The notes under the pieces: generated by a model
Seen by the model: the letters and a program-made list of their open reading frames with translations, nothing else
What the model was told of the DNA's origin: nothing
The model's database searches: none
Origin: Chryseobacterium viscerum
Lineage (GTDB): Bacteria; Bacteroidota; Bacteroidia; Flavobacteriales; Weeksellaceae
Assembly: GCF_025949665.1 (NCBI RefSeq)
Contig: NZ_JAPDFT010000001.1
Location: forward strand, 2,542,001-2,606,000
DNA length: 64,000 nucleotides
Direction of reading: 5' to 3'
Translations under genes and position numbers: made by a program
Part shown: positions 1 through 64,000 of the stretch, piece by piece
Numbering within the stretch: the first letter of the stretch is position 1
Layout: the number at the start of each line of letters is the position of its first letter

Positions 1-1
1 T

Positions 2-442
2 GCCTTTTCTGCCCTGGCGCTTACTTCTTGTAAAGATGACAATCTTGATGCATATGAAATGGATATCATGAAGGGAGATTGGAAGGAAGTTAAAAGGGAA
101 ATAATTTCCGGAAAAGATAATAAAACAGTGCTTCAAAGCTATCCAAACACTGGATGTGCAACTAAAAACACTCTTTTCTTCAGAACAGATTATTACGTAA
201 GCTATACAGCATATACAGGAGTAGGTGCAGACTGTCAAATGGATCAAAAAAGTGAAGGAAGATACACTTATGATGCTGACTCAAAAGTCTTGGGAATTAA
301 GCTTGGTGATGAAGAAGCATCGGCAAATTACAGAGTGGATGTCTTAACAGGCAAAGAACTTAGGCTTGCCCAGCAGTTTGGAAATTTTGATCTGGATGGA
401 GACAAAATTCCTGAAGTTACTTACGTTACTTACAAAAGATAA
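2..442 (+). CDS. Lipocalin-like lipoprotein, 5' end outside window
   Basis: The frame is open from base 2, so the start codon lies before the window. The first visible residues end in a lipobox (LTSC), so the mature protein should be lipid-anchored after export. About 130 residues follow the cysteine. A segment around MKGDWKEV resembles the opening strand of flavobacterial lipocalin-like domains (G-x-W motif), and the C-terminus has the acidic run DLDGDKIPE. Two further cysteines (in NTGCATK and GADCQMD) may pair. The ligand is unknown. A strong terminator follows at once. The lipoprotein call rests on the visible lipobox; the lipocalin-like call is family resemblance only. Confidence 0.7.
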   Translation, partial: AFSALALTSCKDDNLDAYEMDIMKGDWKEVKREIISGKDNKTVLQSYPNTGCATKNTLFFRTDYYVSYTAYTGVGADCQMDQKSEGRYTYDADSKVLGIKLGDEEASANYRVDVLTGKELRLAQQFGNFDLDGDKIPEVTYVTYKR

Positions 443-447
443 ATCAT

Positions 448-474
448 AAAGCTCCCGTTAATCGGGAGTTTTTT
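448..474 (+). terminator. Rho-independent terminator
   Basis: Perfect 6-bp stem CTCCCG/CGGGAG with loop TTAAT, preceded by A residues and followed by six T. It ends the lipoprotein transcript. Confidence 0.85.
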
Positions 475-507
475 ATTACTTTTATATCTAATTTAAAACT
501 GAATATA

Positions 508-1164
508 ATGAAGAAGATTCTATCAGCATTTCTATTGCTGTACTTTGCTATTACCTTTTCTCAGGAAAAAAAACCAATGTTCTGGCAGGACATTCAGGAA
601 TTCAAAAAACAAGATCAGCAAAATCCGCCACCCAAGGATGCTATTCTATTTCTGGGAAGCTCATCATTCACAAAATGGACTGATATAGCAGATTATTTTC
701 CTGATAAAAAAATTATCAACAGAGGATTCGGAGGATCCAGACTTACAGACCTTAATGATTTTTCGGAGGATCTTTTAGCTCCATATCAGCCTAAACAGAT
801 CATTATTTACTGTGGTGAAAATGATTTTGCAGACAACCATCAGCTAAAAGCAAAAGTAGTGGTTAACAGATATAAAGCTTTTTATAAAAAAATACGTGAA
901 AGATTTCCCAATATTGAAGTTGATTATATTTCTATCAAGTACTCTCCAAGCAGAGAAGTGATCTGGCCTCAGATGAAAATTGCCAACAAAAAGATTGCTG
1001 CATTTATGAAAAAAGAACCCAATGCTGAATACATTGACGTGACTAAAGCAATGGAAGATGCTAATGGAAATGTAAGAAAAGATATTTTTGTGGAAGATAT
1101 GCTTCATTTTAAACCAGAAGGATATAAAATCTGGACAAAGGTGATCACTCCTTACCTGAAATAA
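508..1164 (+). CDS. SGNH/GDSL-family hydrolase, secreted
   Basis: 218 residues with an N-terminal signal peptide (hydrophobic to about residue 18, ending ITFSQ). It carries the SGNH esterase blocks: block I FLGSSSF at residues 48-54 (S52 is the likely nucleophile; the usual GDS aspartate is replaced by serine), block II NRGFGGS at 71-77, block III GENDF at 103-107 (N105), and block V DMLH at 197-200 (D197, H200). It is probably a periplasmic or outer-surface esterase or acetylhydrolase; the substrate cannot be inferred. The ATG follows a terminator by about 30 bp. The next gene starts 10 bp after the stop, so the two are probably cotranscribed. Confidence 0.85.
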   Translation: MKKILSAFLLLYFAITFSQEKKPMFWQDIQEFKKQDQQNPPPKDAILFLGSSSFTKWTDIADYFPDKKIINRGFGGSRLTDLNDFSEDLLAPYQPKQIIIYCGENDFADNHQLKAKVVVNRYKAFYKKIRERFPNIEVDYISIKYSPSREVIWPQMKIANKKIAAFMKKEPNAEYIDVTKAMEDANGNVRKDIFVEDMLHFKPEGYKIWTKVITPYLK

Positions 1165-1174
1165 ACTACAACCC

Positions 1175-2140
1175 ATGATAAAAAAACCAATAACCATTTT
1201 ATTTTCTGTTTTATTGTATTCTCTTTCATTTTCTCAGGAGAAATCGAATGAAAAAACAGTTCTTCAGGAACTCTCAGAAAACGCCTGTAAATGTGCTGAC
1301 TCTATTTCCCTGTCTAACAGGAAGAAGGAAGATATTATAAAAGATGTTCATGAATGTATTGACAAATACACCGGAGCTCTTCAAATATCTACCCTTTTGA
1401 AAGGAGCAGAAAAACAATCTGAAAATGCCCCTAAAGTAAACGGGAAAAAACAGATCAATCTAACTTTTAACACGAATAAGGATTCACAACAATATAAGGA
1501 CAGCTATAATGAACTTGAGCGATATCTGATGCAAAACTGCGAAAGTGTAAAAAGAGCTACCACTACTTCAGAAACCAGTTATGACAAGTTCTCAAAAAAT
1601 AAAACCGCACTTGATTTCTATCAGAAGGCCATTGACGCATCCAAACAGGAAAACTGGAAAGAAGCTATTCAAAATTATGAACAAGCGGTAAAGATTGATC
1701 CAAAATTCATTTATGCATGGGATAATCTGGGAATATGTTACAGAAGAATTGGAGAATATGATAAAGCTCTTAATGCTTATAAACAATCATTGGCTGCTGA
1801 TCCAACAGGTAAAATGCCTTTACAGAATATAGCAATCACGTATGTTTATAAAAAGGAATATCAGAAAGCTATTGATGCCTATAATGATTTTGACAAAGTA
1901 TATCCCGGTGATCCGGAAGTTTATTATGGAATGGGGCAAGTCTACTTTACTCATCTGAAGAATAACGAGAAAGGTCTTGATAATATTTGTAAAGCATACA
2001 GGATTTATTCCGAACAAAAATCACCTTACCGGTCGGATGCTGAAAAAATGATAGGCTATATTTACAAGAGTATGAAAGAGGAGGGCAAAGCAGAGAAGTT
2101 TAAAGAAATTTTAAAAAATAACAATATCCAATTTGATTAA
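1175..2140 (+). CDS. Secreted tetratricopeptide-repeat protein
   Basis: 321 residues. A signal peptide covers about residues 1-21. An N-terminal region with cysteines at 38, 40 and 61 (ENACKCADS, HECID) resembles a segment seen in other flavobacterial secreted proteins. From about residue 145 to 300 there are consecutive TPR units with the usual alanine, glycine and aromatic spacing (for example WDNLGICYRRIGEYDKALNA, then YGMGQVYF). TPR arrays mediate protein-protein contacts, so an envelope scaffold role is likely. It sits 10 bp after the SGNH hydrolase and shares its bidirectional terminator with the convergent helicase gene. No catalytic motif is seen. Confidence 0.8.
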   Translation: MIKKPITILFSVLLYSLSFSQEKSNEKTVLQELSENACKCADSISLSNRKKEDIIKDVHECIDKYTGALQISTLLKGAEKQSENAPKVNGKKQINLTFNTNKDSQQYKDSYNELERYLMQNCESVKRATTTSETSYDKFSKNKTALDFYQKAIDASKQENWKEAIQNYEQAVKIDPKFIYAWDNLGICYRRIGEYDKALNAYKQSLAADPTGKMPLQNIAITYVYKKEYQKAIDAYNDFDKVYPGDPEVYYGMGQVYFTHLKNNEKGLDNICKAYRIYSEQKSPYRSDAEKMIGYIYKSMKEEGKAEKFKEILKNNNIQFD

Positions 2141-2144
2141 AAAT

Positions 2145-2177
2145 AAAAAACGATTCCTGATATGGGAATCGTTTTTA
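2145..2177. terminator. Bidirectional terminator
   Basis: Stem CGATTCC/GGAATCG with a 7-nt loop, A-rich on the left and T-rich on the right, between the convergent TPR and helicase genes. It can work in both directions. Confidence 0.85.
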
Positions 2178-2179
2178 TT

Positions 2180-3532
2180 TTATTTCTTTCTTTTCGATTT
2201 TGATATTGCTTTCTGTTGGGCCCTGTTGGCTCCAAACTTCTTAGGTGCTTTTCTTTTGGAAGGGCCACCCCAATTTTCTTTTGTGTTTTTAGCTTTTTTA
2301 TCATGAAAAGCTCCTCCTCCATCATTCAGTTTTACCTGTGCAGGGTTTTTCATAATAACCTGATCTTCTTCAGAAGCAATCTTTTTAGGATTGATTTTAA
2401 CTCCTTCCGGGAATTCATTAAATTTCAATTCTTTATCCATCAATAGCTCAATATCAAGAATCAAAGGTTCTTCTTTTTTAGTTACAAAAGTAACCGCTTT
2501 TCCTTCTTTGTCTGCTCTACCTGTTCTACCAATTCTGTGGATATACTGTTCAGGAATATCCGGTGTTTCAAAGTTGATAACATGTGTGACATTTGAGATA
2601 TCAAGACCTCTTGCCATTACATCCGTAGTAATCAAACCTCTGACTTCTTCATTCTCAAAGCTTTTCATAGCCTTAAGTCTGTAGTTCTGAGATTTATTAG
2701 AGTGAATCACATCAAACTGTCCAGGGAAAAGCTCATCAATTTTAGTAAAGAGCATGTCGGCATGTCTTTTATTATTATTAAAAATCAAGACCTTGGACAT
2801 ATCTGTATCATTCTTCAGTAAATGTTCAAGTAAGTTGATTTTAGTATTGAAGTTTTCTACTTTATAAGCAGTCTGTTCAATTTTTTCAAGTGGTGTTCCG
2901 GATTTTGCTAATGAAATTTCAATCGGACTTGCAAAGTATACATCTAGCATTTCATCTACCGCTTCCGTCATGGTTGCAGAGAAAAGAATGTTTTGTCTCT
3001 TCGCTTTCATCATTTCAAAAATATGAGTAAGCTGCGGTCTGAAACCTAAATTAAGCATCTCATCAAATTCATCAATGACCAATTTCTGAACTTCTTTAAG
3101 AGAAATGGCGTTGTCTATGGAAAGATCCATCACTCTTCCCGGTGTTCCTACCAAAATATCACAACCATCATTGAACAATAGTTTTTGAGTATTGATATTT
3201 TTCCCACCGTATATTCCGATTACTCTTGCAGTAATATTTTCTGTCAGTTTCTCAAGGATTTCGGTTACCTGTACCACCAATTCTCTTGTAGGCACAAGCA
3301 CTAAAACAGTTGGATTTCCTGTCTTGCTGTATTTCCATGTTTTCAGAACGGGCAAAAGATAAGCTAATGTTTTCCCGGTTCCTGTCTGTGCAATTCCCAT
3401 TACATCTCTTCCTGAAAGAATAGGTTTTAAGCTCTTCTCCTGAATAGGTGTAGGTTCAAATAATTCCAAATCCGCCAAAACATCAAGAATTTTAACCGGA
3501 AGGTCAAAATCTGCAAAAGTGAGTTTTTCCAT
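2180..3532 (-). CDS. DEAD-box ATP-dependent RNA helicase
   Basis: 450 residues with all core helicase motifs in order: Q motif FEPTPIQ (25-31), Walker A AQTGTGKT (48-55), Ia PTRELV, Ib TPGR, motif II (154-157), motif III SAT (185-187), then TTDVMARGLD and HRIGRTGR in the second RecA domain. Motif II reads DEFD rather than DEAD. The last 40 residues are very basic (ending ISKSKRKK) and probably bind RNA. It likely unwinds structured RNA in ribosome assembly or mRNA turnover; which paralogue (RhlE-like or other) cannot be settled here. A TATCTTTG element lies 4 nt before the ATG. Confidence 0.95.
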   Translation of the reverse strand: MEKLTFADFDLPVKILDVLADLELFEPTPIQEKSLKPILSGRDVMGIAQTGTGKTLAYLLPVLKTWKYSKTGNPTVLVLVPTRELVVQVTEILEKLTENITARVIGIYGGKNINTQKLLFNDGCDILVGTPGRVMDLSIDNAISLKEVQKLVIDEFDEMLNLGFRPQLTHIFEMMKAKRQNILFSATMTEAVDEMLDVYFASPIEISLAKSGTPLEKIEQTAYKVENFNTKINLLEHLLKNDTDMSKVLIFNNNKRHADMLFTKIDELFPGQFDVIHSNKSQNYRLKAMKSFENEEVRGLITTDVMARGLDISNVTHVINFETPDIPEQYIHRIGRTGRADKEGKAVTFVTKKEEPLILDIELLMDKELKFNEFPEGVKINPKKIASEEDQVIMKNPAQVKLNDGGGAFHDKKAKNTKENWGGPSKRKAPKKFGANRAQQKAISKSKRKK

Positions 3533-3536
3533 TTTG

Positions 3537-3544
3537 CAAAGATA
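3537..3544 (-). promoter_or_regulatory. -7 promoter element of helicase gene
   Basis: TATCTTTG matches the Bacteroidota -7 consensus TAnnTTTG. Only four bases separate it from the ATG, so the mRNA would be leaderless or nearly so. No convincing -33 box at the right spacing. Confidence 0.65.
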
Positions 3545-3707
3545 GGTATTTAATTACAAGTTAAAAATTAGAGGCTGCAGATATTAGGCAGCAGCTTGCA
3601 GGAACTAGTTATTAGGAAATGATTACCTGACTATATTTGATTAACACAATTTCATTTATACAATACGTTAAACCAGCAACAAAAACAACCAGCAATAGTC
3701 TAACCAT

Positions 3708-4217
3708 CTAATTCACTTTTACACTATTGACCTTAATTTTAATATCATCATCTTCCCATTTACTGGAGGTAACAATAACGTACCCTTTCTTTTTCGGGTC
3801 TTTTTTGATAGGGAATTTATCTTCTTCCCACTGATTGCAATGAGTTGAAATAGGCGGTAATAATGGTTTCCAGCCCGTTTTACTTAAAGTATATACATAG
3901 AACGGATGCCAGCAGCTGGTACACCAATTGGGATAAAAACCAATCTCTTCTTTGCCGTCACCATTAAGGTCTCCCAGATTATACAGACTCCCTTGGTTCG
4001 CAGGGGTAATCGTTATAGGTTGTATGTTTTTATCACTGAAATAAATCGTCGTTTCACACTTTCCTTCACATTCGTCACCACAATCGCTTACTTTTGTATA
4101 AGCATATTCTTTGGTTCCGTTCCCATCAAAATCTCCTTGAAGATTCTCTTCATTTCCTTGCTGTGCAGTACAGTATGAACTGAAAAAGGTAATTGCTGTT
4201 ATAACAAGTGTTCTCAT
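3708..4217 (-). CDS. Secreted protein with FG-GAP/Ca-binding-like motifs
   Basis: 169 residues with a signal peptide (MRTLVITAITFFSSYCTAQ). Two aspartate-rich loops, GDFDGNGTKE near residue 30 and GDLNGDGKEE near 92, fit the DxDxDG-type calcium loops of FG-GAP/VCBS propeller proteins, although the protein is too short for a propeller. It has many cysteines (DCGDECEGKC, WCTSCW, HCNQW), suggesting a disulfide-stabilised exported fold. Function unknown. It stands alone on the minus strand; the 175 bp downstream contain only degenerate repeats and the helicase promoter. Confidence 0.65.
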   Translation of the reverse strand: MRTLVITAITFFSSYCTAQQGNEENLQGDFDGNGTKEYAYTKVSDCGDECEGKCETTIYFSDKNIQPITITPANQGSLYNLGDLNGDGKEEIGFYPNWCTSCWHPFYVYTLSKTGWKPLLPPISTHCNQWEEDKFPIKKDPKKKGYVIVTSSKWEDDDIKIKVNSVKVN

Positions 4218-4274
4218 TATGGTTTTTGTTTTTTTAATTCGGGTTCCGGAATTCGGGATTTATAGTTCGGAATG

Positions 4275-4292
4275 GAAAAATTGCAATTTTTC
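4275..4292 (-). terminator. Weak hairpin after ubiB-like gene
   Basis: Perfect inverted repeat GAAAAATT-GC-AATTTTTC just past the stop of the kinase gene. It is very AT-rich and the T-tract is interrupted, so terminator function is uncertain. Confidence 0.35.
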
Positions 4293-4309
4293 TATTTTTA
4301 TTTCGTGCA

Positions 4310-5956
4310 TCACTTTCTTGTAACTCTCAGTAAAAGTATTAACACCAGAATAATTGAAAAAACAAATCCTAAGACTGCTACCAAAGACAACTCACCTATT
4401 CTCGGACCGGATTCTGAACTAAAAACAATGGCTGTTGCAATTATATTCGCGCCTAAAATCATAGCCAAAATCAAATTGACTACACTGGATTTGATCAGTT
4501 GGTTGGTTTTATCTATATTTTTAATCTCACTGGAAATAGTAAACTTATTTTCATCCAGCTTTTGGAGTACGGAACGAAGCTCTTTCGGGATTTCATCCAC
4601 ATTATCTGTGAAATTCATCATCCTGTCCATTCCTGTTTTTAAAAGATTTTTAGGGCTGATTTTCTTGGTAAAAATTTTCTTTGTGTAAGGGTGAAGACTT
4701 TTTACAATATCCAAATCAGGGTTGATGCTCCTTCCAACTCCTTCTATCAGGCTGATTCCTTTGAATAAAAGATAGAAATAATCTGGCATATAAAGCCTAT
4801 TGTCCTTTAAAATATCCTTCATCTTGTTGATAATCACCTGCACATTGATATCCTGTAATGATGAGCTGTGAACAAAATTCAGAATATCATCTACGTCATT
4901 TTCAAACCGTCTTTCATCAGGAATTTCATAGCTTATGGCCATTTTTTTGAGTGACCGGACTATTTTATGCGAATTTTTAGCGACAAAACTTACAATAAGA
5001 TTTTCAAGAATTTCTTTATCATTAGGCTGAATTTTTCCTACCGCCCCAAAATCTATGAAAACGATTTTACCATCTTTTTTTACTAAAATATTGCCGGCGT
5101 GAGGATCTGCATGGAAGAATCCATAGTCTAAGATCTGTGATACAAACAGCCTTAAACCTGCTTCGGAAACATTTACAGGGTCTATATTATTTGACAGAAG
5201 TACTGTTTTATCTGTAACCTTTATTCCATCAATGAATTCCATACAAAGAATATTGTTGTTGCAGAATTCTTCGTAGACTTTAGGAACATACGTTTCTTTA
5301 TTATTCTTAAAATTGAGACGGAACTGCAGTATATTATTTCTTTCATTAATCAGAGAAACTTCTTCCAGTAATGATTTTTCAAAAGTGGAAATGGCCTGCT
5401 TCATATTAAGCTTCTCTCCTATTTCTGAATAGGCAGAAATCAGTTTTTCAATATCTTTGATAAGCAGTAAATCATCTTCAATAACAGACTGTACATCTGG
5501 TTTTCTCAATTTTAAAATCACAGGACTGCCATCTTTCAAAACAGCTTTATACACCTGAGCAATGGAAGCTGTAGCCAAAGGTTCTTTCTGAATTTCAAGA
5601 AAATAATCTTTCACGGAAATATTGAATTCGCTCTCCAGTGCTTCTTCTACATCCATATCTACTGTTTCCACTTTGTCCTGAAGTTTCTGCAGCTCCTGAA
5701 TCAGTTCCGGCGGCAATAGGTCTTCCCGGTTACTGAATGTCTGACCAAGCTTCACAAAGGTGGGCCCAAGCTCTTCGAGAGCGAGCCTTATTCTTTCGTA
5801 AACGGTTCCTTTTGAAATAATCTCATCTGAATTGGGAGTGTCTTCCTGCTTATTTCCTCCATTCATCCTTGCCAGCATATCTTTGAATCCATATTTACTC
5901 AATACGGAAATCAGTCTTGCGGATCTTTTCAGTTTTCTTTGCTGCTTGTCAAACAT
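4310..5956 (-). CDS. ABC1/AarF/UbiB-family atypical kinase
   Basis: 548 residues from the first ATG (MFDKQQ). The frame is open 7 codons further to a TTG, which is less likely as start. Diagnostic motifs of the UbiB/COQ8 family are present (numbered from that upstream TTG): KLGQ at 76-79, the alanine-rich ATASIAQV loop, lysine in VILKLRKP (K156), HADPHAGN at 289-296, and IDFG with D309. The C-terminus has two transmembrane helices (about residues 495-553). Family members act on quinone biosynthesis and lipid homeostasis as ATPases or kinases at the membrane. Here a role in menaquinone metabolism is plausible but not shown by context. A full promoter is found 80-105 bp upstream. Confidence 0.9.
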   Translation of the reverse strand: MFDKQQRKLKRSARLISVLSKYGFKDMLARMNGGNKQEDTPNSDEIISKGTVYERIRLALEELGPTFVKLGQTFSNREDLLPPELIQELQKLQDKVETVDMDVEEALESEFNISVKDYFLEIQKEPLATASIAQVYKAVLKDGSPVILKLRKPDVQSVIEDDLLLIKDIEKLISAYSEIGEKLNMKQAISTFEKSLLEEVSLINERNNILQFRLNFKNNKETYVPKVYEEFCNNNILCMEFIDGIKVTDKTVLLSNNIDPVNVSEAGLRLFVSQILDYGFFHADPHAGNILVKKDGKIVFIDFGAVGKIQPNDKEILENLIVSFVAKNSHKIVRSLKKMAISYEIPDERRFENDVDDILNFVHSSSLQDINVQVIINKMKDILKDNRLYMPDYFYLLFKGISLIEGVGRSINPDLDIVKSLHPYTKKIFTKKISPKNLLKTGMDRMMNFTDNVDEIPKELRSVLQKLDENKFTISSEIKNIDKTNQLIKSSVVNLILAMILGANIIATAIVFSSESGPRIGELSLVAVLGFVFSIILVLILLLRVTRK

Positions 5957-6033
5957 AGTGTATAATAGTAGGTGCAATTTACTCCAAAAATTGTTCCTTT
6001 ATGAAAAGAATTATTGACAACAATACCAATCCG

Positions 6034-6062
6034 CAAAGTTAAAAACAACAACACATAATCAA
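6034..6062 (-). promoter_or_regulatory. Promoter of ubiB-like kinase gene
   Basis: Minus-strand TTG (6060-6062), 18-bp spacer, TAACTTTG (6034-6041): a good match to the Bacteroidota consensus. The predicted transcript starts near 6029, giving a leader of about 70 nt before the ATG at 5956. Confidence 0.7.
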
Positions 6063-6166
6063 TGTTTTAAAGAATAAATTTCATTAATAATAACAAAAAC
6101 CATCATATATCATAAAAATTAATATATTTACAACGTACAAATAAAACAAACCAAAAGTATTACAAC

Positions 6167-6331
6167 ATGAAAAATTTACGTAACAACAAACTTTCAAGAG
6201 AGCAATTAAAAGGGATTGCAGGAAGCGGAATCATTATCGGAAACTGCTCCAATCAATGCTGCCCTACAGACGGAAGACCAAGATGTCCAAAACTGATCTG
6301 CCCTGCTGTAGTATGTCCTCAGTACATGTAA
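6167..6331 (+). CDS. Bacteriocin-like cysteine-rich peptide precursor
   Basis: 54 codons, ATG to TAA. Residues 1-19 resemble the double-glycine-type leader of flavobacterial bacteriocin-like peptides: basic start MKNLRNN, then the conserved KLSREQLKGIAG, ending in GS rather than GG. The remaining 34-35 residues hold six cysteines (27, 31, 32, 40, 45, 50) and six prolines, often as C-P pairs. A leader of this kind is normally removed by a C39 peptidase domain of an ABC exporter during secretion. No such transporter, maturase or immunity gene lies nearby; the neighbours are a UbiB-like kinase and a GNAT-nitrilase. A strong terminator follows. The precursor call comes from leader resemblance; the activity is unknown. 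Confidence 0.7.
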   Translation: MKNLRNNKLSREQLKGIAGSGIIIGNCSNQCCPTDGRPRCPKLICPAVVCPQYM

Positions 6332-6363
6332 TCTGTACACTCAAAGAAAATTTTAGGTAAAAT

Positions 6364-6396
6364 AAAAAAAGATTGTCTTTCCGGACAGTCTTTTTT
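6364..6396 (+). terminator. Terminator of bacteriocin-like gene
   Basis: Stem GATTGTC/GACAGTC (one G-U pair) extended by A/T pairing, loop TTTCCG, then six T. It begins 33 bp after the peptide stop codon and supports this being a real transcript. Confidence 0.85.
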
Positions 6397-6449
6397 ATAG
6401 CATGGCTACAACTTTAAACAATGTCAAACGGCAACAGATCATAAGTATT

Positions 6450-6510
6450 GGCTAAAGCCTTTATTACAGATAAATACATAATAAGCGGGCTAAAGCCCGC
6501 TTCTATTGAT
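6450..6510. repeat. REP-like palindromic element, copy 1
   Basis: Contains GGCTAAAGCC (6450-6459), then the perfect palindrome AAGCGGGC-TAAA-GCCCGCTT (6483-6502), followed by CTATTGAT. The same parts recur in the same order at 19326-19385. It lies between convergent genes. Confidence 0.7.
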
Positions 6511-6549
6511 ATAAAAATCTATCTGAATACCTTTTGACATAGATCATCT

Positions 6550-8058
6550 TTATTTAAGATAGGTTTCATACAGATCTTTCCGACGGTCTTTCATTACCTG
6601 GACAGAGCCGTTATGATGGAGATCTTTCAATAAGTTCAAGTCTACATCCACAATCAGTGTCATTTCTGTATTGGGAGTTGCTTCTCCTTTTACTGCGTTG
6701 GATGGGAAAGCAAAATCTGAAGGAGTAAATACAGCAGCCTGTCCAAACTGGATATCCATATTGTTTACCTTCGGAAGATTTCCTACACAGCCGGCAATGG
6801 CTACATAACATTCATTTTCTATAGCTCTTGCAGCAGCACAGTGGCGTACCCTCATATAAGCATTCTGAGTATCTGTCAGATAAGGAACAAACAGGATTTT
6901 CATCCCCTGATCAGCCAAAATTCTTGGTAATTCCGGGAATTCTACATCATAGCAGATCACGAGACCTATTTTACCACAGTCGGTATCAAAAACTTTGATT
7001 TCATTTCCACCTTTCATTCCATAATATCTCTTTTCATTCGGAGTAATGTGAATTTTCCGGTATTCATCCATACGGCCGTCACGGTGTAAAAGATAACTTA
7101 CATTATACAGATCATTATTGTCATTATCAAAAACAGGCATACTTCCGGAAATAATATTCACATTATAACTGATCGCCAGGTCTGAAATTTTATTTTTGAT
7201 CTCTTCAGTAAGTTTGGCCAGCTCTATCATACTGTCCCTTTCAGAAAGGTTATTGAAGGGCGCCAGTAAAGGGGTATTAAAGAGTTCAGGGAAAAGAACA
7301 AAGTCTGATTTATAATCTCCCATTACGTTTACGAAAAACTCCACCTGTTCATAAAAAGCTTCTATATCTTTGAAGTGCCTCATCTGCCATTGAACTAATC
7401 CAAGGCGGATAATGCTGTCCTGCATCGTATTTGGTTTTCTGCTGTAATAGATATTGTTCCATTGTAAAAGAACTGCATTTTCTCTCGAAGCTTCATCTTC
7501 AGGAAGATATTTTTTCAGGATTCTTATCGGAAGAAAATTATTGGAAAGCTGAAAAGACAATACCGGATCATAAATCTCTTTATCTCTTACTTTTCTGATA
7601 TATTCTCTTGGAGAAAACTCGTGGCTGTATTTGTGATAATTCGGGATTCTGCCGCCCAGCACAATGGATTTCAGGTTCAAGTGCTCACAAAGCTCTTTCC
7701 GGGCATCATACAGTCTTCTTCCCAAACGCAGTTCACGAAACTCAGGATCTACAAAAACTTCAATTCCATATAGTACATTTCCTGTGGAAGAATGGGTATT
7801 GAATGTATAATTTCCTGTAATATCGCTATAGGTATGATCATCCCCGAATTCTTCATAATTGACTATAATGGAAAGCGCTACAGCAGCCAGCTTGCCGTCT
7901 ACCGTAATACAAATCTGTCCATTAGGGAACATTTTTGTAAGCTTATCAATACTTTTTTTGGACCAAATGGATTCCGACATCTGCGGGTAGGCTCTTTTCA
8001 TCGTTTCCGCCAGTTCATCATAATCCTGAAGAGTCAGGTTTCTTGTTTCTATTTGCAT
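6550..8058 (-). CDS. GNAT acetyltransferase-nitrilase fusion protein
   Basis: 502 residues with two domains. Residues 1 to about 205 form a GNAT fold; the acetyl-CoA-binding stretch is around 101-120 (VFVDPEFRELRLGRR). Residues about 215-502 form a carbon-nitrogen hydrolase with the full Glu-Lys-Cys triad: E258 in LFPELF, K335 in YRKIHI, C369 in GLVICYD. This architecture is known in bacteria (Bacillus subtilis YhcX is of this type), but no substrate is established to my knowledge. It could couple amide hydrolysis with acyl transfer on a small amine; that is inference. Single gene, cytosolic, no signal peptide. Confidence 0.9.
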   Translation of the reverse strand: MQIETRNLTLQDYDELAETMKRAYPQMSESIWSKKSIDKLTKMFPNGQICITVDGKLAAVALSIIVNYEEFGDDHTYSDITGNYTFNTHSSTGNVLYGIEVFVDPEFRELRLGRRLYDARKELCEHLNLKSIVLGGRIPNYHKYSHEFSPREYIRKVRDKEIYDPVLSFQLSNNFLPIRILKKYLPEDEASRENAVLLQWNNIYYSRKPNTMQDSIIRLGLVQWQMRHFKDIEAFYEQVEFFVNVMGDYKSDFVLFPELFNTPLLAPFNNLSERDSMIELAKLTEEIKNKISDLAISYNVNIISGSMPVFDNDNNDLYNVSYLLHRDGRMDEYRKIHITPNEKRYYGMKGGNEIKVFDTDCGKIGLVICYDVEFPELPRILADQGMKILFVPYLTDTQNAYMRVRHCAAARAIENECYVAIAGCVGNLPKVNNMDIQFGQAAVFTPSDFAFPSNAVKGEATPNTEMTLIVDVDLNLLKDLHHNGSVQVMKDRRKDLYETYLK

Positions 8059-8146
8059 TTGATGTAATTTTACTTAAATTTAGTGAAAATATTAAACAAA
8101 TACTGTTTAAAACGATAACCAATTTATCTCTATCTTTTATTTATAA

Positions 8147-8428
8147 ATGAAACCATACGCAGTAACGTTACTCATAAGTGCCTCAATTATTTTTATTTTA
8201 AGATTTTTTTATCCTGCCTCAATTATTAATCTTTTACATAATTTCAACTTGTTTTCTGCATCTGAACTCAATACTCAAGAAGTGAAAACTTTTGTTTATG
8301 TGTATATGGCTGGATCAATATTTTTAAACTATCTTATTTTCCATAAGCATATACTTTTCAAACTGGTATATTGCTTGTTAATTGCTTTAAATATTTTACT
8401 GATCATTTCTTCATTAAAACAGTTTTAA
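8147..8428 (+). CDS. Small hypothetical membrane protein
   Basis: 93 residues, not recognised. Three hydrophobic segments (about residues 5-22, 50-65 and 68-90) suggest an inner-membrane protein. It starts 88 bp after the divergent nitrilase start, with TATCTTTT, a near match to the -7 box, just upstream. The following small gene begins 38 bp later and could be cotranscribed. No known motif. Confidence 0.5.
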   Translation: MKPYAVTLLISASIIFILRFFYPASIINLLHNFNLFSASELNTQEVKTFVYVYMAGSIFLNYLIFHKHILFKLVYCLLIALNILLIISSLKQF

Positions 8429-8466
8429 TAAATTTCTCTAAATAGACAACATTCATATTATAAATT

Positions 8467-8769
8467 ATGGAAGAGCTGATTGAGCAAAAAATTCGGGAAT
8501 ATGATACAGAAATGGGAAATTTTGAAATTTCATTTACTGATCATACCTTGCCAATAGATGATTTAATTAGTTTATATAGATTTAGAAATGAGATCGCAAA
8601 AACTGAAGATGTAAAGAAGCTGACACAAAAAATTCATGATGACTTCTGCCTTATAAAACAGCAATCTCATGAAAATATCAAGTTTGTCATTGCAAGATAT
8701 GATGGAATGGCTAGAATGTTCTTTTTCAGTGAAGATTATTCTACAATTTTCTCAGATTATCAATCTTAA
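8467..8769 (+). CDS. Small hypothetical cytosolic protein
   Basis: 100 residues, acidic, without signal peptide or membrane segment. The beginning (MEELIEQKIREYDTEMG) is likely helical and the end (IKFVIARYDGMARMFFFSED) likely strand-rich. Not recognised. It follows the small membrane protein by 38 bp and is convergent with guaA. Codon use looks like its neighbours, so I treat it as a real gene. Confidence 0.5.
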   Translation: MEELIEQKIREYDTEMGNFEISFTDHTLPIDDLISLYRFRNEIAKTEDVKKLTQKIHDDFCLIKQQSHENIKFVIARYDGMARMFFFSEDYSTIFSDYQS

Positions 8770-8770
8770 C

Positions 8771-8802
8771 AAAAAAATCCCACCCAAAAGGGCAGGATTT
8801 AT
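8771..8802. terminator. Probable bidirectional terminator
   Basis: Imperfect hairpin AAATCC..CCC / GGG..GGATTT with a 2x2 internal mismatch, A-rich on the left and T-rich on the right, between the 100-residue gene and guaA. Confidence 0.5.
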
Positions 8803-8823
8803 ATGTAAAATTCAAGTCAAAAA

Positions 8824-10353
8824 TTATTCCCACTCAATAGTTGCAGGTGGTTTGCTTGAAATATCGTAAGCTACTCTGTTGATTCCTCTTACTTCGTTGA
8901 TTATTCTGCTTGAAACAGTATCCAAGAACTCGTAAGGAAGTCTGCTCCAAGTTGCTGTCATAAAGTCGATGGTATTGGCAGAACGAACTACAGCGGTGTA
9001 TTCATAAGTTCTTTCGTCTCCCATTACTCCTACAGATTTTACAGGAAGAAGAACTACGAATGCCTGAGATACTTTTTCGTAAAGGTCATTTTTGTATAAT
9101 TCTTCGATGAAGATATCATCAGCTTCCTGAAGGATTCTTACTTTCTTAGCATCTACAGCTCCCAATACTCTAATTCCAAGTCCAGGACCTGGGAAAGGGT
9201 GTCTGTATACCATGTGATGAGGAATTCCTAATTCTTCTCCAACTCTTCTTACTTCGTCTTTGAAAAGCTCTCTTAATGGCTCCAATAATTCAAATTCCAT
9301 ATCTTCAGGAAGTCCTCCCACGTTGTGGTGAGACTTGATTACTGCAGATGGCCCGTTTACAGACTGGCTTTCGATAACGTCAGGGTAAATAGTACCTTGT
9401 GCAAGGAATTTAGCTCCTTCAATTTTGTGAGATTCTTCGTCAAATACGTGGATAAATTCGTTTCCGATGATTTTTCTCTTCGCTTCAGGATCGTCTACTC
9501 CGGCTAATTTTGTAAGGAATCTATCCTGAGCATCCACCATTTTAATGTTCATATGGAAATGCTCTCCATACTGATCCATTACTTTTTTGCCTTCATCCTT
9601 TCTCAATAATCCCGTATCTACGAAGATACAAGTCAATTGATCACCGATTGCTTTGTGAATCAAAACAGCCGCTACAGAAGAGTCTACCCCTCCGGAAAGT
9701 CCAAGGATTACTTTGTTGTCTCCTACTTTCTCACGGATTTCCTCAACTGTTTTTTCAATATAGTTGGTCAGTTTCCAGTTTTTCTCTGAATTACAGATTC
9801 CGAAAACAAAGTTTTCAAGCATTTTCCCTCCTTCTTCTGTATGAGACACTTCCGGGTGAAACTGAACACAGTAGATTTTACTTTCTTCGTTAGCAATAGA
9901 AGCAATTACTCCTGATTTTGCGTTCAATTCAAAACCTGCAGGCAATTCTCCTACTTCGTCAAAGTGGCTCATCCAAACTACAGAGTTCTGAGTAACTCCT
10001 TTCAATAAAGAGCTTTCTTTAACGATCTCAAGGTTTGCTTTACCGTATTCTCCTTTTTCTCCTTTGTTTACTTTTCCTCCTAAAAGGTGAGCTGTCATCT
10101 GCATTCCGTAGCAGATTCCCAATACAGGAACTCCCTGCTCGTATAATTCTTTTTCAACCAGGTGGGCATTTTCTGCATTTACAGAGCTTGGTCCACCGGA
10201 AAGGATGATTCCTTTTGGCTGTTTTGCTAAAATATCTTGTAATGGTGTATTGTAAGGTAAGATCTCAGAATATACCCCCATCTCACGGATTCTTCTTCCG
10301 ATAAGCTGGTTGTACTGGGATCCGAAATCTAAAATAATAATACCGTTGTTCAT
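8824..10353 (-). CDS. guaA: GMP synthase (glutamine-hydrolysing)
   Basis: 509 residues, the normal length. It converts XMP to GMP using ATP and glutamine. The N-terminal class I glutamine amidotransferase has C81 (GICYGMQ), H166 and E168 (QFHPEVSH). The ATP pyrophosphatase PP-loop SGGVDSS is at 220-226, and the dimerisation domain ends with the expected KPPATIEWE. It is the last gene of the purine cluster, but purD ends with its own terminator 160 bp upstream, so guaA probably has independent transcription or receives read-through. Its upstream gap contains an array of short degenerate repeats. Confidence 0.98.
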   Translation of the reverse strand: MNNGIIILDFGSQYNQLIGRRIREMGVYSEILPYNTPLQDILAKQPKGIILSGGPSSVNAENAHLVEKELYEQGVPVLGICYGMQMTAHLLGGKVNKGEKGEYGKANLEIVKESSLLKGVTQNSVVWMSHFDEVGELPAGFELNAKSGVIASIANEESKIYCVQFHPEVSHTEEGGKMLENFVFGICNSEKNWKLTNYIEKTVEEIREKVGDNKVILGLSGGVDSSVAAVLIHKAIGDQLTCIFVDTGLLRKDEGKKVMDQYGEHFHMNIKMVDAQDRFLTKLAGVDDPEAKRKIIGNEFIHVFDEESHKIEGAKFLAQGTIYPDVIESQSVNGPSAVIKSHHNVGGLPEDMEFELLEPLRELFKDEVRRVGEELGIPHHMVYRHPFPGPGLGIRVLGAVDAKKVRILQEADDIFIEELYKNDLYEKVSQAFVVLLPVKSVGVMGDERTYEYTAVVRSANTIDFMTATWSRLPYEFLDTVSSRIINEVRGINRVAYDISSKPPATIEWE

Positions 10354-10380
10354 TGTTGATAATTGATTTGTTTGAAAGAT

Positions 10381-10440
10381 ATCAGATTTCAGACATCAGA
10401 TTTCAGATTTTGGTCTGAAGCCTGGAATCTAGTATCTGAA
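10381..10440. repeat. Degenerate short-repeat array (CAGATTT type)
   Basis: Two direct copies of ATCAGATTTCAGA(C/T) at 10381-10394 and 10395-10408, with decayed copies after them. Similar units occur upstream of purM at 15169-15240. Confidence 0.6.
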
Positions 10441-10468
10441 CTCTTATTTTTAATATTAACTGCTTTAC

Positions 10469-10502
10469 AAAAAAAGACTTGGAATGGCTCCAAATCTTTT
10501 TT
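10469..10502 (-). terminator. Terminator of purD
   Basis: Minus-strand hairpin TTTGGA../..TCCAAGT with one mismatch, extended by the A/T tracts and ending in a seven-T run. It is 12 bp after the purD stop. Confidence 0.8.
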
Positions 10503-10513
10503 CGTGATTTTTA

Positions 10514-11752
10514 TTAAAACTTTCCGATGTCGTCTCTATAGAAGCCGTAATCGAAATGTACATGACTTGCGTCTTCATAAACCTTTTTGCGGGCATCTTC
10601 AAAAGTAGCACCTGTAGCTACAATGTTCAGAACTCTACCACCGTTGGAAACTACTTTGTCTCCTTTGCTGATAGCTCCTGCGTATAAAAGTTTGCTATGT
10701 TTCAGTTTATCTTCTCCTGTAATTTCGAAACCTGTTTCGATATTTCTTGGATAACCTCCTGAACACATTACAAGACAAACTGCTTTTTCGTCTTTAAATT
10801 TAAGTTCAATGTCTTTTCCTTCCATACAGTCCTGGATTACATCAAGAAGATTGTTTTCCATAAGTGCCATCAATACCTGAGTTTCAGGATCTCCGAATCT
10901 CATGTTGTATTCAAGAAGGTAAGCTCCGTTTTTTGTAACCATCAATCCGAAGAAAATGATTCCTTTGAATCCGAAACCTTCTGCTTTAAGCCCTGTAATG
11001 GTAGGCTCTAAGATATTTTTCTCAAAATCTGCATAGTGCTCCTGAGTAAATTCCGGGCTTGGTGCTATAGAACCCATACCTCCTGTATTAGGTCCGGTAT
11101 CTCCATTTCCGGCTTTTTTATAGTCTTTTGCTGCTACACATGGGAATAATTTATCCCCGTTAGAGAAAGCAATAATAGACGCTTCAAAACCTTGTAAATA
11201 TTCTTCAATAACTAAACGGATTCCTGCATCTCCATAGATTCTTCTGATCATGAAGTCATGGATGGTAGCTTCAGCTTCTTCAAGGTTGTCACAAATAACA
11301 ACACCTTTTCCACCTGCTAAACCACTGGCTTTGATCACCAAAGGATATTGCTGTGTCTGCACATATTCTTTAGCATCGTTGTATGAATCAAATACTACCG
11401 CCTTAGCTGTTTTGATATCATAGGTCTGCATAAATTTCTTAGAGAAAGCTTTACTTCCTTCAAGGCTTGCTACTTTCTGAGTAGGACCGAAAACTTTAAG
11501 ATCGTGTTTTTTAAATTCATCCTTGATACCCGCTACAAGAGGAGCTTCCGGACCTACGATCGTAAGATCAATCTTTTCTTTAATGGCGAAATCTCTAAGT
11601 TCTTTGATTTCCGATAAATGAACATTTTTCCCTATTACATCGGTAGTAGCATTCCCGTTGGCAAAAAACATTTTAGAAATTCTTGAGTCATTCTGAAGCT
11701 TTGCCGCTAAAGCAGATTCTCTACCGCCTTCACCTATGATTAATATTCTCAT
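10514..11752 (-). CDS. purD: Phosphoribosylamine-glycine ligase
   Basis: 412 residues. It joins glycine to phosphoribosylamine with ATP to make GAR, the second step of purine synthesis. The N-terminal GEGGRESALA nucleotide-binding loop is at residues 7-16. The ATP-grasp region contains KASGLAGGKGV (about 141-151) and the metal-binding end GFGFKGIIFFGLM..EYNMRFGDPE. It lies 90 bp after purH. TATATTTG in that gap, with TTG 21 bp before it, suggests a second promoter inside the cluster. Confidence 0.97.
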   Translation of the reverse strand: MRILIIGEGGRESALAAKLQNDSRISKMFFANGNATTDVIGKNVHLSEIKELRDFAIKEKIDLTIVGPEAPLVAGIKDEFKKHDLKVFGPTQKVASLEGSKAFSKKFMQTYDIKTAKAVVFDSYNDAKEYVQTQQYPLVIKASGLAGGKGVVICDNLEEAEATIHDFMIRRIYGDAGIRLVIEEYLQGFEASIIAFSNGDKLFPCVAAKDYKKAGNGDTGPNTGGMGSIAPSPEFTQEHYADFEKNILEPTITGLKAEGFGFKGIIFFGLMVTKNGAYLLEYNMRFGDPETQVLMALMENNLLDVIQDCMEGKDIELKFKDEKAVCLVMCSGGYPRNIETGFEITGEDKLKHSKLLYAGAISKGDKVVSNGGRVLNIVATGATFEDARKKVYEDASHVHFDYGFYRDDIGKF

Positions 11753-11781
11753 ACTTTATATTATTATCTAGTCTTATTTTA

Positions 11782-11813
11782 CAAATATATAATTTTGAAT
11801 GCTAAAAATACAA
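11782..11813 (-). promoter_or_regulatory. Possible internal promoter for purD
   Basis: Minus strand TTG (11811-11813), 21-bp spacer, TATATTTG (11782-11789) in the purH-purD gap. Good -7 match; spacing is at the upper limit. Confidence 0.5.
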
Positions 11814-11842
11814 TCCCTAATTATTTTTTAATTCTATTTTAA

Positions 11843-13360
11843 TTAGTGGAAAAAGTGTCTAACACCTGTAAACATCATTGGGATACCGTGCTCATTTGCA
11901 GCCTCTACGCTATCCTGATCTTTTACACTTCCACCTGGCTGAATAATCGCTTTGATACCTTCCTGAGCGCAGAAATCTACCACATCACGGAAAGGGAAAA
12001 ATGCATCTGAAGCCAATACCAAATCTCCGGAGAATTTTTCTTTTGCTCTTTCGATAGCCTGCTGAGTCGCCCAGATTCTGTTTACCTGTCCGCCACCGAT
12101 ACCGAATGCCTGAATTCCGTTGGAAACTACGATTGCATTAGACTTCACATATTTTACCACTCTCTGAGAGAAAAGTAAAGCTTTTTTCTGCTCTTCTGTT
12201 GGCTGTACTTCTGTAACTACTTTGATATCGTCTGAGAAGTGAGTATCATTATCCTGAACAAGAATACCGCCATCTACCTTCACCCAGGTCTGCTTATCAG
12301 AAACAGGGTTTACGATTTTGATAATTCTCAGGTTTTTCTTTTTTCTTAAAATTTCAAGAGCTTCTTCATCAAATTCAGGAGCCATTACAATCTCAAGGAA
12401 TGTTTTGTTCAACTCTTCCGCCGTTGCTGCATCTATTTTATAGTTCATTGCAACAATTCCGCCAAAGATAGAAACAGGATCACATTCGAAAGTTTTCTGG
12501 TACGTTTCCAAAGCTGAAGTTCCGATCGCAACACCACAAGGTGTAGAGTGTTTTACAGCACAACAAGCCATTTCTTCTTTGAACTCAGTGACTACTTTCC
12601 AGCAAAGGTCCATATCACGAAGATTGTTGAAAGAAAGCTCTTTCCCTCCAAGCTGTTCAAAGTCTTTCATTGCTCCATTCTCGAAAGTGGAAACATAGTA
12701 AGCTGCTGTCTGGTGAGGGTTTTCTCCGTATCTTAAGTCAGCCACTTTTTTATAAGAAGCATTAAGATAAGTAGGATATTCTTCATCTAAAAGCATTCTT
12801 GAAATAGCTGCATCATACGCAGAGGTAAGATTGAATACTTTTCCTGCAAGTTTTTTACGGGTTTCGATATAAGTATCACCGTTTTGCTCCATTTCAATTT
12901 TCACTGCTGCATAATCTTCTACATCTGTGATTACTGTTACAGAATCAAAGTTTTTAGCTGCAGAACGAAGCATTGAAGGACCTCCGATATCGATAAACTC
13001 TACTTTTTCATGTAAAGAAATGTCTTTGTTTACATTTTCAAAGAAAGGGTAAAGATTTACGATCACCATGTCAATCAGATCAATTCCGTGTTCCTGAACG
13101 GTTTTCATGTGCTCTTCATTGTTACGAACAGCCAGCAATCCACCGTGAACTTTCGGATGTAAAGTTTTCACTCTTCCGTCCAGCATTTCAGGGAAATTGG
13201 TTACCTCATCGATCTGAATAGGATTTAAACCAGCGTCTTTCAAATGTTTGAACGTTCCTCCTGTAGAGATCAACTCATAATTCTGGGCCTCCAAAAACTG
13301 CGCGAATTCTATTAATCCACTTTTGTCAGAAACACTGATTAAAACTCTCTTTTTACTCAT
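11843..13360 (-). CDS. purH: Bifunctional AICAR transformylase/IMP cyclohydrolase
   Basis: 505 residues, the usual length. It performs the last two steps to IMP: formylation of AICAR with 10-formyl-THF, then ring closure. The N-terminal MGS-like cyclohydrolase domain shows [16 protein letters not shown] and [14 protein letters not shown]. The transformylase domain has the catalytic lysine-histidine motif in [10 protein letters not shown] and ends with [20 protein letters not shown]. It lies between purN (169 bp, filled by a long imperfect hairpin) and purD. Confidence 0.98.
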
Positions 13361-13460
13361 TTTACTTTCAATTTTTTACTTTTTACAGCTATTTCAAACT
13401 GTATCCGGGTCTTTCACCTCCGAATTTACTTTTATTTTACTTAGATTTTTTTTATCAATG

Positions 13461-13523
13461 TAACAATCTAGCAATGTAACAATACCTTTAATATTGGTAA
13501 ACTGTTACACTAGTACATTGTTA
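13461..13523. repeat. Long imperfect hairpin in purN-purH gap
   Basis: Left arm 13461-13486 and right arm 13496-13523 pair in blocks TAACAAT/ATTGTTA, CTAG/CTAG, GTAACA/TGTTAC and TACC/GGTA, with a loop of about 9 nt. The left arm also contains two direct copies of CAATGTAACAAT. There is no T-tract, so this is not a standard terminator. Confidence 0.6.
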
Positions 13524-13529
13524 TATTTA

Positions 13530-14093
13530 TTAATTTCCCAGGACCTTATTGATCGCTATCGGAAATATTTCATATTCAATCTGGTGAACTTTCTGAGCCA
13601 GGGTTTCAGGAGTATCGTCAGCTGTTACTTCAAAAGATTTCTGAAGAATAGCTTCTCCCTCATCAATGCCTGGTGTCACAAAATGTACAGTCGCCCCACT
13701 CTCTACTTCTTTGGCTTCAATAACTGCATTGTGAACGTTCATTCCCCACATTCCTTTCCCTCCGAATTTCGGAAGCAAAGCTGGATGAATATTGATTATT
13801 TTACCATTCCAGTTTTCACAGAATTCAGATTTTAAGATGGATAAAAATCCTGCCAAGACAATCAGATCGGTATTTTCAGGGATTACTTTAGCCAACTCAC
13901 TGCTGAAATTCTTTCCTCTTGGAATGAGTATGTTTTCTATATTATGATTCTTTGCTCTTTCCAGTCCGAAACATTCTCTGTCAGCTACTACCAAAGATAC
14001 TTTTGCATTCTGGATTTCTCCAGCATCAATGGTATCAATGATTCTCTGCAGATTGGTTCCTGAACCAGATACGAGTACAACGATGTTCTTCAT
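13530..14093 (-). CDS. purN: Phosphoribosylglycinamide formyltransferase
   Basis: 187 residues. It transfers the formyl group from 10-formyl-THF to GAR. Visible motifs are GSGTNLQ near the N-terminus (phosphate loop), HPALLPKFGGKGMWGMNVH with the catalytic histidine, and the catalytic aspartate in TPGIDEGEAI. It is 73 bp after purM and upstream of purH. The order purM-purN-purH-purD fits a de novo purine operon. Confidence 0.95.
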   Translation of the reverse strand: MKNIVVLVSGSGTNLQRIIDTIDAGEIQNAKVSLVVADRECFGLERAKNHNIENILIPRGKNFSSELAKVIPENTDLIVLAGFLSILKSEFCENWNGKIINIHPALLPKFGGKGMWGMNVHNAVIEAKEVESGATVHFVTPGIDEGEAILQKSFEVTADDTPETLAQKVHQIEYEIFPIAINKVLGN

Positions 14094-14166
14094 ATTTTTG
14101 TAAAATGTAAAAAGTATTCATGTATTAATGACTTAAAAATCAGAAATACTTTTCACGTTACTACAT

Positions 14167-15159
14167 TTATAGTGATAAATTGATTTTCTCTGCTCCCTCT
14201 GTGATTTCTCCGATTTCGTAAGCGTCATCTAAAAGGTGTAATACTTTTTCAGTATGTTCAGCATCTACAACGATTACCATACCTACCCCCATATTGAATG
14301 TTCCGTACATTTCCTCACGTGTTACTCCTCCTCTCTTTTCAAGCTCAAGCATTACGCTAGGGATTCTCACTTTAGAACCGTCAATAGAAGCACAAAGTCC
14401 TTCAGGAATAATTCTTGGAACGTTTTCATAAAGTCCGCCTCCGGTAATGTGAGCAATTCCACTTACTTTTACTTCTTCCAATACTTTGTGAATATCTTTG
14501 TAGTATAGTCTCGTAGGAACTAAAAGGGTTTCATATAAAGGTTTTCCTTCAAATTCTTCTTCAAAGTTCGGGAATACTTTTCTTACTAAAGAGAATCCGT
14601 TTGAGTGGAATCCTGAGCTTGGTAATGCAATAATTTTGTTACCTGCTTTGATTGTAGAACCATCAATAATCTGATCTTTTTCTACGATTCCTACGCAGAA
14701 TCCTGCAACATCATAATCTCCAGGCTGGTACATTCCCGGCATTTCAGCAGTTTCTCCCCCAATCAGCGCACAGTTGTTATCTTTACAAGCGGCTACCATT
14801 CCTAAAACAATTTCTGCTGCGATTTCTGAATCAAGCTTTCCACAAGCCAGATAATCCAGGAAGAATAAAGGTTTTGCTCCGTGACAAAGAATATCATTGG
14901 CACACATTGCGAAGCAATCTACCCCGATAGAATCATATTTTCTGGTATCTAAAGCTACTTTCAGCTTTGTTCCTACTCCATCTGTTCCTGATACAAGAAC
15001 CGGATTTTTGTATCCACCGATCTCATAGAAAGCACCAAAACTTCCCAAGTGGTTCAGTACATTGGAATTGTGGGTTTCACCGACCGCTTTTTTGATCTTG
15101 TCAACCGTTTTGTATCCTTCTTCTTTGTCTACTCCTGCTGATTTGTAAGTGTTGCTCAT
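14167..15159 (-). CDS. purM: Phosphoribosylformylglycinamidine cyclo-ligase
   Basis: 330 residues. It closes the imidazole ring (FGAM to AIR) with ATP. Diagnostic are SGTDGVGTKL near residue 60, GGETAEMPGMY, the substrate-site sequence SSGFHSNGFSLVRK, and AHITGGGLYENVPR. It is the first gene of the minus-strand purine cluster. A terminator and a structured transcript lie 130-250 bp upstream, and no good promoter is visible between them and the ATG, so regulated read-through is possible. Confidence 0.97.
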   Translation of the reverse strand: MSNTYKSAGVDKEEGYKTVDKIKKAVGETHNSNVLNHLGSFGAFYEIGGYKNPVLVSGTDGVGTKLKVALDTRKYDSIGVDCFAMCANDILCHGAKPLFFLDYLACGKLDSEIAAEIVLGMVAACKDNNCALIGGETAEMPGMYQPGDYDVAGFCVGIVEKDQIIDGSTIKAGNKIIALPSSGFHSNGFSLVRKVFPNFEEEFEGKPLYETLLVPTRLYYKDIHKVLEEVKVSGIAHITGGGLYENVPRIIPEGLCASIDGSKVRIPSVMLELEKRGGVTREEMYGTFNMGVGMVIVVDAEHTEKVLHLLDDAYEIGEITEGAEKINLSL

Positions 15160-15168
15160 GTCTGCTTA

Positions 15169-15240
15169 GATTTTTAGATATAGGATTTCAGATCTCAGAT
15201 TTCAGATGATTTTTATCTTGTATCTGACGTCTTGCGTCTT
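15169..15240. repeat. Degenerate short-repeat array upstream of purM
   Basis: Overlapping units like AGATTTCAGAT, GGATTTCAGATCTCAG and TATCTGACGTCTTGCGTCTT, related to the array at 10381-10440. No coding potential. Confidence 0.55.
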
Positions 15241-15286
15241 CTTATCTTTTAATATTTCAATTACTTTTATACTCGATTTTAGAAAA

Positions 15287-15319
15287 CAAAAAAGCCGACA
15301 ATCTTTTCAGATTATCGGC
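15287..15319 (-). terminator. Terminator upstream of purM
   Basis: Minus-strand stem GCCGATAATCT/AGATTGTCGGC (one mismatch), loop GAAA, then six T. It ends the short transcript; no protein gene on this strand feeds into it. Confidence 0.8.
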
Positions 15320-15410
15320 CGTTATTTTATCTCAGAATTTCAGAGCCCACAATTTTCCCTTTATGAGAAAAACATTGTTTATAGGAGGTCTGAATTTTCA
15401 TCTCTTTTCT
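15288..15410 (-). ncRNA. Structured ~120-nt transcript, candidate 6S-like RNA
   Basis: A full promoter (15416-15446) and a terminator (15287-15319) bracket about 120 nt with no reading frame. Seen in the minus-strand sequence: TTCAGA can pair with TCTGAA to close a long hairpin, a mostly unpaired centre follows (CCTCCTATAAA opposite GTGGG), then an apical stem CAA..TTTT.CTC / GGGAAAATTG with loop ATAAA. One long hairpin with a central bubble is the layout of 6S RNA, which mimics an open promoter; a flavobacterial form (6S-Flavo) is known in Rfam. I could not match it to that model. It may instead be an attenuated leader of purM, which begins 128 bp past the terminator. Confidence 0.5.
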
Positions 15411-15415
15411 TTTTG

Positions 15416-15446
15416 CAAAAATAGTAATTTTAAATGAATATTCAAA
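15416..15446 (-). promoter_or_regulatory. Consensus promoter of the structured RNA
   Basis: Minus-strand TTTG (15443-15446; TTG 15443-15445), spacer 19 bp, TATTTTTG (15416-15423). Matches the Bacteroidota consensus fully. Its -33 box lies inside the left 71-bp direct repeat of the neighbouring insertion. Confidence 0.75.
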
Positions 15447-15510
15447 TTCTATTTTTCAAGGATTGTTTCAATGGCTGCAATCTTCTTTATTTTTTCTTTT
15501 AACTCACTGT
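15440..15510. repeat. 71-bp direct repeat, left copy
   Basis: Identical base for base to 17703-17773. It corresponds to the last 20 codons, the stop and 9 bp of 3' flank of the FMN reductase gene. Confidence 0.95.
15449..15510 (-). pseudogene. 3'-end remnant of FMN reductase gene
   Basis: Encodes, on the minus strand, the C-terminal SELKEKIKKIAAIETILEK and stop of the reductase whose intact copy is at 17712-18263. Homology stops at 15510. An ATG 10 bp further upstream in frame would give a 23-codon peptide, but no promoter or function is apparent. Confidence 0.85.
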
Positions 15511-15706
15511 TTTTATACATGTTATATTTCTATTAAAACAACTTCATTAAAGCTATCATTGAAAAAAATTATATCTCCTTAATAATTAAATTGAGCCACA
15601 AAATTATCGTTAAATTAAGACTTATTAAGTATTTGATAAATAATAAACTGTAGTATATTCTTCCTGATATTCCTTTTATACAAAGAAAAAATAAACATTC
15701 AGATAG

Positions 15707-15735
15707 TTGATTATATAAGCTAAATCTTATTTTTG
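15707..15735 (+). promoter_or_regulatory. Promoter of tail-fibre-like gene
   Basis: TTG (15707-15709), 18-bp spacer, TATTTTTG (15728-15735), all within the inserted segment. The transcript would start about 17 nt before the ATG at 15757. Confidence 0.7.
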
Positions 15736-15756
15736 GCTTACTTAAATTATTAAAAT

Positions 15757-17628
15757 ATGTATATGTTAAAAACAATTGACAGTATTTCAGAATTAAGAAA
15801 TACGAATGGGCAATCAGAAGGGGAATCTATTTTATTGTTAGGCTATTATATTCCAGGCGATAAAGGACATTTAATATATAAATGGACATATAGTACAGCA
15901 ATTGATAATGGCGGAAGTATTATTAATGGTACAGGTGGAAGTTGGATTGCTATTTTTGAAAATCAACAATTTAATTCAAAAGACTTCTCTCTGTTTCCAG
16001 TCTCAACAGCTCCAAACTATAATAATTTTAATACTCAACAAGCTTTATTTGACAAGGTAAGAAATTATGCTATAGATCATAATTTAGATCTGGTTTTTGA
16101 CAGTGGTAACTATTCGGTTAACATTTTCAGAACCGGATACGCTATTAACAAAATGAAAATCAACATCATAGGAAAAGGGACTGTTAATTTTTATCTTAAA
16201 AAGAATAGTACTCCCACAATGGTTCAGTTCTGGGATGACGCTTACATTGAAAATATCAACTTTTATTCTTTAGAAACAGAACTGGATTCTCAACGTGCCA
16301 CTACAGAGTCCAGAAATCGTATTTATCTAAGAAGATGCGGTTTTTTTAATTTTAAAAATCAAACAAATGGTAATTCATGGGGATTGTATGCAAAAAACAC
16401 AAATGATCTGACAGTTGACAATTGTTTTTTCGGTAATAACGGTCAATCTGATTTTTCAATTGTAGATAACTGTAATAATATCAAAATTGTTAATCCTGTA
16501 AATACCATTGATAATGGGATGTATTTGAATATTGAGCCCAATTCGATAGAAATAAATCAAAACATTCAATTACAGGGTGGTGTCTATCGAAGAATTAATT
16601 TATTAGTAAATACATTATCCGCAAATCCTGTACAAAATATGACTATTATCGGCTGCCAAATAGATTGGTTGATGTACGATGGGGCAGACTGTGAAATAAT
16701 TGGATCACAAATAAAGAAAATAACAAATCAAGAGGTAGTCAATATACCTATGGGAAATTTAGATCTGAATCTGAGATTTGGACCTAATTTAATTCCTGAT
16801 CCCTATTTGATAGATTTTGATTATTCCGAGTCGGTACGGTCATGGGTTTTCGGTACGGCAACTTCACTTGTGATAGATAGAGTTAATAAAGATTACACAA
16901 GAATAGGTAATAGGAATATTGCTAATCACTCTACTACTATAAAATCTAAACTGATACCTGTAAATGCCACCTCTAAATATCTGTTTATGCTTAACGGCAA
17001 TGCCAATTATTTTGGTACAATAAGCAATATCGCCAGATGTTTCCGAATAGAGCTATATGATTCCAACCAACAGTTAATTACGATAACCAAACCGGTAGCA
17101 GGTATAGACACCCAGTTTCAAAATATAGTGGGTAGTGCATTTCGTTTTCCTTTAACCACAGAAGGCTCAACGGGTTTCACAAATCAAATTGCGATTTTAG
17201 AATTTGAGCAATATGCACCCCAGACAAAATACTTAAAGATAGAATTAGGTAAATATAATGTAAATCAAAATGAATTTGACTTTAAGTTTATATCATTGAA
17301 CGAAATATTAAGTTTTGAAAAAGGCGAGAGTATTTCAAGTTATATATCAAGAAATCTTCCTAATGGCAGATATAAAATAACAACAACACCTCCATCAAAT
17401 CTCATAGAAAACAGAACAGCAGGAGCTATGACAGGAGATATCTTATATTCAGAAACGGGACAAAGCTGGATTGTCACAGATGGTAGTATTCGTCCAATTA
17501 AAGTAGATAAAATCAATAAAAAAAAGATGAATCAAATGAATTCATCAGCCACAGATATAACAACTTTGGTTACAGATTTTAATAATCTTTTGCAAAAATT
17601 AAAAGAAGTTGGATTAATGGATAGTTAA
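15757..17628 (+). CDS. Phage tail-spike/head-fibre-like beta-helix protein
   Basis: 623 residues, no signal peptide. Residues 1-67 (ISELRN..LLGYYIPGDKGHLIYKW..GGSWIAIF) resemble the N-terminal attachment module of phage tail spikes. Residues about 100-340 have the short-strand, Asn-rich pattern of a right-handed beta-helix (LTVDNCFFGNNGQSDFSIVD), as in pectate-lyase-fold depolymerases. About 350-520 looks like a beta-sandwich carbohydrate-binding region. The last 30 residues (SSATDITTLVTDFNNLLQKL) resemble the C-terminal coil of phage head-fibre proteins. No other phage gene is near. ATG at 15757 or 15763 (MLKT) are both possible. It probably binds or cleaves a polysaccharide; activity not shown. 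Confidence 0.75.
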   Translation: MYMLKTIDSISELRNTNGQSEGESILLLGYYIPGDKGHLIYKWTYSTAIDNGGSIINGTGGSWIAIFENQQFNSKDFSLFPVSTAPNYNNFNTQQALFDKVRNYAIDHNLDLVFDSGNYSVNIFRTGYAINKMKINIIGKGTVNFYLKKNSTPTMVQFWDDAYIENINFYSLETELDSQRATTESRNRIYLRRCGFFNFKNQTNGNSWGLYAKNTNDLTVDNCFFGNNGQSDFSIVDNCNNIKIVNPVNTIDNGMYLNIEPNSIEINQNIQLQGGVYRRINLLVNTLSANPVQNMTIIGCQIDWLMYDGADCEIIGSQIKKITNQEVVNIPMGNLDLNLRFGPNLIPDPYLIDFDYSESVRSWVFGTATSLVIDRVNKDYTRIGNRNIANHSTTIKSKLIPVNATSKYLFMLNGNANYFGTISNIARCFRIELYDSNQQLITITKPVAGIDTQFQNIVGSAFRFPLTTEGSTGFTNQIAILEFEQYAPQTKYLKIELGKYNVNQNEFDFKFISLNEILSFEKGESISSYISRNLPNGRYKITTTPPSNLIENRTAGAMTGDILYSETGQSWIVTDGSIRPIKVDKINKKKMNQMNSSATDITTLVTDFNNLLQKLKEVGLMDS

Positions 17629-17663
17629 CCTATTCAAACTCATTATAAATAGCTCTTAATATA

Positions 17664-17690
17664 AAAAACCACTCATTTTGAGTGGTTTTT
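17664..17690 (+). terminator. Terminator of tail-fibre-like gene
   Basis: Stem CCACTCA/TGAGTGG, loop TTT, flanked by five A and five T, 36 bp after the stop and inside the inserted segment. Confidence 0.9.
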
Positions 17691-17702
17691 ATGTAAATAC
17701 AA

Positions 17703-17773
17703 ATTCAAATTCTATTTTTCAAGGATTGTTTCAATGGCTGCAATCTTCTTTATTTTTTCTTTTAACTCACTGT
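17703..17773. repeat. 71-bp direct repeat, right copy
   Basis: Identical to 15440-15510; it includes the stop codon and final 20 codons of the intact FMN reductase gene. Confidence 0.95.
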
Positions 17774-18263
17774 CTTTCTCTTCATTAGATATCTTTTGAC
17801 CTGCTTTATCAAAATTATCATTAAAGAAAGGAAGAGAGAAAGTTTCCACCACATTTCCTCCATGGAAAGGAAAACGCTTCGATGCTGCTTCCAAAACTCC
17901 AGCTCCACCTCTGCCTCCTGGAGATGTAGACATCAATAGCATTGGCACTTCATTCCAAACTGTTCTGTCTTTGATTCTGGACACCCAGTCGAATACATTT
18001 TTGAATGCTGTAGAATATGTTCCGTTATGCTCTCCTAAAGAAACCAATAATAAATTTGCGCCATCAATTTTTGCTGCAAAATCATGAGCTTCCTGAGGAA
18101 CACCACCAGCCAATTCTCTTTCATGCTTATAGATTGGCATTTCAAAAGGATTCAGATCTATTACTTCTACTTCTGCATTTTCAAATAATGTTGATGCATA
18201 GGCTACCAACTGTTTGTTCATTGAAGCTTCGGAGTTACTTCCTGCTATTGCTAAAATTTTCAT
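17712..18263 (-). CDS. NADPH-dependent FMN reductase
   Basis: 183 residues, flavodoxin-like fold. The FMN phosphate loop is GSNSEASMNKQL at residues 8-19, and the flavin-binding segment is SLGEHNGTYSTAFKNVFDW (about 75-93), typical of the NADPH-dependent FMN reductase/azoreductase family. The enzyme reduces FMN or quinone-like substrates in the cytosol. Its last 20 codons belong to the right 71-bp repeat, so the insertion next door left the gene intact. It precedes no minus-strand gene closely, and pirin lies 37 bp upstream on the same strand, so the two are probably cotranscribed. Confidence 0.9.
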   Translation of the reverse strand: MKILAIAGSNSEASMNKQLVAYASTLFENAEVEVIDLNPFEMPIYKHERELAGGVPQEAHDFAAKIDGANLLLVSLGEHNGTYSTAFKNVFDWVSRIKDRTVWNEVPMLLMSTSPGGRGGAGVLEAASKRFPFHGGNVVETFSLPFFNDNFDKAGQKISNEEKDSELKEKIKKIAAIETILEK

Positions 18264-18300
18264 ATGTGGGGTTTATTTTTAAGATTACAAATTTAGTTTT

Positions 18301-19029
18301 TTATTTAAGATAAGATGGCAGTTCCATTGGTACTTCCATTAATAATACTTCGGTGTCTTCCACGGCTTCTATATTAAAGCTCTGAGTATCCCAGATTCCT
18401 AATCCGTCTCTTTCATTCAGGACACGGTCTCCTATTTTTGCACTTCCTTTTAAAACGAATGCATAGACTCCATTTCCTTTTTTGTTGAGCATATAATTTT
18501 TACCATTTCCTTTTTTAAAGTTGGCCAGGTTGAACCATGCATCCTGATGAATCCAAACTCCGTCATCATTTTTATTGGGAGATAAAATCTGTTGGAATCC
18601 ATTGATTTTTTCACCTTCTTTGATACTTTTCTGATCATATCGTGGTTCAACATCCAGTTCTCTTGGAAAAACCCAGATCTGTAGAAACTTTACCTCTTCA
18701 TCTTTATTTTTGTTATACTCACTGTGCTTAACACCAGTTCCGGCACTCATCACCTGAATTTCTCCTTTTCTGATTACCGCTGTAGTTCCCATTGAGTCTT
18801 TATGTTCCAAATCCCCCTCCAAAGGAATAGATATAATTTCCATATCCCTGTGAGGATGTGTTCCGAAACCCATTCCCTGAGAAACGGTGTCATCGTTCAA
18901 TACTCTTAAAACACCAAAGTTGGTTCTGTCTCTGTTCTGATAGTTGGCAAAACTGAATGTATGGTAAGAATTTAACCATCCGTGATTGGCGTGGCCTCTT
19001 GAATCTGCTTTATGATATACTGTTTTCAT
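18301..19029 (-). CDS. Pirin-family cupin protein
   Basis: 242 residues, double cupin. The metal ligands expected for pirins are all present in the N-terminal cupin: H58 and H60 in GTHPHRDME, H102 and E104 in VKHSEYN. It resembles bacterial YhhW-type pirins with quercetinase-like chemistry, though many act as redox-sensitive regulators. Cytosolic. A TACATTTG -7 element lies 22 bp upstream, and the FMN reductase gene follows 37 bp downstream; a redox-related pair is plausible. Confidence 0.93.
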   Translation of the reverse strand: MKTVYHKADSRGHANHGWLNSYHTFSFANYQNRDRTNFGVLRVLNDDTVSQGMGFGTHPHRDMEIISIPLEGDLEHKDSMGTTAVIRKGEIQVMSAGTGVKHSEYNKNKDEEVKFLQIWVFPRELDVEPRYDQKSIKEGEKINGFQQILSPNKNDDGVWIHQDAWFNLANFKKGNGKNYMLNKKGNGVYAFVLKGSAKIGDRVLNERDGLGIWDTQSFNIEAVEDTEVLLMEVPMELPSYLK

Positions 19030-19050
19030 TTTCTGTGATTATTTATAGTA

Positions 19051-19058
19051 CAAATGTA
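19051..19058 (-). promoter_or_regulatory. -7 element of pirin-reductase operon
   Basis: Minus-strand TACATTTG, a full TAnnTTTG match, 21 bp before the ATG. A -33 TTG is not evident. Confidence 0.6.
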
Positions 19059-19450
19059 CGGTATGCGGGTATTTTAAAAGTTGATGTAGGTTAAGAAAGG
19101 AAATTGGGGAAGTAAAAAAGTTGAGAAAGTGAAAATATCGGCTAGGTTGGATTACGCAAAGATGCGATTTCTTTACTTTCAATATGTTTTTTAAGGCGCA
19201 AGGATTTTATCTGCAATAAAATTTTATACAGGATATTTTTTCTTCTGAAGATTGAACAGATGATATGTCATCTGGGAGATCTGCGGGAAACTAATAGATT
19301 CTGAATATTAATCAATTTAAGTTTTGGCTAAAGCCAGCTGATAGGAGCTAAAAGAGAAAGCGGGCTAAAGCCCGCTCCTATTGAATATGTTTATACTATT
19401 TCAGTTTTAAATTAAAGTTTTCTACGCAACTTCTAACTTCTAGTTTCTAG
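19059..19450. other. Gene-free stretch with repeat remnants
   Basis: No reading frame is supported. It holds a degenerate segment with units like CGCAAAGATGCG and AAGGCGCAAGG (about 19153-19205), a REP-like element at 19326-19385, and the array CTTCTAACTTCTAGTTTCTAG (19427-19449) just after the transporter stop. No clear terminator for the transporter apart from the REP palindrome. Confidence 0.6.
19326..19385. repeat. REP-like palindromic element, copy 2
   Basis: GGCTAAAGCC (19326-19335), then AGCGGGC-TAAA-GCCCGCT (19359-19376) followed by CCTATTGAA. An outer arm ATAGGAGC (19341-19348) pairs with GCTCCTAT (19374-19381), so two alternative hairpins are possible. Related to 6450-6510. Confidence 0.7.
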
Positions 19451-20869
19451 TTAAAAATGCACCTGTTTGATCTCCTCTTCAATTTCCTTAGGGGTTTCAT
19501 CTTCTGATTTAACAAAAATCATGGTCACTACAGCTCCTATCAGCATGCAAACACCTCCTACCACAACATAATCCATCGCCTGTTTTCCGAAAACACCGCT
19601 TACAACAGGACCTCCGAATAATCCATTGATGATCTGAGGAATAACAATAAAGAAATTGAATATTCCCATATAAACTCCCATTTTTCTCTGTGGAATTACT
19701 TCAATAAGCATCGCATAAGGCATTGCCAGAATACTTGCCCAGGCAAAACCTAACCCGATCATGGAGATCCATAAATTGTTGATATCTTTAATGAAATACA
19801 TTGAAACAAGTCCCAAACCTCCACATAGCAAAGCCAAAGCATGAGTCTGTTTTTTACCAATCAGTTTCGCGATAGGTGTCAATAAAAAAGCAAATGGGAT
19901 TGCCCATAAATTATACATTCCGAAAAGCTTTCCGGTTAAGTCCCCGGCATCATTAAATGCTTTGGAATGGGTATCTTCCGGAGAAAGTCCAAAATGATGG
20001 GTAGCTAATGCGCTGGTGGTAAAAACCCACATGGTAAATAAAGCAAACCATGAAAAAAACTGAACAATTCCCAGCTTTTTCATCTGTACAGGAATTGCTG
20101 CAAAGTCTTTGAAAATATCTGAAAACTTAGATTCCTGCCTCTCAACTTCTTTTCCATCTTCAAAATCAGCAAACTCCTGTGGAGAGTATTCCCTGGTTGT
20201 CATTATAGTGTAAAGAATTGATATGATAAGCAAACCTGCTCCTATATAAAAAGAATAAATCACATTATCTGCTACAAACCCTGCCGGGGCTTCATTGGAA
20301 ATTCCCATTTTTGTTAACCAATCCGGCAAATAAGAGCCCAATACAGCCCCGATTCCAATCAGAATTGTCTGTACTGAAAATCCTATTGTGCCCTGATGTT
20401 TCGGGAGCATATCTCCTACCAATGCCCGGAAAGGCTCCATTGCGATGTTTACAGAAGCATCCATCATGGCAAGGAATATTACAGCTAATAAAAGAGCATT
20501 GGCAGCGAACATCTGAGTCACAGAAGCTGCATTCGGAAGAAGCACAAGCCCTATAGCACACAAAACGGCTCCAATTAAAAAGTAAGGTTTTCTTCTTCCC
20601 AACGGGCTCCAGGTATTGTCTCCCATGTGGCCGATAATAGGCTGAACAATCAAACCTGTAACAGGAGCAACCAGCCAGAACCAGGATAATTCGTGAACAT
20701 CCGCTCCTAAATTACCTAAAATACGGCTTGCATTTCCATTTTGTAATCCGAACGCCATTTGAATTCCAAGGAATCCCATACTCATGTTAATAATCTGAAG
20801 CATGGATAAGTCTGGCTTTTTTCTTTTTCCAAACGGTCCCGTATTATATCTCCCCAACATTTCTGCCAT
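19451..20869 (-). CDS. SLC45-type MFS sugar:proton symporter
   Basis: 472 residues with about 12 transmembrane helices. The loop GHMGDNTWSPLGRRKPY (about 79-95) is the signature of SLC45/GPH-like MFS sugar transporters, which in Bacteroidota starch loci import maltose or maltodextrin over the inner membrane. Its start codon overlaps the stop of the preceding NTF2-like gene by one base (TAATG), pointing to translational coupling, and the GH13 amylase lies just upstream of that. Maltose as substrate is inferred from context. Confidence 0.9.
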   Translation of the reverse strand: MAEMLGRYNTGPFGKRKKPDLSMLQIINMSMGFLGIQMAFGLQNGNASRILGNLGADVHELSWFWLVAPVTGLIVQPIIGHMGDNTWSPLGRRKPYFLIGAVLCAIGLVLLPNAASVTQMFAANALLLAVIFLAMMDASVNIAMEPFRALVGDMLPKHQGTIGFSVQTILIGIGAVLGSYLPDWLTKMGISNEAPAGFVADNVIYSFYIGAGLLIISILYTIMTTREYSPQEFADFEDGKEVERQESKFSDIFKDFAAIPVQMKKLGIVQFFSWFALFTMWVFTTSALATHHFGLSPEDTHSKAFNDAGDLTGKLFGMYNLWAIPFAFLLTPIAKLIGKKQTHALALLCGGLGLVSMYFIKDINNLWISMIGLGFAWASILAMPYAMLIEVIPQRKMGVYMGIFNFFIVIPQIINGLFGGPVVSGVFGKQAMDYVVVGGVCMLIGAVVTMIFVKSEDETPKEIEEEIKQVHF

Positions 20870-21387
20870 TATGACTTCAGTTTTTGGATTAATGCATCCT
20901 CGATAGGTGCTTTTTCTATCACCACTTTATCCACTACCTCATTAGGAACCGTCACAGAAAGAACGTATTGTTTTACCTTCCAACTTCCGTTGATTTTTTC
21001 TACCACTCCGGAACCTCTGCATATTTTCATCTGGGTATCCAATAGTTCATCGAACCACGCCAATTTCCCATCTTTGCTGAAGTAAATATTTCTTTTCAGC
21101 GCTTTAAAATTCCAGGTTTTTTTCTTGTCAAAATGAGGTTTAGCCCATACCATGAATTCTTTTTTATTCCATATTTCGGTAGCATCTGTTCCAATAAAGG
21201 TAGATTCATCTGCAAAGAAATTAAAATAGCCTGTGTAATCTGCCTTTGCAGCAGCTACGTTGAATGCATCCAACATTGTACTGATTTCCGATTTTTCTTT
21301 TTCAAATGTATTTTTTGACTGAGCGCTGAATAAAGAAAATCCCAGTACAAAGAGGATTAATGTATAAGCAGTCGTTAGTTTTTTCAT
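20869..21387 (-). CDS. Secreted NTF2/SnoaL-like protein
   Basis: 172 residues with a signal peptide (MKKLTTAYTLILFVLGFSLFSAQ). The remainder fits a SnoaL_3-type NTF2 fold: an N-terminal helix (EISTMLDAFNVAAAKADYTGYFNFFADESTFIGTDA) followed by strands. Such folds can bind or hydrolyse small molecules, but no catalytic residues are identifiable. It lies 9 bp after the GH13 gene and overlaps the transporter start by one base, so it belongs to the maltodextrin operon. Its role there is unknown. Confidence 0.75.
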   Translation of the reverse strand: MKKLTTAYTLILFVLGFSLFSAQSKNTFEKEKSEISTMLDAFNVAAAKADYTGYFNFFADESTFIGTDATEIWNKKEFMVWAKPHFDKKKTWNFKALKRNIYFSKDGKLAWFDELLDTQMKICRGSGVVEKINGSWKVKQYVLSVTVPNEVVDKVVIEKAPIEDALIQKLKS

Positions 21388-21396
21388 ATGTATTAA

Positions 21397-23256
21397 TTAT
21401 TTTTCAAGTTCAATGATTAATGGTGTTTTAGCAGGAATATTCATACTGTTTTGTAATGAAATTTCTTTTCCTGAAATTACTTCTTTTCCTTTTGTAAACC
21501 CATTAAGTGATTCGGCAAACCGTTTCAAGTCTAACGTCTGATCTTTTTCATTATTGTTGATGACCACCATTACTCTTTCTTTTTCATTGTATCTGAAATA
21601 CACAAAAACGCCATCTTGAGGAACGAAATTTTTAGTTTTCCCGTTATGAATCACATCTTTGCCCTTTCTCCAGTTCAGAAGTTTTTGAGTAAACTGGAAA
21701 AATTCCTTTTGCTCCGGAGTCTGAGCAGATGGATTGAAAGCATTCTGAGAGTCAGATTTCCAGCCTCCCGGAAAATCTCTTCGGATATCTGCATCACCTC
21801 CCTTCGTCTTATCTCCTTTCATTCCTATTTCTGATCCGTAATAGATCTGAGGAATTCCTCTTACGGTTGAGATCAAAGCAAGTCCTATTTTGTAAGCATC
21901 AGGATTTGCATTAAAGATTTCATTCCATCTTTCTGTATCATGATTTTCAAAGAAAACCAAAAGGTTATTGATATCCGGATAAAGAAAATCGCTGGTAAAG
22001 GAATCGTAAATGCGGATCATCCCTTTATCCCAACCTTCTTTTTCTTTAAGAGCTTTAGGCATATTTTCAAACAGCATAAAATCCATTACCGAGGGTAAAT
22101 TTGAATTGTATCCTTCTATCTCTCCTATTTTAGAATTTTTCTGCCAGGCTGCAATTTGTGCTGCTGTATAAAGCCAGGTTTCTCCTACGATATTGAATTT
22201 TGGATATTCATCGGTAATTGCCTTAGCCCATTTTGCCATACCCTCTTTATCATTGTAAGGATAGGTATCTACCCGGAATCCTCCCAATTCTGCATATTCT
22301 ATCCACCAGATTGCATTTTGAATCAGATATTTCAGAACCAATGGATTTTTTTGATTAATATCCGGCATGGTAGTATCAAACCATCCGTCCAGTGCATATT
22401 TTTTATCAATATCTGAAGCATTGGTATCAAATTGCGTTGTCGTTTTATAATTGGAACGTTTAAATCCTTTTTCTCCTTCATCAAACCAGTGTATCCAGTC
22501 TTTTGAAGGAAGGTCTTTGATCATCCAGTGTGAGCCGCCCCAGTGGTTGGTCACATAATCCATCACCAGCATCATATTCCGTTTATTCAGTTCTTTGGAT
22601 AAAGTTTTGTAGTCTTCATTGGTTCCGTAGCGGCCATCAATTTTATACAGGTCTGTCTGGGCATATCCGTGATAGGAATATACTTTTTCATTGTCTTCAT
22701 TTACTGGCGTCAGCCAGACTGCTGTTGCTCCCAGATTCTGAATATAGTCAAGATGCTTGATGATACCGCTAAGATCTCCGCCATGTCTTCCATTAGGCAG
22801 ACTTCGATCTGCTTTTTCTGTAAGTTCCGGTTCTGAATCATTTTTCTCATTACCATTGGCAAAGCGGTCTGGCATGATCAGGTACATGACATCTTTTGAG
22901 GTAAAAGATTCGCGGTTGGCAGATCCGGGATTCCTTTGCTTCAGTTCATATGCATAAGAACTCAGGTTTTTACGTCCTTTTTTAATAGTAATAGTAAACT
23001 TCGGAACATTTATTTCATTGGTATTTACGGTAATAAAAACGTAATTCGGATTATCAACTTTCCGGATGTCTTTGATCTGTATTCCATCCGAAAGTACAAC
23101 CTCGTTATGGGCAACGTCTTTTCCGTACACAAGAATCTGAAGTTCAGGGTTTTTCATTCCTTTCCACCAGAAGGCCGGTTCTATTCTTTCCAGTACTTTT
23201 TGGGAAAAGGCTGCAGAAGCTATTGAAAGGGCTAATGCGGCAAATATTGTCTTCAT
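21397..23256 (-). CDS. Periplasmic GH13 alpha-amylase/cyclomaltodextrinase-like
   Basis: 619 residues from the ATG (MKTIFAAL); four extra upstream codons start with TTG and are less likely. A signal peptide precedes an N-terminal beta-sandwich (about 20-110) of the cyclomaltodextrinase type, a TIM barrel and a C-terminal beta domain. GH13 regions are clear: VMDYVTNH (I), GGFRVDTYPY with nucleophile D330 (II), IVGETW with acid/base E359 (III), FFENHDTER with D440 (IV). It should cut maltodextrins or cyclodextrins in the periplasm, like SusA. First gene of an operon with the NTF2-like protein and SLC45 transporter. Confidence 0.93.
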   Translation of the reverse strand: MKTIFAALALSIASAAFSQKVLERIEPAFWWKGMKNPELQILVYGKDVAHNEVVLSDGIQIKDIRKVDNPNYVFITVNTNEINVPKFTITIKKGRKNLSSYAYELKQRNPGSANRESFTSKDVMYLIMPDRFANGNEKNDSEPELTEKADRSLPNGRHGGDLSGIIKHLDYIQNLGATAVWLTPVNEDNEKVYSYHGYAQTDLYKIDGRYGTNEDYKTLSKELNKRNMMLVMDYVTNHWGGSHWMIKDLPSKDWIHWFDEGEKGFKRSNYKTTTQFDTNASDIDKKYALDGWFDTTMPDINQKNPLVLKYLIQNAIWWIEYAELGGFRVDTYPYNDKEGMAKWAKAITDEYPKFNIVGETWLYTAAQIAAWQKNSKIGEIEGYNSNLPSVMDFMLFENMPKALKEKEGWDKGMIRIYDSFTSDFLYPDINNLLVFFENHDTERWNEIFNANPDAYKIGLALISTVRGIPQIYYGSEIGMKGDKTKGGDADIRRDFPGGWKSDSQNAFNPSAQTPEQKEFFQFTQKLLNWRKGKDVIHNGKTKNFVPQDGVFVYFRYNEKERVMVVINNNEKDQTLDLKRFAESLNGFTKGKEVISGKEISLQNSMNIPAKTPLIIELEK

Positions 23257-23459
23257 ATTAGTGTTCAATTTAGCATTTAATTTTCATATAGACATTCAAA
23301 ATATAGCAGAATGTCCTCTTTTTTTCATCCTCATACCTACAATTTTTCAAAATTTGGCATTCATTTTTTAACTTATATAGAAAAAACTTAAATTTTTCAT
23401 AAAAAATTCATCTTAAAAGTTAATTTATCCCCCTTTTTATCTTTAGTTTTACAGAAAAA

Positions 23460-24458
23460 ATGTTTGATTTCAGTAGTATGTTCCACGCTGAGGGTCCGGA
23501 TGTTGTTTACACATGGACTATCCCTGTTTTTGCGGTAATTATTTTCGCAGAAATGGCCTACAGTCACTTCAATAAAGAAAAAATTTACGAAACCAAAGAT
23601 GTAGCAACTAATGTCCTTTTTGCATTGCTCAACTATGGATTAGATATCATCATGAAAGGCTTCTCTTTATTTGTCATGATGTTTTTTTATCATCACCGCA
23701 TCTTCGACTGGCAAGAGGGAATCTGGTATTGGATTGCTGTATTTCTCGCTCAGGACTTCGCTTATTATGTTCATCATTATGTAGATCATCATTCACGTGT
23801 CTTCTGGGCCGTACATATTACGCATCACAATTCTGATTATTTCAACATCAGCACAGGATTCAGAAGTCCTGTATTTCAGCCATTGTACAGGTATTTGTTT
23901 TTTTCTCCGTTAGCGTTTATGGGCTTTCATCCATGGCATATCCTGGTAGCGTATTCTGCGATACAGATCTACGGAACCTTTGTACATACACAGTCTATTA
24001 AAAGTATGGGATTTTTAGAATATATTCTGGTTACCCCTTCTCATCACAGGGTACATCATGCCTGCAACATCAAATATCTTGACCGTAATATGGGAATGGG
24101 GCTGATTATCTGGGATAAGATTTTCGGAACTTTTGAAAAAGAAGATCCAGAGGTGCCTGTGAAGTATGGTGTCTATCCAAAAATAAAGTCCAAAGATCCT
24201 GCAACAATGCTTTTCTATGAATGGAGAAGAATAGGAAAAGATATCAGACAGCCCGGACTTTCTTTCAAAGACCGTATAAAGTATCTTTTTTATTCACCGG
24301 GATGGAGACATGATGGAACCGGAAAAACGGTAAAACAATATCAGAGGGAATATAAACACAAGGAAAAAATAAAAAACGAAAATGCATCCTTAAAGGAGCA
24401 GACACCTGATACTGACTATCAATACTCACAACTGAACCAGCCAGCAGGGGATAAATAA
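23460..24458 (+). CDS. Sterol desaturase/fatty acid hydroxylase family protein
   Basis: 332 residues, about four membrane helices. The three histidine clusters that bind the di-iron centre are present: HHYVDHH (about 105-111), HITHH (about 119-123) and HHRVHH (about 195-200). Members oxidise lipid substrates with O2 at the membrane; in Bacteroidota the substrate is generally unknown, possibly fatty acyl chains, carotenoids or hopanoid-like lipids. The C-terminal 50 residues are charged and not part of the domain. It is transcribed alone, divergent from GH13 and convergent with GH97. TATCTTTA, a near -7 match, lies 14 bp upstream. Confidence 0.88.
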   Translation: MFDFSSMFHAEGPDVVYTWTIPVFAVIIFAEMAYSHFNKEKIYETKDVATNVLFALLNYGLDIIMKGFSLFVMMFFYHHRIFDWQEGIWYWIAVFLAQDFAYYVHHYVDHHSRVFWAVHITHHNSDYFNISTGFRSPVFQPLYRYLFFSPLAFMGFHPWHILVAYSAIQIYGTFVHTQSIKSMGFLEYILVTPSHHRVHHACNIKYLDRNMGMGLIIWDKIFGTFEKEDPEVPVKYGVYPKIKSKDPATMLFYEWRRIGKDIRQPGLSFKDRIKYLFYSPGWRHDGTGKTVKQYQREYKHKEKIKNENASLKEQTPDTDYQYSQLNQPAGDK

Positions 24459-24464
24459 TCTGTC

Positions 24465-24503
24465 AAAAAATACCCCGGACATCGAAAAACCGATGAACCG
24501 GGG
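24465..24503 (-). terminator. Terminator of the sus operon
   Basis: Strong stem CCCCGG-CATCG / CGATG-CCGGGG with a small asymmetric internal bulge and a 6-nt loop, followed on the minus strand by TATTTTTTG. It lies 22 bp after the GH97 stop. On the plus strand it lacks a T-tract. Confidence 0.8.
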
Positions 24504-24524
24504 CACCTTAGTGTCTCTTTAAAA

Positions 24525-26681
24525 TTATTTTACAGGCTTGATAGAAATTGCGAAACCGCCGCTTCTTGCCATTTTAAAATTAATTTTTGATTTGCCTGTA
24601 ATCTCTTTCTTGTAGATATTATAGCTTTGAGGATTATCTATATAATCAGCATCTTTTCCATCTTCATAGATCGTTGCTTCATATTTCTTTCCTTTATCCA
24701 GGAATGAGAAGTCTACAGTATACTCACGTTTGTTTTCATCAGTAATACCTCCTACAAACCAGTTTTCAGTACCTTTTGCTTTTCTTGCTGTAATTACATA
24801 ATCACCAGGTTCTGCAGATAAGATTTTTGTATCATCCCAGTCTGCTGCTACATCCTTGATAAACTGGAATGCATCCATATGCTTTTTGTAGTTTTCAGGA
24901 AGATCCGCAGCCATCTGAAGCGGCATATACATTGTTACATAAAGAGCCAGCTGTTTTACCAGCGTAGTTTTTACGAAACGGTTATCTCCAGGGAAATAAT
25001 AATCTAACTTTGTCTGGAAAATACCCGGCGTATAATCCATAGAACCACCCATCCATCTTGTAAACGGAAGGACCGTCTGGTGATCAGGCTTGTTTCCTCC
25101 GAATGCTTCATATTCTGTTCCACGTGCTGCTTCAGCAGAAATATAGTTCGGGTAGGTACGGCTTTCTCCTGTAGGTCTTACAGATTCATGAGAATTGACC
25201 ATAATTTTATAGTCGTTTGCTTTTTCTGCAATTCTATAATAATGGTTAATTGTCCATTGAGAGTAGTGATGTTCTCCTCTAGGAATAATATCTCCTACAT
25301 ATCCTGTTTTCACAGCATCATAGCCATATTTATTCATCGTTTGGAATGCTTTGTCTGCCCATCTTTCGTAGTTCGTTGCAGAACCTGAAGTTTCATGGTG
25401 CATAATCAGCTTTATTCCTTTTGAATGGGCATATTCATTCAACATTTTGATATCGAAATCCGGGTAAGGGGTAATGAAATCAAAAACATATTCTTTTGAG
25501 TGTCCGAACCAGTCTTCCCAACCGATATTCCATCCTTCGATCAATAATCCCTGGAATCCGTTTTCTGCAGCAAAGTCAATATATTCTTTAACTTTTGTAT
25601 TATTGGCTGCATGTTTTCCGTTTGGAGTTAATTTTGCAAAATCTGTTTTACCTAAATGAACATTTTCAGCTGTAGAGTACGCCCACTGAGATTTCCCAAT
25701 GATCATTTCCCACCAAACTCCCATGTATTTTGTAGGGTGAATGTAAGAAGTATCAGTATATTTTGTAGGCTCATTAAGGTTGAAGATCATTTTAGAATCC
25801 ATTACCTGTTCTGCTTTCGGAGCTACAATAATTGTTCTCCAAGGCGTAACCGACGGAGTCTGAATGTATCCTTTTGCCCCTTGTCTGTCAGCCGTTAAAT
25901 GCGTTTTGAACTTATAATTCTGTGCATCCACTTCCAGATGGGAAGCCGGATAATCTAATACAGCAGCCTCAGCAACGTTGATATACAATGGTTCTTTTCC
26001 TTCTTTTTTAAGCATTAAAGGAGACTGAACTGCATTTTTCACCAATGACTGTGAAGCGTTCGCATCGTATGCTTTATCCCATTTTGCAGGAATTTCAGAT
26101 ACTTTTGTTTCCTGATACTGGTATTCCTGAGAGTCATAATCTGCAACTATCCACCATGCTTTCATATCAGTAGGAAAATCAATTTCAGAATCTTCTTCTC
26201 TGATGACGAAATAATTAAGGTTTTTCTGTTGTGGAAATTCATATCGGAATCCCAGACCATCGTTAAACAATCTGAACTTCACCACAATACTTCTGTCTGT
26301 AGAAGCCTGGTTCAGGGTAACTGCCAGCTCATTGTAGTTATTGATATAGTTTTTCTTTTCTCCTAAAACCGGCTGCCAGGTTTCATTTTTGGAGTCTCTT
26401 TTTTCATCTGTCTTTGCAAAACCGTTGTTCAGATCGTATTTTGCATCTTCTGGTTTGGCAATCTCAGAAGCGAATTTTATGGCTGTGTCTTTAAATAATC
26501 TCAATCCCAATTTAGAATCTTCAACTACTACTGTACCATTATATTTCAGGTTATAGTAAGGTACTCCTTCTTTCAGCTGAAAGCTCATTTCAAACTTCCC
26601 GTCCGGAGATTTTAAAGATTGGGCTTTCACACCTGTAAACATCATTGAGAGCAAAAGCGCTCCAACTGTAATTTTCTTCAT
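24525..26681 (-). CDS. GH97 alpha-glucosidase (SusB-like)
   Basis: 718 residues with a signal peptide ending VKAQS. Domains: N-terminal beta-supersandwich (to about 290), TIM barrel (about 290-600), C-terminal beta-sheet domain. The glutamates that mark the inverting GH97 subgroup (Bacteroides SusB) are conserved with a constant offset: E382 (IEGWN), E430 (HHETSG), E499 (NSHES) and E523 (GTEYE). It should release glucose from maltooligosaccharides in the periplasm. It lies 76 bp after susE and ends the susCDE operon. Confidence 0.95.
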   Translation of the reverse strand: MKKITVGALLLSMMFTGVKAQSLKSPDGKFEMSFQLKEGVPYYNLKYNGTVVVEDSKLGLRLFKDTAIKFASEIAKPEDAKYDLNNGFAKTDEKRDSKNETWQPVLGEKKNYINNYNELAVTLNQASTDRSIVVKFRLFNDGLGFRYEFPQQKNLNYFVIREEDSEIDFPTDMKAWWIVADYDSQEYQYQETKVSEIPAKWDKAYDANASQSLVKNAVQSPLMLKKEGKEPLYINVAEAAVLDYPASHLEVDAQNYKFKTHLTADRQGAKGYIQTPSVTPWRTIIVAPKAEQVMDSKMIFNLNEPTKYTDTSYIHPTKYMGVWWEMIIGKSQWAYSTAENVHLGKTDFAKLTPNGKHAANNTKVKEYIDFAAENGFQGLLIEGWNIGWEDWFGHSKEYVFDFITPYPDFDIKMLNEYAHSKGIKLIMHHETSGSATNYERWADKAFQTMNKYGYDAVKTGYVGDIIPRGEHHYSQWTINHYYRIAEKANDYKIMVNSHESVRPTGESRTYPNYISAEAARGTEYEAFGGNKPDHQTVLPFTRWMGGSMDYTPGIFQTKLDYYFPGDNRFVKTTLVKQLALYVTMYMPLQMAADLPENYKKHMDAFQFIKDVAADWDDTKILSAEPGDYVITARKAKGTENWFVGGITDENKREYTVDFSFLDKGKKYEATIYEDGKDADYIDNPQSYNIYKKEITGKSKINFKMARSGGFAISIKPVK

Positions 26682-26757
26682 AATGACTATTTATTAACTT
26701 AAAAATAGATAAAGTGCCGCTGTAACAGCACTTTACCCATTTATTATTCTTTAATTA

Positions 26758-27864
26758 TTATAATGCTTCTATTTTATAAGTCCCTAATTTCAGATCTACA
26801 GAAATTTTATAGCTTCCTCCAGTACCATCAACTTTAATATTTCCATTGCTTCCTTTAGGAGCTATAAGGCCTGAGTTTCCATCTCCAGAGATATTTCCCC
26901 AGTCAAGATCTCCCCAGCTCTGCTGACCCAGGAATTTAAATTGAGAACCTGCAGAAAGTATAATGGTATGCTCAAATTTACCTCCGCCTAAATTGGTCAT
27001 AGCTATAGCTCCTGCAGCATTCCATCCGTTGATCGTACCTACCATATACAGATTAGCAGGGTTCCAGTTATTGATTGCGGAAGGAACCACATCTATTGTT
27101 TTTTTGGCAAGATCAGAATCAATTGTAATCTTGTACATTCCTGAAGCTCCTGTAAACTGCATATTTTCAGGTGCTGCAGCTACCAGATTGGAAGACCATG
27201 TTTTGAAATATTTATTAGCATCCTGCATTCCTGCTGTATCTAAACTATAGTTCAAAGGACTCCAGTCTTTCTGTCCTAAAAATCTGAATGCTTTCCCATT
27301 TTCCAGATAGGTATAGATTGTAGAAATATTTTCATTTTTATATAATACCTGAGCAGCTCCTGCATTCCATCCAACAGCAGATGCCTCTCCCACAATATAA
27401 AAAGAAGGATATTCTGTTAGATACGGGGTAATACTCATTGGAATTACGTTGGAATAAGATGCAGCATTTCCTACTGAAGCTTTCATTCTTACTTCAATAT
27501 TTGCTGCAACCCCCGGAAGAAATCCTGCATCAAGAATAATTTTATTTAAATCTTTAACAGTATAAGTTTTGGACAGATCATTTGCTGTTAAATCCGCACT
27601 TTTAGCATTTGCGAAACTGGTTCCTGCTTTTGCAAACTCAAGAGTGTTACTATTAACAACAGCAAGATTAAATGTGGGATTTGTCCAAGTAAATTTTACT
27701 GCTTTATCATTTTCATTAGCTTTAAGCAAAACTAATGTGGCTACATCTCCTGTTAAAGTAGGGTTTTTGGTTACTTCAAGAACTGCCTTATCTTCATCTT
27801 TCTCACAGGAAACCATTAAAATTCCGATAAAAACAGCTGCCAATATTTTGAATAGATTTTTCAT
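26758..27864 (-). CDS. SusE-like starch-binding outer-membrane lipoprotein
   Basis: 368 residues. Lipobox LMVSC with Cys20 followed by acidic residues, as expected for a surface-exposed lipoprotein. An N-terminal SusE Ig-like domain (about 25-145) is followed by two similar starch-binding modules: one beginning YPSFYIVGEASAVGWN with FRFLGQKDW, and one beginning NLYMVGTINGWN with FKFLGQQSW. The paired Trp and Gly pattern is that of SusE/SusF binding modules. It probably holds starch or maltooligosaccharides at the surface for SusCD. 16 bp after susD. Confidence 0.93.
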   Translation of the reverse strand: MKNLFKILAAVFIGILMVSCEKDEDKAVLEVTKNPTLTGDVATLVLLKANENDKAVKFTWTNPTFNLAVVNSNTLEFAKAGTSFANAKSADLTANDLSKTYTVKDLNKIILDAGFLPGVAANIEVRMKASVGNAASYSNVIPMSITPYLTEYPSFYIVGEASAVGWNAGAAQVLYKNENISTIYTYLENGKAFRFLGQKDWSPLNYSLDTAGMQDANKYFKTWSSNLVAAAPENMQFTGASGMYKITIDSDLAKKTIDVVPSAINNWNPANLYMVGTINGWNAAGAIAMTNLGGGKFEHTIILSAGSQFKFLGQQSWGDLDWGNISGDGNSGLIAPKGSNGNIKVDGTGGSYKISVDLKLGTYKIEAL

Positions 27865-27880
27865 TTCAAACGTTTTTAAA

Positions 27881-29482
27881 TTAATACCCAGGATTTTGAA
27901 TCAGATTAGGGTTGGCTACGATATCTTTAGCAGGAATAGGGAAAAGGTTTCTGTAGCTCTCTACAGCTTTACCATCTTTCACATTTCCTTTCCATGGCCA
28001 TAGATAATCTCCTGTAGTAAACTTGTTGAAACGGATAAGATCACTTCTTCTGGTCATTTCCCAAGATAGTTCTCTTCCCCTCTCATCTAGAATAAAGTTG
28101 AGATTGATTGAAGATACATTTCCACTTGTATTTCCATACGCACGTTCTCTCAGCTGATTAATATAACCGATTGCTGTAGCCTGGCTTCCACCAGTACCTC
28201 CTCTCAATACAGCTTCTGCATACATCAGATAGATGTCTGCTAAACGGTATAAAGGAATATCTGCCTCAACCCAGTTGGTGTGCGCTCCAACAGATCCGTT
28301 ACTTTTCACATTTTTAAACTTGATAAAAGCATAACCATCAGTAAATGAACCTAAATCATTAATTTCTAAATTTTGCCCTGAAGTAAAGAACCTTCCTCTT
28401 TTGTCACTTCCATTAGTAGGGAATAAGCCTACAAATGCTTTTGTAGTTCTTAAACCACTCCATCCGCCATTCACTCCAAAATCAGCAGCTTTCATATCAC
28501 CACCTATTGCGGCATGAACTAGATAAGTAGTACCTCCGTTGGTCTGCGTATTGATTCCGTCAAAATTTACACTTAAAATTTGCTCCGGGTTATTAATATT
28601 ATTATCTGCAAGGAACAGATCATCGTATTTTGGTTTTAAAGAATACCCTGCTGCAATCACTTTATTACAATAAGTGATACAGTCTGTATTTCTCTGTGTT
28701 CCGGTATATACTTCTGCATTCAAATATAATTTTGCCAATAATGACCATACAGCAGCTTTATCTGCTCTTCCGTATTCATTGGTTTTAGGGTCTTTCAATT
28801 CACCTGCTACAGCAAGCAATTCGGACTCAATAAAATTAAATAATGCTTTTCTTTCTATTCTTTGTGGTGGATTGACAGAGCCCGGCAAGTAGGATTCATC
28901 TACAAAAGGAACATTTCCGAACATATCGATCGCATGATAATACGACTGCGCTCTCAGGAAACGTGCTTCAGCTCTCATTAATTTAGCCTGAGCAAGATTA
29001 TCCCCGGTAATATTATTGGAAGCCAATTTTTCATCTGTTACATTTCTCAGAAATTCATTACAAAAAGCAATTTCTGTATATACTCTATAGTACATTGCAG
29101 CGATGAATTCATTAGATGCATCCCAGCTCATTTTGTGAAGCGTATGAAGATTTCCGTCATTCCAGCCAATCACAGCTTCATCGGTGGTAACCACGTTCAG
29201 GGTGTACATCAATCTGGTATATTGAGAAAAACCACCATTGATGCCGTTAATATCACTATCCGGCTGATCACCGTCTCCACTGATCTGACCTCCCATAGCA
29301 AGTCCTCCGTAAAGTTTTGCCAGCACATTTTTATAGTTGGCAAAATCCTTATATATACTGGCTGAAGTAACATCTGTGATGGGCTCTCTTTCAAGATCTT
29401 TCACACAAGAAGCTGTTGTCAATAAAAATACTGCTGAAAGAGGCAATACTATATTTTTAAGTTTAATTCTATTTAGTTTCAT
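27881..29482 (-). CDS. SusD/RagB-family nutrient-binding lipoprotein
   Basis: 533 residues. Lipobox LTTASC with Cys26. The long helical, TPR-like N-terminal half (FLRAQSYYHAIDMFGNVPFVDE is the family hallmark) is followed by the C-terminal RagB region ending in the typical NLIQNPGY. SusD forms a lid over the SusC barrel and captures glycan. It lies 11 bp after susC. Starch specificity is inferred from GH13, GH97 and SusE in the same locus. Confidence 0.95.
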   Translation of the reverse strand: MKLNRIKLKNIVLPLSAVFLLTTASCVKDLEREPITDVTSASIYKDFANYKNVLAKLYGGLAMGGQISGDGDQPDSDINGINGGFSQYTRLMYTLNVVTTDEAVIGWNDGNLHTLHKMSWDASNEFIAAMYYRVYTEIAFCNEFLRNVTDEKLASNNITGDNLAQAKLMRAEARFLRAQSYYHAIDMFGNVPFVDESYLPGSVNPPQRIERKALFNFIESELLAVAGELKDPKTNEYGRADKAAVWSLLAKLYLNAEVYTGTQRNTDCITYCNKVIAAGYSLKPKYDDLFLADNNINNPEQILSVNFDGINTQTNGGTTYLVHAAIGGDMKAADFGVNGGWSGLRTTKAFVGLFPTNGSDKRGRFFTSGQNLEINDLGSFTDGYAFIKFKNVKSNGSVGAHTNWVEADIPLYRLADIYLMYAEAVLRGGTGGSQATAIGYINQLRERAYGNTSGNVSSINLNFILDERGRELSWEMTRRSDLIRFNKFTTGDYLWPWKGNVKDGKAVESYRNLFPIPAKDIVANPNLIQNPGY

Positions 29483-29493
29483 TGAATTCTTAT

Positions 29494-32253
29494 TTAAAAT
29501 TGGAAGTTAAAACCTAAAGAATAAATCTTAGGCATTTGGTAGTAACCATTATCTATTCCACCGAAAACTTCAGGATCTACTCCTGAATATTTAGTGATCA
29601 CAAAAACATTCTGCGCCATTGCATATACTTTCAGATTACTTCCTTTAGTGAAAATTTCTCCGAAATTGTATCCTACATTGATATTATCCAGTCTCAGGAA
29701 TGAAGCATTCTCAACATAAATATCAGATTTGTATTGAGGAACGGCAAACTTATACTGAGGTGCCGTAGTGAATACATTCTGAAGATATTCGTTGGTAGAT
29801 GCAGATTGCAGTGAACTATTTGAAGCAGCATTATTATATACATAGTTTCCTAATACTGCTCTTGCGCTTAACGCAAAATCCCAGTTTTTATGAGATACTT
29901 TAGTAGAGAAACCTAAAATTGCATCAGGTGTTGTAGATTTGTAATAATACATATCTTTTGTACTGATCACACCATCACCATTTCTGTCTACAAAAGCTCC
30001 ATCCACAGGCTTTCCATTAGTATCATATACCTGTTGGTATACCCAGAATGAGTTAGGTGCATATCCTACTGCATGAGCCTGAATTCTGTTTCCAGAACCT
30101 CCTTCAATACCTCCTACTTCCATATTAAATGATTCATCCGCTCTGTCTTTAAGCTTCGTGATGACCGGCTTGTAATGAGTAGCATTAAAGCTTACTTCCC
30201 AGGTTGTATTTTGGTTTTTAACCGGAATTACTGTAATACTTCCTTCAATCCCTTCATTTTTCATATCACCCACGTTCTGCCAGCTCGCATTACTTAGACC
30301 TCCTGCAGGTTCATCAGCATATACAAGAAGATCTTTGGTATCTTTTCTGAAGACATCTATTGATCCTGTGATTCTGTTTTTATTAAAACCAAAATCTAAT
30401 CCTAAGTTCTTCGTAGTAGTTGTTTCCCAGGTAAGATTCGGGTTATAGTTGGCGGGTCTGAACATAAAATAGAATTCATTTCCAAACTGATAGCCCGCTC
30501 CCTGATAACTTGGGTTGTATGCTGCAAAAGCAGGATAATTATTAGGTTTATTACCGTTAAGCGCAGGTAATTCCTGTTGACCTGTTTTACCCCATCCAGC
30601 TCTTAGTTTTAATGTGCTGATTGAGGATATATTTTTGATGAAATTTTCTTCATTAAGCTTCCATGCTAAGGAAACTCCAGGGAAAACTCCCCATACATTA
30701 TCTCTGGTTCCGTTGAAAAATCTGGAAGAACCATCTTTACGAACCGATCCTGAAATAACATATTTATTAGCTATGGTAAAAATAGCTCTTCCATAAAATG
30801 AAATCAGTGTATTTCGAGTTTTGAAGTCTAAATCCTGCGAGTTAATTCCTGTTCCTCTATAAGTGATAGCACCTGGAAGATAAATATTGAAATCCTGATA
30901 AGAATACCCTGCAGTAATATCCACACCAGTATTAATAGCACTGATGTTTTTTACATAATTAAAATAGGTTTCCAAAAGCTTGTTTTTCTTTTCCATAGAA
31001 TAGAAATTAGAGCTTCCCTTATCTTCAAAACCTGGTCTCAGACGGGCGTCTTTAAATTTGTGTCCATCACTTTTTGTATAATCGTATCCGGCGTTCACAT
31101 TGAAATGAAGGTCCGGAAGAAAGTGAAACTTATAATCTAACTGAATATTTCCCAATCCTCTTAGGACAGAAGACACATCTCTTACTCCATTGATCAGTCC
31201 AAGCGGATTGGAGTTGGCATTTACATTATATCCTGTTGCAGATCCGGAATCCAGCCATTCATAATATCCTCCGTAATTAGAGTTTCCTGAATATACTGGT
31301 TGTGTAGGGTCAAAATAAGTAGCCGCTTTAATTACTCCACCATCTACAAATCTATTATCGGTAAATGTTCCTTTTGCATTCACATTTACGGATAAATGGT
31401 TATCTAAGAATTTAGGATTTAAGTTCAATCCTACAGAAGTTCTGCGGAAAGAATTTGATTTTACAATACCGTTCTGCTCATTATACCCTAATGATAAGCG
31501 GTATGGAAGACCTTTAATACCTCCTGAAAGGGCAACATTATTATCTGTACCCCATGCTGCCTGGTAAATTTGATCTTGCCAGTCGGTATCAGCATTTCCA
31601 AGTTTAGTTTTATAACCGGCAGGTGCATAAGTATTAACAAAATCCCTAAACTCCTGAGCATTTAACACATCTACCTTTCCCATTTTAGTAGAAACTGAAG
31701 TTACCGTTGAAAAATTCAACTTAAACTTTCCTGCCGTTCCTTTCTTGGTAGTAATAAGGATAACCCCGTTAGAAGCTCTGTTACCATAGATAGCAGTAGC
31801 CGAAGCATCCTTAAGAATATCAAATGTTTCAATATCATTCGGGTTAATTAATGATAAAGGATCAGAAACACCATTCATTCCTACAAAGTCCTGGGGAACT
31901 CCATCAATTACAATCAAAGGAGAGTTTTCACCACTTAAAGAAGATGTTCCCCTGATCCTGATCTTGGTCCCGGAGCCCGGAGCTCCACTGTTATTGGTAA
32001 TCTGTACCCCTGGAGTTTTCCCCTGGATCAACTGTCCTGCAGAAGTTGCCCCTCCGTTGAAGTCTTTTGCCGTAACAGAAGTTATAGAACCGGTAAGATC
32101 AGATTTTTTCTGCTTTCCATATCCGATTAATACAACTTCCTCAATTTTCTTCTCCTGAGGAACAGAGTCTTTTTTCTGCGCATGCATTATTGTACTGGCC
32201 AATAAAAAAGCAGGTGCAATTTTCAATACTGTTGTAAAATTATTCACAATCAT
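29494..32253 (-). CDS. SusC/RagA-type TonB-linked outer-membrane transporter
   Basis: 919 residues. The signal peptide (to about 25) is followed directly by the TonB-box-like segment EEVVLIGYG (38-46) and the plug (LTGSITSVTAKDF, then IVIDGVP and ATAIYGNRASNGVILITTKKG). The barrel ends in YSLGFNFQF with a C-terminal phenylalanine. The carboxypeptidase-regulatory-like domain that usually separates signal and plug in SusC proteins is absent. Imports oligosaccharides driven by TonB together with SusD. First gene of the susC-D-E-GH97 operon; three palindromes lie in its upstream region. Confidence 0.95.
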   Translation of the reverse strand: MIVNNFTTVLKIAPAFLLASTIMHAQKKDSVPQEKKIEEVVLIGYGKQKKSDLTGSITSVTAKDFNGGATSAGQLIQGKTPGVQITNNSGAPGSGTKIRIRGTSSLSGENSPLIVIDGVPQDFVGMNGVSDPLSLINPNDIETFDILKDASATAIYGNRASNGVILITTKKGTAGKFKLNFSTVTSVSTKMGKVDVLNAQEFRDFVNTYAPAGYKTKLGNADTDWQDQIYQAAWGTDNNVALSGGIKGLPYRLSLGYNEQNGIVKSNSFRRTSVGLNLNPKFLDNHLSVNVNAKGTFTDNRFVDGGVIKAATYFDPTQPVYSGNSNYGGYYEWLDSGSATGYNVNANSNPLGLINGVRDVSSVLRGLGNIQLDYKFHFLPDLHFNVNAGYDYTKSDGHKFKDARLRPGFEDKGSSNFYSMEKKNKLLETYFNYVKNISAINTGVDITAGYSYQDFNIYLPGAITYRGTGINSQDLDFKTRNTLISFYGRAIFTIANKYVISGSVRKDGSSRFFNGTRDNVWGVFPGVSLAWKLNEENFIKNISSISTLKLRAGWGKTGQQELPALNGNKPNNYPAFAAYNPSYQGAGYQFGNEFYFMFRPANYNPNLTWETTTTKNLGLDFGFNKNRITGSIDVFRKDTKDLLVYADEPAGGLSNASWQNVGDMKNEGIEGSITVIPVKNQNTTWEVSFNATHYKPVITKLKDRADESFNMEVGGIEGGSGNRIQAHAVGYAPNSFWVYQQVYDTNGKPVDGAFVDRNGDGVISTKDMYYYKSTTPDAILGFSTKVSHKNWDFALSARAVLGNYVYNNAASNSSLQSASTNEYLQNVFTTAPQYKFAVPQYKSDIYVENASFLRLDNINVGYNFGEIFTKGSNLKVYAMAQNVFVITKYSGVDPEVFGGIDNGYYQMPKIYSLGFNFQF

Positions 32254-32343
32254 ATTTTTTTATAGTTTCGTTTTTTCAGTCTTAATTCGGCTTGTAGCCA
32301 GACTCGCAATTTAAAAAAAAAATAGAATTATCGTAATTTTAAT

Positions 32344-32363
32344 ATAATTTTAGTTAAAATTAT
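32344..32363. promoter_or_regulatory. Palindrome A in susC-metG region
   Basis: ATAATTTTA-GT-TAAAATTAT, a perfect 9-bp-arm inverted repeat 90 bp upstream of the susC start. It could be an operator, but AT-rich composition makes chance more likely than for the other two. Confidence 0.4.
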
Positions 32364-32419
32364 GTATATTACGAAACACTTTTTAGTTAGTTTTTTAAAT
32401 TTCAATAATTTGCACCGTC

Positions 32420-32434
32420 TTATGCATTGCATAA
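32420..32434. promoter_or_regulatory. Palindrome B in susC-metG region
   Basis: TTATGCATTGCATAA, perfect 7-bp arms around one base, mid-way between the divergent genes. Candidate regulator-binding site. Confidence 0.5.
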
Positions 32435-32457
32435 CATTTGAATTAATTTAATATTTA

Positions 32458-32475
32458 GTTAAACAACCGTTTAAC
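32458..32475. promoter_or_regulatory. Palindrome C in susC-metG region
   Basis: GTTAAAC-AACC-GTTTAAC, perfect 7-bp arms. The half-site pattern resembles LacI-family operators. The locus has no regulator gene of its own in this window. Confidence 0.5.
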
Positions 32476-32555
32476 TTAAATTCATATTCAATCTTCAAAA
32501 TTTGCTTTCTGCAGCATAATAACACCACCAATAGCGGTATTCAACAGATATTCCT

Positions 32556-32563
32556 TATCTTTG
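32556..32563 (+). promoter_or_regulatory. -7 element of metG
   Basis: TATCTTTG, a full TAnnTTTG match, 20 bp before the metG ATG. No matching -33 TTG. Confidence 0.65.
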
Positions 32564-32583
32564 CAGTTAAAACTTTACTATAA

Positions 32584-34620
32584 ATGTCAAACAGAAAGAT
32601 GATTACGGCAGCTTTGCCTTATGCAAACGGGCCGGTTCATATAGGACATTTGGCAGGTGTTTATATTCCTGCGGATGTTTACGCAAGATTTCAGAGAAGA
32701 TTAGGAAAAGATGTAGCGTTTATCTGTGGTTCGGATGAGCACGGAATTCCTATTACCATAAGAGCTAAAAAAGAAGGAGTAACTCCTCAGGATATCGTTG
32801 ACAAATATCACGGGATCATTAAAAAATCTTTTGCTGATCTGGGAATTTCATTTGATGAATATTCAAGAACAACGTCTAAAAACCATTACGAAACCAGCCA
32901 GGATTTCTTCAAGGTTTTATACGAGAAAGGAAAATTTACAGAAGAAATTTCTGAACAGTATTTTGATGAGCAGGCAGGAGAATTCCTTGCTGACCGTTAT
33001 ATTGTAGGAACATGTCCTAACTGTGGAAACGAAAATGCTTATGGAGACCAGTGTGAAAAATGTGGTTCTACCCTTTCTCCTTCTGAGCTGATCAATCCGA
33101 AATCAATGCTTAGCGGAAATGTTCCTATCCTTAAAGAAACAAAAAACTGGTATCTGCCATTAAACGAATACGAAGACTTTTTAAACGAGTGGATCATTGA
33201 GGGCCATAAAGATGACTGGAAACCTAATGTATACGGACAGGTAAAATCATGGTTAAATGACGGCCTTAAGCCTCGTGCGATGACCAGAGACCTTAACTGG
33301 GGTGTTCCGGTTCCACTTCCAAATGCGGAAGGGAAAGTATTATACGTATGGTTTGATGCTCCTATCGGCTATATTTCTTTCACCAAAGAATGGGCAGAGA
33401 AAAACGGAAAAGACTGGAAAGACTACTGGCAGAGTCCAGACAGTGATCTGGTACATTTTATCGGAAAGGATAATATTGTATTCCACTGTATTATTTTCCC
33501 TTCGATGATGAAAGCGCACGGAGATTATATTATGCCTAAAAATGTTCCTGCTTTTGAATTCCTGAACCTTGAGAACGATAAGATCTCAACATCAAGAAAC
33601 TGGGCAGTATGGGCTCATGAATATGTGGAAGACTTCCCTGGACAGCAGGATGTTTTAAGATATGCTCTTCTTTCATCTGCTCCGGAAACAAAGGATAACA
33701 ACTTTACATGGAAGGATTTCCAGACTAAGAATAATTCTGAGTTGGTAGGTATCTTCGGAAACTTCATCAACAGAGTTGCCGTTCTTATCCATAAATATTA
33801 TGATGGTGTTGTTCCACAAGGAGATGTAAACAGTCCTGAACTGCAGGAAATAAGTAAATCTGCAAAAGAAATCTCAGGATTCCTTGAAAATTATGAGTTT
33901 AGAAATTCATTGACTGCATTAATGAATCTTGCCCGTTTTGGAAACCAGTACCTTCAGACAGAAGAACCTTGGAAAACCATTAAAGATAACCCGGAAAAAG
34001 CAGCTCAATCTTTATTCGTTGGAGCACAAATTGCTGTTGCTTTAGCTCAGTTATGTGAACCTTTCATGCCTTTCAGCTCTGAAAAACTATTGAACATGTT
34101 CAATGTTGAAAAGAAAGACTGGAGTTCTATTGAGAATCAATCAGTATTAATCGAAACAGGCCGTAAAATCAACGAATCATCTCTTCTTTTCTCAAAAATT
34201 GAAGATGATGTCATTGAAGCTCAGATCCAAAAGCTTGAAAACACAAAACAAAACAATAAAAAAACAAATCCTAACGCAAACCCTATGAAAGAAGAGATCA
34301 CATTTGATGACTTTACTAAAATAGACCTTAGAACAGCAACCATTTTAGAAGCTGAAAAAGTAGAAAAAGCAGATAAATTATTAAAACTTACTGTAGATAC
34401 AGGAGTAGATGTAAGAACTGTTGTTTCCGGGATTGCAGAAAGTTTCACTCCTGAAGAAGTAATCGGGAAGCAAGTAATGATCCTTCTGAACCTTGCTCCA
34501 AGAAAAATCAGAGGAATTGAATCTCAGGGAATGTTATTATTAACAACAAAACCAGACGGAAAATTATCTTTCGTAACACCGGACGACAGCAATGTTGAGA
34601 ACGGTATTGAAATCGGATAA
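32584..34620 (+). CDS. metG: Methionyl-tRNA synthetase
   Basis: 678 residues, the long form. It charges tRNA-Met. HIGH motif at 19-22 (PVHIGHLAG), a zinc knuckle CPNCGN..CEKCGS at about 139-158, and the KMSKS loop as KISTS. The C-terminal tRNA-binding (Arc1p/EMAP-like) domain starts near residue 568 (FDDFTKIDLRTATI). A lysine- and asparagine-rich linker precedes it. Monocistronic with a terminator 20 bp past the stop. Confidence 0.98.
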   Translation: MSNRKMITAALPYANGPVHIGHLAGVYIPADVYARFQRRLGKDVAFICGSDEHGIPITIRAKKEGVTPQDIVDKYHGIIKKSFADLGISFDEYSRTTSKNHYETSQDFFKVLYEKGKFTEEISEQYFDEQAGEFLADRYIVGTCPNCGNENAYGDQCEKCGSTLSPSELINPKSMLSGNVPILKETKNWYLPLNEYEDFLNEWIIEGHKDDWKPNVYGQVKSWLNDGLKPRAMTRDLNWGVPVPLPNAEGKVLYVWFDAPIGYISFTKEWAEKNGKDWKDYWQSPDSDLVHFIGKDNIVFHCIIFPSMMKAHGDYIMPKNVPAFEFLNLENDKISTSRNWAVWAHEYVEDFPGQQDVLRYALLSSAPETKDNNFTWKDFQTKNNSELVGIFGNFINRVAVLIHKYYDGVVPQGDVNSPELQEISKSAKEISGFLENYEFRNSLTALMNLARFGNQYLQTEEPWKTIKDNPEKAAQSLFVGAQIAVALAQLCEPFMPFSSEKLLNMFNVEKKDWSSIENQSVLIETGRKINESSLLFSKIEDDVIEAQIQKLENTKQNNKKTNPNANPMKEEITFDDFTKIDLRTATILEAEKVEKADKLLKLTVDTGVDVRTVVSGIAESFTPEEVIGKQVMILLNLAPRKIRGIESQGMLLLTTKPDGKLSFVTPDDSNVENGIEIG

Positions 34621-34640
34621 TTAAAATCCTTATAAAGATA

Positions 34641-34674
34641 ACAGGCTGTTTCACAAGAAGCAGCCTTTCTTTTA
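34641..34674 (+). terminator. Terminator of metG
   Basis: Hairpin AGGCTG..TTC / GAA..CAGCCT with a 4-nt loop and one unpaired base per side, then a T-rich tail. Confidence 0.75.
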
Positions 34675-34684
34675 TATACAGCTT

Positions 34685-35350
34685 ATGGTCAGTAAAAATG
34701 TTTTACGAAAACTTTCCAATCAGGAATTGGAAGGATATTTAAAGGAAGGCAACCGCTTTGTTCCTGAAGCTGTTCAGGTCGCATTTGAAATTCTGGAAGA
34801 AAGAGGACGTATTTTCAGCGAACAGGAAAAAATGGCTGTTCAGCAATTGATCCAGCATAAAAAAGAAATTGAGGAGGCAAAACGTGCAGAAGAAGTAGAG
34901 GTCTGGAAAGATCATATCACAGAAGATCCTGAGGCCATAAGGCTTTATTCACGGATGACAATTTTGGTCACCAGTGTTTTTTTCAGTACGATTCCCGGAG
35001 CAATTTTACTGTGTTTTAATCTAATCAAACTCAAAAAATACTTCCCTGCCTTCCTTACACTTGTATTTGGATTGCTGTTTTTTATATTTCAGAAGTATGT
35101 TCTGCTTTCCCATTTTGACTTTGGTACAACTTCCAGATACAGTCCCGAAATTGGAGTTATTTCAATAGGAGCTTTAGGTTTACTTGTCATCAGTGTTCTA
35201 GCAACTCCAAAAAAACTTCCTTACCGTGCAGAATCTTATATTCTTCCTGTTGTTTTATGTGCCGGAACCGCGGTTCTGATGTATTTTTATTCCCAGGAAT
35301 GGTTCTCTTACTATCCGTTGGCAAAGGCCGTCCATCTATTCAAACAGTAA
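34685..35350 (+). CDS. Hypothetical membrane protein
   Basis: 221 residues, not assigned to a family. The N-terminal 85 residues are soluble and charged, with a helical LSNQELEGYLKEGNRFVPEA region. Four hydrophobic segments follow (about 95-120, 123-140, 155-172, 180-200). No signal peptide, so the N-terminus is probably cytosolic. It starts just after the metG terminator. A structured repeat begins right after its stop. Confidence 0.6.
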   Translation: MVSKNVLRKLSNQELEGYLKEGNRFVPEAVQVAFEILEERGRIFSEQEKMAVQQLIQHKKEIEEAKRAEEVEVWKDHITEDPEAIRLYSRMTILVTSVFFSTIPGAILLCFNLIKLKKYFPAFLTLVFGLLFFIFQKYVLLSHFDFGTTSRYSPEIGVISIGALGLLVISVLATPKKLPYRAESYILPVVLCAGTAVLMYFYSQEWFSYYPLAKAVHLFKQ

Positions 35351-35354
35351 TAAG

Positions 35355-35442
35355 GAGCTTATTCCCGCTATCCACTTTTACTCCTCGCGCCTGGCCAAAG
35401 AGCCAACCGCATGCTGTGGGGTAACCGTTTCTATCGGGGCTA
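35355..35442. repeat. Structured intergenic element ending CGGGGCTA
   Basis: Starts GAGCTTATTCCCGCTATCC and ends CTATCGGGGCTA. AGC..CCCG at the left can pair with CGGGGCT at the right, enclosing about 65 nt. From memory this start and end are shared by a family of elements between genes in many flavobacteria; whether it equals a named Rfam family (for example Flavo-1) is unverified. No open frame. Confidence 0.5.
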
Positions 35443-35460
35443 GAAATAGTACAAAAAAAA

Positions 35461-35530
35461 GTCATCCCGGTGTACAGAATGACAATATATGAATTTATGA
35501 GATTGCATCGTTTTCAGTTCGCAATGACTT
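35461..35530. repeat. GTCATTGCGA-type interspersed repeat
   Basis: GTCAT (35461-35465) and ATGAC (35479-35483) form an inverted pair. Further on GATTGCATCG..TTCGCAATGAC (35501-35528) is, on the other strand, the common GTCATTGCGAA..GCAATC repeat found between genes in several Bacteroidota. A run of eight A precedes it. Confidence 0.5.
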
Positions 35531-35538
35531 GTTGTCAA

Positions 35539-36243
35539 TTATTTCTTAGTCAGTTTTGCTAAGTAAGAATCCTCATCTTTCAAAACTCTTTCTATTTTGA
35601 AGCCATTGTTTTTGGCTGCATTCTTCAAGGTATTGAAGTCAAGATACAGCCAGGTAATCGGTTCCTCAGATTCTCCTTTATAATGCACTACATACTCCAG
35701 TTCTCCGTAATATCCACCAGCCGGAATATATACTCCGCCATCTTTATCACGGTCGAACATATAAAGAATATCTGTACTGTCAATCAGAACCTGTCCGCCA
35801 TCGTTCAGTAAAGTCTGCAGCTTCTGAAGGTAGGTATCAATTTTCGCAAGGCTTTCAAAAACTCCGGTACCGTTCATCAGTAATAAAATGGTATCAAAAG
35901 TTTCTCCTGAAAAGTCAAGCATATTTTCACAAACTGCTTTTTCAATGCCTCTCAGCTTGCAAACCTCAATTGATTTTGGGGAAATATCCAATGCGGTCAC
36001 CTCAAGGTTTCTTTCATTTTGAAGATATAAAGAATGAGAACCAGCACCTGCTCCAATGTCCAGAATTTTTCCTTCGGATAATTGCAGTGCTTTCTGCTCA
36101 ATATCATTCATGTCTTCAAAATCTCTGAATAAATAATCCACCGGAAGTTCATCCAGCTCAGAAATTGACGTTTCAGTCTGCAGATCTTCAGGATTGTCAT
36201 TATGGTAATAATCCCAGATCGCTCTGCCCATTAAATCTTTCAT
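35539..36243 (-). CDS. Class I SAM-dependent methyltransferase
   Basis: 234 residues. SAM motif I is ILDIGAGAGSHSLYL (about 60-74), with the acidic end of strand 2 in VTALDIS and motif IV in FDTILLLMNG. Substrate unknown; the architecture fits small-molecule methyltransferases. Soluble and cytosolic. TATCTTTG lies only 5 nt before the ATG, so the message is probably leaderless. It is flanked by repeat-rich spacers on both sides and is not obviously part of an operon. Confidence 0.88.
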   Translation of the reverse strand: MKDLMGRAIWDYYHNDNPEDLQTETSISELDELPVDYLFRDFEDMNDIEQKALQLSEGKILDIGAGAGSHSLYLQNERNLEVTALDISPKSIEVCKLRGIEKAVCENMLDFSGETFDTILLLMNGTGVFESLAKIDTYLQKLQTLLNDGGQVLIDSTDILYMFDRDKDGGVYIPAGGYYGELEYVVHYKGESEEPITWLYLDFNTLKNAAKNNGFKIERVLKDEDSYLAKLTKK

Positions 36244-36248
36244 GGGTG

Positions 36249-36256
36249 CAAAGATA
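36249..36256 (-). promoter_or_regulatory. -7 element of methyltransferase gene
   Basis: Minus-strand TATCTTTG, five bases from the start codon. Confidence 0.6.
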
Positions 36257-36261
36257 CGGGT

Positions 36262-36345
36262 TCGGGGTGATAGTTGCGAGTTATTTTGTTGTTGGTTTTT
36301 GTTGCGAGTTATTGTTGCTGGTTGCTGGTTTATTTAGTTGGTTGA
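36262..36345. repeat. GTTGCTGG-type dispersed repeat
   Basis: Overlapping units of GTTGCGAGTTATT and GGTTGCTGG. Bases 36319-36345 are the exact reverse complement of 51318-51344 (27 bp), and neighbouring units match with few changes. Confidence 0.75.
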
Positions 36346-36391
36346 ATGCTGCGGTTGCGAGGTACGGGTTTCGAGATGTGGCATATCTACA

Positions 36392-36451
36392 ACTTTAAAC
36401 CTTAAACCTTAAACTCTCCCACTCTCAAACTCTCAAACTCTCAAACTCCCC
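36392..36451. repeat. Short tandem array (AAACCTT then ACTCTCAA)
   Basis: Two 7-bp units AAACCTT followed by three perfect 8-bp units ACTCTCAA (36421-36444) and decayed copies. Lies downstream of the siderophore-interacting-protein gene. Confidence 0.75.
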
Positions 36452-36457
36452 CACCAT

Positions 36458-37270
36458 CTACTCCATCGAATCCTTCTCCTTATGTCTATCTGCCTGCGAC
36501 TCATTTTCTGCTACACCTGCTTTCCAGTAAGAATAAGCATATAATTCCTGAGGGGTCCAGTTTTTTTCTTTTCTCAGATAAGTACGGATTTCTTTCACGC
36601 TTGAGAATTCACATGCAACATAGCCAAATTTTGTAGTCTCAGGAAGATCAATACTTTTTACAGCATTTGAAATTTCACTGCTGATCTGAGGCTGCGCATT
36701 GTGTAACCATTTAAAATCAATTTGGGCTTTCGTTTCAAGCAGCTGCTCGTCTTCTTTTCCATGAACTTCAATAATGCATGTACCTCTTGCCGTTTCAGGA
36801 AGCGTTTCCAAAATAGCACTGATCACCGGAATGGCCGTAGCATCTCCTACCAACAAATACCAATCTGCAGCAGGGTACAACTCCTTACCTTCCAAACGCA
36901 TCATCACTCCCAGTTTTGAACCTGCTTCAGCTTCTCTCACCCATTTAGAAGCCGGACCGCCGTCTCCATGATCTACAAAATCGATGATTAATTCATTTTT
37001 TTTCAGATCAATTCCTCTGTGGGTATAGGTTCTGATGGCCGGAGCCACTTCTTTTAACGGATACACCCACTGATGATTTTCGTCCAATGTCGGAAAATGA
37101 ATCTCATTCAGTCCTGCCGGAGGAACGGCAATTTTATTATTGTCTCCCACCATCGTATTTTTGAACAACTGAACTTCTGGTGAGTACAAATACACTCTGA
37201 TAAAATGGTCAGTAATGTATTCTTTTCTGGTAACTTCGGCAACGATCTGCCCTGTTGAAATTTTTGCCAT
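36458..37270 (-). CDS. Siderophore-interacting (ferric-siderophore reductase) protein
   Basis: 270 residues, ViuB/SIP family. The FAD-binding domain shows RTYTHRG (about 80-86) and the phosphate-binding VDHGDGGPASKWV (about 98-110). The C-terminal NAD(P)H domain shows LLVGDATAIPVI and ends in the family motif AYSYWKAG. It should reduce Fe(III)-siderophore in the cytosol and release iron. It follows a siderophore-type TonB receptor by 104 bp, which strongly supports this role. The last 20 residues are charged and probably disordered. Confidence 0.92.
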   Translation of the reverse strand: MAKISTGQIVAEVTRKEYITDHFIRVYLYSPEVQLFKNTMVGDNNKIAVPPAGLNEIHFPTLDENHQWVYPLKEVAPAIRTYTHRGIDLKKNELIIDFVDHGDGGPASKWVREAEAGSKLGVMMRLEGKELYPAADWYLLVGDATAIPVISAILETLPETARGTCIIEVHGKEDEQLLETKAQIDFKWLHNAQPQISSEISNAVKSIDLPETTKFGYVACEFSSVKEIRTYLRKEKNWTPQELYAYSYWKAGVAENESQADRHKEKDSME

Positions 37271-37286
37271 AACTGATTTTTTTTAA

Positions 37287-37325
37287 GTTAAAATCCGGTT
37301 TCCGATTAATTCAGAAACCGGATTT
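37287..37325 (-). terminator. Hairpin after the TonB receptor gene
   Basis: Perfect 12-bp stem AAATCCGGTTTC/GAAACCGGATTT with an 11-nt loop. The following T-tract on the minus strand is short (TTTTAAC), so partial termination between receptor and reductase genes is possible. Confidence 0.6.
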
Positions 37326-37374
37326 GAAATACAATATGTTTTCAGATCAAGGCATTTTTACCTTCATCTTATTT

Positions 37375-39585
37375 TTAAAATTCAAAAGTATAAGACAGAT
37401 TAAATGTTCTTCCTCTTCCTTTATAATTAAACAGTTCCGGAAGTCCGTAAGTAGAATACAGTACCTGAGAACGCTTGCTCCATATCGTCTGATAGTCTGT
37501 ATTGAATAGATTCTGGATTCCTAAATTGAATTTTCCAAAATGGAATCTGTATCCTATCATCAGATCTGAAGTATTATAGCCTTCCACCACATTATTAAGC
37601 TCGTCTTTCTGTTTGAAATTCTGCAAAGACTGGAATCTGAATGACCAGTTTTGAATATTATATCCGATATAGGTTACCAATTTTGAAGGAGAAGCATTGT
37701 AAATCTCCTGTTTCTGCCATTCTCCTTTGTTATCTACCTCAGATTTAATCAAAAGTCCGCTTGCCCCAAAATAAACGCCATTATTTAACGAATAAGAAAC
37801 CTCAGCTTCAATTCCCATATTTCTTAATTTCAGATCATTCACAAGAATCTGGAAAGTCTTCTTATCTACAGCAACGGTTTTGTCTGAATTACTCAAAAAT
37901 CCGGCAATCTGAGCTCTTAAACCACCTCTGTTGACACGGTACCCTACCTCAAACTGATTGGTTTTGATAGCCTGAAGAGGCTGTTCTTTCACATTGATAC
38001 TGGATACTACATCCCAGTTTGTTCCTACCAATTTATACTGTCCGATTCCGTAAAATTTAGCAGGATCTGCTAAGCTTGCTCCCTGGGAAAAAGTTCCCCA
38101 AACCTGATGCTGCTCATTGAATTTGTACAACAATCCGGCATTGGCTAGGGTCACATTATAAGAACTTTCACCTCCGGGAATTGCCGATGCTGAACTTCCA
38201 TAACCCATAGCAATCTGTGTCTGCTGTTCTGAACCTACAAAATCATCCATTTTTACGTTGATGTGCTGATAACGGATTCCGGCATTCAATTGTAATTTTG
38301 GGAAAACATTGTACTTTGCCTGAACATATCCTGCGTAGCTCTGTGAGTGATTGGTTGGGTATCTTCCCAGACTGTATTTTGTTTCATTCACCAAACCTCC
38401 GCTGGACATTGTTTTGGCAATATCATAAACGGATTGTGTTCCTTCAAATTTCTCAAAATCAAAGTCTGCTCCATAGGTAACATTCAATCCTCGCCATGAT
38501 TTTGATAATAAAGCTTTAATCCCCGAATAATAGGTATCCTGCTGTGAAGAGGACATATAAGGTATTTTTCCTGTCTGTAAAGTAACATTTCCCGGGAATG
38601 GATAGAATCCTAATTTTTCACCACGGGTAGCCAATTGTACATACAAATCCTGTCCGCCTAAAATTCCGTTGCCATTATAAGCTACGGTTGCCATATAACG
38701 CTCTGTTCCTACATTTTTATCGGATGAGAAACCATCTCTCATTTCGAGTAATGAAGCATTTTTTGTAGTAAATGCACTTAGATTTTCACCTAAAAATAAA
38801 CTTCTGTCTCCATTAAATTTAGAATTGTAATACTGAACAGAGGCTGTTATTTTATGTTTATTGTTAAACTGATATCCTCCTGTCGCAAGGATATCTATTG
38901 ATTGATTATACTGAAGGTCAGTTTGTGTAATATCTGTAAAAAGCTGTTTCTGATCTGCTCCATATACTCCACCATTCTGCTGATAAGCCACTCCCAGTCT
39001 TCCAAAGAACTTATCTCCTTTTGCAGCAATAGACTGAGCGGCACGGAAATCATGGTCATCTTTTCCCATAAATCCTGTACGTACCCCCAATTCAGTTTCG
39101 CCGCTGATTCCTTTTTTAGAAGGTGTTTTTGTAATAATATTAATGATTCCACCGGTAGCATTACCTCCATAAATTGAGCTTGCTCCAGAAAGTACTTCAA
39201 TTCTTTCGATATTAAAAGGATCTATTGCATCCAGCTGACGGCTTATGGCACGGATACTGTTCAGGGAAACTCCATCGATCATTACAAGCGCTGAACGTCC
39301 TCTCATATTCTGTCCGTAATTGGTTCTTCCCTGCGGACCGATATCCATAGAAGGTATCAGAATCGATAACATTTCTTTGATAGGAACTCCACTTTTAGCC
39401 TGTTCCTGAATCTTTTCTTTCTGTACGACCCAAACCGTTCCCGGAACTTCAGAGATTTTTGTAGGTTTTCTGGAGGCTACGATCACCACATCTTCAATAC
39501 CTTTAGAGGCAATAGAATCTTTCACGGTCTGGGAAATCATCAATCCCGAAACCAAAAGACCTATGAACGCATACTGCTTTTTCAT
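37375..39585 (-). CDS. TonB-dependent siderophore receptor
   Basis: 736 residues. A signal peptide is followed by the TonB-box-like EDVVIVASR (about 31-39), a plug domain (VPGTVWVVQKEKIQEQ, MRGRSALVMIDGV, IERIEVLSGASSIYGGNATGGIINIITK) and a beta-barrel ending in TFNLSYTFEF. Unlike SusC it has no SusD partner. With the adjacent SIP-type reductase it forms a ferric-siderophore uptake pair: receptor at the outer membrane, reductase inside. No siderophore biosynthesis genes are in the window, so it may use foreign siderophores. A candidate operator lies at its promoter. Confidence 0.93.
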   Translation of the reverse strand: MKKQYAFIGLLVSGLMISQTVKDSIASKGIEDVVIVASRKPTKISEVPGTVWVVQKEKIQEQAKSGVPIKEMLSILIPSMDIGPQGRTNYGQNMRGRSALVMIDGVSLNSIRAISRQLDAIDPFNIERIEVLSGASSIYGGNATGGIINIITKTPSKKGISGETELGVRTGFMGKDDHDFRAAQSIAAKGDKFFGRLGVAYQQNGGVYGADQKQLFTDITQTDLQYNQSIDILATGGYQFNNKHKITASVQYYNSKFNGDRSLFLGENLSAFTTKNASLLEMRDGFSSDKNVGTERYMATVAYNGNGILGGQDLYVQLATRGEKLGFYPFPGNVTLQTGKIPYMSSSQQDTYYSGIKALLSKSWRGLNVTYGADFDFEKFEGTQSVYDIAKTMSSGGLVNETKYSLGRYPTNHSQSYAGYVQAKYNVFPKLQLNAGIRYQHINVKMDDFVGSEQQTQIAMGYGSSASAIPGGESSYNVTLANAGLLYKFNEQHQVWGTFSQGASLADPAKFYGIGQYKLVGTNWDVVSSINVKEQPLQAIKTNQFEVGYRVNRGGLRAQIAGFLSNSDKTVAVDKKTFQILVNDLKLRNMGIEAEVSYSLNNGVYFGASGLLIKSEVDNKGEWQKQEIYNASPSKLVTYIGYNIQNWSFRFQSLQNFKQKDELNNVVEGYNTSDLMIGYRFHFGKFNLGIQNLFNTDYQTIWSKRSQVLYSTYGLPELFNYKGRGRTFNLSYTFEF

Positions 39586-39614
39586 TCTTTCTACTTCAAA
39601 GTTTTATAATTTCA

Positions 39615-39641
39615 CAAAGATAATTCTTATTTAGAAAGAAT
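39615..39641 (-). promoter_or_regulatory. Promoter and possible iron-responsive operator
   Basis: Minus-strand -7 element TATCTTTG (39615-39622), directly preceded by the inverted repeat ATTCTT-N7-AAGAAT (39623-39641). A repressor bound here would cover the promoter. Fur as the regulator is inference from the iron-uptake genes. Confidence 0.45.
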
Positions 39642-39805
39642 AAAAATAACAATGTATGAGATTTTTCCTTTTTTAAAAAAAAATGGAAAAAGGAAGAAGG
39701 GAGTGGAAAGTTATAATAACTTCTTTTGAAGTAAAGATTTTAAATAAAACAACAGCTATAAACCGTCTTTCATTACTTCCCTCTTCCAGCGTCCAGCTTC
39801 CCCAT

Positions 39806-39849
39806 TAAAAAACGTAAAATCCCAGCCCAACGAAGGACCAGGATTTTAC
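39806..39849 (-). terminator. Terminator of the efflux operon
   Basis: Minus-strand stem GTAAAATCC/GGATTTTAC with an 18-nt loop, followed by GTTTTTTAATG. It lies 22 bp after the stop of the MFS gene. Confidence 0.7.
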
Positions 39850-39870
39850 TAGTGAAAAACAAGGTATTTT

Positions 39871-41463
39871 TTATATTGCAGGCCCTGCTGCATCTTTTAT
39901 TTCTTCTAACAGTTTTCTTCTTTCACGGAGTCGTCTTCTTGCGATAACGGATTTACCTCCCAAAACTCTTATAAACCTGAAATACTGGAAACGTTTTGCT
40001 CCGAAATGATGGGTAGCAACATAAATCAGCACTCCAAATCCAACTAAAATAATATATCCGAATATCTTCTTGGTGGCTATGATAATGGCATTGAGCTGAA
40101 TGGCTTTCATATTGGCTGCTACATTCTGAGGAGTAACGGTCATTCCATCCATATAAACAGCAAGATCACCAATTGCTGTAACCTGAAAACGGTACTGAAA
40201 CCATGAATAGAGTGTTGAAAAAATTCCTACGGCAAGAAAAGTTCTCCAAACCAATACAAGCCCGATGGCTGCCAGCATTTCATCCATTTCAAGCTTATCC
40301 AGCGTATAAAACCATACGGAGATAAACAGTGAACACATTCCGTACCCCTTTAGAAACATAGGCAGATACCAGTTATCATAATTGAATTCCAATACCATAG
40401 AAAAGTACATAATAATGGCATATCCAATCATTGCAGAAAATCCGGAAAAAATATACATTTTCAAAGGCTTTTCTTTTTTGAACCAGAAAATGGCAATGAC
40501 TCCGGCCAGGATAATCCCGGGAATCATCAGTAAACTCAGTCTGGTATTGGTCACCTGATCATAGCCCAAAACTCCCACCGCAAAAGTATTCTGAATAGAA
40601 GCTGTTCCTAAAAACATTCCCAGCCAAAACAGCATGAATAAACCGTGCTGTACATTATTTTTTGTAAAAATTTTGAATGAAAGGTACGGTCGCTTTAAAG
40701 TTAGCTGACGGATAGAAAGCAGTGCAAAACTCACAAAAGCAGCAATACTTCCATATATAATATTCTTAGAATTGAACCAGTCCTGCTGTCTCCCAAATGA
40801 ATACACATACGCCGAAAACATGAAAGTTGAAATGAAAAGTAAAATACTTAGCCAATCAATATAATGCAGGGGAACTTTTAATGCAAAATATTTATTATGC
40901 ATAAAAATCCAGTGTATTAATGCAAGTGTAAAGCATAAAACCGCCGTGAACACATAAAACTGCTGCCAGTTGTAGATAAGAGCAAATTCAGCCGCATAAT
41001 AAGTAGCCACCTGATTCATTACAAGAACGAAGGTATAGAATGCTCCGTAAAACATTCCCCGGTTTCCAATCATGACCATCAGTGGCAGAAACAGTTCTAT
41101 GGTGACCATCATTTTCATAAAGCCTATCACTAAAGAAGTAAATATGAAGATCATTGGCTGTAAAGTAGTTCCGTTTACATAACTGAGCAATCCTAAAAGC
41201 ACCAGAAGTAAAACCATCTTATCCCTTACTTTGAATCTCATTTTGATTCTGAGAACAACAGGCATACAGGCTCCCATCCCAATGGTAGTTGCATAGTTAG
41301 CCCACATAAAATATTCTGTCATGGCACCGGTACCGCTTACCAGAGAACTGATATTTCCGGTATACACTCCACCGATGGGCATTACCACGGCAAGCAGTAA
41401 TACAATCAGCAGCAGCTGTACGGGTTTCGGTACCCAATCGCTATATAATCCTTTGTTGTACAT
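39871..41463 (-). CDS. EmrB-like (DHA2-type) MFS efflux transporter
   Basis: 530 residues with about 14 transmembrane helices and a basic cytosolic tail (ARRRLRERRKLLEEI). The sequence diverges from classical EmrB, but length, helix count and operon position (after a TolC-like and an HlyD/EmrA-like gene) fit the inner-membrane pump of a tripartite drug or metabolite exporter. Last gene of the operon, with a 110-bp spacer containing TTAGAAA-type repeats before it. The substrate is unknown. Confidence 0.85.
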   Translation of the reverse strand: MYNKGLYSDWVPKPVQLLLIVLLLAVVMPIGGVYTGNISSLVSGTGAMTEYFMWANYATTIGMGACMPVVLRIKMRFKVRDKMVLLLVLLGLLSYVNGTTLQPMIFIFTSLVIGFMKMMVTIELFLPLMVMIGNRGMFYGAFYTFVLVMNQVATYYAAEFALIYNWQQFYVFTAVLCFTLALIHWIFMHNKYFALKVPLHYIDWLSILLFISTFMFSAYVYSFGRQQDWFNSKNIIYGSIAAFVSFALLSIRQLTLKRPYLSFKIFTKNNVQHGLFMLFWLGMFLGTASIQNTFAVGVLGYDQVTNTRLSLLMIPGIILAGVIAIFWFKKEKPLKMYIFSGFSAMIGYAIIMYFSMVLEFNYDNWYLPMFLKGYGMCSLFISVWFYTLDKLEMDEMLAAIGLVLVWRTFLAVGIFSTLYSWFQYRFQVTAIGDLAVYMDGMTVTPQNVAANMKAIQLNAIIIATKKIFGYIILVGFGVLIYVATHHFGAKRFQYFRFIRVLGGKSVIARRRLRERRKLLEEIKDAAGPAI

Positions 41464-41469
41464 GATGAA

Positions 41470-41502
41470 TTTAGAAATTAGAGGTTAGAAACTAGAAATT
41501 AG
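41470..41502. repeat. TTAGAAA-type short-repeat array
   Basis: Consecutive units TTAGAAA, TTAGAGG, TTAGAAA, CTAGAAA, TTAGTGG in the emrA-emrB spacer. The related array at 19427-19449 is in the opposite orientation. Confidence 0.65.
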
Positions 41503-41573
41503 TGGCTGAAAGTTTTCCGCTTAACTTCTATATTTTTCCAATCTTTTAATCTTTCAATGATTAAATCTTTAAA

Positions 41574-42689
41574 TTACTGACCGATATTCACATTCATATT
41601 CATTCCGGCGCTCAGTTTATCCAGATCTTCTTTTTTATTGGAAGCCGTAAATTCTATTCTTACAGGAATTCTCTGCTGTACTTTAATGAAGTTTCCGGTA
41701 GAATTATCTGTTGGTACACTTGAATATCTTGATCCCGTAGCTGCAGAAACCGCTGTTACGACTCCTTCGAATTTTTTCCCTCCTAAAGCATCAGCTGTCA
41801 TGGAAATTTTTTCTCCTACTTTGATATTTGGCATCTGGCTTTCCAGGAAATTAGCAGTTACCCATTTCTGCCCGTTCAGAACGATAGTTGCAACCTGTTG
41901 TCCTGGCTGGATCAACTGCCCTTCAGAAATTGTTCTTCTTCCCATTACTCCATCATAAGGCGCTGTAATAACCGTATACGAAAGATTGATTCTCGCCATA
42001 TCCAAGGCAGATTTTGTTCTTTTAATTTCAGCATCATTAATCCCCAATCTGCTTTTCACTTCTGTAGTGGAAAGGTTTGCAGATTGTTTTTGATTCACTA
42101 AAGTTTCATAAGCGGCCTTTTGCGCATCATATTCTGTCTTCACCTGATCATATTGCTGTCTTGTAACCGCTTCGGCTGATAAAAGATTTTTATATCGGTT
42201 TAAATTCTGCTCAGCATTCCACAATCTGGCTTTTGCTCCCGCAATATTAGACTGCATCACGTTGATATTGTTGGAAACCGTATTCACAGAAGAACTTGTT
42301 GCTGTTTTTTGCGCCATTGCATTCTGATAAGCAGCTTCTGCCTGTCCCAATTGGGTAAGAATTTCACGTTCATCAAGGATTACCAATGTGTCTCCTTTCT
42401 TTACACGCTGATGTTCAATGAACTTAATTTCTTTGATGTATGCAGAAACCCTTGTATTGATAGGATTAATAAATTCTTCCACCTGTGCCGCTTCCGTATA
42501 GGTTTTGCTTCCGATATGGAAATATTCACGTATTAACCAGAATAATCCGAAACCGATCACCAGAAAAACAATGATATTAGAAATAATAGCTCTGATTTTA
42601 TTGGTTTTATTTTTCTTTTTCTTGTTTTCTGCAGCAGATGCTGCCGGAGTTGGTGTTGTATTTTGGGTAGTTTGTTCCTTGTTTTCCAT
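41574..42689 (-). CDS. HlyD/EmrA-type membrane fusion protein
   Basis: 371 residues. A short basic, alanine-rich cytosolic N-terminus is followed by one transmembrane helix (IISNIIVFLVIGFGLFWLI, about 34-53), the lipoyl-like half-motif (RVSAYIKEIKFIEHQRVKKGDTL), a long alpha-hairpin (about 105-225) and the second half (VITAPYDGVMGRRTISEGQLIQPG). It bridges the inner-membrane pump and the TolC channel. It starts 23 bp after the tolC-like stop. Confidence 0.95.
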   Translation of the reverse strand: MENKEQTTQNTTPTPAASAAENKKKKNKTNKIRAIISNIIVFLVIGFGLFWLIREYFHIGSKTYTEAAQVEEFINPINTRVSAYIKEIKFIEHQRVKKGDTLVILDEREILTQLGQAEAAYQNAMAQKTATSSSVNTVSNNINVMQSNIAGAKARLWNAEQNLNRYKNLLSAEAVTRQQYDQVKTEYDAQKAAYETLVNQKQSANLSTTEVKSRLGINDAEIKRTKSALDMARINLSYTVITAPYDGVMGRRTISEGQLIQPGQQVATIVLNGQKWVTANFLESQMPNIKVGEKISMTADALGGKKFEGVVTAVSAATGSRYSSVPTDNSTGNFIKVQQRIPVRIEFTASNKKEDLDKLSAGMNMNVNIGQ

Positions 42690-42712
42690 TGTGTTGATTG
42701 TCAGTTTTAAAA

Positions 42713-44023
42713 TTAAAGTGTTCCTGTAGATTTCAAAAGGTTGTAGTACTGATACAAAACATTGATTTCTGCATTGGCATAATCAAGTTCTGACTGTAGT
42801 TTCTGGTTCTGAGCATCAATCATTTCTGCCTGCACAGCCAATTGATTCAGATATTTGGCCTCCGTAATCTTGTAGTTTTCTTCCGCCAGTCTTTTGGAGT
42901 CATTCAGAATATTCGCCTGCTGAATTGCTTCCTGATATTTTGTATAGGCTGCATTCACTCCCATATCTACATTCTGCTGTACCAGAGTCATGGCATCATT
43001 CGCCTGATTCTTTTGCAGCTCACCTAATTTTACTTTTTCTTTTGTTTTATAAAGCATGTCTATATTATAACTCAAAGAAACCCCGGTCTGCCAGCCTCCT
43101 GAGTACATATCCAAAACAGGATTTCTTGTCGTAATAGGTCTTTGGAGTGTATATCCTCCAAATCCAGCTAATGTAGGTGCATTATCCGTTTTGATAATCT
43201 CAATATTCTTATCTGCTACCGCAATATTTTTTTGAGCTGATTTCAATAATGGATTGCTTTCATGGGCAAGATCTGTATAATACTCCATGCCTATTCCGGA
43301 TTCTTTATTCTCTAAACTTTCTGTAGGAACGATCTCCGTGTCAGAAGATAACCCTAAAGCAATATTCAGGTTATAATTAAGAATTTTCTTATTGTTGGTA
43401 AGAGTAAGAATTCCCTGATCCAGGTTCTTAATGGCCAATTCTCCACGAATCACTTCATTTCGGGTTACCATTCCCTGCTGGTAGAATTTCTGAATGTTTT
43501 TAAGACGTTCCTGAGCCAGTTTTTTATTATTCTGAAATACCTCTTCCTGATTGATAATTTTATAGACATCCAGATAGTTGGAAATCACTAAAAACTTCAC
43601 ATCCTGCTTATTTTTCTCTAAATCCAGTTCCGAAAGCTGCTCACGAAGCCCCGCCATTTCAATAGATTTATTCACCAATCCTCCTTTGAAGATTAACTGT
43701 GTTGCCTGCACCGCGTACGAACTTCCGTAATGCGGCATTGGAACATTGGTAGAGTTTGAAAAGTCTTTATCGATAGCTACCGCATCTCCTAAATAAAACT
43801 GGCTTGTAGAAGCCGTGATCGTAGGAAGTTTCTGAAGCTTAACAACATTTGTATTTTGTTTTGCAATACCAATGTTCTGTGCAGAAACCTTGAGCTGCTG
43901 GTGATTTTGAACAGCGAGTTCCGCCACCTCACCTGCGGTCATCTGCTTGATCTGTTGGGAAAAAAACAGCGCAGGAAAAGCTGCTATCAGTACAGATAGT
44001 GCTGTTTTTATTTTCTTTGTCAT
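42713..44023 (-). CDS. TolC-family outer-membrane efflux channel
   Basis: 436 residues with a signal peptide (ending ALFFSQQ). The two repeated OEP halves are visible from the long amphipathic helices with Gln/Asn/Ala-rich composition and the second-repeat signature YTKYQEAIQQANILNDSKRLAEENYKI. It supplies the outer channel of the exporter encoded by the two following genes. A complete promoter with an inverted repeat lies just upstream, after the araC stop. Confidence 0.94.
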   Translation of the reverse strand: MTKKIKTALSVLIAAFPALFFSQQIKQMTAGEVAELAVQNHQQLKVSAQNIGIAKQNTNVVKLQKLPTITASTSQFYLGDAVAIDKDFSNSTNVPMPHYGSSYAVQATQLIFKGGLVNKSIEMAGLREQLSELDLEKNKQDVKFLVISNYLDVYKIINQEEVFQNNKKLAQERLKNIQKFYQQGMVTRNEVIRGELAIKNLDQGILTLTNNKKILNYNLNIALGLSSDTEIVPTESLENKESGIGMEYYTDLAHESNPLLKSAQKNIAVADKNIEIIKTDNAPTLAGFGGYTLQRPITTRNPVLDMYSGGWQTGVSLSYNIDMLYKTKEKVKLGELQKNQANDAMTLVQQNVDMGVNAAYTKYQEAIQQANILNDSKRLAEENYKITEAKYLNQLAVQAEMIDAQNQKLQSELDYANAEINVLYQYYNLLKSTGTL

Positions 44024-44043
44024 TTTACCTTGTTTTACAGATG

Positions 44044-44082
44044 CAAAGTTAGGTCAATAACAAAATCAATCAAATGTTTGAT
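44044..44082 (-). promoter_or_regulatory. Efflux operon promoter with inverted repeat at -33
   Basis: Minus-strand TTG (44071-44073), 19-bp spacer, TAACTTTG (44044-44051), about 15 nt of leader before the tolC-like ATG. The perfect palindrome ATCAAATGTTTGAT (44069-44082) covers the -33 box, so a bound regulator would block or recruit polymerase. Confidence 0.75.
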
Positions 44083-44112
44083 TTTTGGAAAAAGATGTTC
44101 AAATGTAAGATT

Positions 44113-44958
44113 TTAATTTTCAAACTGATGCCTGTACTGGGAGGGGCTTACTTCCAGATGCTTCTTAAAAAAGTGAGAAAACGAGTATTGATCACTGAAT
44201 CCGAGAATAGAGGAAACCTCTGAAACCGGTTTATTGGAGGAGTTTAAGAGTACTTTTGCTTCATTGATCACAATTAAAGCGATGATTTGGCTTGCAGACT
44301 TTCCTGTAATGGTCTTTACCACAGAAGACAGATGTCTGGTTGTAATTGACTGCCGTTCGGCATAAAACTCAACGGTTCTTTGTGTAAGATGATGTTCTGC
44401 AATATCAGTAAGAAATACAAATACAATTTCTTCCTGTCTGGACATCTGATTCATAGAACTGTTATCCTCTTTGGAAATGATTCCTGCCATCTGATAGCAG
44501 AAAACAGAGAAAAGATGCTCTACCATTTCTTTCTTGTAAAGCATTTCTGTTTCAGAATCCAGGATATACTTCAGGAAATTGACGCTTTTCCAGACGACTT
44601 CCATTTCGTCCTCGGGAAAAGGAACCCCCTTATTCATCTGCTGCCTGAAATAACGATAGGTAATGAGGCGGTTAAATTTCAATGACAAAGCTGAAATAAA
44701 TTCTCTTTTATAGGAAACCATCCTCGACTGAAAATCATCAGTCACTCCCACCACTTCATAAATGGTCTGTGGATCAGTTACCATAAACATATTAGCAGAA
44801 ACTTCCAGATCACTGAAATGCTGGCGAAGTTTTATAGTTCCTGATTTAATAAATATAAAAGCTGGGTTATCGGGACGAAACGGTTTACCCACAGCTATTC
44901 GCTCGAAAATATTACGTTCCGTGAAAATATCAACTCCAAATTTTTCTAGGGCAGACAT
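44113..44958 (-). CDS. AraC-family transcriptional regulator
   Basis: 281 residues. The N-terminal ligand-sensing domain (about 1-170) has a cupin-like start. The C-terminal double helix-turn-helix (about 183-281) carries the AraC signature GFSDQYSFSHFFKKHLEVSPSQYR. It lies 89 bp upstream of the tolC-emrA-emrB operon on the same strand and probably controls it. No terminator separates them, so some read-through is possible. Its start codon is 4 nt from a -7 box. Confidence 0.93.
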   Translation of the reverse strand: MSALEKFGVDIFTERNIFERIAVGKPFRPDNPAFIFIKSGTIKLRQHFSDLEVSANMFMVTDPQTIYEVVGVTDDFQSRMVSYKREFISALSLKFNRLITYRYFRQQMNKGVPFPEDEMEVVWKSVNFLKYILDSETEMLYKKEMVEHLFSVFCYQMAGIISKEDNSSMNQMSRQEEIVFVFLTDIAEHHLTQRTVEFYAERQSITTRHLSSVVKTITGKSASQIIALIVINEAKVLLNSSNKPVSEVSSILGFSDQYSFSHFFKKHLEVSPSQYRHQFEN

Positions 44959-44962
44959 AAGG

Positions 44963-44993
44963 CAAATGTAAGCAATCTTACCAGTGATTACAA
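44963..44993 (-). promoter_or_regulatory. Promoter of araC-type regulator
   Basis: Minus-strand TTG (44991-44993), 20-bp spacer, TACATTTG (44963-44970), 4 nt before the ATG: a complete promoter that predicts a leaderless message. Confidence 0.7.
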
Positions 44994-45032
44994 AATTTTA
45001 TTATTTTAGCATCAATCCAATTTCCCTTCAGT

Positions 45033-45506
45033 ATGAGAAAGGTTGATCTATTATTTGCCGAATACAGTAAAAGCCATAGAAATGCGGCCAACAAGTTCAT
45101 TCGCTGGATTTGTGTGCCTTTAATTTTCTGGTCAATTCTAGGCTTTGCTTCCCTGATTCCCTCCCCTCATTTCTGTGCTTCTTATTTTGGATGTGTCAGT
45201 ATCATAAGCCTTATTATGATTATTCTGATCACCCTGTTCTATATAAGACTGTCTTTTTTGATCTCACTTATAATGATCATAATAATGCTTGTCATGGAGC
45301 ATTTTATCTATCTGACCAATATCAGTTTCGGAAGGCAATCATGGATGGTTTATTTTTCTGTATTCATTATCACCTGGATTTTCCAGTTGATAGGCCATAA
45401 AATAGAAGGACAAAAGCCTACTTTTCTCAAAGATCTTAAGTTTCTTCTGATAGGACCTATCTGGTTATTAGGCTTTATTCTGAAAAAAATCGGAATCAAA
45501 TATTAA
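45033..45506 (+). CDS. DUF962/Mpo1-like membrane protein
   Basis: 157 residues with four hydrophobic segments. The start (YSKSHRNAANKFIRWICVP) and end (QLIGHKIEGQKPTFLKDLKFLLIGPIWLL) are the conserved ends of the DUF962/YGL010w family. Yeast Mpo1 is an Fe-dependent dioxygenase acting on 2-hydroxy fatty acids, with histidines as metal ligands (here in SHRN and IGHKIE). A similar lipid role is possible. The stop overlaps the stop of the convergent DUF2891 gene by a few bases. Confidence 0.85.
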   Translation: MRKVDLLFAEYSKSHRNAANKFIRWICVPLIFWSILGFASLIPSPHFCASYFGCVSIISLIMIILITLFYIRLSFLISLIMIIIMLVMEHFIYLTNISFGRQSWMVYFSVFIITWIFQLIGHKIEGQKPTFLKDLKFLLIGPIWLLGFILKKIGIKY

Positions 45507-46570
45507 TCTTCCAAAGCATACACGGCAAAACTTGCCAGCCAGTGGTCTCCACCATAATTTCCTTGGAAAAGCAGTGGCAACCCATTATTTAGAAATACAT
45601 CTGCCGTTTTCCTGAATTCTTTTTTCAGTGGATGGCTGGCGGGAAGTGCGTTTGAAATTCCTTTCATACACCATGCTTTTGAAAAGGATAATCCCACAAG
45701 GTGAACGGTCTGATAATCGCTTAGATCACTTACCACAGGAATTTTTTCAACATTTTCCAGGCTTCTTTTTTCGTAGAAAGCATTCAGCCACTGTACAAAT
45801 TCTTTTTGAGGAAGAACTCTGCGCATAAGATCTGCAATTTCAAGACTTGGCGAAAAGAAATCTGATCCGTCAGGCTCAAGATAAGCAGGTGTTTTCTGTT
45901 CTTTTAAAAAGAAGTATTTAGCCTTTTCCATCAGCTGGTTTTCAAACTCCTTATCTTTATTTGCCCTAGCCCAGTCTATGGCAAAAGACATTGCAAATGC
46001 CGTATTAGGGTGAACTCCAGTTCTGTTGGGATAGGTTTGTTTGGGAAGATATGTTTTCCAGGACTTCAGAATCTGGTCGGTTAACGGTTTCAGGTTTTTG
46101 TGCCATATTTTAGCTTTCGGATGATCCCAGTTTGTCAGCTCTTCATCGAGCTTTAAGATCCACGCCCAACCATAGGTTCTTTCAAAAGTTCCGGTTAACT
46201 GATATTTTGTAAAATAATCTGCTTCTGTCTGCAGCTTTTCTTTCTGAAATGATTCATCCAGAATTTTTTCAATGTCTTTGGCATTAGACAGATTTGGTTT
46301 TGTTTTTAAAAGTCTTGTCAGCATCCAATGTCCATGAACAGAGCTATGCCAGTCGAAACAGCCATAAAAACTAGGGTGAAGATCTTTGGGAGTCAAAGGA
46401 ACTTCTCCTGCATTGTTGATGATATGGGCCGTTTTATTCGGATATTCCTGATTGATACAATGAAGTGGTTTATCAGATAATTTCATCGCCATCTCGTCTG
46501 TAAGTTTCGGAACTTCCTGGGCATACATCAAAAATGGAGAAAACACAAATGCTAAAAGACTTTTTTTCAT
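45503..46570 (-). CDS. DUF2891-family secreted protein
   Basis: 355 residues with a signal peptide ending MYAQ. The motif HPSFYGCFDWHSSVHGHW (about 65-82) is characteristic of DUF2891, whose fold resembles alpha/alpha barrels of glycosidases and related enzymes. Further conserved parts are EPDGSDFFSPSLEIADLMRRVL and GGDHWLASFAVYAL at the end. Activity is not established to my knowledge. Convergent overlap with the DUF962 gene leaves no room for a terminator between them. Confidence 0.85.
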   Translation of the reverse strand: MKKSLLAFVFSPFLMYAQEVPKLTDEMAMKLSDKPLHCINQEYPNKTAHIINNAGEVPLTPKDLHPSFYGCFDWHSSVHGHWMLTRLLKTKPNLSNAKDIEKILDESFQKEKLQTEADYFTKYQLTGTFERTYGWAWILKLDEELTNWDHPKAKIWHKNLKPLTDQILKSWKTYLPKQTYPNRTGVHPNTAFAMSFAIDWARANKDKEFENQLMEKAKYFFLKEQKTPAYLEPDGSDFFSPSLEIADLMRRVLPQKEFVQWLNAFYEKRSLENVEKIPVVSDLSDYQTVHLVGLSFSKAWCMKGISNALPASHPLKKEFRKTADVFLNNGLPLLFQGNYGGDHWLASFAVYALED

Positions 46571-46754
46571 GAATTAAAAATAGAAATAATTTACTGTTTC
46601 AACAATTTTCAGGACCTATTTTGAGTTCGTTCTCTTCATTTTTTTGCTTTTCAATATGTATTTTGATCTTTTGTTTAAAAATTTTAAATAAATCTGAAAC
46701 ATAGTCACTTTTAAGCACGCTTTTTGATTATATCCATGAAAAACTAATTAACCC

Positions 46755-47648
46755 ATGAAAAAAATTATTTTTCTATTATCAGGTCTTATCCTGATCAACT
46801 GCAGCAAATCTGGTGGTGAAAAACAGGAAGTGAAAGCCGACCTGATGGAAGTTCTGACCGAAGATAAAGCACCTTCTGCAGCAGCAGCACCTATACCTCC
46901 ATCATTTTCTGTTTCCGAAAAACTTCTTCCTGATGAAAATGGAACAAACAAAGAAGCTTATAAATCAAAGAAAACAGATACGATCTCCAAAAAAATCATC
47001 AAAAAAGGAGATATGAAGATTCAGGTAGGTGATATTAAAAAAACTCAGAATCAGGTCAATGAGATCATCAAGAAAAACAATGCTTACATCCAGAAAGAAG
47101 AGTTCCAGAATACGGATATGGATGATAACCTTACTTTGATTATCCGTGTACCCCATAAAAATTTTGATGCATTAATTAATTCTTTTTCAGATGGTGTAGG
47201 AACCGTTTTGTCTAAAAACATTTCATCTAATGACGTCACAGAAGAATATACCGATATAGCCATAAAGCTTGCCAACAAAAAAATATATCTTGAAAAATAC
47301 CGTGATATGCTTAAAAAGGCTGCTACCACGAAGGATATGTTAGAAATCCAGGAAAATATCCGTGAGCTGGAAGATGAGATCGACATTGCTGAAGGCAGTC
47401 TTCGTTTTATTGATGACCGTGTAAATTACAGTACTCTGAATTTAAACTTATATAAAGAAAAAGTAAGAAGCTCAACTACCTCAAAAATTGGATTTGGAAG
47501 CCGGTTTGTAGATTCTTTGACTGAGGGTTGGAACAGTTTTGTAAGTTTTCTGTTGGGAATGGTTTCATTATGGCCGTTCTTCTTGCTCATTCCTGTTATT
47601 ATCGTTCTTTGGAGGAAATGGAAATCAAAGAAAAAGATTCAAAATTAA
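46755..47648 (+). CDS. DUF4349-domain lipoprotein with C-terminal membrane helix
   Basis: 297 residues. Lipobox ILINC with Cys16. A low-complexity linker (to about 75) leads to the DUF4349 domain (about 78-285): IKKGDMKIQVGDIKKTQNQV, IRVPHKNFDALI and a coiled-coil RDMLKKAATTKDMLEIQENIRE. A transmembrane helix near the end (SLWPFFLLIPVIIVLW) is followed by a basic tail. Having both a lipid anchor and a membrane helix suggests it spans the periplasmic face of the inner membrane. Function unknown. Single gene with a strong terminator. Confidence 0.85.
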   Translation: MKKIIFLLSGLILINCSKSGGEKQEVKADLMEVLTEDKAPSAAAAPIPPSFSVSEKLLPDENGTNKEAYKSKKTDTISKKIIKKGDMKIQVGDIKKTQNQVNEIIKKNNAYIQKEEFQNTDMDDNLTLIIRVPHKNFDALINSFSDGVGTVLSKNISSNDVTEEYTDIAIKLANKKIYLEKYRDMLKKAATTKDMLEIQENIRELEDEIDIAEGSLRFIDDRVNYSTLNLNLYKEKVRSSTTSKIGFGSRFVDSLTEGWNSFVSFLLGMVSLWPFFLLIPVIIVLWRKWKSKKKIQN

Positions 47649-47654
47649 CTTATT

Positions 47655-47688
47655 AAAAATCCGGGCATCTTCGATGCCCGGATTTTTA
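47655..47688. terminator. Strong bidirectional terminator
   Basis: Perfect 15-bp stem AAAAATCCGGGCATC/GATGCCCGGATTTTT with loop TTC. The 170 bp to the next stop codon contain nothing else recognisable. Confidence 0.95.
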
Positions 47689-47860
47689 CTGCATTATCAA
47701 CAATTTATACTGTTTCCAGTAAGCTGTTAAAAACAATAATAATGCAATAGCCATGTTAAGGGCTGTTAAATATTTTCTAAGCGAAAGGTTACATTGTAAA
47801 AAGACAAAATGATCCGTTACAAGCAGCTTTTTACTATCATTTTTATTTTACCATATATTA

Positions 47861-48559
47861 CTATTTCCCAAGCACAAACACTGCAGGTATTTTATGAAGT
47901 TCCGGCTTCTGCTTCTGCCAGTCTTTTATAGATTTTGTCTTAATGAATTCATGCTCCGGATCATTGATATTGGCAGCAATACACAATTTGGTATTAGGTG
48001 ATAAAAACTTGCACAAATCTTCAAAAAGCTGATTGTTTCTATATGGGGTTTCCATGAAAATCTGTGAATATCCTGTTTTCTGAACAAGGTTTTCAAGATT
48101 CGTGATGTGTTTCTTTTTCTCTCCTTTATCAATAGGAAGATAACCATGGAAGGTAAATTCCTGTCCATTGAATCCGCTGGAAATCAAAGCAAGTATAATG
48201 GATGAAGGTCCTGAAATAGGGATTACTCTGATGTTTTTCTCATGACACCATTTCACAATCAGGTTTCCGGGATCTGCAATACAAGGCAATCCTGCTTCTG
48301 ACAGCAATCCGAAGTCCTGCCCTTTCAGCATCAGTTCTTGAGCTTCTTTGATATCTGCGTTTTCTGTGTATTTATCTAATAAAAATAACTTCAGATCAGC
48401 CTGTTTTTTTCCAGGAGCAAAAAATTTAACAACCTTTCTTGCTGTTTTTTCATTTTCCACAAAGAAATAGTCTGTCTGCATGATATAATCCTTCAAAACA
48501 GGTGAAAAGTGGTTGATAGAAGTATTTTCTGATAAGTAAGCAGGGAGTAAAAAAAGCAT
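47861..48559 (-). CDS. RsmI-like tetrapyrrole-methylase-fold methyltransferase
   Basis: 232 residues. The segment SEAGLPCIADPG (about 91-102) and PISGPSSIILALISSGFNG (about 117-135) are typical of RsmI, which 2'-O-methylates C1402 of 16S rRNA, and FHGYLPIDKGEKKK matches the RsmI substrate region. It lacks the C-terminal extension of E. coli RsmI and its N-terminus (MLFLLPAYLSENT) is unlike canonical RsmI, so it may be a paralogue with another RNA target. Confidence 0.8.
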   Translation of the reverse strand: MLFLLPAYLSENTSINHFSPVLKDYIMQTDYFFVENEKTARKVVKFFAPGKKQADLKLFLLDKYTENADIKEAQELMLKGQDFGLLSEAGLPCIADPGNLIVKWCHEKNIRVIPISGPSSIILALISSGFNGQEFTFHGYLPIDKGEKKKHITNLENLVQKTGYSQIFMETPYRNNQLFEDLCKFLSPNTKLCIAANINDPEHEFIKTKSIKDWQKQKPELHKIPAVFVLGK

Positions 48560-48625
48560 TGTATTATTTTTTTAGTTCTTTCGTTAAGTTATGGTTGCGG
48601 GAAATATTTTGTATTTTCATGCTTA

Positions 48626-49075
48626 TCATTTTGATATTTGGTTCTTAATAGCATTACATCCTCTATCCAGAAGCTGAAAGACCTTTTCAAAATCGCTCAT
48701 ATCTCCCCAATAAGGGTCCGGAACTTCAGCATTTTTATGATCTCCCAATACTTCCAGAAACAAAGATACTTTCTGTCGTTCTTCTTCATTCCTGGTTTTA
48801 GAAACCACGTCTTCAAATACATCAATATCCATGCAGTAGATCTTATCAAAGGTTTCAAAATCTTTTCTGGTAATAGGTCTTGATCTCTGTTCTGAGATAT
48901 CAATATTATGGTTAGCGGCAGTTTTAATGGCTCTTTTGTCTGGATGCTCTCCTTCATGCATTGAAATGGTTCCTGCTGAGTCTATCACAAAATTTTCCGG
49001 TACTTTTGCTTTCATAATCCCCTCTGCCAGCGGACTTCTGCATATATTCCCCAGACAAACCATTAATATTTTCAT
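48626..49075 (-). CDS. Low-molecular-weight protein-tyrosine phosphatase
   Basis: 149 residues from the ATG at 49075. An upstream in-frame ATG (49150) would add 25 residues but lies before the -7 box and is not conserved family sequence. The P-loop CLGNICRS holds nucleophile C7 and R13, and the general acid is D120 in DPYWGD. It removes phosphate from tyrosine (or arginine) in cytosolic or capsule-related proteins. No tyrosine kinase or polysaccharide genes are adjacent. Located 100 bp from the dnaA stop on the same strand. Confidence 0.93.
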   Translation of the reverse strand: MKILMVCLGNICRSPLAEGIMKAKVPENFVIDSAGTISMHEGEHPDKRAIKTAANHNIDISEQRSRPITRKDFETFDKIYCMDIDVFEDVVSKTRNEEERQKVSLFLEVLGDHKNAEVPDPYWGDMSDFEKVFQLLDRGCNAIKNQISK

Positions 49076-49110
49076 ATTCTGTTTATTTAAAAAAGAGTCT
49101 TTTGTCCCAA

Positions 49111-49118
49111 CAAAACTA
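49111..49118 (-). promoter_or_regulatory. -7 element of phosphatase gene
   Basis: Minus-strand TAGTTTTG fits TAnnTTTG. It lies downstream of the ATG at 49150 and 35 bp upstream of the ATG at 49075, which favours the shorter protein. Confidence 0.55.
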
Positions 49119-49175
49119 AATAAAAAATGAAGAATAAAACTATCCTTCATTTCAATTTATTTTTGTTCAGCAATA

Positions 49176-50630
49176 CTATTGCTTGATTCTTTCTGTAAGG
49201 TCTTTTACGTACTTCTTGATTTCTTTGTCAATTTTCGATACATCTTTGATAGTATCACATGCATACATTACTGTAGAGTGGTCTTTACCTCCCATTTCTT
49301 CGCCAATTTTAGTAAATGTAGAATTGGTGAATTCTTTAGAGAAGTACATAGCAAGCTGTCTTGGCAATGCAATCTCTCTTTTTCTTGTTTTTGACAGCAA
49401 TTGTTCTTTTTTGATTCCAAAATAATCACATACTACTTCCTGGATGTAAGGAATGTTGATGATCTTTTTCTGGTTGGCGGCAATCCTGTTGATAGTCTCC
49501 TTAAGCAATTCAAGACTAAGATCTCTTTTGTATACTGTAGAGTAAGCGATTACAGAGTTAATTACTCCGATAAGTTCTCTTACATTGGTTTTCGTTTCCA
49601 CAGCAAGGAAATCAAGCATATCTCCAGGGAGAACAATTCCGTCTCTGCTTAGTTTATCTTCAATGATTTGTCTTCTTGTGGATAGATCCGGAGATTTGAT
49701 TTCTGCAGAAAGCCCCCATTTGAAACGGGAAACAATTCTGTCCTGAATATCCATAATATCGGCAGGAGCTTTATCTGATGTAAGGATAATCTGTTTTCCA
49801 TTCTGATGCAGATGATCAAAAATATGGAAGAAACTATCCTGTGTTGCTGATTTTCCGGATAAGAACTGAATATCATCAATAATCAGTACATCCACCATTT
49901 GGTAGAAATTTGCAAATTCTGTCTGCTTGTGTGCTTTGGCAGCAGAGATAAACTGCTGGATAAACTTTTCAGAAGACAAATAAAGAACTACTTTATCTGG
50001 AAACTGGTTTTTTACTTCAAGGCCTACAGCTTGTCCTAAGTGGGTTTTTCCAACTCCGTAACCTCCATATAAGAATAACGGGTTGAAGGCTGTTGCTCCA
50101 GGTCTTTTGGCAATAGATCTGGCTACAGTGGCTGCAAATTTATTACTTTCTCCTTCTACATAACTATCAAATGAATAGTCTGGTTTCAGGTTAGAGTCTA
50201 TATTTACTTTTCTAATTCCAGGAACTACAAAAGGGTTCACAATATTAGCAGAGAATCCTTGTGGCATTGTTTCCTGTGTTTTTGGAGTAGGAACGCTTTG
50301 TCCCTTGATGTTCATGGTAACTGGTTTTTCTTCACCTTTTGGTCTGTTTTCCATCACAGAATACCATAATTTCACTCCTTTTCCAATATTTTTCTTCAGG
50401 GCAGCAGAAAGTAAGGACAGATAATTATCCTCTATATATTCCTTGTAAAAATCACTCGGTACGATCAACGTAAGGTTGTTTGCTACTAATGAAAGCGGCT
50501 GAACCTTATCGAATAACATATCGAAAGATTTTTCAAGTTTTTTCAGGTCAGAATTGTCTTCAGCTGCGTTCAGGTTATCACGCATAAACTGAAGGCATTT
50601 CTGCCATATCATCATTAAATTGTCATCCAT
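49176..50630 (-). CDS. dnaA: Chromosomal replication initiator DnaA
   Basis: 484 residues. Domain I (1-90), variable domain II, AAA+ domain III with Walker A GGYGVGKTH and Walker B VLIIDDIQF, and domain IV helix-turn-helix with the DnaA signature KIGEEMGGKDHSTVMYACDTI. It opens oriC and loads the helicase. I found no cluster of TTATCCACA-like DnaA boxes next to the gene, so the origin is probably elsewhere. It is divergent from a thioesterase gene with about 130 bp between the starts. Confidence 0.98.
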   Translation of the reverse strand: MDDNLMMIWQKCLQFMRDNLNAAEDNSDLKKLEKSFDMLFDKVQPLSLVANNLTLIVPSDFYKEYIEDNYLSLLSAALKKNIGKGVKLWYSVMENRPKGEEKPVTMNIKGQSVPTPKTQETMPQGFSANIVNPFVVPGIRKVNIDSNLKPDYSFDSYVEGESNKFAATVARSIAKRPGATAFNPLFLYGGYGVGKTHLGQAVGLEVKNQFPDKVVLYLSSEKFIQQFISAAKAHKQTEFANFYQMVDVLIIDDIQFLSGKSATQDSFFHIFDHLHQNGKQIILTSDKAPADIMDIQDRIVSRFKWGLSAEIKSPDLSTRRQIIEDKLSRDGIVLPGDMLDFLAVETKTNVRELIGVINSVIAYSTVYKRDLSLELLKETINRIAANQKKIINIPYIQEVVCDYFGIKKEQLLSKTRKREIALPRQLAMYFSKEFTNSTFTKIGEEMGGKDHSTVMYACDTIKDVSKIDKEIKKYVKDLTERIKQ

Positions 50631-50712
50631 TTTTTATGCCCCGATTATTCTTTGTTTGTACTGTGTTTAGAAGGAAGACAAAGGTCCAATTTTTTCTTTT
50701 CAAAAAAAAATA

Positions 50713-50744
50713 TTGCAGGTATTGATTATTTAAAAATATATTTG
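50713..50744 (+). promoter_or_regulatory. Promoter of thioesterase gene
   Basis: TTG (50713-50715), 21-bp spacer, TATATTTG (50737-50744). The transcript should start near 50749, after the first in-frame ATG, so the ATG at 50767 is the better start. Confidence 0.6.
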
Positions 50745-50766
50745 TATGTATAATTTAGCACCTAAA

Positions 50767-51183
50767 ATGATACACACAACACACTCAATACGAGTACGTT
50801 ACGCAGAAACAGATCCTATGAAATACGTATACTACGGCAACTATGCAACGTACTTCGAAGTGGGGAGAGTTGAGCTCTTCAGAAGCATAGGAATTTCATA
50901 CGATGAAATTGAAAACCAAGGAATTTGGCTCCCTGTTTCGGACTATAAAATTAAGTATATCCGACCAGCTTTATATGATCAAAAATTAGAAATTCATACT
51001 TATGTTAAAAAAATACCTGGAGTAAGGATCGAATTTGAATATGAAATTTACAATGAAGAGCATATTAAAATAACAGAAGCTTCCACTACTCTATTCTTTC
51101 TGGATGCGAAAACCAATAAGATCATCAAGTGTCCCGATTTTCTGATGGAAATGATAGAGAAGAATTGGGAGGAGATCAGGTAA
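50767..51183 (+). CDS. YbgC-type acyl-CoA thioesterase (hotdog fold)
   Basis: 138 residues from MIHTTHSI. An ATG seven codons upstream lies before the predicted transcription start. The 4HBT/YbgC active-site sequence YAETDPMKYVYYGNYATYFE (about 12-31) carries the catalytic aspartate (D16) and the YGNY turn. It hydrolyses acyl-CoA or acyl-ACP thioesters; YbgC homologues are linked to the Tol-Pal system in other bacteria, but no tol genes are here. Followed by a repeat-rich gap of 330 bp. Confidence 0.92.
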   Translation: MIHTTHSIRVRYAETDPMKYVYYGNYATYFEVGRVELFRSIGISYDEIENQGIWLPVSDYKIKYIRPALYDQKLEIHTYVKKIPGVRIEFEYEIYNEEHIKITEASTTLFFLDAKTNKIIKCPDFLMEMIEKNWEEIR

Positions 51184-51514
51184 TAGGGATTAGGTTGCAG
51201 GGATTAGGTAAATTTTCTGTGAAGTAGTGATCAAAGTTTGTAAAGGTCAATAGTGAATTTTGCTTCGCAAGTGAAGAGTGAATTTTTTAATGAAGCCAAA
51301 ATATTTATCTCCAACTATCAACCAACTAAATAAACCAGCAACCAAACAACAAGCAACAAGCAACAAAATAAACCAGCAACAATAACCCGCACCACAGAAC
51401 CCAAAACAAAACAACTCCACAACATTAAACTTTAAACATCGAACTTTGAATCTTATTTATGAATTAATTCGCACCTTTGTACCTTTATTTTAATCATCCC
51501 TTATATATTATATT
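51184..51514. other. Repeat-rich gene-free stretch
   Basis: No reading frame is supported. It has GGGATTAGG units (51186-51210), a copy of the GTTGCTGG-type repeat (51313-51404), and AT-rich units AACTTTAAAC/GAACTTTGAA (51425-51450). A CACCTTTG (near -7 match) at 51472-51479 may drive pheA. Confidence 0.6.
51313..51404. repeat. CCAGCAAC-type dispersed repeat, second copy
   Basis: Bases 51318-51344 are the exact reverse complement of 36319-36345. The downstream part AACCAGCAACAATAACCCGC matches that locus with one change. A shorter relative sits at about 3672-3700. Confidence 0.75.
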
Positions 51515-52363
51515 ATGAAGATTGCATTTTTGGGACCTCATGCCAGTTTCACCCAGCTTGCCGCAGCGCAGCTGTTTCCTGATGAAGAGTTATTACCACA
51601 GGCCAGTATTCTGGATTGTTTTAATGTTGTTGAAAACGGAGAAGCAGTAAAGGCTGTTGTACCTTTGGAAAACTCTATTGAGGGAACAGTTTCTATGACG
51701 CTGGACTATTTATATAAAACCCCGTCTATTAAAATTGAGGCAGAAGCGGTAATGCCTATTGCTCATCACCTGATGATTCACCCGGAAAACTCTATTGAGA
51801 ATATTGAAAGAATATATTCACATCCACAAGCGCTGGCTCAGAGCTTCCATTTTCTGGACACCCATTATAAGGAGATTCCAAAGCAGGACTTTTCTTCTAC
51901 GGCAGCAGCTGCAAAATTTGTTTCAGAGAACAGGGAGACCGCTATTGCTGCAGTGGCCAACCAGTTTGCCGCCAATTTATATGGGCTGAAAATTATCAAC
52001 CGTAATATTCAGGATTTCGAACAGAATCATACCCGGTTTATCATTATCTCTAAGCAACAGGATACATACCAAAATAATAACCTGGAAACTTTGGGAGAAA
52101 AAGCAGGAATGCTGATAACTCTTCCGGAAGATCATCCGGGTGGATTACATCAGGTCTTATCGGTTTTTGCATGGCGGAAGATGAACCTCAGTAAAATTGA
52201 ATCCAGAACATTAAAGACCGGACTGGGCAATTATTTCTTCTTTATCAACGTAGAAGGACCCTGGGAAGAAGTCTTACATGGAAATGCACTCAAAGAGCTT
52301 GAATCTATCAATGCTAATGTTGATTTTCTTGGAAACTATAAAGAATTCCTCTTAGAAAGCTAG
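51515..52363 (+). CDS. pheA: Prephenate dehydratase
   Basis: 282 residues, monofunctional. It converts prephenate to phenylpyruvate in phenylalanine synthesis. Motifs: GPHASFTQLAA at the N-terminus, VVPLENSIEGTVSMTLDYL (about 48-66), the catalytic NHTRF (about 170-174), and a C-terminal ACT regulatory domain with GLHQVLSVFAWRKMNLSKIE and SR in the phenylalanine-sensing ESR motif. It stands alone with a strong terminator; other aromatic genes are not in the window. Confidence 0.96.
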   Translation: MKIAFLGPHASFTQLAAAQLFPDEELLPQASILDCFNVVENGEAVKAVVPLENSIEGTVSMTLDYLYKTPSIKIEAEAVMPIAHHLMIHPENSIENIERIYSHPQALAQSFHFLDTHYKEIPKQDFSSTAAAAKFVSENRETAIAAVANQFAANLYGLKIINRNIQDFEQNHTRFIIISKQQDTYQNNNLETLGEKAGMLITLPEDHPGGLHQVLSVFAWRKMNLSKIESRTLKTGLGNYFFFINVEGPWEEVLHGNALKELESINANVDFLGNYKEFLLES

Positions 52364-52384
52364 AAAAAAGTCAATAAACACACT

Positions 52385-52413
52385 AAAAACACTGCTATTA
52401 AAGCAGTGTTTTT
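52385..52413 (+). terminator. Terminator of pheA
   Basis: Perfect 12-bp stem AAAAACACTGCT/AGCAGTGTTTTT with loop ATTAA. Confidence 0.93.
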
Positions 52414-52691
52414 GCTTTTAAACCGACTAAAAACCGAAAAAAACACAATTTTTATAAAAAAATATCCGGCGTCCAGCACCTTCCTTTTACCATAAAAATA
52501 ACCCACACATTGGGGAGAAATAATTTTCCTTAAACACCTTATAAACAGACGATTAATTACAAGATAAATATAATAACTCGTAATTAAATTATGTAGTAAT
52601 ATTATATAAAATATAAACATATGTTTAAATATATTACACCATATTAATATTAAAATTATAAATTTCACAATGGTGAGTGTAATTTTTATTG
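52414..52691. other. AT-rich gene-free stretch
   Basis: No supported frame. It holds GGCGTCCAGCACC (similar to the CCAGCGTCCAGC at about 39786-39797) and then very AT-rich sequence up to the promoter of the C1q-like gene. Confidence 0.5.
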
Positions 52692-52699
52692 TATATTTG
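52692..52699 (+). promoter_or_regulatory. -7 element of C1q-like gene
   Basis: TATATTTG, full match, 27 bp before the ATG at 52727. Confidence 0.6.
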
Positions 52700-52726
52700 C
52701 TTAGCAACTAATTAAAAATCTTGATC

Positions 52727-53437
52727 ATGAAAACTAAACTTTACAGCTTAATGTTAGCATGCGCAACCTTACCTTTATTTTCACAAGTTGGAATCAATAC
52801 AGCTACTCCATCTGCAACTTTAGATGTTAATGGAACACTGAAAGTTAGAGATACACCCGCAGCTACAGCATTACCTGGCTATCAGGTTTTAGCAATTAAC
52901 CAGGGAAGCACTCAGGTTTACACAGTAGACCCAGCATTATTAATAGCCGCTTCAGGAACTAACACTACCGTATATTCTGCAAAAAAAAGCACCGGCATCA
53001 GTCTCCTTACTGTAGGTGTATTGGGAGATTTCAAACCTGTTAATTTTCTAGCAGCCGAAAGAACCATAGGTAGTGCAGCTTTATTCAATGATGCCACTTC
53101 AGCTTATACAATACCATCAGATGGAATATATGCTGTATCATATTCATTCCGTTTTGGAACAGGACTTCAAGCTTCTTTATTAAGTGGTGGTACCGGTATT
53201 GGAATCACCAGAACAAGAGGAGCCGGAGCCGGCGTTACTACATTAATAGACTCCCGTATTTTCAGTGGTGTCAATCTTATTGTGGCTAGCTTAACTATCT
53301 CGGACAGTTATATTAATGCTCTATATTCTTTCCAGGCAGGTGATAGAGTAAACTTTGGATTTATTGATCCAGGTATCAGCTTATCGCTATTATCAACGAG
53401 TACTACATCTTTCTCCATTTACAAAATATCAAACTAG
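52727..53437 (+). CDS. Secreted C1q-like protein with VGINT..LDVNG motif
   Basis: 236 residues from MKTKLYS; two codons upstream start with TTG. Signal peptide ends at LFSQ. Directly after it comes VGINTATPSATLDVNGTLKV, a motif common at the N-terminus of large flavobacterial surface and fibre-like proteins. The C-terminal 130 residues look like a C1q/TNF jelly-roll: YTIPSDGIYAVSYSFRFG, AGDRVNFGF and a final SFSIYKIS strand, consistent with a trimeric head. Probably an extracellular structural or adhesive protein. Function unknown. Confidence 0.7.
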   Translation: MKTKLYSLMLACATLPLFSQVGINTATPSATLDVNGTLKVRDTPAATALPGYQVLAINQGSTQVYTVDPALLIAASGTNTTVYSAKKSTGISLLTVGVLGDFKPVNFLAAERTIGSAALFNDATSAYTIPSDGIYAVSYSFRFGTGLQASLLSGGTGIGITRTRGAGAGVTTLIDSRIFSGVNLIVASLTISDSYINALYSFQAGDRVNFGFIDPGISLSLLSTSTTSFSIYKISN

Positions 53438-53466
53438 TAAAACATATTGTTAGTTATCTATACCAT

Positions 53467-53505
53467 TTAACCCACCACTTATACTGTGATGGGTTAATTT
53501 TTTTA
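53467..53505 (+). terminator. Terminator of C1q-like gene
   Basis: Stem TTAACCCA/TGGGTTAA plus CAC/GTG across a one-base bulge, then seven T. Confidence 0.85.
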
Positions 53506-53549
53506 AATAGCTTTTCAAACATTTCTTTATATTTGATAAAACTAATGAA

Positions 53550-55781
53550 ATGAATGAACTTGTTGCTGTCATCATATTTATAGTAATCTTCATCATTTTC
53601 AACAATCTGAATACCAAAATCAGAAGACTTGAAAAGGAAATCACCGACCTTAATTACAAAATCAATAAGGCCCCGGCTCAATCTGAAGTAATCCATAAAA
53701 AAACTTCAACAGAAGAAACTATTGTTCCTCAGCAAGTACAACCTCATCAAATTGTTCCTGAAGAAGTAAAATACAGGGAAGAAAATAAAGAAATCCCACC
53801 ATCAGTTCAAAAAGACTGGCTAACTCCTGTTTTTGATTTCCTAAAACAAAATGCACTTACCATCATTGGTATTTTTACTCTTGTTCTCGGAATCGGTTAT
53901 TTTGTGAAGTATGCTATTGATAAAAACTGGATTGGAGAAACAGCAAGAGCAGGAATTGGTTTTTGTACCGGAGCTGGAATCATCATTATAGGACATTTCC
54001 TTAGAAAGAACTATACAGTATTTGCATCTATTATAACCGGAGGTGGAATTGCCGTATTGTATTTCACCGCCACGATTGCCTTCCGGGAATATCATCTTTT
54101 TACACAGAATACATCTTTTGTAATCACCGTACTGATTACGGCAGCATCTATTATTTTATCCTATTATTATAAAAGTGAAGTCTTAATTATTTTCTCATTA
54201 ATAGGAGGCTTCAGCGCTCCTTTGATGATCAGCACAGGGCAAAGTAACTACCATTTTCTTTTTATTTATCTCACTCTTTTAAATGTTGGAATGCTTGTAG
54301 TCTCTTTTCTTCAACACTGGAAAAGTGTTGGATGGACTGCCTATATTTTCACAACCGCTTATCTTTTTTATTGGACAAATGAGAGCACGGAACTCTTAAG
54401 CATTACTTTTTACATGATAAGTTATGTGATTTTCTATCTTTTTGCCCTGCATGATTACATCAGGAAAAACATACTTTCAACATCTGATATTCTAATACTT
54501 GCTTTTGCTAATTTTTCGAGTATTCTTGGACTCCTCTATATTTTTGATACTTTAGCCTATGAACCTCCAATTATTTTTCCACTTATTTTCGCAGCAGTCA
54601 ATTCCATTCTGCTCTTTAGAGAGCATGGACGAAAAAACTTCGGAGTTGCTTATTCTGTATTTGCAGGACTTGTTACCAGCCTTATCACTACAGCTGTAGC
54701 CATTCAGTTTAAAACCCACCTTATTACCAGTATCTGGGCAATAGAAACCACCCTGCTGCTTTTCATCTGGAAAAAAACAGGTCATAGCATTTTCAAAACC
54801 TTTTTCTATCTTTTATTTCCAATGGTCATGATCGCTCAGATTGTAACCTGGACAGAATATTTTGGAACCAGCGACTTTAATATCATCTTCAACCCTCCGT
54901 TTATCACCAGTTCATTTACTATCGCTTCTATTATTGCCAATTTATATTTATTAAGAAATACAAAACAGGAATCAAACGAAAAAACCAATAACTTTTTTGA
55001 GGATCTTATTACGGTAGTAAGTTATGGGGTTATTTATATCACTTTTCTTCTTGAGATCACCTACCACATTTCAGACATGCCATGGACAGCAATTGCTGGT
55101 GTAGGATTATTATTTACTATTTATTATATCTTTATATTATTACTTATCAGAAAGCAACTTCATATCATAAGTGATATTCAGACCGCTCTGATTTATCTGT
55201 TTTTTATCCTGGCAACTGTTAACCTATCTGTTTCAGTCTCATCAATTGTCCCTGATATTTTAACAAAAAGACTGCATTTAAGTTTTTATTTACTTCATTT
55301 GCTTCAGTTGATTCCTTTTATATATATATGTTTCAGGATTATCTCTTCATCGCAGTTTCATAAACGCCAGATTTCTTACTGGATAATGTCTTTGGCATTT
55401 ATTATTTGTGCAAGCTGTGAACTTCATCATTCCTATGTTTTAATGGCTTCTGATGATATTCCTCATTCTTATGAAGCAAGCGAACACTTCAATATTCTTT
55501 ACCTTCCTATTGTATGGACCATTCTTGCCAGTATTTTTATTTATACAGGTTTGAAAAAGGATATTCAGGAATACAGCAAGATTGGTTTTGTATTGGTAGG
55601 GCTCATGGTTTTAAAACTCTACAGTTATGATGTATGGCAAATGGATAATATTTCCAGGATCAGCGCCTTTATTGCTCTCGGAATTATCTTGTTATTAAGT
55701 TCTTTCGCTTTCCAACGTCTGAAAAACATCATCAGAAATATGATGGATAAAAAAGATAAAAGTGAGGAAACCACAGACTGA
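53550..55781 (+). CDS. DUF2339-family polytopic membrane protein
   Basis: 743 residues. One N-terminal membrane helix, a coiled coil (NLNTKIRRLEKEITDLNY, about 19-36), a charged linker (to about 92), then more than twenty transmembrane segments. The start of the repeated region, NALTIIGIFTLVLGIGYFVKYAIDKNWIG followed by a Gly-rich GARAGIG-like turn, is the DUF2339 signature. Function is not known; the pattern suggests an envelope transporter-like or sensor protein. TATATTTG lies 14 bp before the ATG. Confidence 0.85.
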   Translation: MNELVAVIIFIVIFIIFNNLNTKIRRLEKEITDLNYKINKAPAQSEVIHKKTSTEETIVPQQVQPHQIVPEEVKYREENKEIPPSVQKDWLTPVFDFLKQNALTIIGIFTLVLGIGYFVKYAIDKNWIGETARAGIGFCTGAGIIIIGHFLRKNYTVFASIITGGGIAVLYFTATIAFREYHLFTQNTSFVITVLITAASIILSYYYKSEVLIIFSLIGGFSAPLMISTGQSNYHFLFIYLTLLNVGMLVVSFLQHWKSVGWTAYIFTTAYLFYWTNESTELLSITFYMISYVIFYLFALHDYIRKNILSTSDILILAFANFSSILGLLYIFDTLAYEPPIIFPLIFAAVNSILLFREHGRKNFGVAYSVFAGLVTSLITTAVAIQFKTHLITSIWAIETTLLLFIWKKTGHSIFKTFFYLLFPMVMIAQIVTWTEYFGTSDFNIIFNPPFITSSFTIASIIANLYLLRNTKQESNEKTNNFFEDLITVVSYGVIYITFLLEITYHISDMPWTAIAGVGLLFTIYYIFILLLIRKQLHIISDIQTALIYLFFILATVNLSVSVSSIVPDILTKRLHLSFYLLHLLQLIPFIYICFRIISSSQFHKRQISYWIMSLAFIICASCELHHSYVLMASDDIPHSYEASEHFNILYLPIVWTILASIFIYTGLKKDIQEYSKIGFVLVGLMVLKLYSYDVWQMDNISRISAFIALGIILLLSSFAFQRLKNIIRNMMDKKDKSEETTD

Positions 55782-55896
55782 TAATCAAGATAAAAGTTTT
55801 TATTATAATTAAAATGTAAAACAATCTAAGATTTCATTCACATTTTATAAAAAATAACTATATTTATCACGTTTTTAACAGTTACATATTCTGATT

Positions 55897-56334
55897 ATGA
55901 AAAAATTACTCTATTCTTTTTTAATACTATCTTCTGCTACTTTATTTGCACAGCAAAAAAATCCTGCTGTAAGGTTTGCAGTTGCTGACAACGCTATCGG
56001 AACAGTAGAATTGTTCAATGCGAAAAAGAACGTATTGCAGGTTTCTAAAGTATACAATACTCCGGCAAGCCTTCCCCAAAGTTTAAAAAAATACAGTTCT
56101 GTTTTTACAAAAGGGGTGACTGAATACAAATTCAAAAACGGAGAAAATATATTTGACAGAATGTCATTATCCAACTTCAATGCACAATATAATCTTCCGG
56201 CAGACAATCCGGTATTTATTGAAGGCTATGAATTTACAGATACCAGCACAATGATTTATCCTGAGATCAAGAAAAGAGCGGAAACAAAAGATTACAACGG
56301 TAAGAAAACATTATTTATTTACACTACCGAATAA
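55897..56334 (+). CDS. Small secreted protein of unknown function
   Basis: 145 residues with a clear signal peptide (MKKLLYSFLILSSATLFAQ). The mature part (about 126 residues) has no cysteine and a mixed strand/helix pattern. Not recognised. It lies 115 bp after the DUF2339 gene and has its own terminator shared with rarA. Confidence 0.7.
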   Translation: MKKLLYSFLILSSATLFAQQKNPAVRFAVADNAIGTVELFNAKKNVLQVSKVYNTPASLPQSLKKYSSVFTKGVTEYKFKNGENIFDRMSLSNFNAQYNLPADNPVFIEGYEFTDTSTMIYPEIKKRAETKDYNGKKTLFIYTTE

Positions 56335-56350
56335 ATTATTGAATACAATA

Positions 56351-56383
56351 AAAGAAGGATGCCGTTTTTCAGCATCCTTCTTT
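56351..56383. terminator. Bidirectional terminator
   Basis: Perfect 12-bp stem AAAGAAGGATGC/GCATCCTTCTTT, 9-nt loop, between the convergent secreted-protein and rarA genes. Confidence 0.92.
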
Positions 56384-56387
56384 ATTT

Positions 56388-57665
56388 TTAATATTTATTG
56401 TTCCATTTTTTCTTTAGTTCCTCATAAATCTTCTTTTCCGTAGCATTATTTCCGGGTTCATACAATTTCACATTCCTGATTTCTTCAGGAAGAAAGTCCT
56501 GTTCTACAAAATTCCCTTCATAAGAATGTGCATATTTATATTCTTTTCCATAGTCCAGGTCTTTCATCAGTTTTGTAGGAGCATTTCTCAAATGAAGCGG
56601 TACCGGCAGATTTCCGGTTTGCTTCACTAAAGCCAGCGCTTCATTAATGGCCATATAAGCAGAATTGCTTTTAGGAGAAACCGCAAGATATACGGCTGTT
56701 TCACTTAATATAATTCTCGCTTCCGGATTTCCGATCACATTGATCGCCTGAAAACAATTGTTGGCAACCACCAGCGCATTCGGATTAGCCAGTCCCACAT
56801 CCTCAGCAGCCAGAATGAGCATTCTACGGGCAATAAATTTAATATCTTCTCCCCCGGCAATCATTCTTGCCAGCCAATACACCGCTCCATTGGGATCACC
56901 ACCACGCATTGACTTGATAAAAGCTGAAATAATATCATAATGCTGCTCACCGTTTTTATCATACAGCGCCATTGTTTCCTGAAGAACTTCAAGAACATCA
57001 GTATTGATGATTTCTGTTGTGTTTGAATTTTTATATTGATTCAAAACCAACTCTACAGAATTGATTAACTTTCTGGCATCACCGCCCGAATATTGAATGA
57101 AGGCTTCTTTTTCAAGGATTTTAAAATCAGTTCCTTCATCTTTATTATATCTTTCAGAAGCAATATCAATCAATTCCTCCAGTTTTTCATAACTCAGGGC
57201 TTTTAAAATATAGACCTGACTTCTTGAAAGCAAAGCTGAAACTACTTCAAAGCTTGGGTTCTCCGTAGTCGCTCCTATCAGAACAATCCAGCCTTTTTCT
57301 ACTGCATGCAGCAATGAATCCTGCTGAGATTTATTGAAGCGATGAATCTCATCAATAAATAAGATGGGTGATTTTCCTGAAAACAGATTCTGTTTTTTAG
57401 CATCATCAATGACATCACGAACATCTTTTACTCCGGAAGAAACCGCAGAAAGTTTATAGAATTTCCTTCCTGACTGTTCTGAAATAATTTCAGCCAATGT
57501 TGTTTTCCCGGTTCCTGGAGGCCCCCAAAGAATCAGCGAATTCAGGGTATTATTTTCAATCATTTTTCTGATTGTTCCTTTATCGCCGGTAAGGTGTTCC
57601 TGTCCCAATACATCATTCAGGGTTTTGGGTCTTAATTTTTCAGCTAATGGAATATTTTGATTCAA
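56388..57665 (-). CDS. rarA: Replication-associated recombination protein RarA (MgsA)
   Basis: 425 residues if translation starts at the TTG giving MNQNIPLAEKLRP, the usual family start. The frame is open 8 codons further to another TTG, and no ATG exists in that stretch. Walker A GPPGTGKT, Walker B LFIDEIHRF, and sensor-1 GATTENPSF are clear; the C-terminal helical tetramerisation domain includes GGDPNGAVYWLARMI. AAA+ ATPase acting at stalled replication forks. TAATTTTG (57722-57729) is a candidate -7 box. Confidence 0.94.
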   Translation of the reverse strand: MNQNIPLAEKLRPKTLNDVLGQEHLTGDKGTIRKMIENNTLNSLILWGPPGTGKTTLAEIISEQSGRKFYKLSAVSSGVKDVRDVIDDAKKQNLFSGKSPILFIDEIHRFNKSQQDSLLHAVEKGWIVLIGATTENPSFEVVSALLSRSQVYILKALSYEKLEELIDIASERYNKDEGTDFKILEKEAFIQYSGGDARKLINSVELVLNQYKNSNTTEIINTDVLEVLQETMALYDKNGEQHYDIISAFIKSMRGGDPNGAVYWLARMIAGGEDIKFIARRMLILAAEDVGLANPNALVVANNCFQAINVIGNPEARIILSETAVYLAVSPKSNSAYMAINEALALVKQTGNLPVPLHLRNAPTKLMKDLDYGKEYKYAHSYEGNFVEQDFLPEEIRNVKLYEPGNNATEKKIYEELKKKWNNKY

Positions 57666-57752
57666 AGTAATTCTATTTTTTAAGATCAATGTTCCGGATT
57701 TTTGATCTCCGAAACTTATAACAAAATTAAACTAATTTTCATTTTTTTACCC

Positions 57753-57760
57753 TATTTTTG
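57753..57760 (+). promoter_or_regulatory. -7 element of yidD-lgt
   Basis: TATTTTTG, full match. It lies inside the longest open frame but 7 bp before the TTG at 57768, which supports that TTG as start and a near-leaderless message. Confidence 0.6.
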
Positions 57761-57767
57761 CATTGTT

Positions 57768-58019
57768 TTGAAACTTACATTCAATAAAATCATTACATTT
57801 CCGCTGGTAATTTTGATAAAATTTTACCAATGGTTCATCTCGCCCTTACTTCCCAAAAACTGCCGCTACGAACCTACCTGTTCTCATTATATGATTGAGT
57901 CTCTCCGGGTTCATGGGATCTTTAAAGGTTTCTGGCTGGGATTTAAAAGGATTTTAAGGTGCCAGCCATGGGGAGGCAGCGGTTATGATCCCGTTCCACC
58001 CAAACATAAATGTCAATAA
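57768..58019 (+). CDS. yidD: Membrane protein insertion efficiency factor YidD
   Basis: 83 residues from a TTG start. Upstream codons exist back to 57702 but precede the promoter and look unlike YidD. The core is diagnostic: [20 protein letters not shown] then SHYMIESL, and [14 protein letters not shown] near the end, with the cysteines of the family. A short amphipathic N-terminus associates it with the inner membrane. It helps YidC-dependent insertion. lgt follows after 24 bp, an operon linking two envelope biogenesis functions. Confidence 0.88.
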
Positions 58020-58043
58020 TCAAACTATTAAATCAATAGAAAA

Positions 58044-59327
58044 ATGAATACTATTTTTTTCAGAATTTATCTTGTGCTGTTGGCGTTCACAACGCAGCTT
58101 CTTTTTGCACAGGAATACCCTGGAGGTTTATCTGACGGAACTTTAGATATCAACGGAAGCAACGTTCCCGTGAAAATCTATTCTACTACAGAAATGGGAG
58201 ACCTGACAGCTTTTCCGGACAGAGCCATTAATAATAATGTTGTGGTTATTCTGAATGGATCAAGCCTTGAACCTTCTTATTATAATTATGCAGCTTCAGC
58301 ATTAGCAAGATTCAAAGATTCCAAATACCAGTTTTTTGATAAAAACTTTAAGCTGATCAATACTCCTGCTACTCAAGAAAATGTTACAACGTTCAAATAT
58401 GCAGTAAAATCTGCAAAACCTATCACAGATTCTGATAAAGTAGAACTTGAAACTCCATTTAAAATATGGGACCCTTCAAAAGGACTTCATATCGGATCAT
58501 TTACCCTTCACTTTTATAGTTTGATGTTTGTATTTGCATTTGGTTTCGGATATGTTTTAATGACCAGAATTTTTAAGATTGACAATATTAACCAAAGATA
58601 TCTTGAACCTCTTTTCACATGGACATTAATTGGGACAATCCTTGGGGCAAGATTAGGACATGTTATTTTTTATCAGCCTGAATTGTTTAAAGAGGATTTC
58701 TGGAGTGTATTTTTACCAATCAGTACAAAGAATGGATTAAAATTCACCGGATTTTCAGGACTGGCGAGCCACGGTGCTACTATCGCTTTGATTTTCACCA
58801 CCCTTTATTATTCATTTAAAGTCATCAGAAAAAATCCATTCTGGGTTTATGACAGATTAGGTATTGTAGTAGCTTTAGGAGGTGCTTTTGTAAGAATGGG
58901 GAACTTTTTCAATTCTGAAATCGTAGGTAAACCTGCAGATCCAAATTCTCCTTTTGCCTTGCTTTTCCCACAGCAAAGCAGTGAATATGGTCTTACTGTG
59001 CCCCGTTATCCAAGTCAGCTATTTGAAGCTGTAGGATACGTTCTTCTTTTCATTTTATTATGGATACTTTACAGAAAGACAGATAAAAAATATCAGCAGG
59101 GATGGTTGTTCGGTTTGTTCTTTATCATTCTCTGGGCCATCAGATTCTTTGTTGAGTTCCTTAAAGAGCCGCAAGGTGACGAATTCATCCAGATTGGCGG
59201 CCTGAATACAGGCCAGGTACTTTCTATTCCGTTTATGATTGCAGGAGTTGTTATCATGATCGTTTCTAAGAAATTTAAGATCACTCCGGAAGAAAACGAG
59301 AAACCTGAATACATTGAAAAAGCGTAA
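58044..59327 (+). CDS. lgt: Prolipoprotein diacylglyceryl transferase with N-terminal extension
   Basis: 427 residues, about 130-150 longer than typical Lgt. The Lgt core (about 150-412) has seven membrane helices and key segments: GARLGHVIFY, GLASHGATIAL, VRMGNFFNSEIVGKP (catalytic-region Arg and Asn) and RYPSQLFEA, then IRFFVEFLKEPQ. It attaches diacylglycerol to the lipobox cysteine of prelipoproteins. The extra N-terminus begins with a cleavable-looking signal (ending LLFAQ) and about 120 residues of beta-rich sequence with no cysteine, presumably periplasmic. Second gene after yidD. Confidence 0.93.
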   Translation: MNTIFFRIYLVLLAFTTQLLFAQEYPGGLSDGTLDINGSNVPVKIYSTTEMGDLTAFPDRAINNNVVVILNGSSLEPSYYNYAASALARFKDSKYQFFDKNFKLINTPATQENVTTFKYAVKSAKPITDSDKVELETPFKIWDPSKGLHIGSFTLHFYSLMFVFAFGFGYVLMTRIFKIDNINQRYLEPLFTWTLIGTILGARLGHVIFYQPELFKEDFWSVFLPISTKNGLKFTGFSGLASHGATIALIFTTLYYSFKVIRKNPFWVYDRLGIVVALGGAFVRMGNFFNSEIVGKPADPNSPFALLFPQQSSEYGLTVPRYPSQLFEAVGYVLLFILLWILYRKTDKKYQQGWLFGLFFIILWAIRFFVEFLKEPQGDEFIQIGGLNTGQVLSIPFMIAGVVIMIVSKKFKITPEENEKPEYIEKA

Positions 59328-59365
59328 GCACATACGGGAAATTGAAAAACTCCGGTTTTAAGATA

Positions 59366-59408
59366 AAAGAGGCAAATTTGTATCACTACAGATTTGCCTT
59401 TTTCTTTT
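59366..59408 (+). terminator. Terminator of yidD-lgt
   Basis: Stem AGGCAAAT/ATTTGCCT with a 14-nt loop and a T-rich tail. Confidence 0.85.
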
Positions 59409-59440
59409 AATTCTATTTTAAAGAGCCATTATTTGTTCTA

Positions 59441-60958
59441 TTACAAACTCCTTGCAACTTTCCTGTTCAGCTCCTCAAAAACATTTCCGAATTCACCAAT
59501 AACATCCGTAGGGAGCATAGATTCTTTTGAATGCCTTTCTGAAGCAAGATCGGCAGATCTTCCGTGAAGCCACACTCCTAAAATACAGGTTTCTTCTTCA
59601 GAATATCCTTGTGCTGAAAGGGAAGTCAGAATTCCGGTAAGGATATCTCCACTGCCACCTTTTGCAAGACCTGCATTCCCAGTTATATTGTAAAATACAT
59701 TTCCCTCCGGAGTTATGACTTGTGTATGATGATCTTTCAATACAATATAAATATTATGTTCTTTTGCTTTTTCTCTGGCTAATTCAAGTCTTTTAAAAGA
59801 ATTTTCTGTACTTCCGAAAAGTCTTTCAAACTCTTTCGGATGAGGAGTTAGGATTGATTTTTTGGGTATTAATTCCAGATTTTCCGGATCTTTTGAAATA
59901 ATATTTAATGCATCGGCATCAAGAATGAGTGGAATTGTATAGTTTTTAAGAAAACCCAGAAAACTTTTTTCAGTATCTGAATGAGTTCCCAGTCCGGGTC
60001 CTATGCCACAGGTAAAGTCTTTATCAACCTCAAAGTTTGTTACAAACTGTTTTCCTCCCGCTATAAACATGGCTTCCGGACATGAGGTCTGCAGTATCTC
60101 ATATCCACATTCCGGTGCCAGAGTGAATGTCAGACCAGCTCCTGTTTTTAAGGCGGATTGTGTAGCAAGAACAGCAGCTCCTATTTTCCCATAACTTCCT
60201 CCTATGATAATGGCCTTCCCATAGCTTCCTTTATGAGAGAACTCGTGTCTGGGCTTGAATATAGATTCTATCAGCTGATCATCAATAACAAAGTATTCCA
60301 CGTTGGTTGTATCAGCATAGGTATTGCTTAAATCAATATCCAGCACTTCTACTTTTCCGGTATATTTTCCTGTTTCAGGATGGAGAAAAGCTCTTTTCCA
60401 GCATTGAAAAGTCAGGGTATAATCAGATTTCAGAATAATGGGAGCGTTATCAAAGATTTCATCAGCAGGCAATCCGGACGGAATATCAACGGATATTTTA
60501 ATATTTTTTCTGGCGTTCAATTGCTCAACAAGTTCTTTGTACTCACCTTCCAACGGTCTGGATAAACCTGTTCCGAAGAGAGCATCAATAATGATTGTTT
60601 TATCATCAAAATTATAGTGTTCAATCTGATCAAATTTTCTGACCGAAATTCCTGATATATCACGAAGCCTTTTCAGGTTCACCAAAGCGTCTTCCGAAAA
60701 TTTCCGTTTGGAATCACCTACAAATACATCTACATCAAAACCTTTCAGATACAGTATTCTTGCTACTGCCAATCCATCTCCTCCATTATTTCCGTTACCA
60801 CAAAATACAGCCAGCTTTTTATGATTTTTACAATGTTCCGAAATCCAATGCGCCGCTGCCATCGAAGCCCTTTCCATCAATTGTATGGATGAAACCGGCT
60901 CGTGGGAAATCGTAAACTGATCCCAGTCGCGTATCTGTTCTGCAGTAAAAATTTTCAT
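59441..60958 (-). CDS. nnr: Bifunctional NAD(P)H-hydrate epimerase/dehydratase
   Basis: 505 residues. The N-terminal YjeF_N epimerase domain (about 1-215) shows FCGNGNNGGDGLAVARIL, and the C-terminal ADP-dependent dehydratase domain (about 225-500) shows GSYGKIGAAVLATQSALKTGAG and GNAGLAKGGSGDILTGI, a ribokinase-like nucleotide site. It repairs hydrated NADH and NADPH in the cytosol. Monocistronic, convergent with lgt. Confidence 0.96.
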   Translation of the reverse strand: MKIFTAEQIRDWDQFTISHEPVSSIQLMERASMAAAHWISEHCKNHKKLAVFCGNGNNGGDGLAVARILYLKGFDVDVFVGDSKRKFSEDALVNLKRLRDISGISVRKFDQIEHYNFDDKTIIIDALFGTGLSRPLEGEYKELVEQLNARKNIKISVDIPSGLPADEIFDNAPIILKSDYTLTFQCWKRAFLHPETGKYTGKVEVLDIDLSNTYADTTNVEYFVIDDQLIESIFKPRHEFSHKGSYGKAIIIGGSYGKIGAAVLATQSALKTGAGLTFTLAPECGYEILQTSCPEAMFIAGGKQFVTNFEVDKDFTCGIGPGLGTHSDTEKSFLGFLKNYTIPLILDADALNIISKDPENLELIPKKSILTPHPKEFERLFGSTENSFKRLELAREKAKEHNIYIVLKDHHTQVITPEGNVFYNITGNAGLAKGGSGDILTGILTSLSAQGYSEEETCILGVWLHGRSADLASERHSKESMLPTDVIGEFGNVFEELNRKVARSL

Positions 60959-61166
60959 AGGTAAAACAAACTTTTAAGCAAATTACAAAAGATTTTTCAT
61001 TATGATGCCACGTCAATAACAAAAATAATGAGACCTCATTAATGAAGTAAAGTATCTGTAAAAAGCTGAAATATTCATTAAAACAAATTCTAAGAATTCA
61101 TCATAAAATTCAATATTTTGGGAATAAAAAACTATAGAAATTAGTGTTTTTTACATTTTTAAATTA

Positions 61167-61174
61167 TATTTTTG
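61167..61174 (+). promoter_or_regulatory. -7 element of mscL
   Basis: TATTTTTG, full match, 30 bp before the ATG. The -33 region is T-rich without a clear TTG. Confidence 0.6.
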
Positions 61175-61203
61175 TGTATATACTAATTAAAAAAATATAA
61201 ATT

Positions 61204-61581
61204 ATGGGATTTGTAAAAGAATTTAAAGAATTTGCCTTTAAGGGGAATGTTCTCGATCTGGCTGTCGGTGTGATCATTGGTGCAGCTTTTGGTAAAATTG
61301 TTTCGTCTTTAGTGGAAGATGTCATTACCCCTCTGATACTCAACCCGGCATTGAAAGCCGCCGGTGCAGAAAACATTGCAAAACTTTCATGGAATGGTGT
61401 TGCTTACGGAAATTTTATTTCAGCCGTAATCAGTTTCCTTTGTATTGCTATGGTTCTTTTCTGGATCATTAAATTCGCCAATAAAGTCAACAAAAAAGAA
61501 GCTCCGGCTCCTGCAGGACCTACAGAAGATCAAAAATTACTGACAGAGATCAGAGATTTGTTGAAAAGCAAAAATATATAA
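61204..61581 (+). CDS. mscL: Large-conductance mechanosensitive channel
   Basis: 125 residues. Short N-terminal amphipathic helix MGFVKEFKEFAFKGNVLDLA, first membrane helix with the gate sequence VGVIIGAAFGKIVSSLVED, periplasmic loop, second helix (FISAVISFLCIAMVLFWII) and a charged C-terminal bundle helix (EDQKLLTEIRDLLKSK). Forms a homopentameric emergency valve for hypo-osmotic shock. Single gene with its own terminator. Confidence 0.97.
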   Translation: MGFVKEFKEFAFKGNVLDLAVGVIIGAAFGKIVSSLVEDVITPLILNPALKAAGAENIAKLSWNGVAYGNFISAVISFLCIAMVLFWIIKFANKVNKKEAPAPAGPTEDQKLLTEIRDLLKSKNI

Positions 61582-61609
61582 TCAGTAAACCTGATAACAG
61601 TCTACAAAA

Positions 61610-61638
61610 TAAAAGCACCTCCATGGAGGTGCTTTTTA
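61610..61638. terminator. Bidirectional terminator of mscL and serA
   Basis: Perfect palindrome AAAAGCACCTCC..GGAGGTGCTTTT, T-tract on both strands. Confidence 0.93.
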
Positions 61639-61660
61639 TCTTTTGCTATATCATTCCAGA

Positions 61661-62620
61661 CTATTGAATCTGTAAAATACTCGAAATCTGTTCAGCCAGG
61701 GAAAGTCCTATTCTGTCCTGTGCTTCAAGAGTAGAAGCTCCCGTGTGAGGGGTAAGAGAGATTTTAGGGTGATTAAGGATATCTTTAGAAGGTGTTGGCT
61801 CATTAATGAAAACATCCAATCCAGCAAATCTTACTTTACCGGAATCCAATGCCTGAATTAAAGCTGCTTCATCAATAACTCCTCCTCTGGAACAGTTGAC
61901 AACAGCTACTCCGTCTTTCATTATTTCAAATTCATTCTTGCCAATCATATAGCCGTCTTTCTGAGCCGGAACATGGAGTGTAATAAAGTCTGAATGTTTT
62001 AAAACCTCCTGTAATGGTTCTGTTTCTATATCAACATTGATAAACTGGTTGTTGTAAAACTTTACTTTAATGCTTGCTTTTCCTACATTATTATCAGCTG
62101 CAACCACTCTCATCCCAAGACCTAAAGCAATTCTGGCCACTTCCTGCCCGATTCTTCCCATTCCTACGATACCAATTGTCTTTCCTCTCAGTTCAATACC
62201 GGCAGCATATGCTTTTTTAAGACTTCCGAATTCAGTATCACCTACCAGAGGCATTTTTCTGTTGGAATCCTGAAGAAATCTTGCTCCGGAAAATAAATGA
62301 GCAAAAACAAGTTCAGCCACCGATTCCGAAGAAGCAGAAGGAGTATTGATCACGTGGATCCCCTTTTCTCTTGCATAATCCACATCAATATTATCCATAC
62401 CTACTCCACCTCTTCCAATAATATCTATAGATGGGCAGCCGTCAATAATATCTTTTCTTACCTGTGTAGCACTTCTCACCAATAGAGTACGGATTTTGTG
62501 CTCGTTAATATAATCTACCAAAAATTCCTGTGGAACTTTTGTAGTAATCACTTCAAAGCCTTTTTCTGTCAATGCGTCTATTCCAGATTGATCCAGGCCG
62601 TCGTTTGCTAAAACTTTCAT
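61661..62620 (-). CDS. serA: D-3-phosphoglycerate dehydrogenase
   Basis: 319 residues, the short form without ACT domain. NAD-binding GMGRIG at 153-158; catalytic R244 (NCSRGG), E273 (INEPTP) and H291 (TPHTGAS). It oxidises 3-phosphoglycerate at the first step of serine synthesis. The absence of an ACT domain means no serine feedback through that module. The neighbouring HAD phosphatase gene lies 86 bp upstream on the same strand and may be cotranscribed. Confidence 0.9.
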   Translation of the reverse strand: MKVLANDGLDQSGIDALTEKGFEVITTKVPQEFLVDYINEHKIRTLLVRSATQVRKDIIDGCPSIDIIGRGGVGMDNIDVDYAREKGIHVINTPSASSESVAELVFAHLFSGARFLQDSNRKMPLVGDTEFGSLKKAYAAGIELRGKTIGIVGMGRIGQEVARIALGLGMRVVAADNNVGKASIKVKFYNNQFINVDIETEPLQEVLKHSDFITLHVPAQKDGYMIGKNEFEIMKDGVAVVNCSRGGVIDEAALIQALDSGKVRFAGLDVFINEPTPSKDILNHPKISLTPHTGASTLEAQDRIGLSLAEQISSILQIQ

Positions 62621-62706
62621 AAAATATCAAGTATATTAAAAAATGAAAGATTTAAAAATTAAAGGAACCGGTTCACATTTAATCTTTAAATCTTTGAATT
62701 ATATTT

Positions 62707-63117
62707 TTATTCGCCGTCTTCTTTGAATACTTCAATGGTCACTTGCTTTTCTACCAAATCCGTAAATCTTCCTTTGTATCTTGTAGCTCTTACCAGGTGA
62801 TTGTCTATCCAGTGATAATTTCCCCCTCTTGGTTTTCCGCAAAGTACGCTGTGGTATTTGAAACCATGCTTATCCAGCCAGTCTATGGTGATTTGTTTCA
62901 GATTTTCGGTTCTTGAAGTAAAAAAGCAGATCTGATGCCCTTCATCATACCATCTGTTGACAGTTTCCAATGCATCAGGATAAGGTTCGCAGGTAACCAT
63001 TCTTTCCGGTTCTTCGTTGGGAACATCATCTGTAATGGTTCCGTCGATATCTATTAAGTAATTTTTTACGCCATCCTTTAGAATAGGACTAATGTGTTCA
63101 ATGTATTCTAATTCCAT
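62707..63117 (-). CDS. HAD-superfamily phosphatase
   Basis: 136 residues. Catalytic motif I DIDGT with nucleophile D23 and D25, motif II in FFTSRTENL, and the lysine plus acidic end in CGKPRGGNYHWIDN. No cap domain, as in class III polynucleotide kinase-type or LNS2-type HADs. Homologues in flavobacteria are sometimes labelled phosphoheptose isomerase, which the sequence does not support. TAACTTTG lies 17 bp before the ATG. Substrate unknown. Confidence 0.8.
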   Translation of the reverse strand: MELEYIEHISPILKDGVKNYLIDIDGTITDDVPNEEPERMVTCEPYPDALETVNRWYDEGHQICFFTSRTENLKQITIDWLDKHGFKYHSVLCGKPRGGNYHWIDNHLVRATRYKGRFTDLVEKQVTIEVFKEDGE

Positions 63118-63435
63118 TACTAAATATTAAGTAACAAAGTTAGCGTTTTTACAACTATCAGGCACGTTAATCTTAGTTTATGTTAAAAATATACCATAAA
63201 AACTATTATTTAATGAATAATATTAATATTTTATTAGTCATTTCATTACAAATAGTTAAAATTTTTCGTTTTGATATTTCTTTTTATGAGTAATATAATA
63301 AGAATCTACAAAAAAGACAAAGTGAATTTGCAGATTTACTGATCAACATTCACGGCCTTCTCAACATTATTACAAAAAGCATGATGTTTATCTAAAAATT
63401 TCCAAAATACATTTATTACTCTTACATTTGTAGGA
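63118..63435. other. AT-rich divergent promoter region
   Basis: No supported gene. It has TAACTTTG on the minus strand (63135-63142) for the HAD gene and TACATTTG on the plus strand (63423-63430) for idi. The middle is AT-rich with no clear hairpin. Confidence 0.5.
63423..63430 (+). promoter_or_regulatory. -7 element of idi
   Basis: TACATTTG, full match, five bases before the ATG, predicting a leaderless transcript. Confidence 0.65.
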
Positions 63436-63945
63436 ATGGAAGAATTTGTAGTTTTAGTAAATCCTGAAGATGAAGTTTTAGGGCTGATGGAAAAACAGCA
63501 GGCTCACATCAATGGCCTGCTACACCGTGCTTTTTCTGTATTTCTGTTCAACAGTAAAGGAGAGATGCTCCTTCAGAAAAGAGCTTCAGGAAAATACCAT
63601 TCTCCCAATCAATGGACCAATGCAGTGTGTTCTCACCCAAGACATGGGGAAACTTATAAGGAAGGAGCAATACGCAGATTAAAGGAAGAACTCGGAATTG
63701 AGGCAGAACTTTCGGAAAAATTCAATTTTATTTATAAAGCAGATGTAGGTGGCGGCCTTTGGGAGCACGAACTGGATCATGTATTTGTGGGAAATCATGA
63801 AGCTGATTTCAATCTAAATAAAGAAGAAGTGAAAGATGTAAGGTTCATTTCCCCGGAAAATCTGGATAAAGAAATCTCAGAACATCCTGAAAACTTTACA
63901 GAATGGTTCAAAATCATCCTCGAAGAATATAAACACCATTTTTAA
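63436..63945 (+). CDS. idi: Isopentenyl-diphosphate delta-isomerase, type 1
   Basis: 169 residues, Nudix fold. It converts IPP and DMAPP into each other for isoprenoid (menaquinone, carotenoid) synthesis. Catalytic C65 is in TNAVCSHPRHGE, the Nudix helix is RRLKEELGIEAE, and the second catalytic site is WEHELDHV with E110 and E112. Length matches type 1 enzymes. The next gene starts 3 bp after its stop. Confidence 0.95.
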   Translation: MEEFVVLVNPEDEVLGLMEKQQAHINGLLHRAFSVFLFNSKGEMLLQKRASGKYHSPNQWTNAVCSHPRHGETYKEGAIRRLKEELGIEAELSEKFNFIYKADVGGGLWEHELDHVFVGNHEADFNLNKEEVKDVRFISPENLDKEISEHPENFTEWFKIILEEYKHHF

Positions 63946-63947
63946 TG

Positions 63948-64000
63948 ATGAAAAGAATATTGTTGTTTTCTGCAATTGTAACAGGAAGTCTGTTTTTTGC
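63948..64000 (+). CDS. Start of secreted protein, runs off the window
   Basis: ATG two bases after the idi stop, encoding a signal peptide-like beginning (MKRILLFSAIVTGSLFFA) before the window ends. The close spacing suggests cotranscription with idi. Another ATG overlapping the idi stop is out of this frame. Confidence 0.6.
   Translation, partial: MKRILLFSAIVTGSLFF

Follow-up and report, generated by a model that had tools for sequence, protein, structure and literature searches.

A conserved cysteine-rich leader peptide of Chryseobacterium and its probable export in trans by a C39-peptidase ABC transporter

We found that a short open reading frame at 6167-6331 of a 64,000-nucleotide stretch of Chryseobacterium viscerum DNA (the window; G000:C1:2542001-2606000 in genome-wide coordinates) is a real, conserved gene, more than a chance ORF, because orthologues recur at one place genus-wide and are under purifying selection. 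Comparisons of sequences lead us to propose, with a probability of roughly 70%, that the leader of the encoded peptide is cleaved after Gly-Ser and that a 34-residue peptide with three disulfides is exported in trans through machinery of the type encoded on contig C7 of the same genome.

The gene, its signals and its neighbors are as follows.

4310-5977, minus strand: aarF, an ABC1/UbiB-type kinase, upstream neighbor (Pfam ABC1; synteny)
6123-6130, plus strand: putative Bacteroidota -7 promoter element TATATTTA (kept in aligned orthologue upstream regions)
6167-6331, plus strand: precursor peptide gene, 54 amino acids and stop (translation, orthologues, alignment, dN/dS)
6167-6226, plus strand: leader, residues 1-20, MKNLRNNKLSREQLKGIAGS (sequence; match to NCBIfam NF047798; orthologue alignment)
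6227-6328, plus strand: predicted mature peptide, residues 21-54, GIIIGNCSNQCCPTDGRPRCPKLICPAVVCPQYM (six invariant cysteines; computed mass)
6365-6396, plus strand: intrinsic terminator, hairpin and U-run (folding, z = -3.5 relative to shuffles)
6550-8058, minus strand: GNAT and carbon-nitrogen hydrolase (CN-hydrolase), downstream neighbor (Pfam; synteny)

A preliminary description of this DNA had claimed a 54-residue peptide with six cysteines and repeated Cys-Pro pairs, a leader ending in GS and not GG, and a terminator belonging to the gene. All three claims were confirmed. Translation of the gene gives MKNLRNNKLSREQLKGIAGSGIIIGNCSNQCCPTDGRPRCPKLICPAVVCPQYM, with 54 amino acids, six cysteines, a leader that ends ...IAGS, and Cys-Pro at four places (C32, C40, C45 and C50). 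The predicted mature peptide of 34 residues has a computed mass of 3642.65 Da with three disulfides and a computed net charge of about +2. The terminator hairpin is 14 bp, A/U flanks included; a simple terminator scan missed it, probably because the A/U pairs absorb the T-run, and folding revealed it. The putative -7 element is ~36 nt 5' of the start codon. In the aligned upstream regions of near orthologues it is either TATATTTA or TATCTTTA, with no clear -33 element. Just 3' of the terminator (6450-6504) there is a pair of GGCTAAAGCC palindromes (REP-like, part of AAGCGGGCTAAAGCCCGCTT). A second such pair is at 19326-19379 (4 matches in the window vs 0.8 expected).

The gene is widespread in the genus. 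All 40 relatives from a scan of a genome collection were in Chryseobacterium, identical orthologues occur in named Chryseobacterium records, and 117 of the 148 genomes in our genus sample have a relative (E <= 1e-6). The order aarF / peptide / CN-hydrolase is kept in 69 of 69 best-matching loci (40 plus 29 further, two sets that overlap partly in species), some of which have tandem copies of the peptide. At 11 more divergent loci, the CN-hydrolase gene adjoins the peptide in every case and aarF in 10 (aarF was unmatched in L209). These neighbors are conserved context and lie outside the mechanism of the peptide. At two loci (L035 and L040), the interval from peptide to CN-hydrolase gene exceeds that of other species by 2.7-4 kb, and no further leader peptide was found inside it. 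The peptide was on no plasmid in a plasmid search at E <= 1e-3. Another genus of the family (g23) has an orphan relative (L199-L202; core CTYECCPEIPKPLCPGYKCPAVICPQ, 55-61% identity) in a different gene context without an exporter or VKOR.

The part of the peptide that is predicted to be mature is the most constrained. The preliminary description had staked its proposal on conservation of the cysteine core, and all six cysteines are invariant in an alignment of 35 relatives. CCP, DGRP and the final CP are likewise unchanged throughout. Leaders in this alignment end in GS, GN, GA or GG. For pairs with pS < 0.5, dN/dS was 0.12 for the core, 0.22 for the leader and 0.13 overall. Searches for known structures and families gave little: the predicted structure of the precursor had a mean pLDDT of 60 and pTM of 0.31, an orthologue profile had no match among solved structures at E-values up to 10, and the precursor had no Pfam match over the cut-off.

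The leader appears to belong to a type that is named in NCBIfam (NF047798, leader_Chryseo) but uncharacterized, and the peptide is not an isolated oddity. The window peptide scored 21.6 bits with this model, below the curated cut-off of 23.5, probably because of extra leader residues; a syntenic orthologue from another species scored 37.7 bits, over the cut-off. Other short genes with the same leader, for which the preliminary description suggested a search, are abundant: there were 58 matches to the leader model in this genome, 35 of them over the cut-off, and none over the cut-off in 14 control genomes. That is, the peptide is an orphan at its locus, as had been claimed, but not genome- or genus-wide, with ~59 same-leader peptides in the genome (the 58 matches plus one further relative of the window peptide type, P0001) and an exporter cassette on another contig.

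We compared the number of cysteines in these 59 peptides. There were six cysteines in 36, four in 18, eight in 4 and five in 1; that is, 58 of 59 had an even number (p = 1e-16 with a coin-toss null, a value that is indicative only since the peptides share ancestry, though their cores are very diverse). As a comparison set we took the 20 window genes with three or more cysteines, of which 9 had an even number. The simplest reading of the parity is that the cysteines form intramolecular disulfides. Five of the leader peptides are clustered at C1:2936981-2938000 (locus L088, G000:C1:2935500-2940500), with cysteine spacing near C-x5-C-x5-CC-x3-C-x4-C, like inhibitor-cystine-knot (knottin) frameworks.

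It had also been suggested that the peptide is modified in trans. According to this alternative, the peptide is a RiPP with cysteines that are altered enzymatically by MNIO, lanthipeptide-like or radical SAM chemistry. The leader is weakly similar to RiPP leader models (CCRG-2, TIGR04149) and there is one MNIO gene in the genome. The leader peptide closest to that gene is ~46 kb away, there is no LanC-like gene in the genome, and both the even number of cysteines and the VKOR-thioredoxin gene in the operon described below point to disulfides. We consider this alternative improbable, and lanthipeptide or MNIO modification unlikely: in a search that covered LanC-like and MNIO enzymes, nothing favored enzymatic modification of the core beyond disulfides.

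The preliminary description stated that the neighborhood has no exporter, modification enzyme or immunity gene. This is true of the immediate neighbors (the ABC1/UbiB-type kinase and the GNAT and CN-hydrolase gene) and is misleading at the level of the genome and the genus. A search for C39-peptidase ABC transporters, which it had proposed, found two genes in the genome. One, on contig C7 (G000:C7:21405-23597), is in a row of genes encoding a VKOR and thioredoxin (VKOR-Trx) protein, the C39-ABC exporter, a leader peptide and HlyD; the catalytic Cys, His and Asp of its C39 domain are invariant. The other is at C1:2313299. About 2 kb from this second gene (near G000:C1:2315755; L084:10756-11430) is a gene for a 224-amino-acid protein whose N-terminus includes a leader-like stretch (ending FKGG) and which may be a larger export substrate. 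Each of the three VKOR-Trx genes in the genome has cysteine-rich peptides with this type of leader nearby. At the other two VKOR-Trx loci (L122:5587-6876 and L123:9409-9603) the leader peptides have different cores (CNC... and CGCVQAGC...), suggesting that oxidases and peptides are paired separately. We asked whether the VKOR-Trx protein might begin with a degenerate C39-like leader-binding domain; a profile comparison aligned 28 columns at E = 0.16, and we do not make this claim.

The exporter and the peptide co-occur. A close relative of the C7-type exporter is present in 139 of the 148 genus genomes (best E-value 0; ~80-100% identical among the matches listed). Of the 139 exporter-bearing genomes, 116 have the peptide type, compared to 1 of the other 9 (Fisher p = 1.3e-5, ignoring kinship). 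The lone peptide-bearing genome without a close exporter relative is 75% complete.

In one part of the genus the two genes are together. In 14 genomes of a sister clade, a peptide of the window type is 0.1-4.8 kb from the C7-type exporter, upstream and on the same strand in all 14. In the loci that we fetched, the operon starts with VKOR-Trx, continues with one or more leader peptides and the exporter, and has HlyD last. The core in the operon is nearly that of the window in most of these genomes (CSNSCCPTDGRPRCPKMYCPAVVCPQYV compared to CSNQCCPTDGRPRCPKLICPAVVCPQYM, with differences at 4 of 28 places); loci L170-L173 have a related form, CVNICCPPPGQIKCPKLICPAVVCPQY. The genomes with the operon are one clade on a tree of the CN-hydrolase protein, with two peptide-less genomes inside it, and they have no copy of the peptide within 1.5 kb of the CN-hydrolase gene (0.7 kb on one side in L189). 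Thus, two parts of the genus carry the gene at different addresses.

The operon also bears on whether the peptide is exported at all. The product could be an intracellular small protein, for example one that binds zinc or copper, with an N-terminus that resembles a leader by coincidence. Six cysteines with Cys-Pro pairs could bind metal, and the copy in the window is an orphan. Against this, the leader is homologous to those of dozens of paralogues and the same type of peptide is inside an exporter operon in 14 genomes. We regard an intracellular protein as very improbable.

Based on these comparisons we infer the following pathway. The leader would be recognized by the C39 domain of the genus-wide exporter G000:C7:21405-23597, which would cut after Gly-Ser (G19-S20) and leave 34 residues. 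The core would be oxidized to three disulfides, probably by the VKOR-Trx protein encoded just before the exporter, and the peptide would be released through the exporter and HlyD. Outside the cell it would most likely act on other bacteria, in the manner of bacteroidetocins. The same-leader paralogues and the C39 exporters support the earlier proposal of a secreted disulfide-rich peptide that uses a remote peptidase-containing transporter. Several observations argue against the proposed pathway: some orthologues have Gly-Asn at the cleavage site, outside the classical Gly-Gly/Ala/Ser motifs; the same genome has a second C39 exporter; 23 genomes with the exporter are without this type of peptide; and the co-occurrence counts do not take kinship into account.

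The leader fits the rule described for C39 and PCAT substrates, which is L(-12), E(-8) or an acidic residue close to it, L(-7) and GG, GA or GS at -2/-1 (PMC6363468). Residues 1-20 of the window peptide have L(-12), E(-9), L(-7), I(-4), G(-2) and S(-1), such that the acidic residue is at -9, not -8. Two NCBIfam families share this leader. NF047798 ('bacteriocin-like protein') models the leader only, not the core, export or function. NF047792, the CCPGW family of putative bacteriocins, has the same leader type and a CCP motif; the window peptide is not a member, scoring 12.2 bits with a cut-off of 80 and having CCPTD, with no Gly-Trp after CCP. The prochlorosins of Prochlorococcus MIT9313, with ~30 double-Gly precursors (PMC6363468), are similar in that many precursors in one genome have one leader type. 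Prochlorosins have variable cores with lanthionines made by one synthetase, whereas the window peptide has probable disulfides and a core that is more conserved than its leader.

The nearest characterized analogue is the bacteroidetocins, proposed class IIf bacteriocins of Bacteroidota that contain cysteines and kill Bacteroidales (PMC6671954); according to PMC8546649, their target is BamA. Both are small cysteine-containing peptides with a double-glycine-type leader and a peptidase-containing ABC transporter, and both have a thiol oxidoreductase gene (here in the sister-clade operon) and no recognized immunity gene. The window peptide is not a bacteroidetocin, because leader length, leader end and gene linkage differ. 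Leaders of bacteroidetocins are 15-16 amino acids and are cleaved after Gly-Gly; that of the window peptide is 20 amino acids and ends Gly-Ser. Bacteroidetocins have at least two cysteines, disulfide-bonded (four in A and B), compared to six here. Their genes are linked to those for a C39-ABC transporter, a transmembrane protein and mostly a thiol oxidoreductase, none of which flanks the window copy. The sister-clade operon does link PCAT, VKOR-Trx and HlyD to the peptide; its VKOR-Trx and HlyD are unlike the bacteroidetocin loci, and we noted no transmembrane protein of the bacteroidetocin kind.

By analogy, the mode of action of the window peptide may be similar to that of bacteroidetocins, and antibacterial action is plausible, with roughly even odds against a signaling role. 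A strain-specific bacteriocin would not usually have so strongly conserved a core and a fixed locus, and no immunity gene was recognized. It is possible, though we would bet against it, that export and folding are as proposed and that the mature peptide serves the genus as a conserved signal or a self-acting extracellular factor, not as an antibacterial. The unusual core conservation allows such a role: the core is nearly invariant, purifying selection is stronger on it than on the leader, the locus is fixed and mostly single-copy in most species, and there is no immunity gene. However, dozens of very different peptides have this leader type, as would sooner be expected of an arsenal, and we found no receptor candidate. 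In addition, bacteroidetocin producers are also without immunity genes, and have a conserved target (PMC6671954, PMC8546649).

No experimental work on these Chryseobacterium peptides turned up in the open-licence literature, and the naming of the leader type in NCBIfam was already known. New here are the assignment of a likely exporter and a likely oxidase, the finding of two genomic addresses, the evidence from cysteine parity and the strong conservation of the core. Comparison of genomes connects a peptide that looks like an orphan to a probable exporter and oxidase. It also suggests that a large set of disulfide-bonded peptides, most of them unstudied, is made in this genus via one export route. 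Tentatively, and at somewhat under even odds, the ~59 disulfide-rich peptides of each Chryseobacterium genome would form a dispersed arsenal that depends on one conserved VKOR-C39-ABC cassette; several are knottin-like in cysteine spacing, and the window peptide would be the genus-conserved member. If so, the arsenal would be a Gram-negative counterpart of the families of disulfide-rich peptides that animals and plants have. If there is one export route, then deletion of a single exporter should silence much of the set, making the function of these 'bacteriocin-like' peptides directly testable.

Follow-up and report, generated by a model that had tools for sequence, protein, structure and literature searches.

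An old phage-fibre-like gene, kept under selection and flanked by long direct repeats, lies beside an FMN reductase gene of Chryseobacterium viscerum. We analyzed a 64,000-nucleotide stretch of the genome of this species (hereafter, the window) and compared one locus in it with the corresponding loci of related species. The arrangement most likely goes back to a single insertion that was made without a recombinase, duplicated the DNA at its target, was then inherited under selection and was lost from some lineages by recombination between the repeats. Selection has maintained the gene in four species, and close relatives without it show no scar; we therefore regard the locus as an old inserted gene and not as a mobile cassette.

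Results

The locus and its repeats

A direct repeat of 71 bp, perfect in both copies (15440-15510 and 17703-17773), was verified by inspection of the sequence and by a repeat search; such a length of identity is far beyond chance. Imperfect similarity extends past these 71 bp to a total of about 137 bp, at 82% identity. In the whole genome of the window, the two 71-bp copies are the only strong matches to the repeat. Three other species show the same structure in assemblies made independently, of which one is a single contig. The proximal copy, termed A (17703-17773, minus strand), comprises the last 20 codons, the stop codon and 9 bp of flank of an NADPH-dependent FMN reductase gene (17712-18263, minus strand; 183 aa, PF03358), which is the target gene. 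The distal copy, termed B (15440-15510, minus strand), lies on the side of purM and is a non-coding duplicate of the 3' end of the reductase gene, continuous with the native downstream flank. It is adjoined by a decayed remainder (15511-15570, minus strand), a segment that is better kept in the three other carriers. The other neighbour, purM (14167-15159, minus strand), was used to locate empty sites.

Between the repeats lies about 2.2 kb of DNA with a single gene of 623 aa (15757-17628, plus strand). In the region upstream of this gene (15571-15756, plus strand), all four carriers have conserved the final 60 bp or so, including a TATTTTTG element, and a hairpin terminator (17655-17697, plus strand; z = -6.4) that is likewise kept in all four follows the gene. 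The first-pass annotation had described the extent and identity of the repeat, the single enclosed gene without a recombinase and the whole reductase, all of which we confirmed, the reductase being intact in all four carriers. It had also given the gene its own promoter and terminator; the terminator holds, while the promoter is a putative one, proposed from the conservation of TATTTTTG and its neighbours among the carriers.

The cargo protein

Residues 7-588 of the encoded protein match residues 131-724 of the fibre of Chryseobacterium phage MA9V-3 (XQU63094.1, 1459 aa) with 54% identity, and residues 107-413 match phrog_38235. Residues 588-621 match the C-terminus of phi29-type head fibres (PF11133 and phrog_12102, with E-values of 2e-4 and 3e-8), the match to PF11133 being under the curated cut-off. 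The cargo thus contains homology to an MA9V-3-type receptor-binding module but differs from the phage fibre in lacking the N-terminal 130 or so residues and a second module, and in ending in a head-fibre-type C-terminus; residues 1-130 of the phage protein, presumed to serve in virion attachment, have no counterpart in the cargo in the alignment to XQU63094.1. Likeness to the phi29-type head fibre is confined to the last 35 or so residues, the remaining protein being unrelated. An AlphaFold model (mean pLDDT of 38) was too poor for comparison with a fold library, and its strands at residues 112-320 only hint at a beta-helix trimer. A scan of a viral contigs collection with the single protein and with a four-sequence profile revealed no relative, and the PADLOC models gave no defence match. 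Judged by its sequence matches, the cargo is a phage-derived receptor-binding module gene, and its product is probably a protein that binds or depolymerises surface polysaccharides.

Empty and occupied sites in the genus

The reductase and purM genes are neighbours throughout the genus. We compared 133 same-genus species with both positions, drawn from two sets of 29 and 105 species with one overlap. The site is empty in 128 of them, with one repeat copy and a reductase-purM gap of 211-314 bp, and close relatives that lack the fibre gene show no scar. Such single-copy sites had been named in the first-pass annotation as support for a cassette; what they support here is an insertion. The same insert is found in three other species, namely G130 (C. 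rhizoplanae DSM 29371), G118 (C. panacisoli Gsoil 183) and G180, where the repeats measure 123-127 bp with 88-94% identity and the fibre proteins are 93% identical to that of the window. All four carriers hold the same 2.25-kb unit with no other content, and its boundaries and non-coding parts align throughout. Among the relatives examined, no integrase-bearing or otherwise large element occupies the site, the largest gap being 2,539 bp.

One further species, G107, has an unrelated insert of about 330 bp at the same junction, with an 82-aa ORF and an 18-bp repeat, AAAAATAGAATTTGAATA. Its end lies no more than 1 bp away from that of the fibre insert, with which it has the right boundary in common. 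A search of other genomes of the genus gave no match to this ORF. The first-pass annotation had proposed a comparison for different cargo between the same repeats; one relative has different cargo at the junction, an orphan protein and not a fibre, between repeats of 18 bp. An 810-bp gap in G142 was considered as a second case and rejected, as it sits beyond the RNA-like unit described below and not at the junction. The gap in that genome holds a YcxB-like ORF of 183 aa (L045:1242-1790) between the RNA-like unit and purM, a separate insertion in the same intergenic region.

A conserved unit next to the repeat

A nearly invariant block (15284-15446, minus strand), present in all of the approximately 38 distinct sequences compared, contains a promoter-like motif (TTTG-N19-TATTTTTG), a structured RNA-like unit of about 130 nt with a 24-codon ORF, and a terminator. 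The TTTG lies within the repeat, whose right edge falls just past it. The RNA-like unit has strong structure (z = -4.8), and Rfam gave only a weak match to it (RF04312, 30 bits against a cut-off of 59). In the 24-codon ORF upstream of purM, MKIQTSYKQCFSHKGKIVGSEILR, most base changes are non-synonymous, a pattern that suggests that it is the RNA that is constrained. The TTTG-N19-TATTTTTG pattern by itself is no commoner in the window than expected by chance, and the case for a putative promoter of this unit is made by its conservation. In five related loci (L005, L006, L007, L020 and L045), a Flavo-1 RNA (RF01705), scoring above the curated cut-off, was observed just downstream of purM.

The repeat would accordingly span two overlapping functions, the reductase end and the upstream half of the putative promoter of the RNA-like unit. 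A duplicating insertion would be tolerated because the copies keep both functions, whereas a non-duplicating insertion would damage one of them. This constraint alone could explain why the surviving inserts have a common end, without site-specific recombination.

History of the repeats

Copy B of the three other carriers corresponds to about 127 bp of the end of the reductase gene. In the window, the upstream part of copy B is decayed, and identity to copy A is limited to the last 71 bp. The 71-bp identity is thus real but is not the exact unit that the first-pass annotation took it for: about 130 bp were duplicated, and the 71 bp are the end at which the copies have been homogenised. Within the repeat stretch, the window differs from its empty sister, G170, at three places, and all three differences are common to A and B. 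In G130, an AAC and a GAAAAC are common to the two copies and have altered the reductase C-terminus; in G180, A and B are less alike. As variants that A and B have in common are absent from the nearest empty sister, the copies appear to recombine from time to time.

Age and selection

In a tree built from nine flanking genes (10.4 kb), the four carriers and five empty species form one supported clade of nine species, in which G170 is sister to the window and G020 to G130. Between the window and the other carriers, the dS of the fibre gene is 0.36-0.42, as compared to 0.35-0.39 for core genes, and the insertion therefore predates the split of the clade. The dN/dS of the fibre gene (0.06-0.10) reflects purifying selection, so that the protein has been kept by selection. 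Between G130 and G180 or G118, the fibre dS (0.21-0.24) is below that of the core (0.34-0.39), which suggests one later transfer. Working out the gain and loss history by hand, we found that pure vertical descent needs five losses after a single gain; a scenario with a single gain, two losses and a transfer into G130 fits better.

Discussion

Origin of the insert

We propose that the fibre module gene arrived in a single event that preceded the divergence of the nine-species clade, and that it came to lie between the FMN reductase gene and the RNA-like unit upstream of purM. About 130 bp would have been duplicated in this event, taking in the 3' end of the reductase gene together with the upstream half of the putative promoter, such that copy A keeps the reductase whole and copy B keeps the putative promoter whole. 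The insertion route was most likely rare recombination or repair with no dedicated recombinase; candidates are a single crossover with DNA that contained part of the reductase gene and homology-assisted illegitimate recombination. Since then, the gene would have been inherited under purifying selection, exchange between the repeat copies would have produced the identical 71 bp, and recombination between the copies would have cleanly removed the insert in several lineages. The insert may also have passed once between lineages. Empty sites, carriers, divergence, selection and the variants common to A and B are observed directly; the insertion mechanism, the losses through the repeats and the function of the fibre are what we infer from them. 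Against this account speak the five losses that vertical descent demands, the chance-level frequency of the promoter pattern taken alone in the window, and the G107 insert, whose end, no more than 1 bp away from that of the fibre insert, is compatible with a site-specific process.

The main rival, which we judge unlikely, is a non-autonomous site-specific element of the integrase type, carrying an attachment site that matched the reductase 3' end, with the repeats as attL and attR and a tyrosine recombinase supplied from elsewhere. The locus does resemble an integrative island in its attL/attR-like direct repeats, in its position at the 3' end of a target gene that is regenerated, and in its empty sites (128 of 133), and integrase-made repeats of 53 bp are known in the related genus Riemerella (PMC6764341). 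The main support for this rival is the unrelated insert of G107, the one further insert, which has the same right boundary but an 18-bp repeat, AAAAATAGAATTTGAATA. However, the single ORF of note between the repeats in the four species is accompanied by no tyrosine or serine recombinase gene, the insert of G107 also holds no integrase, and no integrase-bearing element is found at the site in the 133 relatives. The cargo is constant and as old as core genes, the repeats of about 130 bp and 18 bp have no common left edge, and the cargo of G107 was restricted to that genome in our search of the genus. The first-pass annotation had raised the possibility of a non-autonomous integrating cassette that swaps surface or fibre genes. 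Four species, all of one clade, have the same cargo at the same position with core-like divergence, and the one alternative cargo is a non-fibre protein; a currently mobile, site-specific, fibre-swapping cassette is thus not supported.

We consider it improbable that the insert is the remnant of a larger prophage or satellite from which an integrase and other genes were deleted. The cargo is indeed a phage fibre module, but the unit of 2.25 kb is the same, with nothing added, in all four species, the nearest phage, MA9V-3, is reported to be a strictly lytic myovirus with haloed plaques and without an integrase (PMC13120357), and the other orphan fibre genes of the genus stand alone at unrelated sites. 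Slightly more doubtful still is the view that each carrier acquired the gene independently, by recent insertion or by horizontal spread through homologous recombination at the repeats. An equal-cost parsimony requires just three gains, the fibre dS of G130 to G180 and G118 is below that of the core, and the repeats of each genome tend toward common private variants. Nevertheless, the fibre dS of the window to all three carriers equals the core dS, the boundaries and non-coding parts align throughout, and carriers occur only within one clade. An insertion sequence or transposon was rejected, as there is no transposase ORF, the ends of the insert form no pair of inverted repeats and the duplication is of about 130 bp. 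With regard to an integron gene cassette, the insert of the window contains no integrase.

Comparison to known systems

We compared the locus to the small segments that vary between bacterial genomes; direct repeats, mostly under 30 bp, flank 10-18% of them (PMC2884548). Like these, it is a segment present or absent between housekeeping genes, with no mobile-element genes and with basal direct repeats that permit deletion. In contrast to them, its repeats are of 71-130 bp and duplicate a gene end and half of a promoter, and it has been kept between species under selection. Such segments being already known, the locus is a long-repeat variant that duplicates a gene end and holds unusual cargo. 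Integrase-made islands, such as the 10K island of Riemerella anatipestifer with its 53-bp repeats at a tRNA-Arg gene (PMC6764341), are similar in their long direct repeats, in the functional gene 3' end as target and in the empty sites of relatives. Here, however, there is no integrase, a single gene, a protein gene as target and no sign of activity.

Solitary fibre genes in the genus

Of 173 genomes of the genus, 14 encode the phi29-type head-fibre C-terminus, each of them only once. Among the loci inspected, solitary phage-fibre-like genes, many with this C-terminus, were observed at several unrelated chromosomal sites (L062-L071 and L125-L128); repeats like those of the window were sought around these other orphan fibre genes and none were found, and our search of the literature on orphan tail fibres found none. 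Near one such gene, in G113, a ComM-like gene is represented only by a 203-aa C-terminal piece (L066:12998-13609), while in a relative, G140, it is whole (511 aa; L128:12729-14264). The genome of the window also contains three adjacent phage-sheath-like genes that resemble an extracellular contractile injection system (eCIS; G000:C1:1122459-1126383) and that are found throughout the clade; their PF04984 matches are weak and, in this genome, under the curated cut-off. An eCIS as partner of the fibre was rejected: the sheath-like genes are present in the four carriers but also in the five empty species of the clade, and as most other genomes with orphan fibres lack them, there is no independent association.

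As a tentative suggestion, for which we see a modest chance, Chryseobacterium chromosomes may keep solitary, selected receptor-binding-module genes that share a head-fibre C-terminus and lie at different sites, a single gene in each genome, as a class of domesticated fibres (e.g., for defence or for arming a phage-like particle), with the junction of the reductase and the RNA promoter serving as an exact insertion point for other cargo too. The locus draws notice to solitary phage-fibre genes under selection in chromosomes. It also indicates how tightly packed housekeeping genes can take in one foreign gene between them unharmed, when the duplication covers both the end of one gene and the promoter of the next, and the same duplication later permits loss of the gene without a scar.
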